64,000 nt of DNA, from assembly GCF_016107705.1 (NCBI RefSeq), contig NZ_JAEHGC010000003.1:248001-312000 (forward strand), written 5' to 3'. The stretch comes from Neobacillus cucumis. GTDB lineage: Bacteria > Bacillota > Bacilli > Bacillales_B > DSM-18226. This document shows positions 1-64,000 of the stretch, one piece after another. The notes under the pieces are model-generated. The model was not told the origin of the DNA, ran no database searches, and saw only the letters and a list, made by a program, of their open reading frames with translations. How positions within the stretch are numbered: position 1 is the first letter of the stretch; each line of letters starts with the position of its first letter. Position numbers and translations under genes: made by a program.

Positions 1-754
1 CGATAATCGTCAGTGGAATTAACGATAAAATCACTCCAGCAACCGGAATGAGACCTAAAAGGAAGATCATAATTGAAAGTCCGCCTAACTGCGGGAAATC
101 CAGAATCCATAAAGAAATCGTTGTTAAAATACAGTTAACGACTGCAATAATTAATTGAGCCTCGATTACCTTACCAAATGTCCCCACAAACTTTCGGGCA
201 AAAAACTCAATTTCAACGTAAATGGAGGAAATCTTGCTCTTTTTAAATTTCTTTGTAAACTCCATTAACCTTGGTTTTTCCAACAGGAAAAATAAACTCA
301 TTAAAAGGGCCAAAAGAATTTGCAAGCTTACCTTACTTATATCTGTAAAATATTTGATTAAGAAGGTGAATCCCTGTTCTAAGTAATTCGATATTTGGAT
401 TTCTTCAATTTTTTCCGTGATGTAATTTAAAACAATATTATCATGCTTGGTTGTATAGAAGGTGGTTAATTGTTTTATAAGCTGCGTGATTTCTGCTGCA
501 ATAAGCGGTAAATAAACAACCAATCCATACGAAAGCAATCCAACAATCACTGCATAGGAGATAACAACAATAATCTTTCGATTCAGTCGAACTTTCCCCT
601 CAATGAATTTCACTAAACGATCCATTAAAAACGCAAAAATAAAGGTAAATAAAATTAAATTAATCATCTCTTTCATCCCATAAATGATAAGAGCAATGAA
701 AATGAAGATTAAAATTCTTTTAAAACCGCTGCTCTGCCAAAGTTTATTGATCAT
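1..754 (-). CDS. AI-2E family transporter (UPF0118), 3' end cut by window
   Basis: Partial polytopic membrane protein reading from an ATG at 754 and still open at base 1. The visible N-terminal ~250 residues start MINKLWQSSGFKRILIF and contain several hydrophobic segments separated by a basic/amphipathic middle (ISNYLEQGFTFLIKYF), then a segment ending GLIPVAGVILSLIPL, the pattern of the AI-2E/UPF0118 permease family (YueF/YdbI/YubA type in Bacillus). The family has about 350 residues, so roughly 100 are missing. A -10-like TATAAT lies on the minus strand at 809-814 without a clear -35. The substrate cannot be told; members have been linked to autoinducer-2 export or Na+/H+ exchange, which I do not assign here. 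Confidence 0.8.
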   Translation of the reverse strand, partial: MINKLWQSSGFKRILIFIFIALIIYGMKEMINLILFTFIFAFLMDRLVKFIEGKVRLNRKIIVVISYAVIVGLLSYGLVVYLPLIAAEITQLIKQLTTFYTTKHDNIVLNYITEKIEEIQISNYLEQGFTFLIKYFTDISKVSLQILLALLMSLFFLLEKPRLMEFTKKFKKSKISSIYVEIEFFARKFVGTFGKVIEAQLIIAVVNCILTTISLWILDFPQLGGLSIMIFLLGLIPVAGVILSLIPLTII

Positions 755-873
755 CTATTTAATCTAACCCCATTATTTGTACTTATAGTCTAAATATACT
801 AATTTCATTATAACAAAACATTTTTAAAATGGTTACTTTTTAGAAAGAATATTATCTGTATATTTATAAAACT

Positions 874-897
874 AGAGGCACCCGAATGGATGCCTCT
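874..897 (-). terminator. Terminator of the MarR/MMPL operon
   Basis: Perfect 7-bp stem (AGAGGCA/TGCCTCT) with a 10-nt loop lies just past the MMPL stop codon on the minus strand, followed by AGTTTTA. The other strand also has a T-rich tail, so it may work in both directions. Confidence 0.6.
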
Positions 898-903
898 ACG
901 TTT

Positions 904-3900
904 TTATTTTAAATTATTTGTCATCCCATGGAATGGCCACCAATTGGCTTTGCCAAAATTTTTAACCATAACAGGAATAAACAACGGCAAGATGACGAAA
1001 GCGTATAATAATAAACCGATTAAAACAATCGATGCAATCTGAAGCAAGGATAACATTCCTGATGGCATCATCGCCGCAAATGTTCCCCCTAAAATAATTG
1101 CTGCCGAGATAATGACCGTACCCATCTTTTTCATCGATAACAGCATCGCATCTTCTACCTTTAAATCCCTATATTCATTAAATCGGTCCATCAAGAAAAT
1201 GCTATAGTCCACTCCAAGGGCCATCAGGATCACAAATCCGAAGAAAGGAACGGCCCAGCTAATTCCCGTATAACCTAATAGATTGACAAACAGTGCCTCA
1301 TTCATCGCCATTGACGTAAAGTAGGTTAAAATCAAGGAAGCGATAATATAAAGCGGCATGATCATAGATCTAAATAAAAGAATTAAAATAAGCGTGATTC
1401 CAATCAGCATTAACACAACTGTCCTTGAAAAGTCCTGTCCTGACATCTTATTTAAATCTGCATTTGTACTGGTGATCCCGCCAACAGCTACAACAGCATT
1501 TTCAAGTTTCGTGTTTTTAACTGCCCGTTTCACTGCATCCTTAATTTCAGGAACCTGGTTAATCGCCTCATTAGAATAAGGGTTTGATTTAAAAACGACA
1601 TCAATGGTCATGACTTTCCGATCATCTGACATATAGGCATCTAACGCCTGCTTAAAATCTTTACTTTCCACCGCCTCTTTTGGCAGGTGGAAACCGGACA
1701 TGCCGGTCGAGTCAGAAAGACCGGATAAATAACCTTGAGCAGAACCAAGACCATCCGACACTTGATTTAAACCTTTCGCACTTTGGTCAAGCCCGTTGGA
1801 TAATTGTGTTAACTGACCAGTTAGACCGCCAAATCCGGAAAGCAGCTGCTTTTGTCCATCGTTTATTCCAGACAAACCCTTAGTCAGTTTTGGCATATTA
1901 GCAACAATTTGACCTTGACCGTTTGCCAACTTGTCAAGTCCTGCCTGCTGCTGCTCAATTCCTTTAATTAACTTTTCCAGCCCCGAAGCAAGTCCCTGCT
2001 GGCCGCCATTTGCTTTTGCAAATCCAGCGTTCGCCGTATCCATTCCCATTGTAATTTGAGAAAGACCTGCGTTTAACTGATTAAGACCACTAGAAAGAGG
2101 TGCTAGCTGCTGCTGCAGTACCTGAACGGTTCCTTTTATTTTTTGGTATTGCCCTTCTTTCGCCAATCCATCATAATGGCTTTCCAAATAGGTAAAATCT
2201 GCACCCTTAATCTGGGCAAGCGCACCGGATAAAGAGGTTAATCCACCGGCTACATCCCTATATTTGGAGTTTAATGTTTTAAGATTCGCATCTATGTCCT
2301 GATAACCCTTTTGCAGCTTTTTATAGCCAGCAAGTAAGTCCTCGGCGCCTGCTTTCGTTTTTTCCAATCCTTTTTTCAATTCAGTAGAACCCGCTGAACC
2401 TTGACGAATTCCGTTTTCAATTTTGGTAAGGTTGGTTTGAATTTCTGTCAGCCCGCCTTTTAGCTGATTTGTTCCCGAAATTAATCCATTAATCCCGTTG
2501 ACCGCACCCTTTAACTGCGGTCCGGACTTCGAAAGCTTACTGCCTGCTTCCTGAAGACCATCACTAATTTTCGTAATTCCATCCTTGCCTTTGCCTAAAC
2601 CATTCTCAAGACTTTCTGCTTGCTTGTTCACATAAAATTCTTTAATTTTTTCACCTGTAGGCCTTGTTACCGAGCGGACCGTATCCACTTGGTCTACTTT
2701 TTCAACCTCTTGGCTAACTTTTTCAGCCAATTCGATGTAGTCCGTCGAATTCATCCCCTCATCATTTTTAATCACGATTTGCGTCGGCATTGATTCACCC
2801 GGGCCAAAACTGTCAGCAATCGCATTAAAAGCACGGATAGAAGGAACCTTTCCGCTGATTTCCTCTAATGAGTTAAACGATAATTTCCCATCATACGTAA
2901 CTAAAAATGGAACACAAATGGCCGCAACAATTAATAATGAAACCACTGGACGGACTAGAGAAAACCTTCCGACTGCCCCCCAAAGCTTGCTCTCGGCATG
3001 TTCTGCACTTCCCTTAGAAGGCCAGAAAAGCTTCCGCCCTAATACCGCCATAAAGAATGGAACGATTGTAAATAAGGCGATCAAAAGCATTGCCACTCCA
3101 ATGGCTACTGCTGAAGAAGATTGGTAGAGGATGAATTGAGAAAAACCAATCGTGGCAAACCCAATCATCACGGCTAAACCGCTAAATAATACCGTTCGTC
3201 CAGCGGTTCGGTATGTTTCTACGATTGCATCAACGACCGTTTCTCTTTGAGATAATTCCTCTTTGAATCTACTAAGCAATAATATACAATAATCCGTTCC
3301 TATTCCGAATAAAACGCAAACCAGAAAGATTTGTGTATAGTTGGAGACAGGGAAATTCAGCTTATCTACTAAAATAGCAATAATCGATTGCGATGCCAGA
3401 TAAGTAATTCCCACTGTTAGCAATGGAATTAACGGTGATATTAATGAACGAAAAACAAGTAGTAATACAGCTAAAATAAACACAACTGTAATTCCCTCTG
3501 TTTTCTTCAAGCCTTCTTCAGAGCTTTTCATCAAATCCTCATTGATCATCCAGTTACTGGTGTAATAATGATCCACCTTTACAGTATCAATTGTTTTATA
3601 CAAGGCAGCACTGACTTCTTTGGGCTCACGGTCATTCCAGTTCACCTTAACAGAAGCAAGGATGGACTTTCCGTCCTTGGCAACAAGCTGATTTTTTAAG
3701 CTCTTTTCATTAAAATGACTTAGTATTTCTGTAATACCAAGCTTTTCTTTGTTGTCTTCCAGTGCTTGAATCGCCTTTTTTGCTTCCTCTATTTCCCCAT
3801 TTGTTAACTTTTTATTATCATGAAACACAAGGGCGACTTGGGTTTCCTTGCCGCCATCCTTTTGTTTCTGAACCTGATTCATAATCTCCGTAGCTAAATG

Positions 3901-4041
3901 GGAGGAATATCCCTTTGGAACATCCACCTGCCCCTTATCACGGACAAGGTCAGCCATATTCGGAGCAATCATGAATAACCCCACTACGATCACAATCCAG
4001 GCAATTAGCACGAGCCATTTACTTTTAATAATAAACCTCAC
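904..4041 (-). CDS. MMPL/RND-family membrane transporter with tape-like repeat domain
   Basis: A 1045-residue exporter of the MMPL branch of the RND superfamily, similar in context to B. subtilis YdgH. TM1 is at residues ~8-28. TM bundles at ~185-350 and ~880-1030 each carry the RND-type GxxxDY motif (GIGTDYCILLLSRFKEE, ALGVDYSIFLMDRFNEY). The extracellular loop between them, ~475-800, is a long run of GL-x-L-x-x-G repeats predicted as coiled coil, as in YhgE/Pip-type proteins. The start is GTG at 4041, preceded by AGGAGG that overlaps the stop of the marR gene 4 bp upstream, so the two genes are an operon. The exported substrate is unknown; lipids or amphipathic drugs are usual for the family. 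The MarR protein probably represses it. Confidence 0.88.
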   Translation of the reverse strand: MRFIIKSKWLVLIAWIVIVVGLFMIAPNMADLVRDKGQVDVPKGYSSHLATEIMNQVQKQKDGGKETQVALVFHDNKKLTNGEIEEAKKAIQALEDNKEKLGITEILSHFNEKSLKNQLVAKDGKSILASVKVNWNDREPKEVSAALYKTIDTVKVDHYYTSNWMINEDLMKSSEEGLKKTEGITVVFILAVLLLVFRSLISPLIPLLTVGITYLASQSIIAILVDKLNFPVSNYTQIFLVCVLFGIGTDYCILLLSRFKEELSQRETVVDAIVETYRTAGRTVLFSGLAVMIGFATIGFSQFILYQSSSAVAIGVAMLLIALFTIVPFFMAVLGRKLFWPSKGSAEHAESKLWGAVGRFSLVRPVVSLLIVAAICVPFLVTYDGKLSFNSLEEISGKVPSIRAFNAIADSFGPGESMPTQIVIKNDEGMNSTDYIELAEKVSQEVEKVDQVDTVRSVTRPTGEKIKEFYVNKQAESLENGLGKGKDGITKISDGLQEAGSKLSKSGPQLKGAVNGINGLISGTNQLKGGLTEIQTNLTKIENGIRQGSAGSTELKKGLEKTKAGAEDLLAGYKKLQKGYQDIDANLKTLNSKYRDVAGGLTSLSGALAQIKGADFTYLESHYDGLAKEGQYQKIKGTVQVLQQQLAPLSSGLNQLNAGLSQITMGMDTANAGFAKANGGQQGLASGLEKLIKGIEQQQAGLDKLANGQGQIVANMPKLTKGLSGINDGQKQLLSGFGGLTGQLTQLSNGLDQSAKGLNQVSDGLGSAQGYLSGLSDSTGMSGFHLPKEAVESKDFKQALDAYMSDDRKVMTIDVVFKSNPYSNEAINQVPEIKDAVKRAVKNTKLENAVVAVGGITSTNADLNKMSGQDFSRTVVLMLIGITLILILLFRSMIMPLYIIASLILTYFTSMAMNEALFVNLLGYTGISWAVPFFGFVILMALGVDYSIFLMDRFNEYRDLKVEDAMLLSMKKMGTVIISAAIILGGTFAAMMPSGMLSLLQIASIVLIGLLLYAFVILPLFIPVMVKNFGKANWWPFHGMTNNLK

Positions 4042-4044
4042 CGT

Positions 4045-4506
4045 TTACTCCTCCTGCTGTAGCTCTTTATTTTCGCTAAGTATGCGATTTATCTTTTCAT
4101 ACGTATTTAAAAATTGTTTGATTTCGGTTTCATCGAATTGGGTAATTAAGGATTCAACTAATTTATAGATTCGATCCTCCGTTTGTTCAAATAAGTCAAT
4201 GCCCTTCTCCGTTAACGTTAGATACACTACACGCCGGTCATTTTCATCACGGGTACGTTGAATTAAGCCCTTTTCCCACATCCGATTAATAATCGCTGTT
4301 ATGGCACTTTTTTTCACCTCAAAAACTTCTGCTAGTTCAGAGGAGGTACATGTTCCTGCCTTATTGATATATCGCAGCATATAGTGCTGGTCACTAGTGA
4401 GATCACTACTAATTTGCTCTTTTACCAGCGATTCCCCTTTTTTATTGACGGAAAAGGAAAGTGTGATATAACGGTCCACTAATTCTTGAATGTTTTTATA
4501 AGTCAT
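4045..4506 (-). CDS. MarR family transcriptional regulator
   Basis: A 153-residue winged-helix regulator. The recognition part TSSELAEVFEVKKSAITAIINRMWEKGLI (residues ~54-82) is followed by the wing RDENDRRVVYLTLTEKG, the hallmark of MarR proteins; N- and C-terminal helices form the dimer interface. It is the first gene of a two-gene operon with the MMPL exporter (B. subtilis ydgG-ydgH is the likely counterpart). Autoregulation is inferred from the palindromic operator overlapping its promoter. The ATG at 4506 has an AGGTGA about 12 nt upstream. Confidence 0.9.
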   Translation of the reverse strand: MTYKNIQELVDRYITLSFSVNKKGESLVKEQISSDLTSDQHYMLRYINKAGTCTSSELAEVFEVKKSAITAIINRMWEKGLIQRTRDENDRRVVYLTLTEKGIDLFEQTEDRIYKLVESLITQFDETEIKQFLNTYEKINRILSENKELQQEE

Positions 4507-4558
4507 TATGTATCAATTCACCTCACTTGAATGATTCTACTGTTTAATTGTTCAACTC

Positions 4559-4608
4559 GTTAACTATTAATAAGGTTAACTATAATGGGGATGGAATTAA
4601 TTTGTCAA
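4559..4608 (-). promoter_or_regulatory. marR-MMPL promoter with palindromic operator
   Basis: Minus strand TTGACA (4603-4608), 18-bp spacer, TATAGT (4579-4584). Two GTTAAC boxes at 4575-4580 and 4559-4564 are separated by 10 bp. They lie at the end of the -10 and at the expected start site, where a MarR dimer could block polymerase. Operator assignment is inference. Confidence 0.6.
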
Positions 4609-4687
4609 TGATTTATTGGCTGTTTACTTTGAGAGGAAAAAATTCAGTGAATGGGGGAGGGGAGAATATTCATACAAAATAAAGAAA

Positions 4688-4708
4688 GGTGATTTATAAT
4701 AAATCACC
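4688..4708 (-). terminator. Terminator after SinR-like gene
   Basis: 9-bp perfect stem GGTGATTTA/TAAATCACC with a 3-nt loop, followed on the minus strand by TTTCTTTATTTTG. It lies just past the stop of the SinR-like gene and so closes the Tad locus. Confidence 0.75.
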
Positions 4709-4719
4709 ATGGTTTAGTT

Positions 4720-5052
4720 TTACTCCGTATTCAATTCTTGAATCAAATTCTTTATTTTCCTTAATTTTTGAGTATTTAATTGACCCTCGGACAATTCGAT
4801 TTCAAGCTTTAAGGTGCCCTTTATCACACCGCTGCTTATTTTTGTTTCACCATCTTGGTGACCTTTAATGAATTGGTCTATGTCTACATTTAAAGTTTTT
4901 GCTATTTTATCTAATATTTCTATACTAGGATTCCGTTGGATATCCCGCTCAATTAAACTTAAATAAGACTTTGAAATACCCGATAACTCACTTAACTGGC
5001 TTATTGATAAACCTTTTTCTTCACGAAGTATTTTGAGTTTAGTTCCCTCCAT
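4720..5052 (-). CDS. SinR/SlrR-like XRE regulator
   Basis: A 110-residue protein with an N-terminal XRE helix-turn-helix (residues 5-60: LKILREEKGLSISQLSELSG, then SKSYLSLIERDIQRNPSIEIL) that closely resembles the SinR DNA-binding domain. A C-terminal helical segment (EGQLNTQKLRKIKNLIQEL, ~87-107) resembles the SinR/SinI dimerisation hook. It sits 78 bp downstream of tadC on the same strand, at the end of the pilus locus, and may be cotranscribed or have its own promoter. The intergenic gap contains one GTTCGTT half-site. SinR is known to bind GTTCTYT boxes; the flp promoter region is full of such half-sites, so I infer that this protein controls the pilus operon. No SinI-like partner is visible in the window. 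Confidence 0.82.
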   Translation of the reverse strand: MEGTKLKILREEKGLSISQLSELSGISKSYLSLIERDIQRNPSIEILDKIAKTLNVDIDQFIKGHQDGETKISSGVIKGTLKLEIELSEGQLNTQKLRKIKNLIQELNTE

Positions 5053-5130
5053 AAAATCTCTCCTTGACTAGCAGATTCTTTTTGTTGTATTTTTCATTCA
5101 TAATAACGAACAAAACATTTAAAAAAATAT

Positions 5131-6063
5131 TTATCCTCCTAGGCCCTTTGTGATAAACGTAATAACCAGAGGTCCCAATATGACAATAAATAATGCTGGG
5201 AATATGAAAAACACCATTGGAAACAGCATTTTTACTGGCGCCTTCATCGCCTGTTCTCTTGCAGCTTCACGTCGCTGTTCACGTACACGTACGGTAAGAT
5301 TCCCTAAAACCTTTGCCATTCCAATCCCAAGCTGATCCGCTTGAATCAACGAGGTGATCACACTCTGAAACGAATCAGATGGGACACGCTTCCGAAGCTC
5401 GTAAAAAGCTTCTCTTCTGGATTTACCAAGCTTCATATCCTCTAATGTTTGAAGAAACTCTTCTGACAGCGGACCTTTATATTTTTGTGACACCTCTGCG
5501 AGTGCCAAATCCAGCCCCATTCCTGCCTCAAGCAAAAGGTTTACCGTATCAAAAAAATCTGCCATCGATTTATTAATTTCTTTAACCCTTGCTGTCTTTT
5601 TCTTTCCAAGCTGGAACACAGGAAGTCGGAATCCTAAAATCGCCATGGTGATTGCCATCAACCATACTAACATTTTATTGTCCACAATTGGCAACAAAAA
5701 GAGAACGATCGGCACACTTATACCAATACTCAATACAAATTGAAACAGCCTAAAATCAATTGCGGACTTGAAAGGGTAGCCCGCATCCCTTAGAAGCATA
5801 TCTAGTTTTTTTCTTTCCACTTTGGAAACCTTTTGATTTAATAAATTGGTTCCCTTATTCCAGTACCGATCAAAAAGCTCTCTTAATCGATCATCATTCT
5901 TTTTTCTTAAAATATCATTTTTTTCTTTTTTGACAGTTTCCCCAAAAAACTTATCAACTCGTTCATTGAAGGCAATTTCCTTTTTGAAGATCGTTAGCAA
6001 GAAACCCGCCACTACAAAGGTCGCAAATGCGGATGATAGTACAATGAGAACAAAGTTCAACAT
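5131..6063 (-). CDS. tadC: Tad pilus inner-membrane platform protein TadC
   Basis: A 310-residue type II secretion F-domain protein. There is one TM segment at the N-terminus (~3-25), a pair at ~105-150 and one at the C-terminus (FPMVFFIFPALFIVILGPLV). The cytoplasmic F domain is LLLEAGMGLDLALAEVSQKY through VITSLIQADQLGIGMAKVL. It follows tadB by 5 bp, and paired TadB/TadC platform proteins are the rule in Tad systems. Together they are thought to couple the TadA ATPase to pilin polymerisation. It is the last structural gene of the operon. The ATG at 6063 is kept because it gives the usual family length. Confidence 0.9.
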   Translation of the reverse strand: MLNFVLIVLSSAFATFVVAGFLLTIFKKEIAFNERVDKFFGETVKKEKNDILRKKNDDRLRELFDRYWNKGTNLLNQKVSKVERKKLDMLLRDAGYPFKSAIDFRLFQFVLSIGISVPIVLFLLPIVDNKMLVWLMAITMAILGFRLPVFQLGKKKTARVKEINKSMADFFDTVNLLLEAGMGLDLALAEVSQKYKGPLSEEFLQTLEDMKLGKSRREAFYELRKRVPSDSFQSVITSLIQADQLGIGMAKVLGNLTVRVREQRREAAREQAMKAPVKMLFPMVFFIFPALFIVILGPLVITFITKGLGG

Positions 6064-6068
6064 GAACC

Positions 6069-7031
6069 CTACACCTCAATTCGGATGATTTTCTGGATAA
6101 CTACCCAACCAATAATGATGAAGACACTGCCTATAGTGAGCATTGCCCATCCCAATGGATGATGCAGCATTGGTGAAAAATAATCTTTGCTGACAAACGT
6201 TAAATATAAGCCGAGTCCAATCGGCAGTAAGGTGATGATCCAAGATGACATTCTTCCCTGCGCTGTTAACGTGTTTAGTTCTTCAAGCACACGGACTCTG
6301 CCTCTAATTGTTTCTTCCATTGTTTCCAATAGCTCAGCAAGATTTCCGCCGCTCTTCCTTTGTGCAAGAATGGCCTGAACGACAACTTCCAATTCTTTGT
6401 TAGGTAATCGGTCAATTAATTCTTCAAATACATCCTCTAATGGCATCCCAAGTCCTGCCTGTCTTACTATCCGATCAAATTCTGGACCAAGCGGGTCTGA
6501 AATTTCTTTACCAACAAGCTGCATCGCCTGCATAAAGCTGAAGCCTGCCCTCATGGAGTTAGCCATCATTCCCAACACTTCGATTAACTGATAGGACAAC
6601 CGAGTTAACCGTTTTTTTCGTTTTTGCTTCATAAAATAATGGGGAATGGCATAACCAAAGATTACCGCAATAGCAGAAAGAAACCAGGGCAGACCTAGGA
6701 AAGCTGTGAATAATCCGGAACCGGCAGAGGCTAAAAGTCTCAACGCAAAAAACTCCTCCGGCCTCAATCCACTTCCAGCTTCTACTAACATTTTTTCTGT
6801 TTTCCTGCTAAATTGAACATTTTTAAAAATATTTGATAGAGAAAGAATAAACTGTTTAGAAAGAGGTGGTCTTTTTTCTATCTTACTATCATCCTCTTCC
6901 GCTTGCGAAACTGGCAAAAACTCCTTGATTCGGTGATTCATTCTCCTCTTTTTTGAAGACCCGCTTAAGATCAGATACATCGAAATACTAACGACTAAAA
7001 ATACAAAGATCAATTCGATGACTAATTTCAA
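6069..7031 (-). CDS. tadB: Tad pilus inner-membrane platform protein TadB
   Basis: A 320-residue type II secretion F-domain protein. The N-terminal TM (~4-24) is followed by a basic linker (GSSKKRRMNHRIKEFLP), a TM pair at ~100-135, the F domain (ANSMRAGFSFMQAMQLVGKEI...LAQRKSGGNLAELLETME) and two TMs at the C-terminus. It overlaps the stop of tadA by 4 bp (ATGA), indicating translational coupling, and lies 5 bp ahead of tadC. It acts as half of the inner-membrane platform for Flp pilus assembly. Confidence 0.9.
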   Translation of the reverse strand: MKLVIELIFVFLVVSISMYLILSGSSKKRRMNHRIKEFLPVSQAEEDDSKIEKRPPLSKQFILSLSNIFKNVQFSRKTEKMLVEAGSGLRPEEFFALRLLASAGSGLFTAFLGLPWFLSAIAVIFGYAIPHYFMKQKRKKRLTRLSYQLIEVLGMMANSMRAGFSFMQAMQLVGKEISDPLGPEFDRIVRQAGLGMPLEDVFEELIDRLPNKELEVVVQAILAQRKSGGNLAELLETMEETIRGRVRVLEELNTLTAQGRMSSWIITLLPIGLGLYLTFVSKDYFSPMLHHPLGWAMLTIGSVFIIIGWVVIQKIIRIEV

Positions 7032-8443
7032 TTAAACCACTCTCCAACAAACCAAGAAGCAGGCAAGGAGTATCCATTCAATTCAAGCTGTTCTGTGAAC
7101 CTTGGCCTGATACCTGTGCTAATAAAGTTTCCCTGAATCAGACCATCGCCATTATGTCCCTTTTCTTTAAATAAAAAAAGATCCTGAAGAACGATTGTAT
7201 CGCCTTCCATTCCCAGCACTTCTGTTATATGGGTTATTTTTCTCGTACCATCCTTTAATCTTGACTGATGAACAATCAAATCGATGGCATTGGCAATCTG
7301 TTCACGGATTGCCCTGACAGGAAGCTCATAGCCTGCCATCAACACCATGGTTTCCAAGCGGGAAAGGATATCTCTAGGGGAGTTAGCGTGCCCAGTACTT
7401 AAGCTGCCGTCATGACCGGTATTCATTGCCTGAAGCATATCCAGTGCTTCGGCTCCACGAACCTCCCCAACCACTATCCGGTCTGGCCGCATCCGCAGCG
7501 AGTTCCGGACTAAATCGCGAATCGTAATTTGTCCTTTCCCCTCGATATTCGCTGGGCGGGATTCGAGCGAAACAATATGTTCCTGATGAAGTTTAAGCTC
7601 CGCCGCATCTTCGATGGTAACGATTCGCTCTCGATTTGGGATAAAAGAAGAGAGAACATTTAAGGTTGAAGTCTTCCCTGATCCTGTACCACCGCTGATA
7701 AAAATATTAAGCTTGGACTTAACACAGATATCGAGGAATTCTGCCATCTCCTCACTTACCGTTCCAAATTCGATTAAATCTTTGATGGTAAAAGGGGTAT
7801 CAGAAAATTTCCGAATCGTCAAACTCGGACCCTTTAAAGCAAGTGGAGGAATAATCGCATTTACACGCGATCCATCTGGCAGTCGGGCATCGACCATCGG
7901 AGAACTTTCATCAACACGACGGCCTATAGGTGCGACAATCCGCTCGATTACCCGCATAACATGCTGGTCATCCATAAAGCTTACATTACTTCTAGTAATC
8001 TTACCGTTTTGTTCATAATAAATTTCATCATAACTATTGACCATAACCTCACTAATTAATGGGTTCTCTAACAAAGGAGTAATCGGACCATAAGCAAGCA
8101 ATTCATCCTTTACGTATTCAAAAATTTCTTGCTTTTCTTCAAAGGTTAATCTTCCGCCTTCTTCATTAAAAAAGGCTTCTCCTAATTCATCTATTTTCAT
8201 TTTCTCCTGCTCTTTATTCTGACTGGGATACTTTTTCAACTCTTCTACTAGAAAATTGTGAAGGCCTGCTTCTATGTTCCAAAATTCCTGTGATTTTTTT
8301 AGAGCCGGAGACTCTTGAACCTCTTTGATGGGTTTACTTGGTATACTTTGCATACTTGGTATACTTGGTGTACTTGATGTATTTGGTGTATTTGGTGTAA
8401 TGGTTGCAGCCGCTTCCTCTTTATACCGTTTAAATAGTGACAT
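7028..8443 (-). CDS. tadA: Tad pilus assembly ATPase TadA/CpaF
   Basis: A 471-residue secretion ATPase of the CpaF subfamily that powers Flp pilus assembly. It has Walker A GGTGSGKT at residues 251-258, an Asp box around RIVTIEDAAEL, Walker B-like MRPDRIVVGEVRG, and a His box (STGHANSPRDIL). The start is taken as ATG 8443 (GGAG 9 nt upstream). An in-frame TTG at 8467 would add eight residues but has no ribosome binding site of its own. The gene overlaps the tadZ stop by 14 bp. Residues 16-36 are a Thr/Ile-Pro-Ser/Asn repeat encoded by seven 9-bp units, a flexible linker ahead of the conserved N-terminal domain. Confidence 0.93.
   Translation of the reverse strand: MSLFKRYKEEAAATITPNTPNTSSTPSIPSMQSIPSKPIKEVQESPALKKSQEFWNIEAGLHNFLVEELKKYPSQNKEQEKMKIDELGEAFFNEEGGRLTFEEKQEIFEYVKDELLAYGPITPLLENPLISEVMVNSYDEIYYEQNGKITRSNVSFMDDQHVMRVIERIVAPIGRRVDESSPMVDARLPDGSRVNAIIPPLALKGPSLTIRKFSDTPFTIKDLIEFGTVSEEMAEFLDICVKSKLNIFISGGTGSGKTSTLNVLSSFIPNRERIVTIEDAAELKLHQEHIVSLESRPANIEGKGQITIRDLVRNSLRMRPDRIVVGEVRGAEALDMLQAMNTGHDGSLSTGHANSPRDILSRLETMVLMAGYELPVRAIREQIANAIDLIVHQSRLKDGTRKITHITEVLGMEGDTIVLQDLFLFKEKGHNGDGLIQGNFISTGIRPRFTEQLELNGYSLPASWFVGEWFN
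8336..8398 (-). repeat. Seven tandem 9-bp units inside tadA
   Basis: Seven consecutive units of the type ACACCAAAT / ATACCAAGT on the minus strand encode T-P-N/I-P-S triplets near the N-terminus of the ATPase. The 9-bp unit keeps frame whatever the copy number. Confidence 0.85.
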
Positions 8444-9641
8444 TCCTTTGTTCTCCTCTCTTTCCAAATAGAGACCAGCGTTTTACTTTTTTTAATTTCT
8501 TGGTCTCGCCATTTTTTTGATCGATAAGCTTCTCTGAAAGCTTTAAAACAGCCTTCCCAAGCTGGCTCCGCGAGTTCGAAAGAATAAACGGCTGCCCTGT
8601 TTTTATCGAGGAGGATGCGACATTTACTTGTTCCGGCAGAGCGAAAAAGATATTTAACCCTAAAATCGCTTCAATTTTTTTAACATCGAGTCCCTGTTTC
8701 TTTACAGAACGGTTCAAAATTAGTTTTACTCGATCCTTTAGGTTAATTGATTCTAACATCTCTAAATAGAGTTGATTTAATCTCAAAACGGAAACTTCAT
8801 TTTGTGTTACTAGTAAAATCTCATCGGCTAAATCAAGGAATCGGAGATGAATTTCTGAAATGTGTACCGGCAAATCAATTAAGACAATATCGTATAGTTT
8901 CTTTGCTTCATTGACGGCTGCTTCCATATGATTTTCTGAAATTCCTTCAAAGAACTCTGGTCGAGGAGGCGCGGCAAGAATCGAAACATCGCCTTCAACA
9001 GTGGTCATATATTGGTTAATTGAGTATTGTTCGCGGCTATATCCTTCCTTTGCCCATTCATAAATCGTTTTTTTCGGTTTTACATTATAATACATGGCCA
9101 CCTCACCAAATTGGAGGTCTCCATCGATGACTGCAACTTTTTTCCCCATCTTTGCGAACGCTACAGCGAGATTAACGGTTACAATTGTCCTGCCCACGCC
9201 GCCCTTTGGATTGGTAACAGCAATCACTTTACTTTTTTCTTTTATTAAATTGACAAAGCCTTGGTCCTTCTTTGCACGATGCTGCATATATTTCTTTGCG
9301 TGCTCGATTGCATCATTTAGTTCTTCCTGGGTGTACGACGAACGCAGGGAATCCGATGCCCCCATCAGCATTGCTTTTTTCAGGTTTTCTAAGTTATCAG
9401 GTACAATTAAGATGATATAAACATGCGGGTAAAGAACGGATATTTCCTGACAAAAATCAAATACATTGTATAGCGTATGAGATTTTATAAATAATACAGA
9501 TTGATTATTCTCAATTAAAAGGGATCGGAGTCTATCAATCTCGTTGGTCGCAGTTAATCGGAACTGCTTCTTTTCTAGAATTGTTTTTATTTCTCCAGGA
9601 GGAGTATTCGTATCAGAAAAATAAACCCAGTTTATGCTCAT
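8430..9641 (-). CDS. tadZ: Tad pilus localisation protein TadZ/CpaE (MinD/ParA-like)
   Basis: A 403-residue protein. The N-terminal ~120 residues form an atypical receiver-like domain (MSINWVYFSDTNTPPGEIKTI, later YPHVYIILIV and GASDSLRSSYTQEEL). This is followed by a MinD/ParA-type ATPase with a deviant Walker A KGGVGRT (146-152), switch I DGDLQFGEVAMYY, and Walker B-like YDIVLIDLP. The P-loop lysine is replaced by Arg151 while the signature Lys146 is kept. TadZ proteins recruit the pilus machinery to its site in the cell. It lies 6 bp downstream of cpaB and overlaps tadA. The alternative name CpaE is equally suitable. Confidence 0.88.
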   Translation of the reverse strand: MSINWVYFSDTNTPPGEIKTILEKKQFRLTATNEIDRLRSLLIENNQSVLFIKSHTLYNVFDFCQEISVLYPHVYIILIVPDNLENLKKAMLMGASDSLRSSYTQEELNDAIEHAKKYMQHRAKKDQGFVNLIKEKSKVIAVTNPKGGVGRTIVTVNLAVAFAKMGKKVAVIDGDLQFGEVAMYYNVKPKKTIYEWAKEGYSREQYSINQYMTTVEGDVSILAAPPRPEFFEGISENHMEAAVNEAKKLYDIVLIDLPVHISEIHLRFLDLADEILLVTQNEVSVLRLNQLYLEMLESINLKDRVKLILNRSVKKQGLDVKKIEAILGLNIFFALPEQVNVASSSIKTGQPFILSNSRSQLGKAVLKLSEKLIDQKNGETKKLKKVKRWSLFGKRGEQRNVTI

Positions 9642-9647
9642 TTCGAT

Positions 9648-10238
9648 TTAATCCCCCTCTTTGATTACTTCTCTTGTTTGTTTAAGACCAACTTTTCCTT
9701 TATCTGTGTCCTCTGTGTTTCTAAGCATTAAATAGAACCCATCCTTATCTTTGGCCGCTAAACTAAGCATAACCCCTTCTTTTGGAGTGACTTCTAATGT
9801 AACGGTTTCATAATGGAGGGCTTCTTCTTTGGTGTCACTGGATTTACCAGAAGATAGGACTTTTACATTTTCAAGAACAAGCACAGCTGATCTATATTCT
9901 TTTTTTGTTTTATCATCTTTTTTCGTTCCGTAGGCAATTACATCAACTTTGGAATTCGGGGCAATATACCCTGAAACCCCTTGAGCTGGGTCAACATTGA
10001 TTGAGATTGCCCTTTTGCCATTACTTACATCAACTAGCGGATTATTGAATTCCCTTTTTAGCGCTTCTTCTTTTTTAGCTTGTTCCTCATCTGTTTTTTT
10101 CTCATCGTTATTCTGAGCAACCGCTACAGTTGTTGTTGTTGTTGAGACTTTCCCCTTTGAGAATACGGAAAGATAGGCAATACCTGCCACCGCTATTCCC
10201 AATATTAATGAAATGATCCATATTTTTTTTGTGTTCAT
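9648..10238 (-). CDS. cpaB: Flp pilus assembly protein CpaB/RcpC (SAF domain)
   Basis: A 196-residue protein with an N-terminal TM anchor (WIISLILGIAVAGIAYLSVF, ~6-25), a low-complexity Thr/Lys/Glu spacer, and a SAF-type domain (RAISINVDPAQGVSGYIAPNSKVDVIAYG, ~77-105) followed by the RcpC-like region LVLENVKVLS...VTLEVTPKEGVMLSLAAKDKDGFYLMLRN. In diderms CpaB acts with the secretin. No secretin gene is present here, as expected for a monoderm, so the role is probably in crossing the cell wall. It is preceded by a strong AGGGGAGGG ribosome binding site. Confidence 0.85.
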   Translation of the reverse strand: MNTKKIWIISLILGIAVAGIAYLSVFSKGKVSTTTTTVAVAQNNDEKKTDEEQAKKEEALKREFNNPLVDVSNGKRAISINVDPAQGVSGYIAPNSKVDVIAYGTKKDDKTKKEYRSAVLVLENVKVLSSGKSSDTKEEALHYETVTLEVTPKEGVMLSLAAKDKDGFYLMLRNTEDTDKGKVGLKQTREVIKEGD

Positions 10239-10273
10239 AGTGCCCTCCCCTATTTCATTGACAATCCCCAGTT

Positions 10274-11191
10274 TTACTCAACAAGCTTGACGCCGTATAA
10301 GCTATATTCTCCCGTTCCGGTACCACTGCCTATTTCACCAGGCGAAACTATTTTGATAAACTTTCCATAAAGCGTTTTATTTTCATATTTTTCAATCCAA
10401 TAAGCTGCAAATTTTACCACATTTAAACTACTCTTTCCATTTGCCCCGTCCCACGAATCAATAACAACTATGGTTATGACCCGATCACAAGAATTATCGG
10501 CTGTTTCCCAACTTTTACATTGTGGTTTGGAAGCATCATTAGTAATTAAAGTATTGATTGCATCTTTTACCTTTCCCTCTTTTCCCCCGGGTTCTGTTTC
10601 AACAACTTTACTGCCCACCTCAAATGTACTGCCATTCAAGATCCCGTTTGCTAAACCATCCGCTCCACTCCCATTCAAATCAAGGTATCCGCAGTTACCA
10701 TGGTTCGTTCCAGGATTAGATTTTCCGCAATTTAATACAAGAGAATCAGGAACAGCACTTTCTTCCACTGCAATCGGGGCAATACCGTTTGCTTTTTTTA
10801 ACGGTGCAACAATTGCTTTTGCGGATGCACTAACTGGTGCATTATTCATTCCTAAGATTTTTGCAAAAGTTAAGGGAACATCTATTTGTCTGACAGCTTT
10901 AATGGAATCACTTGTTACGGTTAGATTGGCTTCAGTCAGTGGAAATCCATTTTTTTGTGAGACATCTTCAGCATTTTCAATCGCCCGCGACTGGTTTGTT
11001 GTTAATCCCTGAGCTCCTGCCAGAACAGCTGCATCTACAGCTTTTTGCAGCTTACTTTTCTCAGAATAAAGCCTGCCTCCATCTATCGCTAAAGCAGCGA
11101 AGCCGAGAAGAGCAACCATTGAAATGGCTACTATTACTAATACTGCACCGCTTTCATCTCGCAATTTTAATAATCTTAATATTCTCTTCAT
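10274..11191 (-). CDS. TadG-like pilus assembly protein (Flp TadE/G-like)
   Basis: A 305-residue protein. The N-terminus RDESGAVLVIVAISMVALLG (residues ~12-31), followed by AALAIDGGRLYSEKSKLQKAVDAAVLAGAQGL, is the TadG N-terminal signature, a class III prepilin-like TM followed by an amphipathic helix. The rest is an extracellular domain with four cysteines (CGKS, NCGY, QCKSW, SCDR) that could form two disulfides, and it has no recognised fold. The start codon abuts the stop of tadE. It is probably a minor pseudopilin or adhesive tip component; that role is inference. Confidence 0.82.
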   Translation of the reverse strand: MKRILRLLKLRDESGAVLVIVAISMVALLGFAALAIDGGRLYSEKSKLQKAVDAAVLAGAQGLTTNQSRAIENAEDVSQKNGFPLTEANLTVTSDSIKAVRQIDVPLTFAKILGMNNAPVSASAKAIVAPLKKANGIAPIAVEESAVPDSLVLNCGKSNPGTNHGNCGYLDLNGSGADGLANGILNGSTFEVGSKVVETEPGGKEGKVKDAINTLITNDASKPQCKSWETADNSCDRVITIVVIDSWDGANGKSSLNVVKFAAYWIEKYENKTLYGKFIKIVSPGEIGSGTGTGEYSLYGVKLVE

Positions 11192-11566
11192 TTATTCCAC
11201 CCTCATTACAGTGGTATCTTTTAAAGTTATTGGTCCTACAATGTTCCCTATCAACGGTGTAAGAAATGTAATTGGATAAGTGATTGTTATATTAACATTT
11301 GATCCAGATGATCGTGTTCCCGTAGGAGTAATAGTGATTTTGTCCGTTGTTAAACCAATGTTTGATGCATCAAACACAGCTGTGCTTTTGATTGTGCTAT
11401 CATCTTTCCCAATACTTGCTGCGCGGGCGGCCTCTCTTCCAGCATGATCCATGGTTAAATACACATGGAAAATTCGCGCAAAGTCAATAATTCCAAACAA
11501 TAAAAGCATTAGCATGGGGATAATTAAAGCAAATTCTACTAATGATTGACCTTTTTCCGATTTCAT
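11192..11566 (-). CDS. tadE: TadE-like minor pseudopilin
   Basis: A 124-residue protein. KSEKGQSLVEFALIIPMLML at residues 2-21 is the TadE motif, with a conserved Glu after the short leader and a hydrophobic prepilin-like helix; then IDFARIFHVYLTMDHAGREAARAAS. ATG 11566 is preferred because it overlaps the tadV stop as ATGA and has GGGGTGG 7 nt upstream. The frame extends five codons further but loses the coupling. It is likely processed by the prepilin peptidase encoded directly upstream. Confidence 0.85.
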   Translation of the reverse strand: MKSEKGQSLVEFALIIPMLMLLLFGIIDFARIFHVYLTMDHAGREAARAASIGKDDSTIKSTAVFDASNIGLTTDKITITPTGTRSSGSNVNITITYPITFLTPLIGNIVGPITLKDTTVMRVE

Positions 11567-12072
11567 TGAAATCCACCCCAAACAAGTAAGTAGAATGTTC
11601 CAAGTACTATGGCTACTCCATATGGGAATGAAATACTGCTATTTTTATCCTTTGTCAAAATTATTGAGCCTAAGTTACATTTGAAGAAAACAACGTTGAA
11701 AAATGTAGATTTGATGATGTTGGAAAGACCTTTTTTCTTAATAATCAGTATTAGAGCTATTGCCCCTCCAAATAAAGCTGTATAGATGAATGAGTAAAAA
11801 ACAAAGCTAGAACCCATTAGGGCCCCAATTGCTGCCATAAGTTTTACATCGCCAGCCCCTATCCCCCCTAGTATATAAGGAATAAATAATAGGCCCAAGC
11901 CAACTAAAAATCCTTTTCCGCTAAATAGGAATCCATCAAATCCAGTATTAAATAGGTTGTATGTCAGTCCAAATACAATTGTTGGTAGTGTAACAACATT
12001 TAATATTTTACGTGATTTTATATCAGTAATAACACAGATTACTAGAACACTAACTAAAACTATATTTACCAT
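11563..12072 (-). CDS. tadV: A24 prepilin peptidase TadV/CpaA
   Basis: A 169-residue integral membrane aspartic protease that cleaves Flp pilin and the pseudopilins. The two catalytic aspartates are visible: Asp17 in ITDIKSRKILN and Asp75 in the GxGD-type motif GAGDVKLM. It lacks the N-terminal methylase domain of PilD, as usual for TadV. It follows the pilin gene after an 87-bp gap that holds a stem-loop. Its GGAGG is enclosed by a small inverted repeat (AGAAG/CTTCT), which may damp translation compared with pilin. Confidence 0.9.
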   Translation of the reverse strand: MVNIVLVSVLVICVITDIKSRKILNVVTLPTIVFGLTYNLFNTGFDGFLFSGKGFLVGLGLLFIPYILGGIGAGDVKLMAAIGALMGSSFVFYSFIYTALFGGAIALILIIKKKGLSNIIKSTFFNVVFFKCNLGSIILTKDKNSSISFPYGVAIVLGTFYLLVWGGFQ

Positions 12073-12098
12073 TTAGAAGCCTCCTTCTATATAAGGAA

Positions 12099-12126
12099 GC
12101 CCTGCTTTTTATTGAGTAAGCAGGGC
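12099..12126 (-). terminator. Stem-loop between flp and tadV, likely attenuator
   Basis: 9-bp perfect stem GCCCTGCTT/AAGCAGGGC with a 10-nt loop in the pilin-tadV gap. The downstream tract is TTCCTTATAT, poor in T, suggesting partial termination or 3'-end protection of the pilin mRNA so that pilin exceeds the machinery. Confidence 0.6.
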
Positions 12127-12159
12127 AATAAATACTTAATTCCTATATGGTTATTTTTT

Positions 12160-12333
12160 TTACAAGGCACTTACCAACTTGTCTTTAATGTTCGTAAATA
12201 CATCTGAGATTCCAGTAGATAATAATGCAATTGCCGCAATAACTACTGCTGCAACCAATCCAATAATTAATCCATATTCTGATAATGCTTGCCCTTCTTC
12301 TTGTACTACTAGATTTTTAATTTTTTTCAACAT
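12160..12333 (-). CDS. flp: Flp/Fap-type major pilin (class IVb)
   Basis: A 57-residue prepilin: a short basic leader MLKKIKNLVVQEEG, then QALSEYGLIIGLVAAVVIAA. The leader Gly14 and the Glu-Tyr pair at residues 19-20 are the Flp cleavage/processing signature; a single hydrophobic helix (22-38) and a short C-terminus TNIKDKLVSAL follow. Start ATG 12333 has TAGGAGGAATG 9 nt upstream; an overlapping upstream ATG stops after a few codons. It is the first gene of the Tad operon, downstream of a good sigma-A promoter, and is the pilus building block after TadV cleavage. Confidence 0.93.
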   Translation of the reverse strand: MLKKIKNLVVQEEGQALSEYGLIIGLVAAVVIAAIALLSTGISDVFTNIKDKLVSAL

Positions 12334-12458
12334 GTTTCATTCCTCCTAAATAATTTGTTAGTTTTTAAGATTAGTTCACTGTATCGAACAACACTTCCGA
12401 CCTACTTGTTCTATATCCCTCTGTTGTTTGTTCTTTTTAATGAACAACCCTTGAGTTA

Positions 12459-12487
12459 ATAATAGTACCATTGTCCCGAAATGTAAA
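12459..12487 (-). promoter_or_regulatory. flp (Tad operon) sigma-A promoter
   Basis: Minus strand TTTACA (12482-12487), 17-bp spacer, TATTAT (12459-12464). This leaves a leader of about 115 nt before the pilin start that is loaded with GTTC/GAAC half-sites. Confidence 0.7.
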
Positions 12488-12545
12488 TAGTTTTTCCTAT
12501 TTATTGTTCTAAATAAAAAACGACATCGTTCAACAATTTTCATTA

Positions 12546-12574
12546 TTGAGAACGAATTATTCTTATTGTATATT
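12546..12574 (+). promoter_or_regulatory. Promoter of the DUF192 gene
   Basis: TTGAGA (12546-12551), 17-bp spacer, TATATT (12569-12574), divergent from the flp promoter. A GAGAAC half-site overlaps the -35 and a CGAACAA lies at the expected start site. Confidence 0.6.
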
Positions 12575-12612
12575 CAATATATCGAACAAATTGAATGATA
12601 GGAGAGTATAAA

Positions 12613-12939
12613 ATGGAGCCATTAATTAAAACCATCCCTTTTTCTATTAAACTTGCAGATTCTTTTTTTACTAGACTAAAAGGACTAATGTTTCGAAAAG
12701 AACAGTTAATTGAGGAAGGATTATGGATTTCCCCTTGTAATTCAATCCATATGTGTTTCATGCATTTTGAAATCGATGCTGTTTTTCTAAGCAATAAAGG
12801 AGAAATTGTAAAAGTGGTTGAAAGATTAAAACCTTGGAGTTTTGTAAAGCCCATCAAGGAAGCCTACTCCGTTATCGAACTTCCAGCAGGGTCAATTTCA
12901 CAATTAGGCCTAAAGCAGGGAGATATCCTATCACTTTAA
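12613..12939 (+). CDS. DUF192 family protein linked to Tad locus
   Basis: A 108-residue protein of the DUF192 family (beta-rich fold). Typical features are DSFFTRLKGLMFRKE near the N-terminus, NSIHMCFMHFEIDAVFLSNKGEIVKVVERLKPWS in the middle and VIELPAGSISQLGLKQGDIL at the end. ATG 12613 has AGGAG 9 nt upstream; an in-frame ATG at 12595 is less well placed. There is no signal peptide, unlike many family members. DUF192 genes often neighbour Tad clusters, and this one is divergent from flp with a shared regulatory region, so an accessory role in pilus biogenesis is plausible but unproven. Confidence 0.83.
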   Translation: MEPLIKTIPFSIKLADSFFTRLKGLMFRKEQLIEEGLWISPCNSIHMCFMHFEIDAVFLSNKGEIVKVVERLKPWSFVKPIKEAYSVIELPAGSISQLGLKQGDILSL

Positions 12940-12966
12940 AGAGACAGGTACTGTCTCTTTTTTTGC
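12938..12966 (+). terminator. Terminator of the DUF192 gene
   Basis: 10-bp stem AAAGAGACAG/CTGTCTCTTT with a 3-nt loop followed by a run of T, starting at the stop codon. Confidence 0.9.
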
Positions 12967-13073
12967 CTTAAAATGAAAATATAAATTTAAATCATGGACA
13001 GACAAAATCCCCCACTCCATAACATACATTTTCATATGTGAAAATTTCCATAAACTAATGGAGGTGAAGGCTG

Positions 13074-13295
13074 ATGTCAGGTGGTCTTAAAGCCCTGCTA
13101 TACATTTTGTCCTTTTTCATTCCTGTCGTTGGAATCATTTTAGGAATCATATGGTTGAATGATCAGGAACCTGAAAAGAAACAAGTTGGAAAAACTTGCT
13201 TGATCGTCGGAATTGTCTCCATTGTCTTAAGTTGTATTTGCTGGTTTGCTGCATCTGCGCTCTCAATTAGTCCTGCATTTATGTCCGGCTATTAA
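13074..13295 (+). CDS. Small two-TM membrane protein, unknown function
   Basis: A 73-residue protein with two hydrophobic helices (LLYILSFFIPVVGIILGIIW, ~9-28, and LIVGIVSIVLSCICWFAASAL, ~44-64) joined by a charged loop NDQEPEKKQVGK. TGGAGGTGA precedes the ATG at a normal distance, so it is probably expressed. I do not recognise the family; the layout resembles small DUF4190-like proteins. It stands alone between the DUF192 terminator and a DUF2085 gene on the same strand, 61 bp away. Confidence 0.65.
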   Translation: MSGGLKALLYILSFFIPVVGIILGIIWLNDQEPEKKQVGKTCLIVGIVSIVLSCICWFAASALSISPAFMSGY

Positions 13296-13356
13296 ATCAT
13301 TTTAGAACCTAATTCACCTTGTGGATTGGGTTTTTCTTTAGGAGTGGGTAACAATA

Positions 13357-13995
13357 ATGATTCAAGAATTATTTCATTTTTTAGGAAGAGCGATTTGTCA
13401 TCAACTTGAGGAACGTTCACTCCATGCTTCGGGTGAAACACTGTCAGTTTGTGCCCGAGATACGGGAATCTATATCGGGATCTTTTCATCCCTTATTTAT
13501 TTGCATTTAACAAAAAGGAAAAAAAGCTTAACCATCCCTTCTGTAAAAACAAGCTTGTTCCTTTTGTTGTTTCTCGTTCCATTGATGATTGACGGGTTGG
13601 GGTCCTATTTGCATTTATTTGAATCAAGCAATATCCGAAGGCTCCTGACTGGAATTTGCTTTGGTCTAGTTTTGCCTTACTTTCTCTATCCCCTGCTTTC
13701 AGTAGGATGCCTTGAGGAGACAAGTGAGGCTGTTATCATGAAAAGCAAGGATCTCTATTGGCCAATTATTATTAGTATCATTTTAGGCGTGGCGTTTTTT
13801 GAAGGAGTAATGCCCTATTATTTGTTGGACGGGTTCATCATTGTGACTGTGGTTATTTGGTTTAGTTTATGCGCATCATTTTTATTTTCACGAACGGGCT
13901 CCAAGTATTTAAGATGGTTTCTTTCTGTATCTACAAGTTTAACCTTTTTGTCCTTCCTATCCATCCTGCATTCATGGATTTTAACGATAACTTAA
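13357..13995 (+). CDS. DUF2085 integral membrane protein
   Basis: A 212-residue membrane protein. The N-terminal motifs ICHQLEERSLHASGETLSVC and ARDTGIYIGIF carry the conserved His, Cys and Arg of DUF2085 proteins (CHQ-x-R and C-x-RDTGIY). About five TM segments follow. The biochemical function of the family is not known; the conserved Cys/His pattern could bind a metal or heme. It is convergent with bcrC and shares a bidirectional terminator with it. Confidence 0.8.
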   Translation: MIQELFHFLGRAICHQLEERSLHASGETLSVCARDTGIYIGIFSSLIYLHLTKRKKSLTIPSVKTSLFLLLFLVPLMIDGLGSYLHLFESSNIRRLLTGICFGLVLPYFLYPLLSVGCLEETSEAVIMKSKDLYWPIIISIILGVAFFEGVMPYYLLDGFIIVTVVIWFSLCASFLFSRTGSKYLRWFLSVSTSLTFLSFLSILHSWILTIT

Positions 13996-14031
13996 AAAAG
14001 GGCTTGAAACTTTAAAGTTTCAGCCCTTTTT
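13994..14031. terminator. Bidirectional terminator between DUF2085 gene and bcrC
   Basis: A long inverted repeat with arms AAAAAGGGCT-TGAAACTTT and AAAGTTTCA-GCCCTTTTT lies in the gap of two convergent genes. T-runs follow the stem on both strands. Confidence 0.9.
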
Positions 14032-14033
14032 GA

Positions 14034-14636
14034 TTAAAAGTTTTTATTTCTGTCTCCAGATTTCGATTTTGGCAGAATGACTCCTTCTGCTTTTTCGTAT
14101 ATAGCAAGCAATTTGTTTAAGATAGAAAGCTTCGGAGCAATCAAGTAAACAAACAAAGCAGAAATGATTCCGATAAGAGCACCTGTCATTACATCTAGAG
14201 GATAGTGAACGCCAACCATTACACGGGAGATGGCTACACAGCAGGCCAGAATAATCCATAACCAGCCCTCTTTTTTGCGGACCAACAAGATTGAAAAACA
14301 TATTGAAAAAAAGATTATCGAGTGGTCACTCGGAAACGCATTGTCTACAGCATGGCTTACAAGCTTATTAACATGTGGCAGCTCCGCAAACGGCTGATAA
14401 TGCGAATAAAGCTTACCGGCGATTTTTCCGATGACTTCAGCCACTGCCACAGAAATAACGGACAAGATAATCATCATTCTGTTTTTATCGGTTCTAGTAA
14501 ACCAATAAACTAACATTCCTAAAATTAAAAAATATAGCATATATTCTGCAAGAAAAACGGCAATCGGGTCTAAAAACGAATGGTCTCTACCGAGATTATT
14601 AATCGCGCGAAAGGCTTCAATATTTAATTGAGACAT
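14034..14636 (-). CDS. bcrC: Undecaprenyl-diphosphate phosphatase BcrC (PAP2 family)
   Basis: A 200-residue PAP2-superfamily membrane phosphatase that would recycle undecaprenyl pyrophosphate for cell-wall synthesis and confer some bacitracin resistance. Motif C2 FPSDHS and motif C3 SRVMVGVHYPLDV carry the catalytic histidines. In motif C1 the usual RP is QP (HYQPF), a variant I associate with some Bacillus BcrC proteins rather than loss of function. Six TM segments fit the family length (B. subtilis BcrC is 193 aa). The ATG at 14636 is followed by MSQLNIEAFRAIN, similar to the BcrC N-terminus. Confidence 0.85.
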   Translation of the reverse strand: MSQLNIEAFRAINNLGRDHSFLDPIAVFLAEYMLYFLILGMLVYWFTRTDKNRMMIILSVISVAVAEVIGKIAGKLYSHYQPFAELPHVNKLVSHAVDNAFPSDHSIIFFSICFSILLVRKKEGWLWIILACCVAISRVMVGVHYPLDVMTGALIGIISALFVYLIAPKLSILNKLLAIYEKAEGVILPKSKSGDRNKNF

Positions 14637-14720
14637 TTTCCTACTCCCAACCTAAAGTTATTTAATAAAACTTTTTCCACCAAAATAGTATACCTTTCTG
14701 GACATAAAATGGCAAAACAT

Positions 14721-15770
14721 TTATGAGTGGACTTCTTTTTGCTTTATCATCCAGTTTAAACGTGGCAAAATAATTGGCTTGAAAAGGTTGAGAATAAATT
14801 TTCTTGTCAGCAGCCAGCAGACAATTGAAGCAAATAGGATGGCCCCCAAAATGACAAATCCTTTATGGCTGACAAGCTGCTCCGGTGCTATTTCGCGGTA
14901 TACTCGGACAATATTTGTATGAATCAAGTAAATAAACAAGGAATTTACTCCGAGTTTATTAAAGAAAATGAGTTTCTTTTCCTTAGGAACAAGCAGCATA
15001 AGTGATATGGAAAGAACGACAACAATTCCATAGTAAGCTAGATGAATGACTGCTCCCTTTAAGATTGACCAAGTAAAAAAGCTGTAGGAGCTTCGTAAAA
15101 ATAAAAATTCTGTCCCTGATGGCAATTGGTTAAAAAAGATCATAAAAACAAGGAATACGGCCACGACGGATAAGGCTCCCCAACGTATTGGTATTTTACA
15201 AATTTTCGTTTTTTGACTAAGGCTTATAAGAACGTTTTTCTTCGCAAGGCTATAGCCAATTAAGAAAAATGGGTAGAAATTCACTAATTTTCTCATCGAG
15301 AACCATGATGGAACATGATCTACATAACTAATGGCAACGGCAAAAATAAGCGATATGATAATAGGGTACCGCAAGCGCAGGAAGTATGGTGTAACAATAC
15401 TCCAGACGACAATTCCAAGTAAGTACCAGAGCGTCCAGTAAGGGTCAAAGATATCTAAAATTCGCCCATCAGGCGATAAGTTGACCAGCGTATGATCTTG
15501 GATTAATTTTTGCAAAAAGCCATTGGCAATTTGCCAAACTAAATACACTGAAATCAATTGGATAATTCGTTCAGATTTTTGTGGTCGAAAGAAATAACCA
15601 CTTACCATAATGAATAATGGCATATGAAAAAAATAAATTACATTGTAAAGATATAGAATGATTCCCGGATGTGAATGATTTCGATATGATTCAATAAAAT
15701 GCCCAAACACTACTAAAAATATTAAAAGGCCTTTTACGTTATCGAACCATGGTATACGTTGTTTTATCAT
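14721..15770 (-). CDS. Acyltransferase-3 family membrane protein
   Basis: A 349-residue polytopic protein with about ten TM segments. The N-terminal RIPWFDNVKGLLIFLVVFGH (~5-24) carries the conserved His of acyltransferase-3 (OafA/NodX/YrhL-like) proteins, followed by FFHMPLFIMVSGYFF. These proteins transfer acyl groups to cell-surface glycans. It resembles Bacillus YkrP/YfiQ-type members. The substrate is unknown. It is a single gene downstream of an orphan terminator at 15931-15966, with AGGAGG close to the ATG. Confidence 0.82.
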   Translation of the reverse strand: MIKQRIPWFDNVKGLLIFLVVFGHFIESYRNHSHPGIILYLYNVIYFFHMPLFIMVSGYFFRPQKSERIIQLISVYLVWQIANGFLQKLIQDHTLVNLSPDGRILDIFDPYWTLWYLLGIVVWSIVTPYFLRLRYPIIISLIFAVAISYVDHVPSWFSMRKLVNFYPFFLIGYSLAKKNVLISLSQKTKICKIPIRWGALSVVAVFLVFMIFFNQLPSGTEFLFLRSSYSFFTWSILKGAVIHLAYYGIVVVLSISLMLLVPKEKKLIFFNKLGVNSLFIYLIHTNIVRVYREIAPEQLVSHKGFVILGAILFASIVCWLLTRKFILNLFKPIILPRLNWMIKQKEVHS

Positions 15771-15930
15771 AATATACCTCCTTCAATAACTTTTTTCGAC
15801 ACTTCTCGACATTTACTTATTATAACGAACCCCGAAAAATCCTTCAATAGAACAAAAGGGCAAAACTTGAGGTAATATAGGAGGATATTCCCTCAACGAA
15901 TGACCTGATTTATAAAGCTAGGACAAAAAA

Positions 15931-15966
15931 GGATAGAAAGGAATTTCTATATTCCAAATTCTATCC
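15931..15966 (-). terminator. Orphan minus-strand terminator left of the endonuclease gene
   Basis: An 8-bp outer stem GGATAGAA/TTCTATCC with an inner GGAAT/ATTCC stem is followed on the minus strand by TTTTTTG. No minus-strand gene ends here; the nearest upstream minus-strand gene is ssrA, which has its own terminator at 16499-16521. Confidence 0.7.
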
Positions 15967-16015
15967 TTGGGGAGTATTTGCCACCTCTAGAGGATATTCC
16001 AAGACTGTAAAATAG

Positions 16016-16044
16016 TTGAAAATTCGCAGCTTTAGTATTAATAT
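16016..16044 (+). promoter_or_regulatory. Promoter of the LAGLIDADG endonuclease gene
   Basis: TTGAAA (16016-16021), 17-bp spacer, TAATAT (16039-16044), about 45 bp ahead of the preferred start codon. Confidence 0.6.
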
Positions 16045-16089
16045 TAAACAGAACATATGTTTTTACTTTTTCGGAAGGGGTACACCACA

Positions 16090-16494
16090 ATGGAAGGTTG
16101 GGAAGCTGCTTATGTTGCAGGCATTGACGGTGAAGGTTCTATTTCGTTAACAAGAATGCATGAAAATGAATATAGAAGACCCTGTATCTCAATTGCTTCA
16201 ACAGATAAAGAACTATTAATTTATGTTCAGACTTTAACTTGCGGAATACTCAATACCAAAAAGAACTATAATCCAGAACGGCATAAAGATTCCTTCACAT
16301 TAAATATAAAGAAAAAAGAGGATGTTTTATCGATACTAAGACAAATCTCTCCTTATTTAAGAGTAGATAAAAAACGAAAAAGAGCACTTTGGATACTCAA
16401 GAACTATGAAAAGGTGACTCCTAGGAATGGAAAGTACAATACAGAACTATTGGCTAAGAAAATAGACTTTGAGGAAAAATTTTTTGAAATATAA
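16090..16494 (+). CDS. LAGLIDADG homing endonuclease, free-standing beside ssrA
   Basis: A 134-residue protein with one LAGLIDADG motif, YVAGIDGEGSI, at residues ~8-18; the two acidic residues Asp and Glu are kept. Single-motif enzymes act as homodimers on near-palindromic sites. Downstream are CISIASTDKELL and basic segments typical of the fold (KKNYNPERHKDSFTLNIK, RVDKKRKRALWIL). ATG 16090 has AAGGGG 10 nt upstream; an in-frame ATG at 16057 has none. The gene is on the strand opposite to ssrA. Its stop is 44 bp from the ssrA 3' exon and only 4 bp from the ssrA terminator stem, so it is outside the intron, unlike most intron-encoded enzymes. Confidence 0.88.
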   Translation: MEGWEAAYVAGIDGEGSISLTRMHENEYRRPCISIASTDKELLIYVQTLTCGILNTKKNYNPERHKDSFTLNIKKKEDVLSILRQISPYLRVDKKRKRALWILKNYEKVTPRNGKYNTELLAKKIDFEEKFFEI

Positions 16495-16498
16495 AAAA

Positions 16499-16521
16499 GA
16501 CCAGCATAATTTATGCTGGTC
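16499..16521 (-). terminator. ssrA terminator
   Basis: 11-bp perfect stem GACCAGCATAA/TTATGCTGGTC with a single intervening base in the centre, followed on the minus strand by TTTTTTATATTT. It lies 17 bp past the tmRNA CCA end and also abuts the stop codon of the convergent endonuclease gene. Confidence 0.88.
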
Positions 16522-16538
16522 TTGTATCCACCTATGTA

Positions 16539-17174
16539 TGGTGGAGACGGCGGGACGTGCGTTTCCATGCTTTCGTCATGGCACTGACTATATCTTGAAC
16601 CTGCAATCTTACAGGTCCTCCGGCGTCTTATGCGAACCATAAATTTACCTTTTAGGTGAGGATTCGCATCCTAGTACTACCACTCTCATCATGGCAGCCT
16701 ATAAGTCGATACACGGCTGTTGAATTACTCCACATACCGCTCGGCATTGCCTTATCGCATTTTTGCGACTTAGGTTTCACCGATAAAGCCGAATTATCAC
16801 TTGTGTGTTACCACACAAGGCGACTAATTACTAATCGAACCCGCGTCCAAAGATATCGGCACTTAAGCTTCTACGAGTGTAGTCGACATATTGGCGCTTC
16901 GCTGAGCCATATGCCTGTCGACAGGCGTCCGGTCAGCTAGCCTGGTTGTTCTCTTCCTTCATCCTCAGGCGGTGGAATCCGGCGTAGCCCACTTAGAGTG
17001 AGTCCCTTACCCTACCACATGGGCAATGGAGGGAGGAACCGCTATGCAGTATTAAGCTGCGAAAGCGAGGTTGTTGTTAGTTTTGCCAGTTATGGCTTTG
17101 ACGTTTTAACGAGGCCGATCCCCTCGACTCGCAACCTAAGCTCAAACTACCCCTGTCGAATCCGTAGCGTCCCC
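16539..17174 (-). ncRNA. ssrA: tmRNA (SsrA), gene interrupted by a group I intron
   Basis: Transfer-messenger RNA for ribosome rescue, partner of SmpB encoded 150 bp upstream. The 5' end GGGGACGCTACGGATTCGAC starts at 17174 and pairs with CGTCTCC-ACCA at the 3' end, with the typical G3-U pair; CCA is encoded. The tag reading frame at 17087-17052 starts with GGC and encodes GKTNNNLAFAA then TAA. With the tRNA-borne alanine the tag is AGKTNNNLAFAA, ending in the AA recognised by ClpXP. The T-arm is split: exon 1 ends GGGTTCGAT at 16834 and exon 2 is TCCCGCCGTCTCCACCA (16555-16539). Joining restores a normal T-loop and gives a mature RNA of 358 nt, as expected for Bacillus. Confidence 0.95.
16556..16833 (-). 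mobile_element. Group I intron in the T-loop of ssrA
   Basis: 278-nt ORF-less insertion between the halves of the tmRNA T-loop. It has group I hallmarks: exon U before the 5' splice site pairing as U-G with the guide (exon CGAT with intron GTCG, nt 10-13); a P2 hairpin with an 8-bp stem (CTTGTGTG/CACACAAG) and GTAA loop; P4-P5 core TCGGTGAAACCTAAG and TAAGGCAATGCCGAG (16741-16784), very like the core of cyanobacterial tRNA introns; P7 strands GACTTATA (16707-16700) and AAGATATAGTC (16596-16586, the classical S element); a P9 hairpin CCATG/CATGG; and a terminal G. Splicing should leave an intact tmRNA. Subgroup not assigned. Confidence 0.92.
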
Positions 17175-17279
17175 ATTATAAAATGTGCTTAAAATCTAAT
17201 GAAAAATTTTAGCAAGACGTTCGGGTGCTCAAGAATTAGTTAAGAGCAAAAGTTTCCGTCGCTCCTTAGCGACAAATTT

Positions 17280-17307
17280 ATTATAACACACTGAGAGAAA
17301 ATTTCAA
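17280..17307 (-). promoter_or_regulatory. ssrA promoter
   Basis: Minus strand TTGAAA (17302-17307), 16-bp spacer, TATAAT (17280-17285), just past smpB. It gives a 5' leader of about 100 nt containing the hairpin GTCGCT-AAGG-AGCGAC (17257-17272), to be removed by RNase P at 17174. Confidence 0.7.
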
Positions 17308-17324
17308 TTGTAAGTATTTGTAAA

Positions 17325-17792
17325 CTACATCTTTTGACGTTCTCGGAATGCACGCTCAATTTCACGCTTCGCTTCTTTTTGTTTCAGAGACTCACGCTTA
17401 TCATAATTTTTCTTACCCTTTGCAAGGCCAATTAAAACCTTACAAAAGCCATTTTTCAAATAAAGCTTTAATGGTACAAGCGCATAGCCCGCTTCCTTTG
17501 TTTCACCAATTAGCTTATTGATTTCACGTTTATGAAGCAATAATTTACGGGTTCTTAATGGATCATGATTAAAGCGATTCCCTTGTTCATATGGACTGAT
17601 ATGCATCCCGAAAAGAATAGCTTCGCCATTTTGAATTCTGGCATATGAATCCTTTAGGTTTACTTTACCCGCACGGATTGACTTGATTTCAGTTCCCTGC
17701 AAAACGATGCCCGCCTCATATGTTTCTTCAATAAAATAATCATGATAAGCCTTTTTGTTCTGCGCAACAACTTTTCCTTCACCTTTTGGCAT
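17325..17792 (-). CDS. smpB: SsrA-binding protein SmpB
   Basis: A 155-residue tmRNA partner that delivers tmRNA to stalled ribosomes. Conserved features are the OB-fold start [41 protein letters not shown], and the C-terminal tail [25 protein letters not shown], which becomes helical in the mRNA channel. It lies 87 bp downstream of rnr (separated by a terminator) and just upstream of ssrA, the standard Bacillus order. The full-length ATG start ([15 protein letters not shown]) matches the family. Confidence 0.97.
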
Positions 17793-17852
17793 GTTCTCAC
17801 CTCTATTTCTGGGTTTAATTTTAGCAGATTATGATAACTCGTACAATCAAAA

Positions 17853-17873
17853 GAGAGCCTCTAGAAGGCCCTC
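17853..17873 (-). terminator. Terminator downstream of rnr
   Basis: 8-bp stem GAGGGCCT/AGGCTCTC (one G-T pair) with a 5-nt loop followed on the minus strand by TTTTGATTG. Confidence 0.65.
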
Positions 17874-17879
17874 CTTACA

Positions 17880-20231
17880 CTATCTTCTCTTTTTCCGCTT
17901 TGTGCTTTTATTTTTAGGCACATTTTCGTAGAATTTACGCTTCTTTTTCGACTTGGAACCGTTGCCGCCTTGGCCGCCTTCACCAGACCTTTGATTGCGG
18001 TCCCCCTGCTGCTTGTTTCGACGAGGTTTATTTGTGTCACTGCCAGTCTTAAAGACTTTCGGTGCCTCTGATCGTTCGCGGCGCGGTGTACCCTTCATCC
18101 CGACGATTTCAAAATCAATTGATCGTTCCTCTTTATTCACTTTCACAACTCGAACCGTAATTTCATCACCAATCCGGAATACATTACCCGTACGTTCGCC
18201 AATCATCGCATAGTGGCGTTCGTCAAAGCGATAATAATCATCCGTCATATAGCTGACATGGACAAGTCCTTCGATCGTATTTGGAAGCTCAACAAACATC
18301 CCAAAATTGGTTACGGAGCTAATGATTCCATCATACTCCACGCCAATTTTGTCCTCCATGTACTCCGCTTTCTTCAATTCATCCGTTTCCCGCTCTGCAT
18401 CAACGGCACGGCGCTCCATTCTTGAAGAATGGGCTGCAATTTCCGGAAGCTGGGCATTCCATTTTTCCCTTGTCGTCTCATCCAGCTTACCTTCAATCAA
18501 ATACGTGCGAATTAAGCGGTGCACAATCGTATCTGGATAACGTCGGATTGGCGAGGTGAAATGGGTATAAAATTCGGTAGAAAGACCAAAGTGACCTAAG
18601 CTTTCCGGGTCATACTTTGCCTGTTGCATCGAGCGCAGCATCACCGTTGAAACAACCATTTCCTCAGGCTTACCTTGAACCTCTTCAATAATTTCTTGAA
18701 GCGCCCTTGGATGCACTTCATTGGCTGTCCCTTTTACAATATAGCCAAAATTGGTGATAAACTCGAAAAATTTCCGTAACTTATCTTCCTTCGGATCTTC
18801 ATGGATTCGGTAAATGAATGGAACTTCCATCCAATGAAAATGTTCTGCGACCGTTTCATTTGCGGCAAGCATGAATTCTTCAATCAATCTCTCGGCAACG
18901 GAACGCTCACGGAGAACCACATCTGTTGGATTTCCTTCCTCATCGACTAATACCTTCGATTCTTTAAAATCAAAATCGATGGCGCCCCGTTTCATTCTTT
19001 TATCGCGTAAAATCGCAGCCAGTTCTTCCATTAACTCAAACATTGGAACTAGCGGTTCATAACGTTTTCTTGTTTCCTCATCTTTATCAATCAAAATACG
19101 GTTAACATCATAATAAGTCATCCGCTCTGTTGTCTTGATGACACTTTGAAAAATTTCATGATCCACCACTTGGCCTTCCGCGGTAATTTCCATATTACAA
19201 GAAAGAACTAAGCGGTCCACCTTTGGATTCAATGAGCAAATTCCATTTGAGAGCCTGTGAGGGATCATCGGAATTACTCGGTCTACTAAATAAACACTTG
19301 TTGCCCGATCTTCAGCTTCAACATCAATCGGTGATCCTTCTTTCACATAATAGCTGACATCGGCAATATGTACACCAAGCTTATAGTTTCCATTTTCAAG
19401 TTTCGTAACCGTTACGGCATCATCGAGATCCTTTGCATCTGCACCATCAATCGTCACAATGGTTTCATTCCGTAAATCACGTCGGTTCTCCAGTTCACTC
19501 TCATCAATCGTATCCGGTGTTTCATTTGCTTGTTGCAGAACATCCTCTGGAAAGGCCATTGGCAAGCCATGCTTGTGGATAATCGAGAGAATATCCACTC
19601 CCGGGTCATTTTTATGTCCAAGAATTTCAACGACTTCCCCTTCGGCACTTTTGCGTCCCTCAGGATAGGTAGTTAATTTTACAACTACCTTATGCCCTTC
19701 TACTGCTCCTTTTGAAGCAGCTTTCGGGATAAAAATATCACTAGCAAACTTTTTATCATCCGGAATCACGAAACCAAAACTTTTACTTTCCACATAGGTT
19801 CCGACCATTCGCTGAATTCCTCGTTCAATGATCCGGATAATACTGCCTTCTCGGCGCTGGCCGGTGCTCTCTGATGACACGCGGGCTAGTACCGTATCAC
19901 CGTGCATGGCCGTGTTTGTTTCGTTTGGGGGAATAAAAATATCGTCCATTCCCGGCTCATCTGGAATCACAAAGGCAAAGCCCTTTGCATGGCCTGTTAA
20001 TTTTCCGCGGATTAGGTTCATCTTTTCCGGCAAGCCGTAGCGATTACTCCGGGTTCGAACAACTAATCCTTTTTCCTCCATTTGGACTAACGCCTTAACG
20101 AATTCCTTAAAGTCACTGGAATCTTGAATCCCAAAAGCAGCTTCAAGTTCTTGTACAGTTAAGGGTTTATAGGCTTCGTCCTTCATATAATGCAAAAGCT
20201 TGTCAATATGCTTTTGAATTGTATCTTCCAA
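17880..20231 (-). CDS. rnr: Ribonuclease R
   Basis: A 783-residue 3'-5' exoribonuclease acting on structured RNA and on mRNAs from trans-translation. Domains in order: N-terminal winged helix (~1-65), two cold-shock domains (~70-225, [22 protein letters not shown] and [21 protein letters not shown]), RNB catalytic domain (~255-580) with the acidic cluster [17 protein letters not shown]1 domain (~625-705, [19 protein letters not shown]), and a lysine-rich tail. It sits between the esterase gene (yvaK-like, 24 bp away) and smpB. It fits the quality-control role of the downstream smpB-ssrA pair. Confidence 0.97.
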
Positions 20232-20255
20232 GCAAATCCCTCCTTTTCGGGTGCT

Positions 20256-21002
20256 TTAATCGTTCCATTCTAATGTTTCTAAAAAGGCAAATACATCTTC
20301 ATGAAGCTGTTCTTTCTCTTTATCTAGAGTAATCACATGTCCGGAATCTTCGAACCATTTGATTTGTTTTTGAACAGATTCGATGTTGTTGTAAATAATG
20401 TTGGCGCTATCCGTGTTGATCATGTTGTCATGGCGAGCTTGAACCACAAAGGTTGGAGCATAAATTAAATCAACATGGTCCCGAACATCTGCGATTTGCT
20501 CCTGAAGAGCGCGTAATGTTTGCATGGGAGTTTTTGCAAACTCGTTCATTTCCAATTCGATTTGTTCCTCTGTTTTTCCTTCTCGTTTTTTAAATTCGCG
20601 AGCATATTCTAAAACTCCTTGGTACATAACCTCTTCACTTTTAATATACATAGGCGCACACATGGTTACGATGCCTTTTATAGGTACAGTGTAACCCAAT
20701 TTTAAAGAAAATACCCCGCCAAGGGAAAGACCGGCGACTGCAATTTCCTCGTGACCTTTATTTTTCAAAAATTCATAGCCATTCAGCACATCCTGCCACC
20801 AATCCTTAGGCCCGGTATGAACAAGTTCCTCCGGAGGGACTCCGTGTCCTTTATAATGTGGGGCATGGCAAGTATAGCCTTTTTTTTCAAGAAAGCGGCC
20901 CAGCATCCGCACATCTGAGGAATTCCCGGTGAATCCATGGAGCAAGAGAACCGCTCGTTTTCCTCCTTCAAAGGTAAATGGCTTTGGTAATGAAATTCTC
21001 AT
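20256..21002 (-). CDS. est: Carboxylesterase (Est30/YvaK family)
   Basis: A 248-residue alpha/beta hydrolase. [22 protein letters not shown] forms the oxyanion region, the nucleophile Ser93 lies in GLSLGG, the acid is in [11 protein letters not shown], and His is in [11 protein letters not shown]. It closely resembles the Geobacillus Est30 and B. subtilis YvaK monoacyl esterases, and the position between secG and rnr is that of yvaK. It is cytosolic, with no signal peptide. The natural ester substrate is not known. Confidence 0.9.
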
Positions 21003-21090
21003 ATGTAAAAACTCCTTCTTAATCTCTAGCTTATCTTAGTTTAAGCAATGGGGTGGCGAACATTCCAGAAAAAAGGCTTAGAGCGACAAA

Positions 21091-21116
21091 AAAACCCGGC
21101 AATCCAGCCGGGTTTT
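21091..21116 (-). terminator. secG terminator
   Basis: 10-bp perfect stem AAAACCCGGC/GCCGGGTTTT with a 6-nt loop and a following T-run on the minus strand, 12 bp past the secG stop. Confidence 0.9.
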
Positions 21117-21128
21117 GAGCATTTGTCA

Positions 21129-21362
21129 TTAAACTTTAAAGTAGGTAACAGCAACAGCTAGTACAAAAAACAACACCGATAAAACGACGGTAATACGATG
21201 TAGGATTAGATCGATACCACGAGCTTTTTGCTTACCGAATAGTGATTCAGCACCACCTGAAATGGCACCGGATAAACCAGCGCTTTTTCCTGATTGAAGT
21301 AAAACAACAGCGATAAGTCCGATACTTACGATTACTAATAAGATTACGACTAATGTATGCAT
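21129..21362 (-). CDS. secG: Preprotein translocase subunit SecG
   Basis: A 77-residue subunit of SecYEG with two TM helices ([22 protein letters not shown], ~3-24, and [23 protein letters not shown], ~53-75) joined by the conserved loop [24 protein letters not shown] 21362 is chosen: GGAGGTGG lies 6 nt upstream and the length matches B. subtilis SecG. An in-frame upstream extension to 21491 would add 43 uncharacteristic residues. It is followed by its own terminator. Confidence 0.95.
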
Positions 21363-21482
21363 AAGGCCACCTCCAGTTACACGTGCATCACAGTAACTTA
21401 AATTTACCATATTATTTCCCTTTTCACAATAGAGTTGTTGTGACAGCTTTTGGGAAGTCCCGACTGATGAACTAATACAAAA

Positions 21483-21506
21483 GACACTCATTAAAAAATG
21501 AGTGTC
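21483..21506 (-). terminator. Terminator of the glycolytic operon after eno
   Basis: 10-bp stem GACACTCATT/AATGAGTGTC, followed on the minus strand by TTTTGT and on the plus strand by TTTTTG, 15 bp past the eno stop. Confidence 0.85.
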
Positions 21507-21520
21507 TTTTTGAAAGAAAC

Positions 21521-25148
<3,628 letters not shown>

Positions 25149-25163
25149 CTATAGTTGAGACTC

Positions 25164-25321
25164 TGTTAAACTTGGTGGTTGATTTCCGCTCCAGGCACTT
25201 CGCTTTCCGTGGGCGTTCCGGGGAGCCTCCTCGTCGCTTACGCTCCTGCGGGGTCTCCCCTGCCCCGTACTCCCACAGGAGTCTTCGTGCCTTCCGCTCC
25301 AATCAACATTGACCTTTAACA
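25164..25321. repeat. MITE-like intergenic repeat, full copy
   Basis: 158-bp G+C-rich element between pgk and tpiA. The ends are inverted: TGTTAAA-n7-GTTGATT on the left and AATCAAC-n7-TTTAACA on the right; the inside is rich in further inverted pieces (GGGGAGCC/GGTCTCCCC, CTCCTGCGGG/CCCACAGGAG). There is no ORF. Shortened relatives lie at 29165-29227 and 48548-48590. I recall very similar elements scattered in other Bacillus genomes. Confidence 0.8.
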
Positions 25322-25339
25322 TAGCAATATTTATAAATA

Positions 25340-26524
25340 TTATTTATCGTTCAATGCCACGACTCCAGGTAATGCTTTTCCTTCCATAAACTCAAGAGAA
25401 GCACCGCCGCCAGTTGAGATGTGGCTCATTTTATCTGCTAAATGGAATTTTTCTACTGCCGCTGCAGAGTCTCCACCGCCAATAACGGAATATGTTCCTT
25501 CCGCTTCTGCAAGTGCTTCGGCAACTGCTTTTGTTCCGCCTGCAAATTTATCCATTTCGAATACACCCATCGGTCCATTCCAAATGACTAATTTTGATTT
25601 TTTAATGACTTCACGGTAGATCTCAGCGGTTTTAGGACCAATATCAAGTGCCTGCCAATCAGCAGGAATCGCTTCAATTGAAACAACCTGTGTATTCGCT
25701 TCCGCCGAAAATTCATCTGCGATAACGGCATCCACTGGCATGTAAAAATTAACGCCTTTTTCCTTTGCTTTTTCGATAAAAGACTTAGCTAAGTCAATTT
25801 TATCTTCTTCGAGCAGTGATTGACCGATTTCATGTCCTTGCGCTTTTATAAATGTATAAGCAAGGCCGCCGCCAATAATTAAGTTATCCACTTTTTCTAA
25901 TAGATTTTCAATAACGCCAATTTTGTCTTTTACCTTTGCACCGCCGATAATCGCTGTAAATGGACGCTCTGGATTGGAAAGAGCCTTGCCAAGTACCTCC
26001 AACTCTTTTTCCATTAAAAATCCGGCCACAGCTGGAAGGTGGTGGGCAACACCTTCTGTTGAAGCATGTGCTCTATGTGCAGCACCAAATGCATCATTCA
26101 CATACACATCCGCAAGTTCTGCAAATGCTTTCGCAAGTTCTGGATCGTTCTTTTCTTCACCTGGATAAAAACGAACGTTTTCAAGAAGGAGAACATCCCC
26201 ATCATTCATCGTTCCAATCAAGGCTTTTACAGATTCTCCATGCGCCTCATCGGCAATTTTAACCTCTTTGCCGAGCAATTCTGCAAGACGTTGGCCAACA
26301 GGAGCTAACCGCATTTCTTCTACTACTTTGCCTTTTGGACGGCCAAAGTGGCTCGCTAAAATAACCTTTGCCCCTTGCTCCCTTAAATACTGGATGGTTG
26401 GCAATGCAGCTCGAATCCGCGTTTCATCGGTGATTTTCCCCTCTTGCATCGGAACATTAAAATCTACTCTGCAAAAAACGCGTTTTCCCTTTACATCCAC
26501 ATCTTTTAATGATTTCTTGTTCAT
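25340..26524 (-). CDS. pgk: Phosphoglycerate kinase
   Basis: A 394-residue monomeric kinase producing ATP from 1,3-bisphosphoglycerate. The N-terminal substrate motif is [30 protein letters not shown] and the basic-patch region [14 protein letters not shown] bind 3-PG. The nucleotide-binding part is [24 protein letters not shown] and [11 protein letters not shown]. It lies 166 bp downstream of gapA, with an intervening stem-loop, and 206 bp upstream of tpiA because of the inserted repeat. Confidence 0.98.
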
Positions 26525-26590
26525 GAAAAGGACCTCCTTAATATGTACTTCGAATAACGATCAATGGTACATCCAATTACATTAAAAAAA

Positions 26591-26613
26591 GGAGGGGGAA
26601 TCTTCCCCTCTCC
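26591..26613 (-). terminator. Stem-loop between gapA and pgk (partial terminator)
   Basis: GGAGAGGGGAAG/TTCCCCCTCC stem followed on the minus strand by seven T. It probably reduces transcription into pgk relative to gapA; in B. subtilis the gapA operon also shows several transcript ends. Confidence 0.65.
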
Positions 26614-26690
26614 CCTTTGTCACGCCATTTTCCATTATAGACTGCCTTTGGCGTTTTTGCCAATCCCGTCCAATCGAAAATGTTCTATGA

Positions 26691-27728
<1,038 letters not shown>

Positions 27729-27743
27729 TTATATTCAAAGGAT

Positions 27744-28766
27744 TTACCCTTTTAATAACTTTCTTGCTGCACCTTCATCCGTTATTAAAATCGTGGATGC
27801 CGGTGCTTGCTTCATATAGGCTCGAATGGCCTTAGCCTTTGATGCACCGCCTGCTACCGCAATGATATCCGGAATGCGGGCCAAGTCACTGAGTTGGATA
27901 CCAATGGTAGATACCTTGTGTACAATATCACCCAGTTCGTTAAAGTAATAACCGAATGCTTCGCCAACAGCTTTTTCCTCTTCAATTTTCCCGAGGATTT
28001 CGGAGCTTGATTTTCTACGTTCAGCCATTGTCATAGCGTCCCCAATCCCATGGAGAACCATGCTAGCCGATTGGATTAACTCTAAAACCTCATGAATCCC
28101 AGGCTCTTTAATAAGTGAATCATAAATCTCCGGGCTAACCTGATCGGGCACATAAAATACACGATGTTTCGCTTTCATGTTTGCCGCCATAATCGAGCAA
28201 ATGGTATTGGCTTGATTGTGAACATCCTCACCGACACCGCCCCGTGCTGGAACAAATAAAATCTCCTTTTGGTCCGTTTCCGGAGAAAGCTCATCGGCAA
28301 TTGCCGCCATTGTGGAACCACCGGTCACAGCAATAATATTTTTCCCTCCCAGATGTTTTTTCATGTAAGAGGCACTTGCCTTACCAAGGTCCTTTTTCAC
28401 CATAGGAGAGTCTTCGCTATCACCCGGGACAATAATGACGTTTTTAATACCCATACGATGCTTTAATTCTAATTCCATCACATCAATGCCCTTAAGTTCA
28501 CGCATGAGTCCTTCTAAATCTTCAAGTAAATTTTTCCCATCAGATGTTAGACTCATTCCCACACTGTTGGTGAATATTAAGTTTTGATCCTTCAAAAAAT
28601 CCACTTCACTTCGGAGAATTCTCTCCGTATACCCAAGGCTTACGGCTAAGCTTCTTCTTCCTACTGGCTGCATGAATCCGATGTATCTAAGAATATGATG
28701 TCTCTTCTGCAGCATCTGAAGAATATCAGGAACTAGCCTTTTTTGGATGTCGATGATTGATTGCAT
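27744..28766 (-). CDS. cggR: Central glycolytic genes regulator CggR
   Basis: A 340-residue SorC-family repressor of the gapA operon. N-terminal HTH ~35-60 (GRRSLAVSLGYTERILRSEVDFLK), then a sugar-phosphate-binding domain (VTGGSTMAAIADEL, GGVGEDVHNQANTICSIMA, GIGDAMTMAERR). In B. subtilis fructose-1,6-bisphosphate relieves repression. ATG 28766 (MQSIIDIQKRLVP) is preferred: GGAG lies 9 nt upstream, against 3 nt for the ATG at 28772. A CggR-type operator lies just upstream. Confidence 0.96.
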   Translation of the reverse strand: MQSIIDIQKRLVPDILQMLQKRHHILRYIGFMQPVGRRSLAVSLGYTERILRSEVDFLKDQNLIFTNSVGMSLTSDGKNLLEDLEGLMRELKGIDVMELELKHRMGIKNVIIVPGDSEDSPMVKKDLGKASASYMKKHLGGKNIIAVTGGSTMAAIADELSPETDQKEILFVPARGGVGEDVHNQANTICSIMAANMKAKHRVFYVPDQVSPEIYDSLIKEPGIHEVLELIQSASMVLHGIGDAMTMAERRKSSSEILGKIEEEKAVGEAFGYYFNELGDIVHKVSTIGIQLSDLARIPDIIAVAGGASKAKAIRAYMKQAPASTILITDEGAARKLLKG

Positions 28767-28796
28767 GAGCATAAGCTCCTTTTATATTATGTAGTT

Positions 28797-28833
28797 GGGC
28801 ATAAAATGTCCACCCGTGACATATTATGTCCCG
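28797..28833 (-). promoter_or_regulatory. CggR operator upstream of cggR-gapA
   Basis: On the minus strand CGGGACATAATATGTCACGG is followed by GTGGACATTTTATGCCC. These are two GGGACA/TGTC-type half-operators closely matching the arrangement known for the B. subtilis CggR target. They lie 31 bp upstream of the cggR start. The promoter itself is probably just upstream of the operator and is not clear-cut. Confidence 0.75.
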
Positions 28834-28850
28834 CTACAACTAAAAAAAAT

Positions 28851-28874
28851 CACTCCTTTATTGTAGCAGGAGTG
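28851..28874 (-). terminator. Terminator of the glutaredoxin-like gene
   Basis: 7-bp stem CACTCCT/AGGAGTG with a 10-nt loop, followed on the minus strand by eight T after one A. Confidence 0.85.
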
Positions 28875-28891
28875 AAATGTAATTTCAACAG

Positions 28892-29146
28892 TTAAGATTC
28901 AGATTTTTCTTGCAAACGGTTACTTATGTCAAATTTATCAACATAGCCAAATCCAACTTCTTCCCCATCAATATGAACGACTGGAATCATTAAGCCATAA
29001 CGTTCCGTTAGTGCATCACTTTCCTCTATATCAATTTCTTCCAGAGCAAAATTCCAAGTTTCTTTAAGTTCCATTAAAGTATTCTTTGCTTTATCACATA
29101 ATGGACAGCGCGTTCTGGTATATAAGGTGACGAGAATTGGTTCCAT
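28892..29146 (-). CDS. Glutaredoxin-like thioredoxin-fold protein (DUF836 type)
   Basis: An 84-residue thioredoxin-fold protein. The redox motif CPLC is in LYTRTRCPLCDKAKNTL (~8-24); the cis-proline region is YGLMIPVVHIDGEEVGFG (~50-67). Such small glutaredoxin-like proteins occur beside rpoN/cggR in many Bacillus genomes. No partner is encoded next to it. The exact disulfide substrate is unknown. Confidence 0.82.
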   Translation of the reverse strand: MEPILVTLYTRTRCPLCDKAKNTLMELKETWNFALEEIDIEESDALTERYGLMIPVVHIDGEEVGFGYVDKFDISNRLQEKSES

Positions 29147-29164
29147 GTTTAACTCCTTTTAATT

Positions 29165-29227
29165 AGGCTGTACTGATTTGCGCTCCAATCAACATTGTTT
29201 AGTAAACAATAACTTTTAACACAGCCT
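29165..29227. repeat. MITE-like repeat, internally deleted copy
   Basis: Retains GATT, then GCGCTCCAATCAACATTG and CTTTTAACA of the element at 25164-25321, with most of the middle missing. The outermost bases AGGCTGT/ACAGCCT are also inverted. Lies between rpoN and the glutaredoxin-like gene. Confidence 0.65.
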
Positions 29228-30562
29228 TTAATTAAACCGCTTTCTTTTGGATGATGAAGGAATCCCTAATTGTTCACGATATTTCGCAATGGTTCGTCTG
29301 GACACGACCATCCCTTCAGCATTTTTTAACTGTTCAACAATTTCTTGATCAGACAGTGGTTTTTGCTTATCTTCTTTTTCAATCAAAGAGGAAATTGCTT
29401 TTTTCACCAATGTTGATGAAGTATTTTCGTTAGATGTAGTTTGAATGGTACTCGTGAAAAATGTTTTTAACGGGAAAGTTCCAACTGGCGTTTGCACAAA
29501 TTTTTCACGAACAGCACGGCTGACCGTAGATTCATGAATTTCCAGTTCACTTGCAATATCCTTCATTGTCATAGGCGATAAATAATTTGGCCCCTTTTGA
29601 AAAAAGATTACCTGCTTTTCTAATATTTTCGCCACTACTTTTGTTAATGTTTCTTTCCTTTGTTCAATGCTTTTCAAGATCCACTGATAATCTTGCATTT
29701 TCTCTTGTAAAAACCGCGTAACACTTGGATCCTGCCCTTGAATACCAGAAAATTTCTTGTAGTAACCATCATTAAATGAAAGTCTTGGCAGGGAGTCATC
29801 GCACATCCGAATCGTATACTCGTCCCCATTCCGTTCGACTATGACATCAGGAATAACATAAGTAGTATTATCCCCTAGGCCTAATTGTGCTCCCGGCTTC
29901 GGATTGAGCAGTTGAATAAGATCAAATACATCTTGAATATCCTTTAGTGATACTTGCAGCTCTTTTGCAATCAGTTTCCACTTCTTATCTGCAAAGGGAA
30001 CAAAGTAATCGGAAATGATTTTATGAGCCAATTCTTCATCAGGATATTCCCATTCTATTTGAATCAATAAACACTCTTGTAGGTTCCGGGCACCAATTCC
30101 GACCGGTTCAAGTGTTTGAATGATAAGTAAGCATTCGCTGACAAGCTCTTCCGGCACTTTTAACGCTTTTGCCATATCAGTCAGATCGCCAAATAAGTAA
30201 CCGTTTTCATCAAGATTATGAATAAGATGACGGATTATCTTTAATTGCTCAGGTGTAAGAGTTTTTAAGTTTAATTGAGAAATTAATTGATTCTCAAGTG
30301 AATTCCCAGTCTTTCCGGCAATCTGTTCAATCCAGTCTTTTTCTGCTTTTTGGGATTTTTTCCGGTTTCGGTCAATCAACGGATTCATCGGTTGAACATT
30401 CCCATTTTCAATCTGCATTAGGGGATTTTCAAGCGCTTTATTTTCCAAAAAAGCAGTTAGTTCCTGAGCGTTGTATTGCAAAAGCGCAATAGCCTGCGAG
30501 AGCTCCTGCGTCATGGTTAATTTTAACGTTTGCTGTTGCCATAAACCAGCCTTTAAGTTCAT
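29228..30562 (-). CDS. rpoN: RNA polymerase sigma-54 factor (SigL/RpoN)
   Basis: A 444-residue sigma-54. Region I is Gln/Leu-rich (LWQQQTLKLTMTQELSQAIALLQYNAQELTAFL, ~7-39). The core-binding region is ~110-300. The DNA-binding HTH is MKDIASELEIHESTVSRAVREKF (~345-367), and the C-terminal RpoN box is the family signature (VVSRRTIAKYREQLGIPSSSKRK; usual core ARRTVAKYRE, here SRRTIAKYRE). It is used with enhancer-binding proteins, none of which is encoded here. GGGGGGATTGG precedes the ATG. Confidence 0.97.
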   Translation of the reverse strand: MNLKAGLWQQQTLKLTMTQELSQAIALLQYNAQELTAFLENKALENPLMQIENGNVQPMNPLIDRNRKKSQKAEKDWIEQIAGKTGNSLENQLISQLNLKTLTPEQLKIIRHLIHNLDENGYLFGDLTDMAKALKVPEELVSECLLIIQTLEPVGIGARNLQECLLIQIEWEYPDEELAHKIISDYFVPFADKKWKLIAKELQVSLKDIQDVFDLIQLLNPKPGAQLGLGDNTTYVIPDVIVERNGDEYTIRMCDDSLPRLSFNDGYYKKFSGIQGQDPSVTRFLQEKMQDYQWILKSIEQRKETLTKVVAKILEKQVIFFQKGPNYLSPMTMKDIASELEIHESTVSRAVREKFVQTPVGTFPLKTFFTSTIQTTSNENTSSTLVKKAISSLIEKEDKQKPLSDQEIVEQLKNAEGMVVSRRTIAKYREQLGIPSSSKRKRFN

Positions 30563-30762
30563 TCCAATCCCCCCATAGTTCTATTTTACATGATAGAAGG
30601 GATTTGGTGTATGGCAAGAAATTGGTATATGGAATATTTTTTTCGATTGGATTGCGAAGAATACAGGCTTTAAAAGGGTTTTAAGGAACTTGGATATTTT
30701 TTTGAAGGTTAAATGATTTCAGATATTTTTAAAAAAGTGTCGAAATTTTAGACAAATAAAAA

Positions 30763-30787
30763 CCCCCTGTCGTTACAGAACAGGAGG
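30763..30787 (-). terminator. Terminator of the tRNA-Arg gene
   Basis: 8-bp stem CCTCCTGT/ACAGGGGG (one T-G pair) followed on the minus strand by TTTTTATTTG. Confidence 0.85.
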
Positions 30788-30796
30788 CTTTTATGA

Positions 30797-30868
30797 CGCC
30801 CTCGGCAGGAATCGAACCCACATCTCAAGAACCGGAATCTTACGTGCTATCCGTTGCACCACGAGGGC
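30797..30868 (-). tRNA. tRNA-Arg (anticodon CCG)
   Basis: 72-nt cloverleaf on the minus strand without encoded CCA. Acceptor stem GCCCTCG/CGAGGGC, D arm GTGC...GCAC, anticodon stem TAAGA/TCTTG with loop TTCCGGT (anticodon CCG, reading CGG), T arm GTGGG-TTCGATT-CCTGC, discriminator G. A single tRNA gene between rpoN and clpP, as in B. subtilis. Confidence 0.95.
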
Positions 30869-30995
30869 AAATATTAGCGACTTACCTATTATATGCGATA
30901 TCTGTCCTAAATGCAAGGGTAAAATAGGTTTAAATTTAGGAGAGATGGAAATGATGAAGGAAGGAAAGTTGTCGAACAATTTTACAGTCGAAATG

Positions 30996-31025
30996 TTTGA
31001 CCTTTATTGACCATCAGTGTATGAT
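30996..31025 (+). promoter_or_regulatory. clpP promoter with CtsR operator
   Basis: TTTGACC-TTT-ATTGACC (30996-31012) is the reverse complement of the CtsR heptad repeat GGTCAAA-n3-GGTCAAA with one mismatch. It overlaps the -35 TTGACC (30997-31002); after 17 bp comes -10 TATGAT (31020-31025). Repression by CtsR and induction by heat are expected. Confidence 0.85.
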
Positions 31026-31071
31026 AACAGTACATAAGTTTTAAAATTTCGTACTTAGAGGAGGAAGAAAA

Positions 31072-31680
31072 ATGAATTTGATTCCTACAGTTATTGAACA
31101 AACAAACAGAGGGGAAAGAGCATATGACATCTATTCTCGTCTATTAAAAGACCGGATCATTATGCTTGGCAGTGCGATCGATGACAATGTGTCAAACTCC
31201 ATTGTTGCCCAATTATTATTCCTTGAAGCTGAAAATCCTGAAAAGGACATCACTCTTTACATCAACAGCCCTGGCGGAAGTATCACAGCTGGAATGGCCA
31301 TTTACGATACAATGCAATATATTAAGCCGAATGTATCAACAGTATGTATTGGAATGGCCGCTTCCATGGGAGCATTCTTACTGGCTGCAGGGGAAAAAGG
31401 CAAGCGTTTTGCCCTTCCAAATGCAGAAGTCATGATTCACCAGCCACTTGGCGGTGCGCAAGGACAAGCAACTGAAATTGAAATTGCTGCAAAACGGATT
31501 CTATTCCTCCGTGATAAATTGAACGGAATCCTAGCAGAACGTACTGGCCAGCCGCTTGAAGTGATTGCCAAGGATACAGACCGCGATAACTTTATGACAG
31601 CTGAAAGAGCAAAAGAATACGGGTTAATCGATAACATTATTACCCGCAATTTATTGGATGAGAAAAATAATAAAAAGTAA
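31072..31680 (+). CDS. clpP: ATP-dependent Clp protease proteolytic subunit
   Basis: A 202-residue serine peptidase forming the tetradecameric barrel that works with ClpX, ClpC or ClpE. The catalytic Ser98 is in [14 protein letters not shown], His123 in [21 protein letters not shown], and the Asp around TDRDNFM (~172). The oxyanion/substrate strand [16 protein letters not shown] is present. Start ATG 31072 has GAGGAGG upstream. It stands alone with its own CtsR-regulated promoter and terminator. It degrades proteins bearing the tag of the tmRNA encoded 14 kb away. Confidence 0.98.
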
Positions 31681-31687
31681 TGTTTAA

Positions 31688-31717
31688 AACAACTGGTCTT
31701 TTGACCGGTTGTTTTTT
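31688..31717 (+). terminator. clpP terminator
   Basis: 11-bp stem AACAACTGGTC/GACCGGTTGTT (one G-T) with a TTTT loop followed by T-run, 7 bp past the stop. Confidence 0.9.
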
Positions 31718-31724
31718 AAAAAAA

Positions 31725-31750
31725 GGGTTGGCTTTTCTAAAAGCCAACCC
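31725..31750. terminator. Bidirectional terminator between clpP and crh
   Basis: 12-bp perfect stem GGGTTGGCTTTT/AAAAGCCAACCC with a 2-nt loop, flanked by A7 and T6. It serves the minus-strand yvcI-crh operon and backs up the clpP terminator. Confidence 0.92.
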
Positions 31751-31758
31751 TTTTTTAT

Positions 31759-32022
31759 TTAATGATGGTGTTCATTTTCGACAAAATCAGTTAAGGTCGT
31801 AATGGCATTTTCTTCATCCGTACCATCAGCAATAATATTAATGACCACTCCTGAACCGACAGCAAGACTCATTAACCCCATAATGCTTTTTGCATTGACC
31901 TTTTTGCCATCCTTTTCAAGAAAAACATCTGACGAAAAACGGTTAGCCTCCTGTACGAATAGGGCTGCAGGACGGGCCTGAAGACCGGTTTTCAATTTTA
32001 CCTCCACTTGTCTTTCTAACAT
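31759..32022 (-). CDS. crh: Catabolite repression HPr-like protein Crh
   Basis: An 87-residue HPr paralogue. Gln15 in TGLQARPAALF replaces the catalytic His15 of HPr, so it cannot take part in PTS transfer; the regulatory Ser46 is kept in KVNAKSIMGLMSLAV. P-Ser46-Crh is a corepressor of CcpA. ATG 32022 (MLERQVEVKLKTG) has AGGAGG upstream; the in-frame ATG at 32040 would sit on the ribosome binding site. The C-terminus ends in HHH. Its kinase HprK is encoded at 47330-48265. Last gene of the yvcI-rapZ-yvcK-whiA-crh operon. Confidence 0.96.
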   Translation of the reverse strand: MLERQVEVKLKTGLQARPAALFVQEANRFSSDVFLEKDGKKVNAKSIMGLMSLAVGSGVVINIIADGTDEENAITTLTDFVENEHHH

Positions 32023-32045
32023 TTCTAGTATCCTCCTCAAAAGTA

Positions 32046-32999
32046 TTATCTATTTTTTACAGCTATTTCACCAAGGCGCAGTTTTTCTGCAATCTCATCA
32101 ATTTTTCTTAAACGATGATTGATTCCTGACTTGCTGATTGCTCCTCCGGAAACCATTTCACCAAGCTCTTTAAGCGTAACATCTGTATAGTTGATACGGA
32201 GCTCCGCAATTTCCCTAAGCTTTTCCGGTAAAATATGAAGTCCAACCGTTTGATCAATATAACGTATATTCTCTACCTGGCGGATGGATGCACCAATCGT
32301 TTTATTTAAGTTCGCTGTTTCACAATTGACAAGACGATTAACTGAATTCCTCATATCCCTTACAATTCGGACATCTTCAAAACGTAAAAGGGCATTATGA
32401 GCACCGATGATATTTAAAAACTCGGTAATTTTCTCTGCTTCCTTTAGGTAAGTAATAAAACCTTTTTTCCGCTCAAGCGTTTTACTGTTTAATCCAAATG
32501 TATTCATTAATTCGCATAAAGAATCGTTGTGTTCCTTATAAAGCGAAAAAATTTCCAAATGATAGGAAGACGTCTCCGGATTGTTCACGGATCCCCCTGC
32601 AAGAAATGCACCGCGCAGATAAGAACGCTTACAGCATTTCTTCTTGATTAAATCGTTTGAAATGTCATGAATAAAGGTGAAGCCCTCACCTAAGATTTTC
32701 GTATCCTCTAGAATTTCTTTTGCTTGATCCGCTAACCGGACAATATAAACATTATTTTTTTTCAAACGCATTTTTTTTCGAACGAGCAACTCGACTTGAA
32801 CATCATAGCTTTTTTTTAACAATGTGTAAATTCTTCTTGCAATTGCCGCGTTTTCAGTTTGAATATCGACAACTAACTTCCGGTTTGAAAAGGAAAGGGA
32901 ACCGTTCATTCGAATTAAAGCAGAAAGCTCTGCCTGAATGCAGCACGTTTTCACTTCCAAGTTGGTTAATTCCTTTTTTGTTTCCGAAGCGAAAGACAT
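32046..32999 (-). CDS. whiA: DNA-binding protein WhiA
   Basis: A 317-residue protein. The N-terminal domain is a degenerate LAGLIDADG homing-endonuclease fold ([16 protein letters not shown]... [23 protein letters not shown], ~127-149), and the C-terminal HTH contains [38 protein letters not shown] (~268-306). In Bacillus it affects cell division and chromosome segregation, with no nuclease activity. It sits between yvcK and crh as in all Bacillus. The relation to the real LAGLIDADG enzyme at 16090-16494 is only distant fold homology. Confidence 0.96.
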
Positions 33000-33031
33000 C
33001 CCTTCACCCCCCTCAAATTTCTTGCCTGCTA

Positions 33032-34018
33032 TTATTTACGATGATAACGCTTTTTAGTTTCATCTATAAGCAAATTGTATAAGATGTTTGCTACTTTTTT
33101 CGGGTCGTGCCTTAATGCCCCGTTTTCCTGAATGGCAATATCAGCATGAACCACTTCTAAACCGAGCTCGTAAAGACGCGGAAAATCATAGAGAACAGGG
33201 TCCGCTAATTCTTCATTATAACGGAGCTGTACCTCCGGTGGAATTTCTTCATTATTGACCAGAACTGTATTAATAAAGGCGCATTTCATGTGATTGTAAA
33301 TCGCTTTTACATGATCACTAGCTGTAAAGCCATGCGTTTCCCCTGCCTGCGTCATCAAATTACAGATATACACTTTTTTTGCATGTGCCTTGCATATTTC
33401 GTCGCCAAGCTTTGGAACTAGAAGGTTCGGCAAAATGCTTGTAAAAAGGCTTCCTGGGCCAATGATAATTAGATCTGCCTGGCGTATCGCCTGAATGGAT
33501 TCAGGTAATGGACGAATATCATCTGGTGTCAAAAAAACTCTTTTTATTTTTTTACCGGAATACGGGATCTTCGATTCACCTGAAACGACAGTCCCATCTT
33601 CCATTTCAGCATGCAGTACTACGCTTTGATTGGCAGCAGGTAATACCTTGCCGCGAACATTTAAAACCTTACTCATTTCTTGAATAGCATGCACAAAGTT
33701 GCCGGTAATCGATGTCATAGCAGCAAGTATGAGGTTTCCAAGTGAGTGTCCCGATAACTCATTTGAGGTTTTAAAACGATGCTGAAACATTTCCTCGACA
33801 AGCGGCTCTACATCCGACATGGCCGCTAATACATTACGAATATCTCCGGGCGGGGGAATATGCAAATCGTCCCGCAATCTCCCTGAACTTCCACCGTCAT
33901 CCGCAACGGTAACAATCGCAGTGATATCAACAGGATATTGCTTTAACCCTCGCAACAAAACAGGCAATCCAGTTCCCCCACCAATGATGACGATTCTTGG
34001 CTGTCCGAAATTGCTCAT
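33032..34018 (-). CDS. yvcK: Gluconeogenesis factor YvcK/GlmR
   Basis: A 328-residue Rossmann-like protein of the CofD/YvcK family. Signature segments are [63 protein letters not shown] and [12 protein letters not shown]. It binds UDP-GlcNAc and is needed for growth on gluconeogenic carbon and for proper cell-wall synthesis in B. subtilis. The start overlaps the rapZ stop by 4 bp (coupling). Confidence 0.95.
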
Positions 34019-34908
34019 GTAGTTTTTTCCTTTCTCCTTTCAATGTCACGGTGCGAAATACAAGTCTTGTAATCCTTCTCGAAAAACTTCCCAATATATT
34101 CCGCAAGTGCTACTGAGCGGTGCTGCCCGCCCGTACAACCAATCGCAATAATCAATTGTGCCTTTCCCTCCCGCTTATAATGAGGAAGCATAAAGGAAAG
34201 CAAGTCCGTTACCTTTTCTATAAACTTTTGGGTTTCGCTCCATTTCAAAACATAACTGGAGACTTCCTCATCCATTCCTGTTTTAGGGCGCATATGGTCA
34301 ATATAATGTGGATTTGGCAGGAAACGCACATCAAATACAAGGTCAGCATCGATTGGAAGCCCATGCTTAAATCCAAATGACATGACATTAACAGTAAAGA
34401 TATGTTCTTTATTCGCAGTAAATTCCGTTAAAATTTTTTCCCGCAATTCGCGCGGTTTCATCTCTGAAGTATTATAAATTAATTGGGCCCGGCCTTTTAA
34501 TTCCTCTAATAGCTCTCTTTCCAGCTTAATTCCTTCTAACGGAAGCCCATCATGGGCAAGCGGGTGTGACCGTCTTGTTTCTTTATACCTGCGCACTAAA
34601 GTGGAATCATCTGAATCTAAGAATAAAATCCTTGGTGTAACCCATGAGGTTTCGGCTAGGTCATCAAGAGCTTTAAAAAGATGATCAAAAAACTCTCTCC
34701 CACGCAAATCCATGACTAAGGCCACTTTATTCATTTTATTCCCTGATTCCTTCATTAGTTCAAGAAACTTTGGTAATAATGTTGGGGGTAAATTATCCAC
34801 ACAGAAGAACCCTAAATCTTCAAAGCTTTGAATGGCAACTGTTTTTCCTGCTCCAGACATTCCTGTAATGATGACCATTTGAGTATCGCCCGTAGACCCG
34901 GTACTCAT
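34015..34908 (-). CDS. rapZ: RNase adapter RapZ / nucleotide-binding protein YvcJ
   Basis: A 297-residue protein. P-loop GMSGAGKT (~15-22), Walker B-like [27 protein letters not shown] region, and the C-terminal signature [20 protein letters not shown]. subtilis YvcJ hydrolyses ATP and GTP and influences competence; the E. coli homologue binds GlmZ/GlmY RNAs. ATG 34908 ([16 protein letters not shown]) has GGGGG 8 nt upstream; a TTG two codons earlier is less likely. Confidence 0.95.
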
Positions 34909-34927
34909 TTTCAATTCCCCCTATAAA

Positions 34928-35386
34928 TTAGCTTGGATCTAATCGATAACTGATTAGTTCAAAATCTTTTGTATACGTGAAAGTGCCGTAAATGATTCCT
35001 TTTCCGTGAATCATATAATCGATAATATGATAATCACCCGCTGCCATTGGCAGATTTTTAATCTGATCCAATGTATGCCATTGAAGAATTCCTTCTTCTG
35101 ACTCCTCGACATCCATGCCATCTGAGTCATTAGCCAAAAATGAAAACATCATCCATTCAGATTCCACACAATCATTTTCTCTGATAATCATCGTAAAAAC
35201 GCCTTTTAATTGTGGGTTTTTCAAATATATTCCCGTTTCTTCGCGGTATTCGCGAATACAGGAATCTCTGACAGACTCACCCGGCTCCATTTTACCGCCC
35301 GGAGCCACCCACCAGCCACGCCGTGGCTTTTGCAGCAACAAGATTTGATTATCCCTTATTAAAACACAATTGGTGACTCGCTGCAC
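34928..35386 (-). CDS. yvcI: Nudix hydrolase YvcI
   Basis: A 152-residue Nudix protein. The Nudix box GGKMEPGESVRDSCIREYRE (~31-50), followed by ETGI, is intact, with the family's catalytic glutamates. First gene of the operon ending in crh. The start is probably GTG 35386, with AAGGTGA 6-8 nt upstream; another GTG at 35395 lies directly against the ribosome binding site. The substrate is unknown. Confidence 0.88.
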   Translation of the reverse strand: MQRVTNCVLIRDNQILLLQKPRRGWWVAPGGKMEPGESVRDSCIREYREETGIYLKNPQLKGVFTMIIRENDCVESEWMMFSFLANDSDGMDVEESEEGILQWHTLDQIKNLPMAAGDYHIIDYMIHGKGIIYGTFTYTKDFELISYRLDPS

Positions 35387-35479
35387 TTTTCTCACCTTCT
35401 TTCACAAACGTAAGCGCCTAACCCCACGCACTAAAAACTAGCCTCTATCGATTAATTTTTCTTCAAAAGAATTTCCGTG

Positions 35480-35523
35480 ATAATGATTCATTTCATTATA
35501 CTATTTTTAATATCCAGTCACAA
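35480..35523 (-). promoter_or_regulatory. Promoter of the yvcI-crh operon with overlapping inverted repeat
   Basis: Minus strand TTGTGA (35518-35523), 17-bp spacer, TATAAT (35495-35500). A 20-bp inverted repeat with 7-bp arms ATAATGA/TCATTAT (35480-35499) overlaps the -10 and start site. Resembles but does not match the Fur box; the regulator is unknown. Confidence 0.6.
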
Positions 35524-35593
35524 TGAATACAAATTTGATAATTAACTAAAAATTTCCTACTATATTTAAATCCTCAAGAAAAGCAAAAAAATA

Positions 35594-35613
35594 GCACAGG
35601 CTTTGGCCTGTGC
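35594..35613 (-). terminator. trxB terminator
   Basis: 8-bp perfect stem GCACAGGC/GCCTGTGC with a 4-nt loop followed on the minus strand by TATTTTTTTG. The rest of the 337-bp gap 35387-35723 holds the yvcI promoter and otherwise nothing I recognise. Confidence 0.88.
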
Positions 35614-35723
35614 GCAAAAAGGTATATTTTTAAAGGGGGTCAATTACTATCTCTATCATACCCCATCAATATTTCACTACTGTTACAGAAGAATTAAAAC
35701 AGAGTTACTTTTTTCCATTATTT

Positions 35724-36686
<963 letters not shown>

Positions 36687-36698
36687 CTATAAAAAATA

Positions 36699-36731
36699 CG
36701 ATTAGGTTATATCATTCCCTTTCCCTAATCG
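36699..36731 (-). terminator. Terminator between the TPR gene and trxB
   Basis: 8-bp stem CGATTAGG/CCTAATCG followed on the minus strand by TATTTTTTA. Confidence 0.75.
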
Positions 36732-36792
36732 TATAAAACAAATAGATTATAGTCCAAAAATATGCTTGTTAAAAGAGCGAAAATACCTTATT

Positions 36793-38286
36793 TCAGTTTA
36801 AAAAGTTGTTCACAAACTTTACATATTTTCCGACAGTTGCTACCGAAAGACCATACCGTTCTGCAATTTCCTCACGCGTTACTTTTTCGCTGCGAAGCTT
36901 GTTCCAAACATATTCAATTGCTCCGGCCCAGGCCTGCTTATTTTTTAATTTGACATTCGACTTCGAGATTTCCACAAATGTCGAAAACCAGATTAAATAT
37001 AAACCCGATTCAATCGGACCAATTGGTTGATGATTTTGGTATAATAGCTCGGCAATTTCATGGGCATCAGCCGAAATCGATGGGGTACCGGATTTGATAA
37101 ACGACATGTATTCCTGTTCCATCGGCGTCAGCTTTTGGTTATCCAAAAATCGTTTGGATGAAAAAATATCTTCCGCCTTATCAGATAAAGCTGTAAGAAA
37201 GAGAGCAAATAATCGTTCCTCAATATAATCACTGTCTAATTTTTGAAAAATAGAACTTGGATGGTCCTCAAATCCGCCCCCCTGCACTTTGTCAGAATTC
37301 CATGGCTCAAAGCCTTCTTTTTCTGGATTGATTTCCAGAACTTTTTTCCAAATATTTTTGGCAAAAGGTTTATTACCAATGTGATAGGCAGCACTTGAGA
37401 GCCAATAGTAGAATGGACCGTCTCCATCAAAACCATTTTTATATAGCTTTTTAAGCCAAAAGTAGGCAGGTTCATATTCCCCTACTAAGGCAAACGTTGC
37501 TCCTAATTTAAACTGTTGTTCAACAAGAAGCGGTTTAATCTTTTTCAACGATTCCATCAATCTTTCAGCACTCTTAAATTGCCCTTGATAATGGGCAAAT
37601 ACAAGCCGGTTGCAAAGGGCATGAAGATTTCCTGGATTTCTCACCAAAACATCCTCTAAAATCGATTCTGCTTTTTCCGTTTTCCCTAAATAAAAATAGG
37701 CAAGGGCTAAATTATTATAGGCTGACCAATACTCTGGGTATTCTTCGACAACGTCTTTTAATAATTCAATTGCCTTTGGAAAATATCCTGACTCTAATAA
37801 ATCTCTGGCTTGTTCTTGTTTTACAATTAGATCATCCTGCTGATATAGCTCATCTTCAAGATCCTCTTCTTCAAAGAGAAGTAACTCTAGCAGGTCTTCT
37901 GTATCTTCAATAAATTCACCGTCGGGCTCAAGCTCTATATAAAGTTTTGCATGGTGATAAGCATCTTTAAACAATCCCATGTGGGCATAATTATTAGCTA
38001 GAAAATAATGGCATTCTACCATTTGTTCATCAAGTTCTTCAAGGATCTGATGCAAAAGTCGATTTGAATTTTCAAATTCACCTAGTTCTGTCGATACAAT
38101 CGCCAGCTGGCAAATAATAATCGGCTCACCTGGTTCAAGCTGCATGGCACGCCCCAGATATTTTTTTGCTTTGATAAAGTCACGTCGATAGTAGGCCTTT
38201 AATCCCTTCTTGAAGTAATATTCCCCTGTTGGGACAAATGAGAGAATCTTTCCCTTTTGAATTCTTGCTTTCGAGTCTTTTCCCAT
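36793..38286 (-). CDS. Tetratricopeptide-repeat protein YvcD-like
   Basis: A 497-residue cytosolic protein made mostly of TPR-type helix pairs (e.g. YYFKKGLKAYYRRDFIKAKKYLGRAMQLEPGEP, ~20-52; AYNNLALAYFYLGKTEKAESILEDVLVRNPGNLHAL, ~190-225). It has a C-terminal helix-turn-helix-like tail (VTREEIAERYGLSVATVGKYVKFV, ~468-491). ATG 38286 has GGAGG 5 nt upstream. The position between trxB and the his operon is that of B. subtilis yvcD. Function unknown; a regulatory or scaffold role is inference from TPR plus HTH. Confidence 0.85.
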   Translation of the reverse strand: MGKDSKARIQKGKILSFVPTGEYYFKKGLKAYYRRDFIKAKKYLGRAMQLEPGEPIIICQLAIVSTELGEFENSNRLLHQILEELDEQMVECHYFLANNYAHMGLFKDAYHHAKLYIELEPDGEFIEDTEDLLELLLFEEEDLEDELYQQDDLIVKQEQARDLLESGYFPKAIELLKDVVEEYPEYWSAYNNLALAYFYLGKTEKAESILEDVLVRNPGNLHALCNRLVFAHYQGQFKSAERLMESLKKIKPLLVEQQFKLGATFALVGEYEPAYFWLKKLYKNGFDGDGPFYYWLSSAAYHIGNKPFAKNIWKKVLEINPEKEGFEPWNSDKVQGGGFEDHPSSIFQKLDSDYIEERLFALFLTALSDKAEDIFSSKRFLDNQKLTPMEQEYMSFIKSGTPSISADAHEIAELLYQNHQPIGPIESGLYLIWFSTFVEISKSNVKLKNKQAWAGAIEYVWNKLRSEKVTREEIAERYGLSVATVGKYVKFVNNFLN

Positions 38287-38384
38287 AAAGTCCTCCATCT
38301 TTCAGTAAACATACATAACTAATGTAGTATAACATAATAGGGGCTTGTACGAGAAGAGCCTGGAAAGCAAAGACAGGAGAGAAT

Positions 38385-38427
38385 CGACAAAATTCGGGCG
38401 GTGACAGGCACCGCCCGAATTTTGTCG
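38385..38427. repeat. Perfect 19-bp inverted repeat downstream of the his operon
   Basis: CGACAAAATTCGGGCGGTG, 5-nt loop, then the exact complement, in the gap between hisI and the TPR gene. No T-run follows on either strand (GATTCTC on minus, AAAAGAAA on plus), so it is not a simple terminator. Confidence 0.8.
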
Positions 38428-38437
38428 AAAAGAAAAA

Positions 38438-38458
38438 ACCAGTCAAATTACGACCGGT
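38438..38458 (-). terminator. his operon terminator overlapping the hisI stop
   Basis: 7-bp stem ACCGGTC/GACTGGT (one G-T pair) followed on the minus strand by TTTTTTC. The 5' arm lies in the last codons of hisI and the loop carries the stop codon (38448-38450). Confidence 0.8.
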
Positions 38459-39065
38459 CTTTGTGTCTTTCTTCTAAGGTTTTTAATACTTCTTTAAAAG
38501 GAAGTTCTTGTTCGACCAATAAAACTTGAAGGTGGTAGAGTAGGTCTGATGCTTCCCATTTTAGTTCTTCGTGGCTGCGATTTTTTGCCGCAATGATCAC
38601 TTCCGCTGCTTCTTCCCCTACTTTTTTCAAAATCTTATCGACGCCTTTTTCAAAAAGGTAGGTCGTATACGCCCCTTCCGGACGTTCCCGCTGCCGGTCT
38701 AAAATCACTTTCTCAAGTGTTTGGAGAATTTGATAATCGCCTAAACTTGATCCGCCTTCATATACTCTTTCGGAAAAACAACTAACCGCACCAGTATGGC
38801 AGGCTGGACCTTTCGGATAAACAAGTACGAGAAGCGCATCTTGATCACAATCATAGTTAATACTCACTACAGACTGTGTATTTCCGCTTGTTTCCCCCTT
38901 ATGCCAAAGCTCTTGGCGCGAGCGACTGTAAAACCATGTTTCTCCTGTTTCCAATGTTTTTTTGAGCGATTCTTCATTCATATAAGCAAGAGTTAATACT
39001 TCTTTTGTACCCGCATCTTGGATAATTGCGGGTACAAGTCCCTTTTCATCAAAATTCACCTTCAT
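38448..39065 (-). CDS. hisI: Bifunctional phosphoribosyl-AMP cyclohydrolase / phosphoribosyl-ATP pyrophosphatase
   Basis: A 205-residue HisIE fusion catalysing steps 2 and 3 of histidine synthesis. The HisI part (~1-115) has [14 protein letters not shown] and the Zn/Mg ligands [23 protein letters not shown]; the HisE part (~118-205) has [15 protein letters not shown] and [14 protein letters not shown]. Last gene of the operon. It overlaps hisF by 4 bp. Confidence 0.97.
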
Positions 39066-39823
39066 CGTACTGTCACTCCCTTTTCCCTTAAGTAGCCCTT
39101 CACTTCATGTACAGACGTTTCTTTATAGTGAAAAATTGATGCAGCAAGTGCCGCATCCGCTTTTGCTGTTAAAAATGCATCTTCAAAATGGGCTGCATTT
39201 CCAGCTCCGCCTGAAGCAATAACCGGGATCGATACAGCATCGCTCACAGCTTTTGTCAGTTCAAGGTCAAAGCCATTTTTCTCGCCATCGCTGTCCATAC
39301 TCGTTAATAAGATTTCTCCAGCACCAAGGGCAGCTGCTTCCTGTGCCCATTCTACTACTTTTTTATCTGTTGGTGTGCGGCCGCCATGGGTATAAACACG
39401 CCACGTCCCGATCTCTTCATCAAATTTTGCATCAATGGCAACAACGATACACTGAGATCCGAAAAAATTAGCGCCTTCTTCAATCAGCTTCGGATTTAAA
39501 ACGGCAGCTGTATTTAATGATACCTTGTCTGCGCCGGCCCGAAGAATTCGTTTCATATCCTCTAAAGCATTGATTCCCCCACCAACCGTAAAGGGGATCG
39601 CAAGCTCGGAGGCAACTGCTTTTACAACTTCAACCATCGTTTTTCTTCCTTCAACTGATGCGGAAATATCAAGAAATACAAGTTCATCAGCACCTTGTTC
39701 GTCATAAAATCTAGCTAGTTCCACAGGATCACCGGCATCGCGAAGCTCGACGAACTGGATTCCTTTTACAACCCGGCCTTCTTTTACGTCCAAACAAGGA
39801 ATTATTCGTTTTGTTAAGGCCAT
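39062..39823 (-). CDS. hisF: Imidazole glycerol phosphate synthase cyclase subunit HisF
   Basis: A 253-residue (beta/alpha)8 barrel. Catalytic Asp11 in [17 protein letters not shown] and Asp130 in [10 protein letters not shown]; phosphate-binding loops GGGINALED and [11 protein letters not shown]. It takes ammonia from HisH to form imidazole glycerol phosphate and AICAR. Overlaps hisA by 10 bp and hisI by 4 bp. Confidence 0.98.
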
Positions 39824-40551
39824 ACTCTCACCTCGTCAAGTGCTTCCTTTAAAGTAAACCGTTTTTCATAGAGGGCCTTTCCAACAATCGCACCGCTTAC
39901 GCCCTGATAGGAAACCGATTTTAAGGCACTGAGATCAGCTAAACTGCTCACGCCTCCGGAAGCAATCACATTTTTGCCCGTCACTTTTGCAAGTTCGCAA
40001 ACCGCGGCAATATTTGGTCCGGCAAGCGTTCCATCTGTGGCGATATCTGTAAAAATGAACGTCTCGGCACCGGCTTCAGCAAACCGCTTGCCTAAATCAA
40101 CTGCCTTTACCTTTGATGTATCTAGCCAGCCATGTGTTGCCACAAAGCCATCCTTTGCATCTATGCCGATTACAATTTGCTCTCGGTATTTTTTTATCAT
40201 TTCAATTGCAAAATCAGGATTAGAAACGGCAATGCTTCCAATAATCACCCGATTTACCCCATTTTCTAAGTAGTGGGCGATATCTTCTTCAGAGCGAATG
40301 CCACCGCCGATCTGAATGTTCACCGACAATTGCTTTGCTGCCTCAATAACAAATTCGTCATTAACGCGTTTTCCATCCTTTGCCCCATCAAGGTCTACCA
40401 TGTGAATCCATTCTGCCCCATCTGCCGCAAATTGTTGTGCCATCGCAAAAGGGGAGTCCCCATAAATCGTTTCTTTTTCGTAATCTCCCTGAAGAAGGCG
40501 TACGCATTTTCCGCCCCGCATATCAATCGCAGGATAAATGGTGATACTCAT
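39814..40551 (-). CDS. hisA: ProFAR isomerase HisA
   Basis: A 245-residue half-barrel duplicated enzyme homologous to HisF. Catalytic Asp in [19 protein letters not shown]; second Asp in [16 protein letters not shown]; phosphate loops [10 protein letters not shown] and [11 protein letters not shown]. Step 4 of the histidine pathway. Overlaps hisH by 4 bp. Confidence 0.97.
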
Positions 40552-41174
40552 CGCACACCCTCCTTTTTATCAACCAATTGTAAAAAATTATTTAAAAGTG
40601 CCATTCCAAGCTTACTGCTTTTTTCCGGATGAAACTGCATTCCAAAGATATTATCCCTGCCAACAACCGCAGATACTTCCTCATGGTAGTTTGCCTTCGC
40701 CAATAATACATCCGAGTCAGCTGCGTCCACATAATAGGAATGGACAAAATAAACATAATCCTCTTCAAGATTTTTTAAAAGTGGCGAAGCTTTTACAAAT
40801 TCAAGGCGGTTCCAGCCCATATGAGGAACTTTGTAAGTTTCATTTTCTGCTGTTTTCCCCGGGAACCTGCGTACTTTCCCAGGTAAAAGACCTAAGCCTT
40901 TCGTTGGCCCATTTTCTTCACTTTCTTCAAAAAGAAGCTGCATGCCAAGGCAGATGCCAAGAAGCGGTTTTCCTGTTGCGGCAAATTCCTTGATCGTTTC
41001 CACTGGCAAGAGCTCCATTGCGTCCCGGAATGCTCCGACGCCCGGAAGAATTAACGCATCTGCTGCGAGCAATTCACTTTTTTGGGCGGAAATAAAATAA
41101 TCTGCGCCTAAACGCTCAAGCGCCTTACTGACGCTAAAAAGATTGCCCATTCCGTAGTCGACAATGCCAATCAT
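40548..41174 (-). CDS. hisH: Imidazole glycerol phosphate synthase glutaminase subunit HisH
   Basis: A 208-residue class I glutamine amidotransferase. Nucleophile Cys in [18 protein letters not shown] (~81), catalytic His/Glu in [12 protein letters not shown] (~186-188), oxyanion strand [11 protein letters not shown]. Start ATG 41174 ([17 protein letters not shown]) matches HisH; an open frame continues upstream to 41336 but overlaps hisB and is not HisH-like. A two-unit 21-bp repeat lies just upstream. Confidence 0.96.
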
Positions 41175-41209
41175 TAAGTACACTCCCTTCGATGTTTGTT
41201 GCATTTGAT

Positions 41210-41243
41210 GATTCGCGGATAACCAGCGTAGATCCGCGGATAA
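41210..41243 (-). repeat. 21-bp-period repeat, two units, between hisB and hisH
   Basis: On the minus strand TTATCCGCGGATC (41243-41231) and TTATCCGCGAATC (41222-41210), start to start exactly 21 bp. Same family as the arrays at 41894-42008 and 55287-55390 but in opposite orientation. Confidence 0.7.
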
Positions 41244-41271
41244 AAACAAACTTAATGTAATTTTATACTTT

Positions 41272-41859
41272 TTATAACATCCCTTTTGTCGATGGAACCC
41301 CTTTGATACGTGGGTCAACCGTCGTCGCTTCATCAAGCGCCCTGCCCAATGCTTTAAAAACAGCTTCGATCATATGGTGTGTATTTTTTCCGTAATGTAC
41401 AATGACATGAAGGTTCATTCGCGCCTCAAGTGCCAGCTTCCATAAAAACTCATGGACGAGTTCGGTATCGAAAGTCCCTACCTTTTGACCTGGGAACTCC
41501 GCACGCATTTCAAGATGCGGGCGATTGCTAAGATCAACGACTACTTGAGCTAGTGCTTCGTCCATTGGGACAAATGCATTTCCATAGCGCTTGATTCCCC
41601 GCTTATCACCAAGTGCTTCCCGAAGTGCCTGTCCGAGACATATTCCGATGTCTTCTGTGGTATGGTGATCATCAACTTCGATATCGCCCTTTGCATCCAC
41701 CATAAGATTAAATTGCCCATGTTTTGTAAATAGGTCAAGCATATGTGTAAGGAATGGCACCCCTGTTTCAAGTTCTGAATGCCCTTCACCATCGATTGCT
41801 AAAGAAAGTTTAATTTGTGTTTCATTTGTTTTCCGTTCAATTTCTGCCACTCTTTCCAT
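41272..41859 (-). CDS. hisB: Imidazoleglycerol-phosphate dehydratase HisB
   Basis: A 195-residue enzyme with two homologous halves, each bearing metal-binding motifs ([56 protein letters not shown]). It dehydrates IGP to imidazole acetol phosphate. ATG 41859 ([16 protein letters not shown]) has GGAGG 8 nt upstream; the open frame to 41949 runs into the repeat array and is not coding in homologues. Monofunctional, as usual in Bacillus. Confidence 0.97.
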
Positions 41860-41893
41860 GAAGGGGCCTCCCACGTTGTTTTTTATTCTAAAT

Positions 41894-42008
41894 TTATTCG
41901 AGAATCCACTGCTTATTTGCGAACCAAAGGGACTTATTTGCGAATCCAAGACTTATATTTGCAGATTGCCTGGGTTTATTTGCGAATTTGCTATTTTTAT
42001 TTGCGAAT
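41894..42008 (+). repeat. Array of six ~21-bp-period repeats between hisD and hisB
   Basis: Units resembling TTATTTGCGAATCC start at 41894, 41913, 41934, 41953, 41976 and 41997 (steps 19-23, mean 21). The core TTATTTGCGAA is exact in four units; the first (TTATTCGAGAATCC) and fourth (TTATATTTGCAGATT) are degenerate. It fills the 169-bp gap 41860-42028. No ORF and no promoter recognised in it. Confidence 0.85.
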
Positions 42009-42028
42009 AGTAAAAAATTGCCCCAAAG

Positions 42029-43297
42029 TTAATTTTTCAGTCTCATTTCTACTGCCCTTGCATGTGCTTCTAGCCCTTCCATACGGGCAAACGCTGCAAT
42101 TTTCTCACCGTTATCCTTTAAAGCTTTTTCACTGTAAACAATGACACTAGATTTCTTTTGGAAATCATCCACATTTAACGGGCTGGAAAACCGTGCAGTT
42201 CCATTTGTCGGTAATACATGATTCGGACCGGCAAAATAATCGCCAACCGGCTCTGAACTGTATCGTCCGATAAAAATCGCCCCTGCGTGACGGATTTTTC
42301 CGAGTAGCTCCATTGCATTTTCCGTGATAATTTCTAAATGTTCCGGTGCTAGGACATTGATTGTCTCCACTGCCTGATCTAGATTTGCCGCCACATAAAT
42401 GACACCGTAATCTGCAATAGAACGTGCAGCAATTTCTTTTCGCGGCAGCAAAGCCAGCTGCTTTTCAACCTCCAAAGAAACCTCGTCTGCCAATCGTTGT
42501 GATGGTGTAACCAGAACACTGCAGGCACGTGGATCATGCTCTGCCTGTGATAATAAATCTGCTGCAATCTCTTCGGCCCTAGCTGTTTCATCCGCAAGAA
42601 CTGCAATCTCACTAGGTCCGGCTATCATGTCGATATCGACATCACCAAAAACTTCACGTTTTGCCAGAGCAACGAATATATTCCCCGGTCCGGTAATTTT
42701 ATCAACAGCCACAATTGAGGCTGTTCCATAAGCAAGTGCAGCAATCGCCTGTGCCCCGCCGACTTTATAGATTTCCTTCACGCCCGCTTCCTTTGCGGCA
42801 ACTAAAACGGCAGCAGGCAGCTTCCCTTCCTTGTCGGGCGGCGATACCATGACAATCCGTTTAACTCCTGCGACTTTAGCCGGAATCACATTCATCAGCA
42901 CCGAAGAAGGGTATGCGGCGGTTCCTCCCGGTACATAAACACCTACGGAATCCAGCGGTGTGATTTTTTGTCCCAAGATTGTTCCATTTTCTTCTGTTGT
43001 CATCCAAGAAGGACGCAGCTGTTTTTCATGAAAGAAGCGGATGTTTTCCGCTGCTTCCCGAACAATCGCAACAAAATCCTCATCCACCGTCTTATAGGCT
43101 TCCGCGATTTCCTCTTCTGTTACGGAAAAAGAAGCTAATTGGACACGGTCAAATTTTTCTGTATACTCCCTTAACGCTTCATCGCCGCGGGTGCGGATAT
43201 CGGAGAGAATATTTTTTACAATCGACAGCTGTTCCGACGTACCGGTTTCAATCGAACGTTTAATGGAAACCAAATCATCCACTTTTTGAATTTTCAT
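42029..43297 (-). CDS. hisD: Histidinol dehydrogenase
   Basis: A 422-residue Zn-dependent NAD oxidoreductase for the last two steps of histidine synthesis. Segments [61 protein letters not shown] (signature region), [14 protein letters not shown] and APEHLEII (catalytic Glu-His), then [18 protein letters not shown]. One-base overlap with hisG. Confidence 0.97.
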
Positions 43298-43938
43298 TAT
43301 ACATCCACCTCCGCTGAAACCACTTCATTAAGTCTCGATACGAGTTCATTTATTTTTACATCCTTAATTCGATAACTAACAGGATTGACGATGACCCGTG
43401 AAGTCACATCGACAATTCGTTCATATTCCACAAGTCCGTTTTCTTTTAATGTCCGCCCCGAAGAAACAATATCCACAATCCGGTCTGATAAGCCGATAAT
43501 CGGAGCAAGTTCAATCGATCCATTTAAACGAATAATTTCCACTTGCTCGCCCTGCTCGCGGAAAAAGGCGGCGGCTACTTTTGGATATTTCGTAGCCACT
43601 TTTGGGGCTACATCGTTCATTTTCGTGTTTGGGAGACCGGCTACTGCCAAATAACAGCTGCTGATTTTTAAATCAAGTAGTTCATAAACATCCCGATCTT
43701 CTTCAAGCATAACATCCTTCCCAGCAATACCAACATCGGCAACCCCATGTTCCACATAGGTAGGGACATCCATTGGTTTTGCTAAAATAAACCGCAGGCC
43801 CTCTTCCTCAATATCGATTATCAGTTTGCGGGAATCGTCAAATTCCGGTGGCAGCTTATAACCTGCTTTCCTAAGTAAAACAACCGCCTCTTCAAAAATC
43901 CGTCCTTTTGGCATTGCAATCGTTAGTAAATCACTCAT
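43297..43938 (-). CDS. hisG: ATP phosphoribosyltransferase, short form HisG(S)
   Basis: A 213-residue catalytic subunit of the first enzyme of the pathway. Contains [38 protein letters not shown] and the PRPP/ATP region [18 protein letters not shown]. It lacks the C-terminal regulatory domain of the long form and so needs HisZ, encoded directly upstream and overlapping by 8 bp. Confidence 0.97.
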
Positions 43939-45115
43939 CTGCAGGCTCCTTTCCTGCTTTTCCGATTAAATAAATGGTATTAGAAAATTTCTTTGAAAAA
44001 GCATCAAGATTTTTAACGCCAGAAATATCCTGGAGCACGACACGCTCTCCCTGTCCCTGCATTTTTTGGGCTAACTTAATGCCCTCCTTCCGCCGTTCCT
44101 GACTGAAGAAAATGCATTGTAGTTCATTTGGGGTTTCAAATTCACCCATTGCTTCCAATATCCGGTCGAGTTGAAGTGCAAAACCAGTCGCACTTGCTTT
44201 TTTACCAAACTTCTCAATTAAACTATATCGTCCGCCATTTCCTATTGGAAAACCAACATTACCTGCATAGGCTTCAAAGAAAATCCCGGAATAATAACTC
44301 ATATGGCTGACAAGGGTCAAATCAAACCTTACTTGATCCTGTACACCGTAGTCACGGAGGACCTCCCATAATTCTTTGAGCTGAAGGATGGCATTCTTCC
44401 CTTGTTCGTTTTCGATTAAATCGAGCGCCATGCCGATTACTTCTTCCCCGCCGCGTAATTCGAGGAATTGCAGAAGCCTTTGTTTATCAATTGAGGACAA
44501 CGAAAGCGAAGAAATATGCTCGCGATACCCTACATAATTTTTTTCAAATAAAAATTTCCTTAATGAATCTGCCCGTTCCTCTGTACCTAATATTTGTAAA
44601 AATAATTCCTCGGTGAAGGACGCATGGCCAATCGATACTTGAAACTTCTCCAAACCGGATTGTTTTAAAGAGGAGGCCAGAAGAGAAATCACTTCACCAT
44701 CACACGAGATGGTCTCATCATTGATAAACTCGACGCCAATTTGTTCAAATTCAGCTGGCCGTCCTCCTTCGCGCCGTTGAGCTCGATAAACATTGGCAGT
44801 ATAGGCTAACCTTAATGGCAGGTCATCCTGCAATAGCTTCGAGGCAGCGACACGCGCAATCGGTGCGGTCATCTCTGGCCTTAATACAAGCGTATGCCCT
44901 TCTTTATCCAGTAATTTAAAAAGCTGACGATCAGGAATGGCGGATGCCGCTCCAACCGTTTCATAGTATTCAAGAGTTGGGGTCTCCATAAATTGATAGC
45001 CCCAATACTTAATTGTCTCAGCTAACAAAGATTGAACATGATGTTTCTTTTCAAATAACTCCGGGAGAGTATCTCTCATGCCCAAAGGCTTTTCAAACAT
45101 AAACAAACGGCTCAT
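43931..45115 (-). CDS. hisZ: ATP phosphoribosyltransferase regulatory subunit HisZ
   Basis: A 394-residue class II aminoacyl-tRNA synthetase-like protein. Motif 1 and 2 regions resemble HisRS ([71 protein letters not shown]), but it lacks an anticodon-binding domain. It activates the short HisG and senses histidine. ATG 45115 has AAGGA 8 nt upstream; ATG 45124 is also in frame. First gene of the operon. Confidence 0.95.
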
Positions 45116-45178
45116 TACTATCATCCTTTTTATGGTAATCCTTTAGTCTGCTAATATGGTAGTAAAGTAAAGTAAAGT

Positions 45179-45214
45179 TACTAGTAGTTTACCCCTAGCT
45201 TAGCGGTTCGTCAA
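45179..45214 (-). promoter_or_regulatory. his operon promoter with TACTAGTA palindrome
   Basis: Minus strand TTGACG (45209-45214), 17-bp spacer, TAAACT (45186-45191). The palindrome TACTAGTA (45179-45186) begins right at the -10 and is followed by three TTTAC repeats (about 45164-45178). A repressor site is likely by position; no T-box or attenuator is seen in the 60-nt leader. Confidence 0.6.
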
Positions 45215-45249
45215 CGAAAAAATCTTATGAATAGTCTGTACTATAGAAA

Positions 45250-45275
45250 AGAGCCTAGTCTAAAAACCGGGCTCT
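45250..45275 (-). terminator. Terminator of the lgt-ppaX-yvoF genes
   Basis: 6-bp stem AGAGCC/GGCTCT with a 14-nt loop followed on the minus strand by TTTCTATAG, 14 bp past the yvoF stop. Confidence 0.65.
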
Positions 45276-45289
45276 ATCTTAAAACTTAT

Positions 45290-45826
45290 TTATTTTTGAT
45301 AAATTGGGTCATCTGCCCATCTTTTTTCAAGTTCTTCCTTTGTGTAGATGACGCGCATGGGGTTTCCGCCAACAAAGCTTCCAGGAGGTACATTTTTATG
45401 TACAAGGGTTCCGGCTGAAACGATAGCCCCATCTCCAATTGTGACGCCGGGGAGAATCGTCGAATTCGCGCCAATCATGACTTCACTGCCAATGTCGACT
45501 GGGCCAAGCCGATACTCTTTGATTAAATATTCATGGGCCAGGATGGTGGTATTGTAACCAATCACCGTATTGCGGCCGACGCTGATCTTTTCCGGGAACA
45601 TAACATCAAGCATCACCATTAAGGCAAAGGAGGTTTGCTCCCCCACCTTTACCCGAAGAAAGGTACGGTACAGCCAATTTTTCATTCCGAGAAACGGCGT
45701 ATAACGGGCCAGCTGAATGACAATAAAATTTTTGACCACCTTCCAAAATGGCACGGTCTTATAAACATGCCATAGGGAATTCGCCCCTTCAACCGGATAG
45801 CGGGTTGTATTTCTCATCCTTCTCAC
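45290..45826 (-). CDS. yvoF: LbH-fold acyltransferase YvoF-like
   Basis: A 178-residue left-handed beta-helix acetyltransferase. Hexapeptide repeats are visible at ~75-165 ([73 protein letters not shown]), with the catalytic-type His in LAHEY. It starts 4 bp inside the ppaX stop (coupled). Acceptor unknown; in Bacillus it always travels with ppaX-lgt-hprK. Confidence 0.88.
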
Positions 45827-46467
45827 TCTCCGAGAATGGTTAATAAGTCTGCCATGTTCTCTAGCATGTAATCTGGTTCATATTTAGCAAGATAGTCTCG
45901 GCCTTTAATGGTCCAAGCGACTCCTGCTGTTTTTGTTCCGGCATTTTTCCCAGCCAAAATATCATGGAAATTATCTCCGACCATGATGGTTTCCTCAGGT
46001 TGAGAATTTAATTGCACCAACGCTTTAAGAATCGGTTCCGGATCTGGTTTCACTTTTGTCACATGATCCATCGCAACTACAACATCAAAATATTGCTCCA
46101 GCTTCATTAAGCGAAGACCCTTTAAACTCGTATCATGACGCTTGGTTGTGACAACTCCAAGCTTATAGCCTTTTTCCTTCAAAGTACCGATGGTTTCCAG
46201 CACATTAGGAAATTCCTTCACAAGCAAATCATGGTTGGCAAGATTATAGGTCCGATATTCCAAAATCATTTCCTCAACCCGGTCTGGGTCAACGGTTGAA
46301 AATGCCTCATGAAGGGTAGGACCCATGAATGGAAGGACGTCTTCTCGTTTATATTTGTTTGGATAATATTTTTCAAGTGTGTGTAAATAAGTCGCAATGA
46401 TTAATTCATTCGTATCGATTAATGTCCCATCTAAATCAAATAGAAGGGTGGTAATGTTGCTCATCAT
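45823..46467 (-). CDS. ppaX: Pyrophosphatase PpaX (HAD family)
   Basis: A 214-residue HAD-superfamily hydrolase. Motif [15 protein letters not shown] (~8-21), motif [14 protein letters not shown], motif [16 protein letters not shown], motif [23 protein letters not shown]. PpaX hydrolyses the pyrophosphate released by HprK-dependent dephosphorylation of P-Ser-HPr/Crh, which explains its linkage to hprK. Two adjacent ATGs (46467 and 46464) are both possible. Confidence 0.92.
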
Positions 46468-46486
46468 GGTAGCTTCTTACACCGCC

Positions 46487-47308
46487 TTATGAAATGGATT
46501 GATCTAAATAACGCTCTTCTGACAGATGCTTTTTTCGTCGAATCAACAGGATTGCCAACGCACCAATGACCAGGACAATGGAAATCATTTGCGCCATTCT
46601 GAGGGTACTCGTCAGCATAAGGCTGTCAGTCCTCATTCCCTCAACGAAGAAACGACCGACGGAATACCAGATAACATAGGAAAGGAATAACTCCCCACGG
46701 CGCAGATTAACACGGCGAAGCAGCATTAATAAGATAAAGCCAATAAAGTCCCAGACAGATTCATATAAAAATGTCGGATGATAATAAGTTCCATTAATAT
46801 ACATTTGATTGATAATGAAGTTTGGTAAATGTAAATTTTCTAGGAAGCTTCTTGTAACTTCCCCACCATGAGCTTCCTGGTTCATAAAATTCCCCCATCG
46901 GCCGATGGCTTGACCAAGGATGAGGCTTGGAGCAGCAATGTCGGTAATTTTCCAGAAGGAAATTCCCCGTTTTTTCGCAAAAACATAGGTGGTAATCACG
47001 GAGCCGATGAGGGCACCATGGATGGCAATCCCGCCATTCCATATGGCTGGAATCTCAGTTGGATGCTGGGCATAATACTTCCATTCAAAAATCACATAAT
47101 AAATCCGCGCTGAAATAATCGCAATCGGGATCGCCCAGAGCATTAAGTCTGCAAAGGTATCCTTTGGCAGGCCGCGGCGATTCCCCTCCCTGATGGCAAG
47201 GAACAAAGCAAGCGCTAACCCTGAACCAATAATAATTCCATACCAATGCACTTGAATAGGTCCAAGTGTAAAGGCAATGGGATTAAGCGGCTGAATATTT
47301 TCTTTCAT
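46487..47308 (-). CDS. lgt: Prolipoprotein diacylglyceryl transferase
   Basis: A 273-residue membrane enzyme that attaches diacylglycerol to the lipobox cysteine. Seven TM segments. Signature [14 protein letters not shown] (~137-150), the essential HYG-like motif as [13 protein letters not shown], and [12 protein letters not shown] are present. One substrate in this window is the lipoprotein at 58823-59887. It lies 21 bp downstream of hprK. Confidence 0.97.
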
Positions 47309-47329
47309 GTTCTAGTCTCCTTATTTCAC

Positions 47330-48265
47330 TTAAATGTCTTCATGTTCCCCTTCTTCAATGACCTCGGAGAGACGCTCAGTAAATTGCTGGGCGGCATTTA
47401 CACCCATCCGTTTAAGCCGGAAGTTCATCGCAGCAACTTCAATTATTACGGCAATGTTTCGTCCGGGGCGAACAGGAATAGTCAGTTTGGTGACATCCGT
47501 ATCAATGATTTTCATTTTTTCTTCATCTAAACCTAGGCGGTCATACTGTTTTTGAGAATCCCAATTTTCGAGACTAATGACGAGTGAAATCTTTTTGTTA
47601 CTGCGGACAGCTCCCGCACCAAATAACGTCATAACATTGATGATTCCGAGCCCGCGGATTTCTAATAAATGCTCGATTAATTCTGGAGAAGTTCCAACAA
47701 GGGTATCTTGATCCTCTTGGCGGATTTCAACACAATCATCTGCCACTAAGCGGTGTCCGCGTTTCACCAATTCCAAAGCAGTTTCACTTTTACCAACGCC
47801 ACTTTTACCAGTAATTAACACCCCGACGCCGTAAATATCGACTAATACACCGTGAACAGCGGTCGTTGGTGCAAGTTTACTTTCTAAAAAATTGGTTAAC
47901 CGGCTGGAGAAACGAGTTGTTTTCATACCACTGCGGAGGACAGGAACAGATTCGCGTTCGGAGGCTTCAATCAGTTCTTGAGGAACCTCTAATCCACGTG
48001 TGACAATGATTGCCGGAGTAATATCGGTGCATAGCTGTTCCATTCGGGACATGCGTTCACTGGGTGTGAGTTCCTCAAAAAAGGAAAGCTCTGTTTTTCC
48101 TAACAGTTGGATTCGCTCTGCAGGATAAAACTCAAAGTATCCAGCCATTTCAATTCCAGGGCGGGAAATATCACTTGTGGTAATCGGGCGGTTAATTCCT
48201 TCTTCACCACTCATAAGTTCTAGATGAAATTTTTCTAAAATTTCCTTCGTGCGTACCTTTACCAA
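47330..48265 (-). CDS. hprK: HPr kinase/phosphorylase
   Basis: A 311-residue bifunctional enzyme that phosphorylates Ser46 of HPr and Crh and reverses it with phosphate. N-terminal domain ~1-130; P-loop [20 protein letters not shown] (~150); signature [24 protein letters not shown] (~204-227); C-terminal helices carry [28 protein letters not shown]. The start is TTG 48265 ([13 protein letters not shown]), with AGGAGG 7 nt upstream, matching B. subtilis; the frame continues upstream to 48295 without support. Upstream on the minus strand TTGGTT-n16-TAAAAT (around 48370-48400) is a weak promoter candidate. Confidence 0.96.
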
Positions 48266-48492
48266 GTAGGTTCCTCCTTTTTTAGAAAAGCGCAAACTTC
48301 TAATGATGTTGATGATTTGGTTATAAGTGCTGATGCTAGTGGTATTAATTAAAATAAGTTTCCTCTTATTTTAGCATTTTTTAAACAAGAACCAAATAAT
48401 TTAGACAACTTCTCTGAAATGACGCCATAGAAGAAAAAAACTAATAGATGCAACTCTATTAAATATCCCATGACCTTGTCCATTTACAAGCA

Positions 48493-48529
48493 AAAAAATA
48501 GCGCAGAGTCGCCTCCCGCGCTATTTTTT
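48493..48529. terminator. Bidirectional terminator between yvlD and hprK
   Basis: 12-bp stem AAAAAATAGCGC/GCGCTATTTTTT with a 13-nt loop, T-rich on both strands. Serves the yvlB-yvlD operon on the minus strand. The 334-bp gap 48266-48599 also holds a short MITE-like remnant. Confidence 0.88.
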
Positions 48530-48547
48530 CATTTGGGTGTTAAAAAA

Positions 48548-48590
48548 CAATGTTGATTATTGAACAACGTTGAACCTAAGTTTAACAGCC
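48548..48590. repeat. MITE-like repeat, minimal remnant
   Basis: Reads on the minus strand as CTGTTAAACTTAGG, then AATCAACATTG at the end. These are the left and right ends of the 158-bp element at 25164-25321 with the whole core lost and an ACGTTGTTCAAT join. Confidence 0.6.
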
Positions 48591-48599
48591 TTTTTCATT

Positions 48600-48959
48600 T
48601 TAATGTTTTTTAGAAGGTTCCAGAATGGTTTTTTGAATAATCAGGTTAACAATTGCCATGATAACGGCAGCAAACAAAGCCATTCCAAAGCCGGATATCT
48701 CAAAGGCCGGTCCCATAATGGCATCGGTAATCTCAAGAGTAAGCGCATTAATTACAAATAAAAATAAGCCAAGTGTTAAAATGGTTGCCGGCAGGGTTAA
48801 CAGGATTAACAGTGGGCGGACCAAAATATTTAGTATGGAGAGCAGAAAACTTGCTTGAAGGGCAGCTGTAAAACCTGTCAGTTGGATACTTTCGCGAAAA
48901 TATCCGGCAAGCGCCATAAATAAAATAGCATTAATCAAGACTCCTATCAGCCATCTCAT
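48600..48959 (-). CDS. yvlD: Phage-holin-family membrane protein YvlD
   Basis: A 119-residue protein with four TM helices (MRWLIGVLINAILFMALAG..., LLSILNVLVRPLLILLTLPATILTLGLFLFVINALTLEI), the YvlD/holin-4 family pattern. Last gene of a yvlB-yvlD operon. In B. subtilis yvlABCD is induced by envelope stress under the sigma-W regulon; yvlC (PspC) is missing here. Translation appears coupled to a 14-codon ORF upstream. The function is not established. Confidence 0.88.
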   Translation of the reverse strand: MRWLIGVLINAILFMALAGYFRESIQLTGFTAALQASFLLSILNILVRPLLILLTLPATILTLGLFLFVINALTLEITDAIMGPAFEISGFGMALFAAVIMAIVNLIIQKTILEPSKKH

Positions 48960-49000
48960 CTTCTTGCATCCTGCTCATTTGGTAATAATGTTTCTTTCAT
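48956..49000 (-). CDS. 14-codon leader ORF coupled to yvlD
   Basis: Encodes MKETLLPNEQDARR. It has a very good ribosome binding site (GGTGGGAG, 5-nt spacing), and its TGA overlaps the yvlD ATG (ATGA). It occupies the position of yvlC in B. subtilis, so it is either a coupling leader or the stump of a lost gene. No protein evidence. Confidence 0.35.
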   Translation of the reverse strand: MKETLLPNEQDARR

Positions 49001-49012
49001 GTAAACTCCCAC

Positions 49013-50143
49013 CTATTTAAATGGAATAACTCCGTCTGATTTATGAATGGTAATAGAACCCGTTTTAGTGTCGGCAAATACCTTTAACTGTCGGTCAGGA
49101 TGATTAATCGATTCGAAACGCAGTAATTTTTGTATCATTTCGCTTTTTTCCTCGAGAATTTGGACCCCCTCAAGCTTCATATTAAAGCCGCCGAGATTGG
49201 TCTTTAATTCCCCATTAACCGGAACACCCTCAGGAACATAAAGATCAATACTGCCTGTAGTTGCCTTTGCTGAGATTAACTCACAGCGATTGCCATTCAA
49301 GCTGTAAGTTACATTACCATTGAATGTCTGGGTTGCCATCTTTCTAAAATTCCCATCCAGCTTAATTGCCCCATTAATGGTTTCAGCCTCAATATCATCA
49401 ATAATACTATTTTGAAGCTTTATATGACCATTGGCTGTTTCGATTTCCGCCCGCTTTCCAGTTACCCTTGCTAAGTCAATTTTACCATTAGCGGTTTTGA
49501 CGCGAAAATCGGTTACATTCAATTCTTCACCTGAAATCGGTCCATTAAACATTCTCACACGAATTCGTTCATACTGTGCCTGCGGGATATACACAACCGC
49601 ATCGACCTTCATCCATTTTTGCTGCGTCGTAAAGCGCAGTTTTTCCCCCTCAATGGCAAAAATGACATCCTTTAAGAAGTTTTGTCTTGCCTGTTCAGGT
49701 GTATCAACCCGATATACCTTTGCCTGACATTCAATCCGAACATCCTTCTGATCCCACGCAGCAATTTTTAATGAGCCGTTCGCCACATCCAAATCCATAT
49801 CCTTTAAATAAACGTCGCCATGATGAAAAATATGGGAGATTTCTACGGATTGTCCGAAGTTTAAATCGAGATCAAAGTCTTTAATTTTTTTCAAAGCGGA
49901 ATCAACAAACTCAAATATTTTATCTTTTGTAGATTGGAACCTATTTCCATTTGCATAATCTTGATTTTCCTTATTCGCTTCCTCAAACTTGACTGCAGTG
50001 GAAAGCTCACGAACGATTTGCTCCTGTTTTTGCTCCATGGTCTGCTGTGCCTTTTCTAGCTCTTCAAGTAAGGATAATGCCTCGTCAACCTTCAATTTCC
50101 CCTCTTCAATCATTTGTAAAATCCGTTTTCTTTCCTCTTTCAT
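49013..50143 (-). CDS. yvlB: YvlB-like DUF4097 beta-helix protein
   Basis: A 376-residue cytosolic protein. The N-terminal SHOCT-like helical segment KEERKRILQMIEEGKLKVDEALSLLEELEK (~2-31) is followed by a linker and a DUF4097 parallel beta-strand repeat domain (~110-370; e.g. RVKTANGKIDLARVTGKRAEIETANGHIKLQNSIID). ATG 50143 has GGGGTG 6 nt upstream; an in-frame GTG at 50152 lies on that ribosome binding site. Operon head of yvlB-yvlD. A role in the envelope stress response is inferred from B. subtilis. Confidence 0.9.
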   Translation of the reverse strand: MKEERKRILQMIEEGKLKVDEALSLLEELEKAQQTMEQKQEQIVRELSTAVKFEEANKENQDYANGNRFQSTKDKIFEFVDSALKKIKDFDLDLNFGQSVEISHIFHHGDVYLKDMDLDVANGSLKIAAWDQKDVRIECQAKVYRVDTPEQARQNFLKDVIFAIEGEKLRFTTQQKWMKVDAVVYIPQAQYERIRVRMFNGPISGEELNVTDFRVKTANGKIDLARVTGKRAEIETANGHIKLQNSIIDDIEAETINGAIKLDGNFRKMATQTFNGNVTYSLNGNRCELISAKATTGSIDLYVPEGVPVNGELKTNLGGFNMKLEGVQILEEKSEMIQKLLRFESINHPDRQLKVFADTKTGSITIHKSDGVIPFK

Positions 50144-50262
50144 GTTTTTCACCCCGAATCATTTATTCTATTCATCTTATTCCGTTCCTGGGACTTTTAC
50201 GCCTTCTGTACTACTTATTAATACGAATAGAATGGAATTAAAGTTTCAGTTTTTCCTATGCA

Positions 50263-50293
50263 AAAAAGCTAGGACACTTGGCCTTAGCTTTTT
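50263..50293 (-). terminator. uvrA terminator overlapping the stop codon
   Basis: Stem AAAAAGCTAaGG/CCTAGCTTTTTT on the minus strand with one bulge; the 5' arm contains the last codons and the stop TAA of uvrA. Confidence 0.75.
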
Positions 50294-53160
50294 GCAATCA
50301 TTTCTTTTTCATCAATTTGCTTTTTCATCCGCAGGCGGTCACGTTCAAGAATTGGTTTTAAATATTTCCCTGTATAGGACTCAGGGACCTCTGCGACTTT
50401 TTCCGGTGTACCGGTCGCCACAATGGTACCGCCCTTGTCGCCACCCTCCGGACCTAGATCAATTAAATAATCCGCTGCTTTAATCACATCAAGATTATGC
50501 TCGATAACAAGAACGGTATCGCCATTCTCTACCAAGCGCTGAAGCACAACAAGCAACCTAGAAATATCATCGACATGCAAACCAGTAGTCGGCTCATCCA
50601 AAATGTAGAAGGACTTTCCAGTTGAACGTCGATGCAGCTCTGAAGCCAGCTTCACCCGCTGCGCTTCTCCGCCCGATAAGGTTGTTGCGGGCTGCCCTAA
50701 TTTGATGTAGCCAAGACCCACATCCAAAATCGTTTGCAGCTTGCGGCTGATTTTTGGAATGTTCTCGAAAAATTGAACGGACGCTTCCACGGTCATATCT
50801 AATATGTCGGCAATGTTCTTTCCTTTGTACTTTACTTCAAGTGTTTCACGGTTATAGCGTTTCCCATGGCACACTTCACAAGGAACATACACATCAGGTA
50901 AAAAGTGCATTTCAATTTTGATAATCCCGTCACCACGGCAGGCCTCACAGCGGCCGCCTTTAACATTAAAGCTGAAACGGCCTTTTTTATAGCCGCGGAC
51001 CTTCGCCTCATTCGTTGTCGCAAAAACATCGCGAATATCATCGAATACACCTGTGTACGTCGCTGGGTTCGAACGCGGGGTTCTGCCAATTGGCGATTGG
51101 TCAATATCAATGACCTTTTCTAAATAGTCAATCCCCTTAATACTCTTATGCTCACCCGGCTTCGTTTTGGCGTGATGCAGCTTTTGCGCCAGTGATTTAT
51201 GAAGGATTTCATTAATCAACGTACTTTTTCCTGAACCGGAGACACCGGTAACTGCGATAAACATTCCAAGTGGAATTTTCACATTGACATTTTTTAAATT
51301 ATTTTCCGAGGCCCCTTTAATTTCAAGAAAACGACCGTCAGATTTTCGTCGTTCAAGTGGCAGCGGGATAAATTTCTTTCCTGATAAATACTGGCCGGTT
51401 AAAGAATTAGGATCCGCCATCACTTCCTCCGGTGTACCAGCAGAAACCACTTCCCCGCCATGCACCCCTGCACCTGGACCGATATCAATTAAGTAATCCG
51501 CTGCGAGCATTGTGTCCTCATCATGTTCGACGACAATCAGTGTATTTCCAATATCGCGCATGTTCTGCAAGGTTCCAATTAAACGGTCATTATCCCGTTG
51601 GTGCAGTCCAATGGAAGGTTCATCAAGAATATATAAAACCCCGGTTAATCGTGAACCAATTTGAGTGGCTAAGCGAATCCGCTGTGCCTCACCACCGGAA
51701 AGAGTTCCCGCTGTACGGCTGAGGGTTAAATAATCAAGACCGACGTTGATCAAAAATCCTAAGCGCTCGCTAATTTCACGAAAAATTAATCTAGCAATTT
51801 GCATCTCTTTATCTGAAAGATGCAATCCGGAGAAAAATTGATGTGCTTCTTCAATCGAAAGATCGGTAATTTGGGCAATATGCCTGCCGGAGATTAAGAC
51901 AGCGAGACTTTCTGGTTTTAGACGATACCCCTTACAAGCCGGGCATGGCTGCTGCCCCATGTATTTTTCCATCTGTTCACGAATATAATCGGAACTTGTT
52001 TCTTTATAACGGCGCTCAACGTTTCGGAGTACGCCTTCAAATTCAATATGCCCTTCACGGATTTGTCCGAAATCATTTTCATAGCGAAAATAAATTTTTT
52101 CACGGTCAGATCCGTATAAAATTTTATCCATTTGGTGTTTTGGAATATCTATAACTGGAATATTCATATCGATACCATAATGATCACAGACTGCCTCAAG
52201 CAGCTGTGGATAGTATTGCGAGCTGGTCGGTTCCCACGGGGCAATTGCATGCTGTTTTAGCGTTAAGTCCTTGTTTGGAATCACAAGGTCAACATCGACC
52301 TCAAGCTTCGAGCCGAGCCCGTCACACTGAGGGCAGGCACCAAATGGGCTATTAAAAGAAAACATTCGCGGCTCTAATTCCCCAATGGAAAAACCACAGT
52401 GCGGACAGGCATGGTTTTCACTGAATAATAGTTCTTCCTCCCCTATAACGTCGACAATTACTTTTCCACCGCCAAGTCCTAAGGCCGTTTCAAGGGAGTC
52501 AGCTACCCTTGAAGAAACGCCTTCTTTAACGACAATCCGGTCCACAACTACTTCGATGGAATGCTTTTTATTTTTTTCCAGCTCAATTTCATCACTGAGA
52601 TCGAGCATTTCGCCATCGACCCGGACACGAACAAAGCCTTGCTTTTTAATATCCTCGAACACCTTTACATGTGCTCCCTTACGGCCAGATACAATCGGGG
52701 CAAGGATTTGCATTTTCGTGCGTTCCGGAAATTCAAGAATTCGGTCCACCATTTGCTCGATCGTTTGTGATGAAATCTCAATTCCGTGAATCGGACAAGT
52801 GGGATGGCCTACTCTAGCAAACATCAATCGTAAGTAATCATAAATCTCGGTTACTGTTCCTACTGTTGACCGCGGATTTCGGCTTGTGGTTTTTTGATCA
52901 ATCGAGATTGCCGGGGATAATCCCTCAATCGCATCGACATCCGGCTTATCCATCTGTCCAAGGAATTGCCGGGCATAGGCGGAAAGGGATTCAACATAAC
53001 GGCGCTGACCTTCTGCATATATCGTATCAAAGGCAAGCGAGGACTTTCCTGACCCGGAAAGTCCCGTTAAGACCACTAGTTTATCTCTCGGAATAGTAAC
53101 ATCTATATTTTTAAGATTGTGAGCCCTTGCTCCTTTTACAATAAGTTTTTCCATTGCCAT
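50284..53160 (-). CDS. uvrA: Excinuclease ABC subunit A
   Basis: A 958-residue damage-recognition ATPase with two ABC modules. Walker [10 protein letters not shown] (~33-41) and [10 protein letters not shown] (~638-647), two LSGGEAQR signatures, and Zn fingers CPHCG...CPQC (~252-280) and CEACRGDG...CEVCHG (~740-766). It loads UvrB at lesions in nucleotide excision repair. It follows uvrB by 8 bp and is cotranscribed with it. The start ATG 53160 ([16 protein letters not shown]) is accepted; ATG 53154 is an alternative. Confidence 0.98.
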
Positions 53161-53168
53161 GATTAACG

Positions 53169-55148
53169 TTATCCTTCCGCTTTCAATTCTAAAATTAAAT
53201 CACGAAGCTCGGCAGCACGCTCGAAATTAAGTGCTTTGGCGGCTTCTTTCATTTCTTTTTCCATATCGGCAATTAAGCGCTCTTTTTCTTTCTTGGACAG
53301 CTTGCCAAGTGCTGCTGCCGGTTTGTAGTCTTCCTGCTCCTCAGCCGCATGCGTGGCACGAATAACATCACGAATATCCTTCTGAATCGTCTGTGGTGTA
53401 ATCCCGTGCTTTTGGTTATATTCCTCCTGGATCTCACGACGGCGTTTCGTTTCACTGATTGCCATTTCCATTGAATTAGTAATCCGATCAGCATACATAA
53501 TTACCTTTCCATTGGCGTTCCGCGCAGCACGGCCAATCGTTTGGATTAAAGAGCGTTCGGAACGGAGGAAACCTTCTTTATCCGCATCTAAAATAGCTAC
53601 AAGCGAAACCTCCGGAATATCGAGGCCTTCCCTGAGCAGGTTAATTCCGACGAGGACATCATATTTACCAAGACGCAGCTCGCGAATAATTTCAATCCGC
53701 TCGAGCGTTTTAACTTCTGAATGAAGGTATTGAACTTTAATGCCGATTTCTTTTAAGTAATCGGTTAGATCCTCGGACATTTTTTTCGTTAATGTTGTAA
53801 TTAGCACACGTTCATTGCGCTTCACCCGATCCTGGATTTCACCGATTAAATCATCAATCTGCCCTTCAATTGGACGAACTTCAATTGGTGGATCTAACAA
53901 GCCGGTCGGCCGAATAATTTGTTCAACCATTTCCGGTGTATGCTCCAGTTCGAAGGGACCAGGGGTGGCGGACACAAAAACAATATTGTGAATATGCTTT
54001 TCAAATTCATCAAACGTAAGCGGCCGGTTGTCTAATGCGGAAGGCAGGCGGAATCCGTGTTCAACGAGCACTTCTTTCCGCGCTTTATCCCCATTAAACA
54101 TTCCTCTGACCTGCGGCAATGTCACGTGTGATTCATCAATAACCATTAAAAAATCCTCAGGAAAATAGTCTAATAGGGTGTAAGGTGTCGAACCTGGCGG
54201 CCGTAATGTTAGATGGCGCGAATAGTTCTCAATACCTGAACAAAAGCCCATCTCCCGCATCATTTCCAGATCGTAGCGTGTCCGTTGTTCGATTCGCTGT
54301 GCTTCAAGCAATTTATCATTTTCCCGAAGGACCTTTAGGCGTTCCTCGAGTTCTTTTTCAATGTTTTCAATGGCAATGCGCATTTTTTCTTCTCTTGTAA
54401 CGAAGTGGGAGGCAGGGAAAATAGCAACATGGTCCCGTTCTCCGATAATTTCTCCTGTTAAGGCATCTACTTCACGGATCCGGTCGATTTCATCGCCGAA
54501 AAATTCAACGCGCATACAGTGCTCATCCCGTGAAACGGGGAAGATCTCGACCACATCACCGCGGACACGGAATGTTCCCCGTTTGAAATCGATGTCGTTT
54601 CGTTCATATTGGATATCGACGAGACGATGGAGCAGCTGGTTGCGTTCAATTTCCATCCCTGTTCGAAGGGAGAGTACCATTTCACGATATTCCTCCGGCG
54701 AACCGAGACCATAAATACACGAGACACTGGCAATGATAATGACATCGTTTCGCTCAAAAAGCGACGAGGTTGCTGAGTGCCGCAATTTATCAATTTCATC
54801 GTTAATGCTTGCATCTTTTTCAATAAATGTATCAGTCTGTGGAACATAGGCTTCCGGCTGATAGTAATCATAGTAGCTGACAAAGTACTCCACAGCATTG
54901 TTTGGGAAGAATTCCTTAAACTCACTGTACAGCTGGCCGGCCAAGGTTTTATTGTGGGCAATCACAAGGGTTGGCTTATTTACCTCTTTGATGACATTGG
55001 AAATCGTAAACGTCTTACCCGTCCCTGTTGCTCCTAAAAGGGTTTGATAACGTTTATTTTCATGGATTCCTTGCACTAATTGACGGATAGCTTCCGGTTG
55101 ATCGCCCTGCGGCGAATATTTAGATACTAATTCAAATTGGTCCTTCAC
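53169..55148 (-). CDS. uvrB: Excinuclease ABC subunit B
   Basis: A 659-residue helicase-like subunit. Walker [11 protein letters not shown] (~38-47), beta-hairpin region [21 protein letters not shown] (~92-112), DEAD-like MVIDESH, motif [21 protein letters not shown], and a C-terminal UVR domain ([28 protein letters not shown]). The start is GTG 55148 ([21 protein letters not shown]), with GGGGGA 7 nt upstream, matching B. subtilis. The frame extends to 55244 but those 32 residues are not UvrB-like. A LexA box lies ~150 bp upstream. Confidence 0.97.
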
Positions 55149-55286
55149 AAAATTTCCCCCTAAATACAATAGGTTCGATTCATTACTTTTCTGCCTTTTA
55201 AAAAAGTCTCGGACCGGTTGCGGCTGAAAAGTGATTCTTTCCATAATATATTACCATCTTACCACAAAACCCCAAAAACAAACCAA

Positions 55287-55390
55287 TAATATGCGAACGA
55301 ATATTCGTTTTTTTGAGATTACCATTATATTTGGTGTTTTTCTGCAGAAATTTCTAGTTATTTGCGAATTTTATCTACTTATTTGCGGAT
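55287..55390 (+). repeat. 21-bp-period repeats upstream of uvrB
   Basis: TTATTTGCGAATT (55358) and TTATTTGCGGATC (55379) are 21 bp apart; degenerate units fit the same phase at 55337 (TTTTTCTGCAGAAA) and, less clearly, near 55287 (TAATATGCGAACG). Same family and orientation as 41894-42008. Confidence 0.65.
55294..55307 (-). promoter_or_regulatory. LexA (DinR) box of uvrBA
   Basis: CGAATATTCGTTCG on the minus strand matches the Bacillus LexA box CGAAC-n4-GTTCG with one mismatch. SOS control of uvrBA is established in B. subtilis. No convincing -35/-10 pair could be fixed next to it. Confidence 0.78.
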
Positions 55391-55403
55391 CAAATTAAAA
55401 AGC

Positions 55404-55425
55404 CTGCCAAATCTCGATTTGGCAG
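55404..55425 (-). terminator. csbA terminator
   Basis: 9-bp perfect stem CTGCCAAAT/ATTTGGCAG with a CGAG loop followed on the minus strand by GCTTTTTAATTTG. Confidence 0.9.
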
Positions 55426-55441
55426 ACTATAAAAGCAGTAT

Positions 55442-55672
55442 CTAACTTTTTTTTATTATTCTCGGCTTCATTTTTGCAGCCAGCCAAAAACCGGCCGTTA
55501 ATGATAAAGCATCAATGATAATAAGCGGTAATGTGTTGGTATAACCTTTATAAGCAGAGGCAGCAATAAGTGCGACGGTTAATGCAAGACCAATAAGCCG
55601 ATTGTAAGTGACCCGGGTAAATAATAAAACGAGTAAACCCGGCAAAATAAGTGCCGATAAATATTCAATCAC
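55442..55672 (-). CDS. csbA: CsbA-like small membrane protein
   Basis: A 76-residue protein with three hydrophobic stretches; FTRVTYNRLIGLALTVALIAASAYKGYTNTLPLIIIDALSL is nearly the CsbA sequence. GTG 55672 (MIEYLSALILPGLLVLLF) has GAGGTG 9 nt upstream and gives the same length as B. subtilis CsbA; the frame continues to ATG 55693. In B. subtilis csbA is a sigma-B general stress gene directly upstream of uvrB, as here. Function unknown. Confidence 0.88.
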   Translation of the reverse strand: MIEYLSALILPGLLVLLFTRVTYNRLIGLALTVALIAASAYKGYTNTLPLIIIDALSLTAGFWLAAKMKPRIIKKS

Positions 55673-55798
55673 CAATGGGTACACCTCATTCATTTCTTTC
55701 TGTTAATTAATTCTAAAAATTTATTCACAAAATTGCAACAGAAAAATGAATTTAGCCCTTGAAATTCCGTATTTCCTTAAGGATTTCACCGTCAAAAA

Positions 55799-55819
55799 GG
55801 CGTGGATCATATCCACACC
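55799..55819 (-). terminator. copA terminator
   Basis: 9-bp stem GGTGTGGAT/ATCCACGCC (one T-G pair) with a 3-nt loop followed by TTTTTG on the minus strand. It lies directly at the copA stop codon. Confidence 0.85.
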
Positions 55820-55820
55820 T

Positions 55821-58235
55821 TTACAATTTAACCTTTTGCAACCGCAATGCATTTAAAACAACCGAAACGGAACTGAATGCCATTGCTGCCCCTGCAAGCC
55901 ATGGTGCAAGGAACCCAAGGGCAGCGACAGGAATACCTAGTGTGTTATAGGCAAGCGCCCAGAAAAGATTCTGTTTAATATTGCGAATCGTCTTTTTACT
56001 CATAAAAATGGCATCAGCAATACTATTTAAATCCCCGCGAATCAGCGTAATATCAGCTGCTTCCATCGCCACATCCGTACCAGTCCCAATCGCCATACCG
56101 ATATCGGCAATAGCAAGGGCGGGTGCATCATTGATTCCATCTCCGACCATGGCAACCTTCTTACCTTGTGCCTGCAGCTTCTTAATTTCATCCGCCTTCC
56201 CTTCAGGAAGTACCTCGGCAATTACCCGGTCGATCCCAACCTGAGCTGCAATTGCATTCGCGGTTTGCTGATTATCTCCTGTAATCATAATCACTTCAAT
56301 TCCCATATTTTTCAGGCGGCTGATCGCTGTTTTGGATGTTTCTTTTATCGTATCAGCCACTGCCACAATCCCAGCAAATTGACCATTTATTGCTGTAAGC
56401 ATAGCGGTTTTTCCAGCCTTTTCTAAAGCATCCATCTGATCAAGAGCATTTTCCACAGATACATTAAACTTTTTCATTAACTTTCTTGTTCCCACCAGCA
56501 GCTCTTTTCCATCGACAATTGCTTTTATACCAAATCCAGGTATCGCTTCAAATTCCGTTACATCCTTTAAGGCTATCCCTTTATCTTTAATTCCTTGAAC
56601 AATTGCTTGAGCAAGCGGATGTTCGGATTGTTTCTCAGCAGATCCAACCAGTAATAAAAATTCTACTTCTGTTTGAGATTTGTCTATGAAAACATCGGTT
56701 AAAACTGGGGTTCCATTTGTAACGGTACCGGTTTTATCGAGAACAACAGTAGAAATTTTATGCGTCATTTCCAAGTGTTCGCCGCCTTTAAACAGAATTC
56801 CGTATTCTGCAGCACGACCGGATCCAGCCATGATCGAAGTCGGCGTGGCTAATCCTAATGCACATGGGCAGGCTATCACGAGAACCGCAATCAATTTCTC
56901 TAATGCCTCTGCAAAATCCCCGGGTGTTACGAAAAAATACCAAACAACAAAGGCTAGGACGGCAAGTGCCACAACAATAGGGACAAATATTCCGGAAATT
57001 TTATCTGCTAAACGTTGGATCGGTGCTTTTGATCCCTGGGCTTCTTCCACAACTTTAATGATCTGTGCTAAAGCTGTATCTCTGCCAACTTTTGTTGCTT
57101 CCACTTTGAGAAATCCATTTTTATTGATGGTTGCTCCAATTACCTCATCCCCAGGACTTTTATCAACAGGAACACTTTCACCTGTTAACATCGACTCGTC
57201 AATAGCTGAACGGCCCTCTAATATCTTTCCATCGACTGGAATCTTCTCACCGGGTTTAATATGAAGGATATCCCCAACGATTACTTCCTCAATCGGGACC
57301 TCCTGTTCGAGTCCTGCTCTTTCAACCATTGCTGTTTTCGCTTGAAGCCCCATCAATTTCTTAATCGCTTCAGATGAACGACCTTTTGCTTTCGCCTCAA
57401 ACAGCTTTCCAAGAATGATCAATGTAATCAGGATTGAACTTGTTTCATAATAAAGCTCCACTGAATGCCCGTGACTTCCGATGGATGCAATAGATAGATA
57501 TAAACTATAAAAATAAGCAGCGGAAGTTCCCAGTGAAACGAGAACATCCATATTGGCGCTCTTATTTTTTAAGGCTTTATAGGCACCAACATAAAACTGT
57601 TTCCCGATAATAAACTGAACTGGAGTGGCCAAAGCTAATTGAACCCACGGATTCATAAACATTTCCGGAACCCATATGAATGAAGTGAAGCTGAAGTGAC
57701 TTACCATTGCCCATAAAAGCGGGATTGAAAGGATACTCGAAAAGAGAAACTTCCCTGTTTGTTTTTCAATTTCCTTTTGCCGATAGTCAATCGTATCTTT
57801 TACATCTTCCTTTATATGTGCACCATAACCGAGGGTTTCCACCTTTTGAATGATTTCGCCTGTTGAGAGAACCGCACTATTGTATTCCACTGTCGCTTTC
57901 TCAAGCGCTAAATTCACATTTGCTTTTACAACACCATCTAACTTATTAAGGCCTTTTTCAATTCGGGTCGCACAAGCGGCACAAGTCATTCCGGTGATAT
58001 CAAATTCAGTTTTTTCCTTGATAACCTCGTATCCTAAATCCTTAATCTTCTTTTCAATGTCCTCCACCTTGACTTTTTCAGGATCATATTTAACATTGGA
58101 TCTTTCTAAGGCCAGATTCACATTTGCAGTTTCAACGCCTTCTAATTTATTAAGACCTTTTTCAATTCGAATGGCGCATGCTGCACAGGTCATTCCAGAG
58201 ATTTGTAAATTGGTCTCTTTTATATTTTGACTCAT
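55821..58235 (-). CDS. copA: Copper-exporting P1B-type ATPase CopA
   Basis: An 804-residue Cu+ efflux pump. Two N-terminal heavy-metal-associated domains with MTCAAC motifs (Cys17/Cys20 and Cys85/Cys88), eight TM helices, CPC in VIACPCALGLATP, phosphorylation site DKTGTVTNG, SEHPLAQ (His-Pro of P1B), and hinge MVGDGINDAPALA. ATG 58235 (MSQNIKETNL) has AAGGAG upstream; the frame to 58304 runs through the operator-like palindrome. It is downstream of copZ with an intervening stem-loop, so copZ-copA is probably an operon with internal control. Confidence 0.97.
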   Translation of the reverse strand: MSQNIKETNLQISGMTCAACAIRIEKGLNKLEGVETANVNLALERSNVKYDPEKVKVEDIEKKIKDLGYEVIKEKTEFDITGMTCAACATRIEKGLNKLDGVVKANVNLALEKATVEYNSAVLSTGEIIQKVETLGYGAHIKEDVKDTIDYRQKEIEKQTGKFLFSSILSIPLLWAMVSHFSFTSFIWVPEMFMNPWVQLALATPVQFIIGKQFYVGAYKALKNKSANMDVLVSLGTSAAYFYSLYLSIASIGSHGHSVELYYETSSILITLIILGKLFEAKAKGRSSEAIKKLMGLQAKTAMVERAGLEQEVPIEEVIVGDILHIKPGEKIPVDGKILEGRSAIDESMLTGESVPVDKSPGDEVIGATINKNGFLKVEATKVGRDTALAQIIKVVEEAQGSKAPIQRLADKISGIFVPIVVALAVLAFVVWYFFVTPGDFAEALEKLIAVLVIACPCALGLATPTSIMAGSGRAAEYGILFKGGEHLEMTHKISTVVLDKTGTVTNGTPVLTDVFIDKSQTEVEFLLLVGSAEKQSEHPLAQAIVQGIKDKGIALKDVTEFEAIPGFGIKAIVDGKELLVGTRKLMKKFNVSVENALDQMDALEKAGKTAMLTAINGQFAGIVAVADTIKETSKTAISRLKNMGIEVIMITGDNQQTANAIAAQVGIDRVIAEVLPEGKADEIKKLQAQGKKVAMVGDGINDAPALAIADIGMAIGTGTDVAMEAADITLIRGDLNSIADAIFMSKKTIRNIKQNLFWALAYNTLGIPVAALGFLAPWLAGAAMAFSSVSVVLNALRLQKVKL

Positions 58236-58250
58236 AAAAGCCAGCTCCTT

Positions 58251-58267
58251 ATACCCTGTATAGGTAT
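58251..58267 (-). promoter_or_regulatory. CsoR-like palindrome directly upstream of copA
   Basis: ATACC-TATACAG-GGTAT on the minus strand, with inverted arms that match the outer arms of the known B. subtilis CsoR site (ATACC...GGTAT). It lies 16 bp upstream of the copA start and overlaps the ribosome binding site region. Assignment is inference. Confidence 0.5.
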
Positions 58268-58285
58268 ATATTTTTGTGAAAAGGA

Positions 58286-58306
58286 ACGTGCTAGGAGCTA
58301 GCACGT
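58286..58306 (-). terminator. Stem-loop between copZ and copA
   Basis: 8-bp perfect stem ACGTGCTA/TAGCACGT with a 5-nt loop, followed on the minus strand by TCCTTTTC. Likely a partial terminator that lets copZ exceed copA. Confidence 0.6.
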
Positions 58307-58320
58307 CTTTTTCACAATCT

Positions 58321-58527
58321 TTATTTCACATCATAACCTTGGTCATCGATGGTTTCCTTAATTTTCTCTAATGAAACTTCTTGTGAATTAAACTCCACAT
58401 CTACTTTTGCTGCTTTCAAATCGACTTTAACGGAACTGACACCGTTAAGTGCACCGACGCTTCCTTCTACTGCCTTTACACAATGACCGCAAGACATTCC
58501 TATAACATTTAATGATACCTTTTCCAT
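58321..58527 (-). CDS. copZ: Copper chaperone CopZ
   Basis: A 68-residue heavy-metal-associated domain protein. The Cu+ ligands are Cys13 and Cys16 in MSCGHCVKAVEGSVGAL; the fold continues VSSVKVDLKAAKVDVEF...IKETIDDQGYDVK. It delivers Cu+ to CopA. ATG 58527 (MEKVSLNVIG) has AAGGGA 9 nt upstream; the ATG at 58536 touches it. First gene of the copper operon. Confidence 0.95.
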   Translation of the reverse strand: MEKVSLNVIGMSCGHCVKAVEGSVGALNGVSSVKVDLKAAKVDVEFNSQEVSLEKIKETIDDQGYDVK

Positions 58528-58573
58528 TATGTTCATTCCCTTCGAATATTTTATTATATTTTCCCTTGTTTTT

Positions 58574-58603
58574 ATAATACTATACCCCCCTACCCTATGT
58601 AAA
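58574..58603 (-). promoter_or_regulatory. copZ promoter with G-rich CsoR-like spacer
   Basis: Minus strand TTTACA (58598-58603), 18-bp spacer, TATTAT (58574-58579). The spacer TAGGGTAGGGGGGTATAG carries the GGGGGTAT half of the CsoR consensus, positioned to block or twist the promoter. No csoR gene is seen in the window. Confidence 0.55.
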
Positions 58604-58822
58604 GCCCAATTTTATAATTAATTTATATTTTTTTAACAGCATTACTACAAAAATAACTTTATCAAATAAATATCAAGAAATAATGCATTTTTGATTTTGT
58701 CAAAAATTCGCCAAAACTCACGTACATTTATAGCCGACTATTGTAACATTTTTATCAAAATCCATACTTTCTGCAAATTTAATCATTATCATGGTATTGA
58801 AATTGCAAAGGAGGAAAAATCA

Positions 58823-59887
58823 TTGAAAAAATATTTAGCTTTATTTTTTACCAGCATGTTAATTTTGTCATTATTTCTTGTAGGGTGTGGAAATACAACC
58901 AATAAGGAAAATGGAAAAACAGAAAAAACTCAGGTATCAAAAACAAATCAGGAAGCTCGATTCCTCTTTACAGCAAATGAAGGTGGAAGTATTTCAAAAA
59001 TAAGCCCGAATGAGCAAAAGGTTATTTCAACCTTTAAATTTGAAGGAGCCGTTCATAATATTCAGGTGTCGCCTAATGGAAAAGTGGTAGCTGCTACGGT
59101 TATTCCAGAAATGATGAATGGGCATGGCCATGACGATTCTATGGATATGACAGGAAAAGCAATATTCTTTGATCCAATTCAAGATAAGATTATTAAAGAG
59201 GTAAAAGTAGGCAACCATCCTGCGCATATCGTCTTTACGGAAAATGGGAAGTACGTCATGGTTACAAACAATGAGGATAATACAGTTTCAGTGATTGATG
59301 CTAAGAATTATGCGATAGTTAAAACCATTCCGACCGGAAAGGGTCCGCACGGATTCAGAATATCAAAGGATAGCCAGTTCGCCTATGTGGCAAATATGGG
59401 GGAGGACACTGTGAGTGTTCTAAACCTTCAAACCCTGAAGGAAGACAAAAAAATTAAAGTTGGAGAAACACCCGTCACGACTGGAATTACAACGGATGGT
59501 AAGACATTAGTTGTTACATTAAATAAAGAAAATGCCTTAGCCATTGTAGATTTAGCTTCAGGAAAAGTAGATAAAGTCAGAGTTGGGAACGGTCCTGCAC
59601 AGGTTTATATTGGACAGGGCGATCAATTTGCTTACGTTGCTAATCAAGGAACAGAAGATGCTCCTTCACATTCTTTAACTAAGGTAGATTTAAAATCTAA
59701 ACAAGTGGCTGCAACGATTGAAACGGGCAAAGGCTCACATGGGGTCGTAACGAGTCCAGACAATAAATTAACATATGTAACCAATATGTTTGAAAATACC
59801 GTGAATGTTATCGACAACTCCCAAAATAAGGTGATCAAGACGATAAACGTTGGAAAAACACCAAACGGAATTAGTATCATGCCGTGA
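58823..59887 (+). CDS. YVTN beta-propeller lipoprotein
   Basis: A 354-residue exported lipoprotein. Signal KKYLALFFTSMLILSLFLVGC with lipobox LVGC (Cys ~21). This is followed by a Lys/Thr linker and a seven-bladed propeller of YVTN-type repeats (e.g. GKYVMVTNNEDNTVSVIDAKNYAIVKTIPTGKGPHGF; FAYVANMGEDTVSVLNLQTL; LTYVTNMFENTVNVID). An insertion near residue 108 has NGHGHDDSMDMTG, a His/Met/Asp-rich loop. The start is TTG 58823 with AAAGGAGG upstream; the open frame to 58691 has no signal-like sequence. Related propellers occur in cytochrome d1 and nitrous-oxide-reductase-like proteins. A metal or redox role is inferred from neighbours. Confidence 0.8.
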   Translation: MKKYLALFFTSMLILSLFLVGCGNTTNKENGKTEKTQVSKTNQEARFLFTANEGGSISKISPNEQKVISTFKFEGAVHNIQVSPNGKVVAATVIPEMMNGHGHDDSMDMTGKAIFFDPIQDKIIKEVKVGNHPAHIVFTENGKYVMVTNNEDNTVSVIDAKNYAIVKTIPTGKGPHGFRISKDSQFAYVANMGEDTVSVLNLQTLKEDKKIKVGETPVTTGITTDGKTLVVTLNKENALAIVDLASGKVDKVRVGNGPAQVYIGQGDQFAYVANQGTEDAPSHSLTKVDLKSKQVAATIETGKGSHGVVTSPDNKLTYVTNMFENTVNVIDNSQNKVIKTINVGKTPNGISIMP

Positions 59888-59910
59888 TTCCCACCGCATG
59901 CGGTAATAAA

Positions 59911-59950
59911 AAAAACCTTAGCCCCATTGATTTGGTAGACTAAGGTTTTT
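59911..59950. terminator. Bidirectional terminator between convergent lipoprotein and polyferredoxin genes
   Basis: 11-bp arms AAAAACCTTAG/CTAAGGTTTTT with a loop of 18 nt, in the gap of two convergent genes. Confidence 0.88.
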
Positions 59951-59959
59951 TCAGGTTTC

Positions 59960-61345
59960 TTATACCCTGTGCATCATTGGGAGTGAGAACAAATAAATAT
60001 TTGCAACTGCAAGCAATACCATTAAAGTGTAATACGGCATTAACGCTTTAAACGATCCTTTATTTCCAATCCGATAAGCTGTATAGATGGAGCCAATCAT
60101 ACCAATCACGATAATAATATACTGGAGCATTTGAACGGATGAAGCCGGAGCAAAAGCTAAATCGCCTCTCGTCACATTCAATCCAAATAATCCCGCGGTA
60201 TTATACCAGATAGCCTTTCCTTCTGTAATGATATGAAATAAATTATGAGCAAGATGTCCGGCTAAATCTAATGGAATGATCGCATAACCGAATCGAATAA
60301 AGTTTTTCTTTACCTTCTCAACAGAACCACCTGTTAAAGTAGCAATTTTTGCTGTTGCAAATAATAGGCCAACTGGGATGGCCATTGAAATAATAAAGGC
60401 AACCGTAAAGTTTACATTGTAATGATCTGTACCCGTTACAGTACCAATTGCTTTTAAAATATCCTGCCATATGGCCACCATTGTAATGTTTTGAACAAAC
60501 ACAATTCCCATAATGACGGCGGCTAAGAAGGTATGTTCTAGTCTCGGTTTTTTAATTCCCCATAATTCCGATGTAGGAACTCTTGGAGAAATTCGAATCG
60601 AGTTATTAGGACAAGATTTTACACAATTTCCGCATAAGTTACAATCAGCCGATGAATCCATTGTCCGTACAAATTGAAACATTGGGCAGCCTTCTGCCTT
60701 ATCGTTCCCTTTAAAACAGGCCTGAGTTTTACACGTCTTACAAATCTCCGGAGTACCGCGAAGTTCTAATGAACCGGAACGTGAATAGTTACCAGATAAT
60801 CCTCCTAGGAAACAAAGAGTCTTACAGAATGTTCTTCTTTCATAGAAAACGGATGTCCCAACCACCATAGTAACAAGTAATAGTAGTAAATAACCTGACC
60901 CTCTCGGTGATTCAACAATTCCCCAAATATGATCGCTATAGGTAATCGCGATAAAGAAAAGGTCAATCATCCAAAGCCCATATTTTCTTAAAAACTTCGG
61001 CATCGGCCGATTGCTGCCAATCGTTTTTCGAACAATATCGCTCAATTTGCCAAATGGACAAATCGCACACCAAAACCTTCCGATTACGAGGAAAAAGATT
61101 GGGATTAGGGGCCACCATAAAACCCAGGTTAACGAAGTTCCGACATTTCGTGTTGGGTCAACGGTTCCGGCAACTAATTCATAAACAATAACGGAAAAAA
61201 CGGTGAGGACGATCCATTGAAAAATGCCTGGATACCATCGGCTTTGAATAAATTTTTTTATAATCGGTATGGATAATAGATTATAAGGCTGCTTTTCTTT
61301 CATCCGTTTTTTCTCTTTATCTAATTGATTACTTGGAATTGCCAT
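59960..61345 (-). CDS. Polyferredoxin-type membrane protein (NapH/NosR-C-like)
   Basis: A 461-residue membrane protein with about ten TM segments. The cysteine motif CAICPFGKLSD lies after TM ~3, and a second Cys-Pro-like motif is in RRTFCKTLCFLGG. A cytoplasmic ferredoxin domain has CKTCKTQACFKGNDKAEGCP and CNLCGNCVKSCP, enough for two 4Fe-4S clusters. Similar modules in NapH, NosR and CcoG pass electrons across the membrane. ATG 61345 (MAIPSNQLDKEKK) has AAAGGA 9 nt upstream and overlaps the upstream gene by 17 bp, so the pair is coupled. The electron acceptor is not known. Confidence 0.8.
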   Translation of the reverse strand: MAIPSNQLDKEKKRMKEKQPYNLLSIPIIKKFIQSRWYPGIFQWIVLTVFSVIVYELVAGTVDPTRNVGTSLTWVLWWPLIPIFFLVIGRFWCAICPFGKLSDIVRKTIGSNRPMPKFLRKYGLWMIDLFFIAITYSDHIWGIVESPRGSGYLLLLLVTMVVGTSVFYERRTFCKTLCFLGGLSGNYSRSGSLELRGTPEICKTCKTQACFKGNDKAEGCPMFQFVRTMDSSADCNLCGNCVKSCPNNSIRISPRVPTSELWGIKKPRLEHTFLAAVIMGIVFVQNITMVAIWQDILKAIGTVTGTDHYNVNFTVAFIISMAIPVGLLFATAKIATLTGGSVEKVKKNFIRFGYAIIPLDLAGHLAHNLFHIITEGKAIWYNTAGLFGLNVTRGDLAFAPASSVQMLQYIIIVIGMIGSIYTAYRIGNKGSFKALMPYYTLMVLLAVANIYLFSLPMMHRV

Positions 61346-61739
61346 AAGAAACATCCTTTCTTCTAAACCACTTATTCCATATTCCAATCACAATAAACGA
61401 AAGATTAACTGCACCATAAGTACCCAACGCCTTTAAATTGGCTGGTTTTTCAATTACTGGTCCATGGGAGTGTCCACTGCCCTCCATGTGCATTCCTTCC
61501 ATATCATGATTGTCAGTGCCTTGGTCCCCGCTCATATCCATTCCTTCCATATCATGACTGTCAGTGTTGTGTTCCCCGCTCATGTCCATTCCTTCCATGT
61601 TGTGCTCGGAATGTTCGTTTCCGTTAGGGCTTGATGTAGATTGCATCTTTTGATCCCCTTCATGTGCCATAGCCATTCTTCCACCCAAAAATACAATAAC
61701 CAGAATAATCATCAACAACCATTTAGCTTTCAAAACCAT
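61329..61739 (-). CDS. Met/His-rich membrane-anchored protein, probable metal binder
   Basis: A 136-residue protein: TM or signal segment ~7-25 (LLMIILVIVFLGGRMAMA, Ala-x-Ala site AMA), an extracytoplasmic region (~26-90) with three imperfect repeats of HxMEGMDMSG (HNMEGMDMSGEHNTD, HDMEGMDMSGDQGTD, HDMEGMHMEGSGHSHG), then a second TM (~107-122) and basic tail. Clustered Met, His and Asp are typical of extracytoplasmic copper-binding segments. It is translationally coupled to the polyferredoxin gene. I do not recognise a named family. Confidence 0.7.
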   Translation of the reverse strand: MVLKAKWLLMIILVIVFLGGRMAMAHEGDQKMQSTSSPNGNEHSEHNMEGMDMSGEHNTDSHDMEGMDMSGDQGTDNHDMEGMHMEGSGHSHGPVIEKPANLKALGTYGAVNLSFIVIGIWNKWFRRKDVSYGNSK

Positions 61740-61960
61740 TCACCTCGTTCCCATAAATTTTAAAATAAGAGTATTGATTAACATGGTTTCACTCTAATGG
61801 AAAAGTGTGCAGAAACTATGGTTTTTCCTTGGACAAAGTTTGTCTTTTATAAAAACCGAGCCAATTGACACAAAATCGAAATAATAAAACACTTCTATCT
61901 GCAAGGTTTCTTCATATTTTTCTTTTATAATGATAGTAACATGGGTAAGGTGGGATAATT

Positions 61961-62662
61961 ATGAAGACAATTTTACTAGTGGATGACGAAACCCGTATGC
62001 TCGACCTTTTATCTCTATATTTAACACCTTATGATTATAGATGTTTGAAGGCTGAATCGGGGAAAGATGCTTTAACTCACCTGAAGAAGGAAAATATCGA
62101 CATCGTGCTCCTTGACGTGATGATGCCTGAAATGGATGGGTGGATGACCTGCCGAAAAATCAGGGAATTTTCAGATATTCCCATTATCATGTTAACGGCT
62201 AGAAGTGAAACAGTCGATGTAATCAAAGGATTAAAGTATGGCGCCGATGATTATGTGACGAAACCATTCCATGAAGAGGAACTATTAGCAAGAATTGAAG
62301 CATTGTTAAGAAGAACAAATCATTCAATCGGTCCTCAGCGTAAGCTTGTTTTTAAAGGACTAGTATGGAATGAAGAAACGGTGGAATTAAAGTTTCAAAA
62401 CCAGCTTATTCCACTTACACCGAAGGAATTTGCTTTAATGGGATTGTTTTTAAAAAATCCACAGAAAGTTTACTCACGAGATCATTTAGTGACAGCCCTT
62501 TGGGGTCTAAATTCGAATATTGATGACCGAACGATAGATTCCCATATCAGAAATTTAAGAGAAAAATTAAGAAATGCAGGCTTTCCAATTGACAACCATC
62601 TACATACCGTTTGGGGAATGGGATATAAGTGGATAAAAGAGGGCTCTGAATTAAAATCATAA
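61961..62662 (+). CDS. OmpR/PhoB-family response regulator
   Basis: A 233-residue regulator. Receiver with acidic pocket LVDDE (7-11), phospho-Asp52 in IVLLDVMMPEMDG, Thr in MLTARS and Lys in YVTKPF. The C-terminal winged helix has LTPKEFALMGLFLKNPQKVYSRDHLVTALWG and RTIDSHIRNLREKLR...VWGMGYKW. The cognate kinase starts 12 bp downstream. A TATAAT at about 61928 lacks a good -35, suggesting activated transcription. Divergent from the Met/His-rich gene, which it may control. Confidence 0.92.
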   Translation: MKTILLVDDETRMLDLLSLYLTPYDYRCLKAESGKDALTHLKKENIDIVLLDVMMPEMDGWMTCRKIREFSDIPIIMLTARSETVDVIKGLKYGADDYVTKPFHEEELLARIEALLRRTNHSIGPQRKLVFKGLVWNEETVELKFQNQLIPLTPKEFALMGLFLKNPQKVYSRDHLVTALWGLNSNIDDRTIDSHIRNLREKLRNAGFPIDNHLHTVWGMGYKWIKEGSELKS

Positions 62663-62674
62663 TAGGTGGCAGGT

Positions 62675-64000
62675 ATGAAGATTTCGATTAAATTAGGCTT
62701 GTGGTTTTTTTTCTGTATTTTGGTGATTGAATTTTTTTCGATGTTTTTTTTACATAATAATTTAGTCCATTCGCAGGTTCATCAGGAGCTGGGTTCACTT
62801 CAGGCAAGGGGAAATAGTCATCGTGCTGTATTAGAAATCACTTCAGATTCAGCCACACTTCATCACATCGGTTTAATGGAATCCCATACAGATACTGAAG
62901 TTGTTATCACGAACACAATCGGTGATATTTTACTTTCATCTAGTAAAATCAACCGTAGCATGAGAACTATATTAAATAAACCGATCGATAACCTCCCAAG
63001 AAATGGACGAGTACTGCAATCGGATTGGCAAAAGGAACAATATATTGCAACTGTTACCGCATTTAATAAGGGCGGAGAACTAGCGGGATATGTATATATG
63101 TTCAAGAACACAGATGAGGTCCAGAAGTTAATTTCTCAATTAAATAAACATTTCCTATTAGCATCTATTTTAGTTCTTATCTTCATGATTATAACGATTT
63201 TCTTTTTATCGAAGGCATTAACAAAGCCATTGATCTCGATGAAAGAAGCAACAAAAAAATTAAGCAAAGGAGACTTTTCCGTTACACTTCCACCGCCTTC
63301 CCGTGATGAACTGGGAGAATTAGCACAATCCATACAGACTCTTGCAAATGACTTAAATTATTTAAAACAAGAGCGAAATGAATTTTTGTCAAGTATCTCT
63401 CACGAACTTCGGACACCATTAACCTATATTAAAGGATATGCAGATATAGCAAAAAGAAAGGAACTCGCTGAGTCAGACCGTGACAAATACCTCGATATTA
63501 TCCAAGAAGAAACGGATCATGTCAGCCGATTACTTAGAGAATTATTTGACTTGGCAAAATTGGATCAAAATACGTTTTCTATTTCGAAAGAAAAAGTTAA
63601 TCTCAGTGATTTTTTACAATCTATCCTCGAAAAGGTTTTACCGGCCTTTAAAGAAAAAAAGATACAATTCAAACTAGAATGCTCAGGAAATTTATCTTTT
63701 GATCTGGATCCGATTCGTTTCGAGCAAGTTCTCGTAAACCTTTTAGATAACAGCCTTAAATATTCAATAGAATATACATGTGTGCATATAAAAGTTTTTG
63801 AAGAAAACGAAGCCGTTCATACGGTGATCACTGACCAAGGTATAGGGATTCCAGAGAAAGATCTTCCGCATATTTTTGACCGTTTATACAGAGTGGATAA
63901 ATCTCGTTCAAGAGCAACTGGTGGCTTCGGATTAGGTCTTGCTATTGTAAAGGAGTTAGTTGAAGCCCATGGTGGGGAAATTTCTGCTGAAAGCGAGACT
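62675..64000 (+). CDS. Sensor histidine kinase, 3' end cut by window
   Basis: 442 codons visible, starting MKISIKLGLWFFFCILVIEFF; ATG 62675 has AGGTGGCAGG upstream. TM1 ~8-26, extracytoplasmic sensor ~27-158, TM2 ~159-179, HAMP ~180-232 (SKALTKPLISMKEATKKL), H box with His243 in FLSSISHELRTPLTYIKGY, N box VNLLDNSLKYS, G1 TDQGIGIPE, F box IFDRLYRVDKSRS, G2 GGFGLGLAIVKELVEAHGG. Only the final ~20-30 residues should be missing. The sensor domain has a small cluster HHIGLMESH (63-71) that could bind metal; speculative. Confidence 0.92.
   Translation, partial: MKISIKLGLWFFFCILVIEFFSMFFLHNNLVHSQVHQELGSLQARGNSHRAVLEITSDSATLHHIGLMESHTDTEVVITNTIGDILLSSSKINRSMRTILNKPIDNLPRNGRVLQSDWQKEQYIATVTAFNKGGELAGYVYMFKNTDEVQKLISQLNKHFLLASILVLIFMIITIFFLSKALTKPLISMKEATKKLSKGDFSVTLPPPSRDELGELAQSIQTLANDLNYLKQERNEFLSSISHELRTPLTYIKGYADIAKRKELAESDRDKYLDIIQEETDHVSRLLRELFDLAKLDQNTFSISKEKVNLSDFLQSILEKVLPAFKEKKIQFKLECSGNLSFDLDPIRFEQVLVNLLDNSLKYSIEYTCVHIKVFEENEAVHTVITDQGIGIPEKDLPHIFDRLYRVDKSRSRATGGFGLGLAIVKELVEAHGGEISAESET

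Follow-up and report, generated by a model that had tools for sequence, protein, structure and literature searches.

The window (the whole stretch of 64,000 nucleotides analysed here) carries a transfer-messenger RNA gene, ssrA, that is split in its T-loop by a group I intron and converges on a free-standing reading frame that likely encodes a LAGLIDADG homing endonuclease (Table 1). The host belongs to the Bacillaceae, close to Neobacillus, and smpB and rnr are the host genes upstream of ssrA. An earlier sequence-only reading of this DNA had described a tmRNA gene split by a 278-nt insert, and its coordinates, lengths, U.G pair and terminal G all proved correct when the borders were checked against the sequence. 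Joining the exons in silico gave one complete, standard tmRNA of 358 nt with the tag GKTNNNLAFAA in ARAGORN, which bears out the split gene, while the same program found no tmRNA in the unspliced ssrA stretch. The Rfam tmRNA model RF00023, suggested at the time as a check, matched positions 16832-17166 of the minus strand with 156.8 bits, its last T-arm/acceptor part at the 3' end remaining unaligned.

Table 1. Positions of the features at the ssrA locus, numbered within the window
Feature	Position	Strand	Description	Basis
ssrA	16539-17174	-	two exons and intron	exon/intron borders read from sequence
5' exon of ssrA	16834..17174	-	341 nt, acceptor 5' strand through T-loop, ending GGGTTCGAT
Group I intron	16556..16833	-	278 nt, T-loop position 7	RF00028; covariation
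3' exon of ssrA	16539..16555	-	17 nt, TCCCGCCGTCTCCACCA, CCA encoded	borders from sequence; joined exons found by ARAGORN
Terminator-like hairpin	16497..16523	.	between ssrA and endonuclease gene	read from sequence
Probable LAGLIDADG endonuclease gene	16090..16494	+	free-standing, single-motif, 134 aa; outside intron
Likely RBS of endonuclease gene	16073..16080	+		read from sequence
LexA/SOS-type box	16051..16062	.	GAACATATGTTT, one mismatch to GAACN4GTTC; begins 39 nt before start codon
smpB	17325..17792	-	host gene adjoining ssrA (context)	PF01668

A group I intron in the T-loop of ssrA

The insertion follows T-loop position 7 (GGGTTCGAT / TCCC), where the U at -1 pairs with G, and the intron ends in G. 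The Rfam group I model RF00028 matched 16565-16843 of the minus strand with 44.2 bits (E 7.9e-10); this falls short of the curated gathering threshold of 50, and the match is reported in permissive mode only. Covariation was examined in an alignment of 63 homologous introns, a thinned set drawn from 126 loci whose introns measure 250-300 nt, on which a group I structure from P1 to P9, drawn by hand with 71 pairs, was tested. Pairing across this structure reached 98.4%, compared with just 32-38% in slid control structures, and changes on both sides were found at 31 of the 71 pairs, against 13.8 in shuffles and 3-10 in the slid versions. P3 covaries strongly, and P7 shows no variation among the 63 introns and is therefore uninformative on its own. 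With a core of P3 to P9 that includes P7, a U.G pair in P1 and a terminal G, and with the RF00028 score below gathering as given above, the 278-nt insert in ssrA is a genuine group I intron. Longer introns of 430 and 453 nt, also adjoining a free-standing endonuclease gene, were seen at two other loci (L041 and L088).

The sequence-only reading had cautioned that the principle may not be new, and T-loop introns in ssrA are indeed already known. The accessible portion of the 2025 tmRNA database report (PMC11915505) gives 883 unique intron-form genes, mostly interrupted at T-loop position 7 and mostly from Bacillota, with introns in 21 phyla and an endonuclease gene within the intron in 36 of the 883 (about 4%). 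These agree with the present intron in gene, T-loop site, intron type and size class; that portion of the report counts endonuclease genes inside introns and makes no mention of free-standing ones beside ssrA, whereas here the gene lies outside the intron. What is new is the nature of the neighbour and its association with the intron.

The earlier claim that this organism relies on splicing for ribosome rescue is unsafe for this group, because relatives, including the nearest one examined (G001), carry extra intronless tmRNA genes. Ten such genes, each next to a tRNA gene or between two, were found in six relatives, five of these genomes chosen since second ssrA copies had been listed there and the sixth being G001. 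At loci L139-L146 (genomes G001, G004, G011, G019, G031 and G035) this second type is diverged (76-82% identical), occurs in tRNA arrays once or twice per genome, mostly in the order tRNA-Ser, tmRNA, then tRNA-Asn, Thr or Lys, and has the tag GKQNNNFAFAA or similar, with CCA apparently unencoded; it is possibly a backup tmRNA. Second ssrA copies are also listed in further genomes beyond those six.

The neighbouring endonuclease gene

The acidic catalytic residue of the LAGLIDADG motif is invariant among 63 aligned members of the neighbour's family, and the predicted structure of one member (P0003, pLDDT 92.8) matches the I-CreI/I-MsoI fold. Motif acid and alpha-beta-beta-alpha-beta-beta-alpha fold thus characterize the family rather than the window copy, whose motif is one residue short, and, judging from the modelled structure, the neighbouring frame likely encodes a DNA-cutting enzyme of the LAGLIDADG homing type. 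Compared with aligned relatives, the LAGLIDADG helix of the window copy lacks one Ile, so that this copy may be inactive and in a stage of decay. Uninterrupted copies elsewhere are under constraint, with a median dN/dS of 0.13 (19 pairs, dS 0.05-1.2). The genes for I-MsoI and I-CreI lie in chloroplast 23S rRNA introns, whereas the present gene stands outside its intron, and identity to these enzymes in structural alignments is 16-25%. An NCBIfam search gave no match above a cut-off, and a plasmid search found no homologue. The hairpin between the two convergent genes perhaps serves both. A homologue 41% identical to the endonuclease is present in phage Lacusarx (L225, 2929-3817), where it is annotated as hypothetical or HNH and shares sequence with the beginning of the phage's annotated tmRNA gene, which it overlaps.

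Association of endonuclease and intron across bacteria

A genome-wide search covered 200 relatives of the nearest relative genome examined. Copies were termed uninterrupted if they spanned at least 118 of 135 positions with no stop, which is no proof of activity because the window's own copy would pass. A full-length match to intron-bearing ssrA was present in 88 of these relatives and an endonuclease match in 53, with 34 uninterrupted. All 34 uninterrupted copies fall among the 88 intron-bearing genomes and none among the other 112 (Fisher 9e-15); within the 12 genera in which genomes with and without the intron occur along with an uninterrupted copy, the chance of this distribution is about 2e-7. 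Three genomes with no full intron match (G032, G112 and G141) hold endonuclease remnants only, and two of the 112 (G135 and G180) gave low tmRNA scores, with no endonuclease match in either. Intron and endonuclease are both present in 50 genomes and share a contig in 48, always convergent, at 30-213 nt from the CCA in 44 and at 605, 1159, 6286 and 15624 nt in the rest. No uninterrupted endonuclease occurs in 54 of the 88 intron-bearing relatives, and 38 have no match at all at E 1e-6.

A contig scan confirmed 124 endonuclease loci, the best 80 of which were analysed. In 67 of these 80 the gene is convergent with an intron-bearing ssrA at 33-605 nt; another 10 are not placed in this way, and the genome of every one of the 10 has an intron-bearing ssrA. 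Loci L087 and L088 also have the intron, and the sole intronless case among the best 80 (L075) lacks residues 1-17, including the motif, and contains a stop.

Similar patterns were found in distant bacteria. In the class to which L087 belongs, 4 of 46 genomes carry the endonuclease, in each case next to an intron-bearing ssrA, and two of these copies are uninterrupted; the group I family search of these 46 genomes missed introns otherwise seen (G211, G225) and therefore yields no base rate. Across 398 genomes of the corresponding phylum it occurs in eight: four are uninterrupted, convergent and beside intron-bearing ssrA (two being the same as in the class sample), two are remnants adjoining intronless ssrA, one is a remnant 1160 nt from an intron-bearing ssrA, and one is a weak relative on a 1.8-kb locus without ssrA (G825). 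An additional remnant lies about 6 kb away in G243. Among 369 Gammaproteobacteria, 18 carry the endonuclease and at least 22 the intron (BLAST matches extending past the T-arm), the latter a lower bound obtained with one gammaproteobacterial intron as query and biased towards its relatives. The endonuclease is found in 16 of these 22 genomes versus 2 of the 347 others (Fisher 3e-21), and all 10 uninterrupted copies accompany the intron, with 0 in the 347 genomes without an intron match. In 14 of the 16, intron and endonuclease share one locus, the remaining two (G452, G293) being cut by contig ends. The gene here lies 54-248 nt past the CCA and is co-directional with ssrA, in contrast to the convergent arrangement of Bacillota; in both groups it occupies the 3' flank. 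Both gammaproteobacterial copies beside intronless ssrA are broken, one by a stop and loss of its C-terminal part (L215) and the other by frame changes, one of them in the motif (L221). Together the three samples hold 48 uninterrupted copies (34 + 10 + 4), and all 48 are in intron-bearing genomes.

The sequence-only reading had proposed aligning ssrA of relatives for intronless alleles; such alleles exist, some with endonuclease remnants. In 20 intronless Bacillaceae loci, hand-picked from genomes with intronless ssrA, C-terminal remnants lie beside three (L125, L126 and L131) and a weak fourth was seen at L121 (E 0.001), several weaker matches of the remnant scan (scores 7-12) being uncounted. 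Precise loss of the intron after an endonuclease-bearing stage is the likely history of these loci.

A probable split mobile element

Since the endonuclease was seen intact only together with such introns, even in distant bacteria, the pair looks like a split mobile element. We think it probable that the intron of ssrA and the LAGLIDADG gene flanking ssrA on the 3' side spread by collaborative homing, in which a free-standing endonuclease gene stands beside an intron-bearing gene, as is found here. This reading draws on the identity of the intron, the fold of the endonuclease, the confinement of uninterrupted copies to intron-bearing genomes in three samples, the broken copies at intronless ssrA and the SOS-type box considered below.

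The best surviving alternative, which we nevertheless judge unlikely, is that the endonuclease is an independent squatter that homes to a target of its own in the 3' flank of ssrA and keeps company with the intron through inheritance and linkage. The position of the gene outside the intron fits this idea, as do the phylogenies. In tests on 51 loci, made with short alignments, fast trees and 2000 resamplings, the host tree (smpB plus rnr) is rejected by the intron data as well as by the endonuclease data; each also rejects the tree of its partner, which fits it less well than the host tree does. A vertical signal is present in both partners, whose trees disagree. Endonuclease distances correlate nearly as strongly with host rnr (0.59) as with the intron (0.64), with a partial correlation between endonuclease and intron of 0.42 given rnr (p 0.001). 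A host tree of 107 loci, a non-random sample, requires at least 16 changes of the intron state and 31 of the uninterrupted endonuclease; independent contrasts gave no case of the two changing in opposite directions, although few pairs, about 6 of 23, are informative (median p 0.03). A tight common history of intron and endonuclease is not seen, and the trees do not show transfer as a unit, both of which count against collaborative homing. However, a squatter would be expected to leave uninterrupted copies beside intronless ssrA, yet these number 0 in 112 and 0 in 347 genomes, while broken copies do persist beside some intronless genes; the two orientations of the endonuclease gene in distant classes also speak against it.

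A possible control element lies upstream of the endonuclease gene. GAACN4GTTC with at most one mismatch precedes 48 of 79 Bacillaceae endonuclease genes, 17 times perfectly, compared with a mean of 3.1 boxes (largest 11) and 0.07 perfect ones in 200 shuffles, and with 110 of 1424 random 200-nt windows from the same loci (6 perfect). With L087 counted as well, 47 of 49 boxes begin 25-75 nt ahead of the start. At the four inner positions, 38 of the 48 match RNRY, the inner form of the SOS box. GAACN4GTTC is the B. subtilis SOS box, and GAACnnnnGTTT, which has the same form as the box at 16051-16062, was also searched for in clostridia, according to the part of that study available (PMC4234289). 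The whole window holds eight one-mismatch matches against six expected, which is no enrichment, and the case for its box therefore rests on position and conservation. The box is absent from 25 of 66 open Bacillaceae copies, and no comparable box was found at the gammaproteobacterial endonuclease genes. On these patterns the endonuclease gene in Bacillaceae may be under LexA control. A perfect CTGTN8ACAG at L088, the sole gammaproteobacterial case, was rejected as an SOS box, as it lies within a terminator-like stem.

Such a box hardly fits a constant splicing helper, which is what the protein would be if it were a maturase assisting the intron. Some LAGLIDADG proteins are maturases, and the fold matches include the bI3 maturase (2ab5) and I-AniI (1p8k), but the 38 intron-bearing relatives without a genomic match evidently retain their introns, and 5 of the 31 scanned loci from this group keep a clear C-terminal remnant only; we consider this role very improbable. 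Least credible of all is an ordinary tmRNA intron with a neighbour there by chance, which the known spread of tmRNA introns over 21 phyla would allow (accessible portion of PMC11915505) and which the association counts in all three samples contradict.

Under collaborative homing, the endonuclease would act as a homodimer, which in Bacillaceae LexA would hold at low levels until DNA damage or DNA uptake, and would cut intronless ssrA at or near the T-loop. Repair of the break from an intron-bearing copy would then import the adjoining endonuclease gene together with the intron and the short 3' exon. The intron would destroy the target and so protect its own copy, and by splicing out would still allow tmRNA to be made; after fixation the endonuclease would decay, and the intron might be lost later. 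This cycle predicts frequent loss, so that many intron-bearing genomes without an endonuclease are to be expected, and their existence implies that the partner is not needed for intron retention.

The arrangement resembles that in cyanophage S-PM2, where F-CphI stands beside the psbA intron and where the intronless gene is reported to be cleaved and the intron to protect (PMC6083498), and further phage cases, including those of T7-like phages (PMC3984707, PMC10448857); as far as the available parts of these papers go, all share a free-standing endonuclease beside an intron-bearing gene and an intron without an endonuclease gene of its own. The known cases are in phages, and F-CphI belongs to another nuclease family and has shown cleavage, whereas the ssrA pair lies on chromosomes of many genera, involves a LAGLIDADG protein, an RNA gene and an SOS-type box, and is known from sequence association. 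Our literature search, outside which most subscription papers lay, found no report of a free-standing endonuclease beside ssrA or of an SOS-controlled homing endonuclease, and as far as that search shows this would be the first collaborative-homing pair on bacterial chromosomes. For the spread of tmRNA introns, of which about 4% hold an endonuclease gene and which nevertheless occur in 21 phyla, an outside partner offers a testable answer. The fullest form of this answer, which we regard as evenly poised, is that a dedicated external LAGLIDADG endonuclease moves ssrA introns, mostly without a mobility gene of their own, across classes and under SOS control in Bacillaceae; the pair would then constitute a damage-inducible element of chromosomes that lives in an RNA gene, spreads by collaborative homing and goes repeatedly through gain, decay of the endonuclease and precise loss of the intron. 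The SOS-type box would link intron mobility to DNA damage or uptake. Furthermore, loci with intact, decayed or vanished endonuclease, with and without the intron, provide a natural series for the homing cycle and for the way in which an RNA gene that the cell needs puts up with a parasite.

Insertion site and scars

No clear dyad was found in the T-arm at the insertion site, a point against collaborative homing; the best even-centred symmetry nearby amounts to just 4-5 of 10 pairs, and a pseudo-palindrome was accordingly dropped as evidence. A C at -1 (GAC/TCC) occurs in 12 of 28 intronless ssrA genes and at none of the 127 loci with an intron, a sample in which some genomes appear twice. Alleles of this kind would be without the usual splice-site U and may represent natural resistance.

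Several loci carry possible scars. Beyond the endonuclease gene, L206 (1930-1955) and L218 (1902-1927) have a further 3' end of ssrA, copied without interruption (GGGTTCGATTCCCGCCGCCTCCACCA) and followed by similar sequence at both loci, a scar that an island or the invasion itself could have left. Fragments of the 3' part of the intron lie downstream of ssrA in L124 and L135, where ssrA is uninterrupted, and in L171, where it bears an intron; they could be scars of ssrA replacement or island integration. Finally, Tn7-like genes (TniQ, TniB, Mu-type transposase), identified with Pfam in L054 and L086 and by eye in L033, L034, L046, L065 and L083, occupy the expected place of ssrA and separate it from the endonuclease gene, which suggests that Tn7-like elements use the 3' flank of ssrA as an insertion site.
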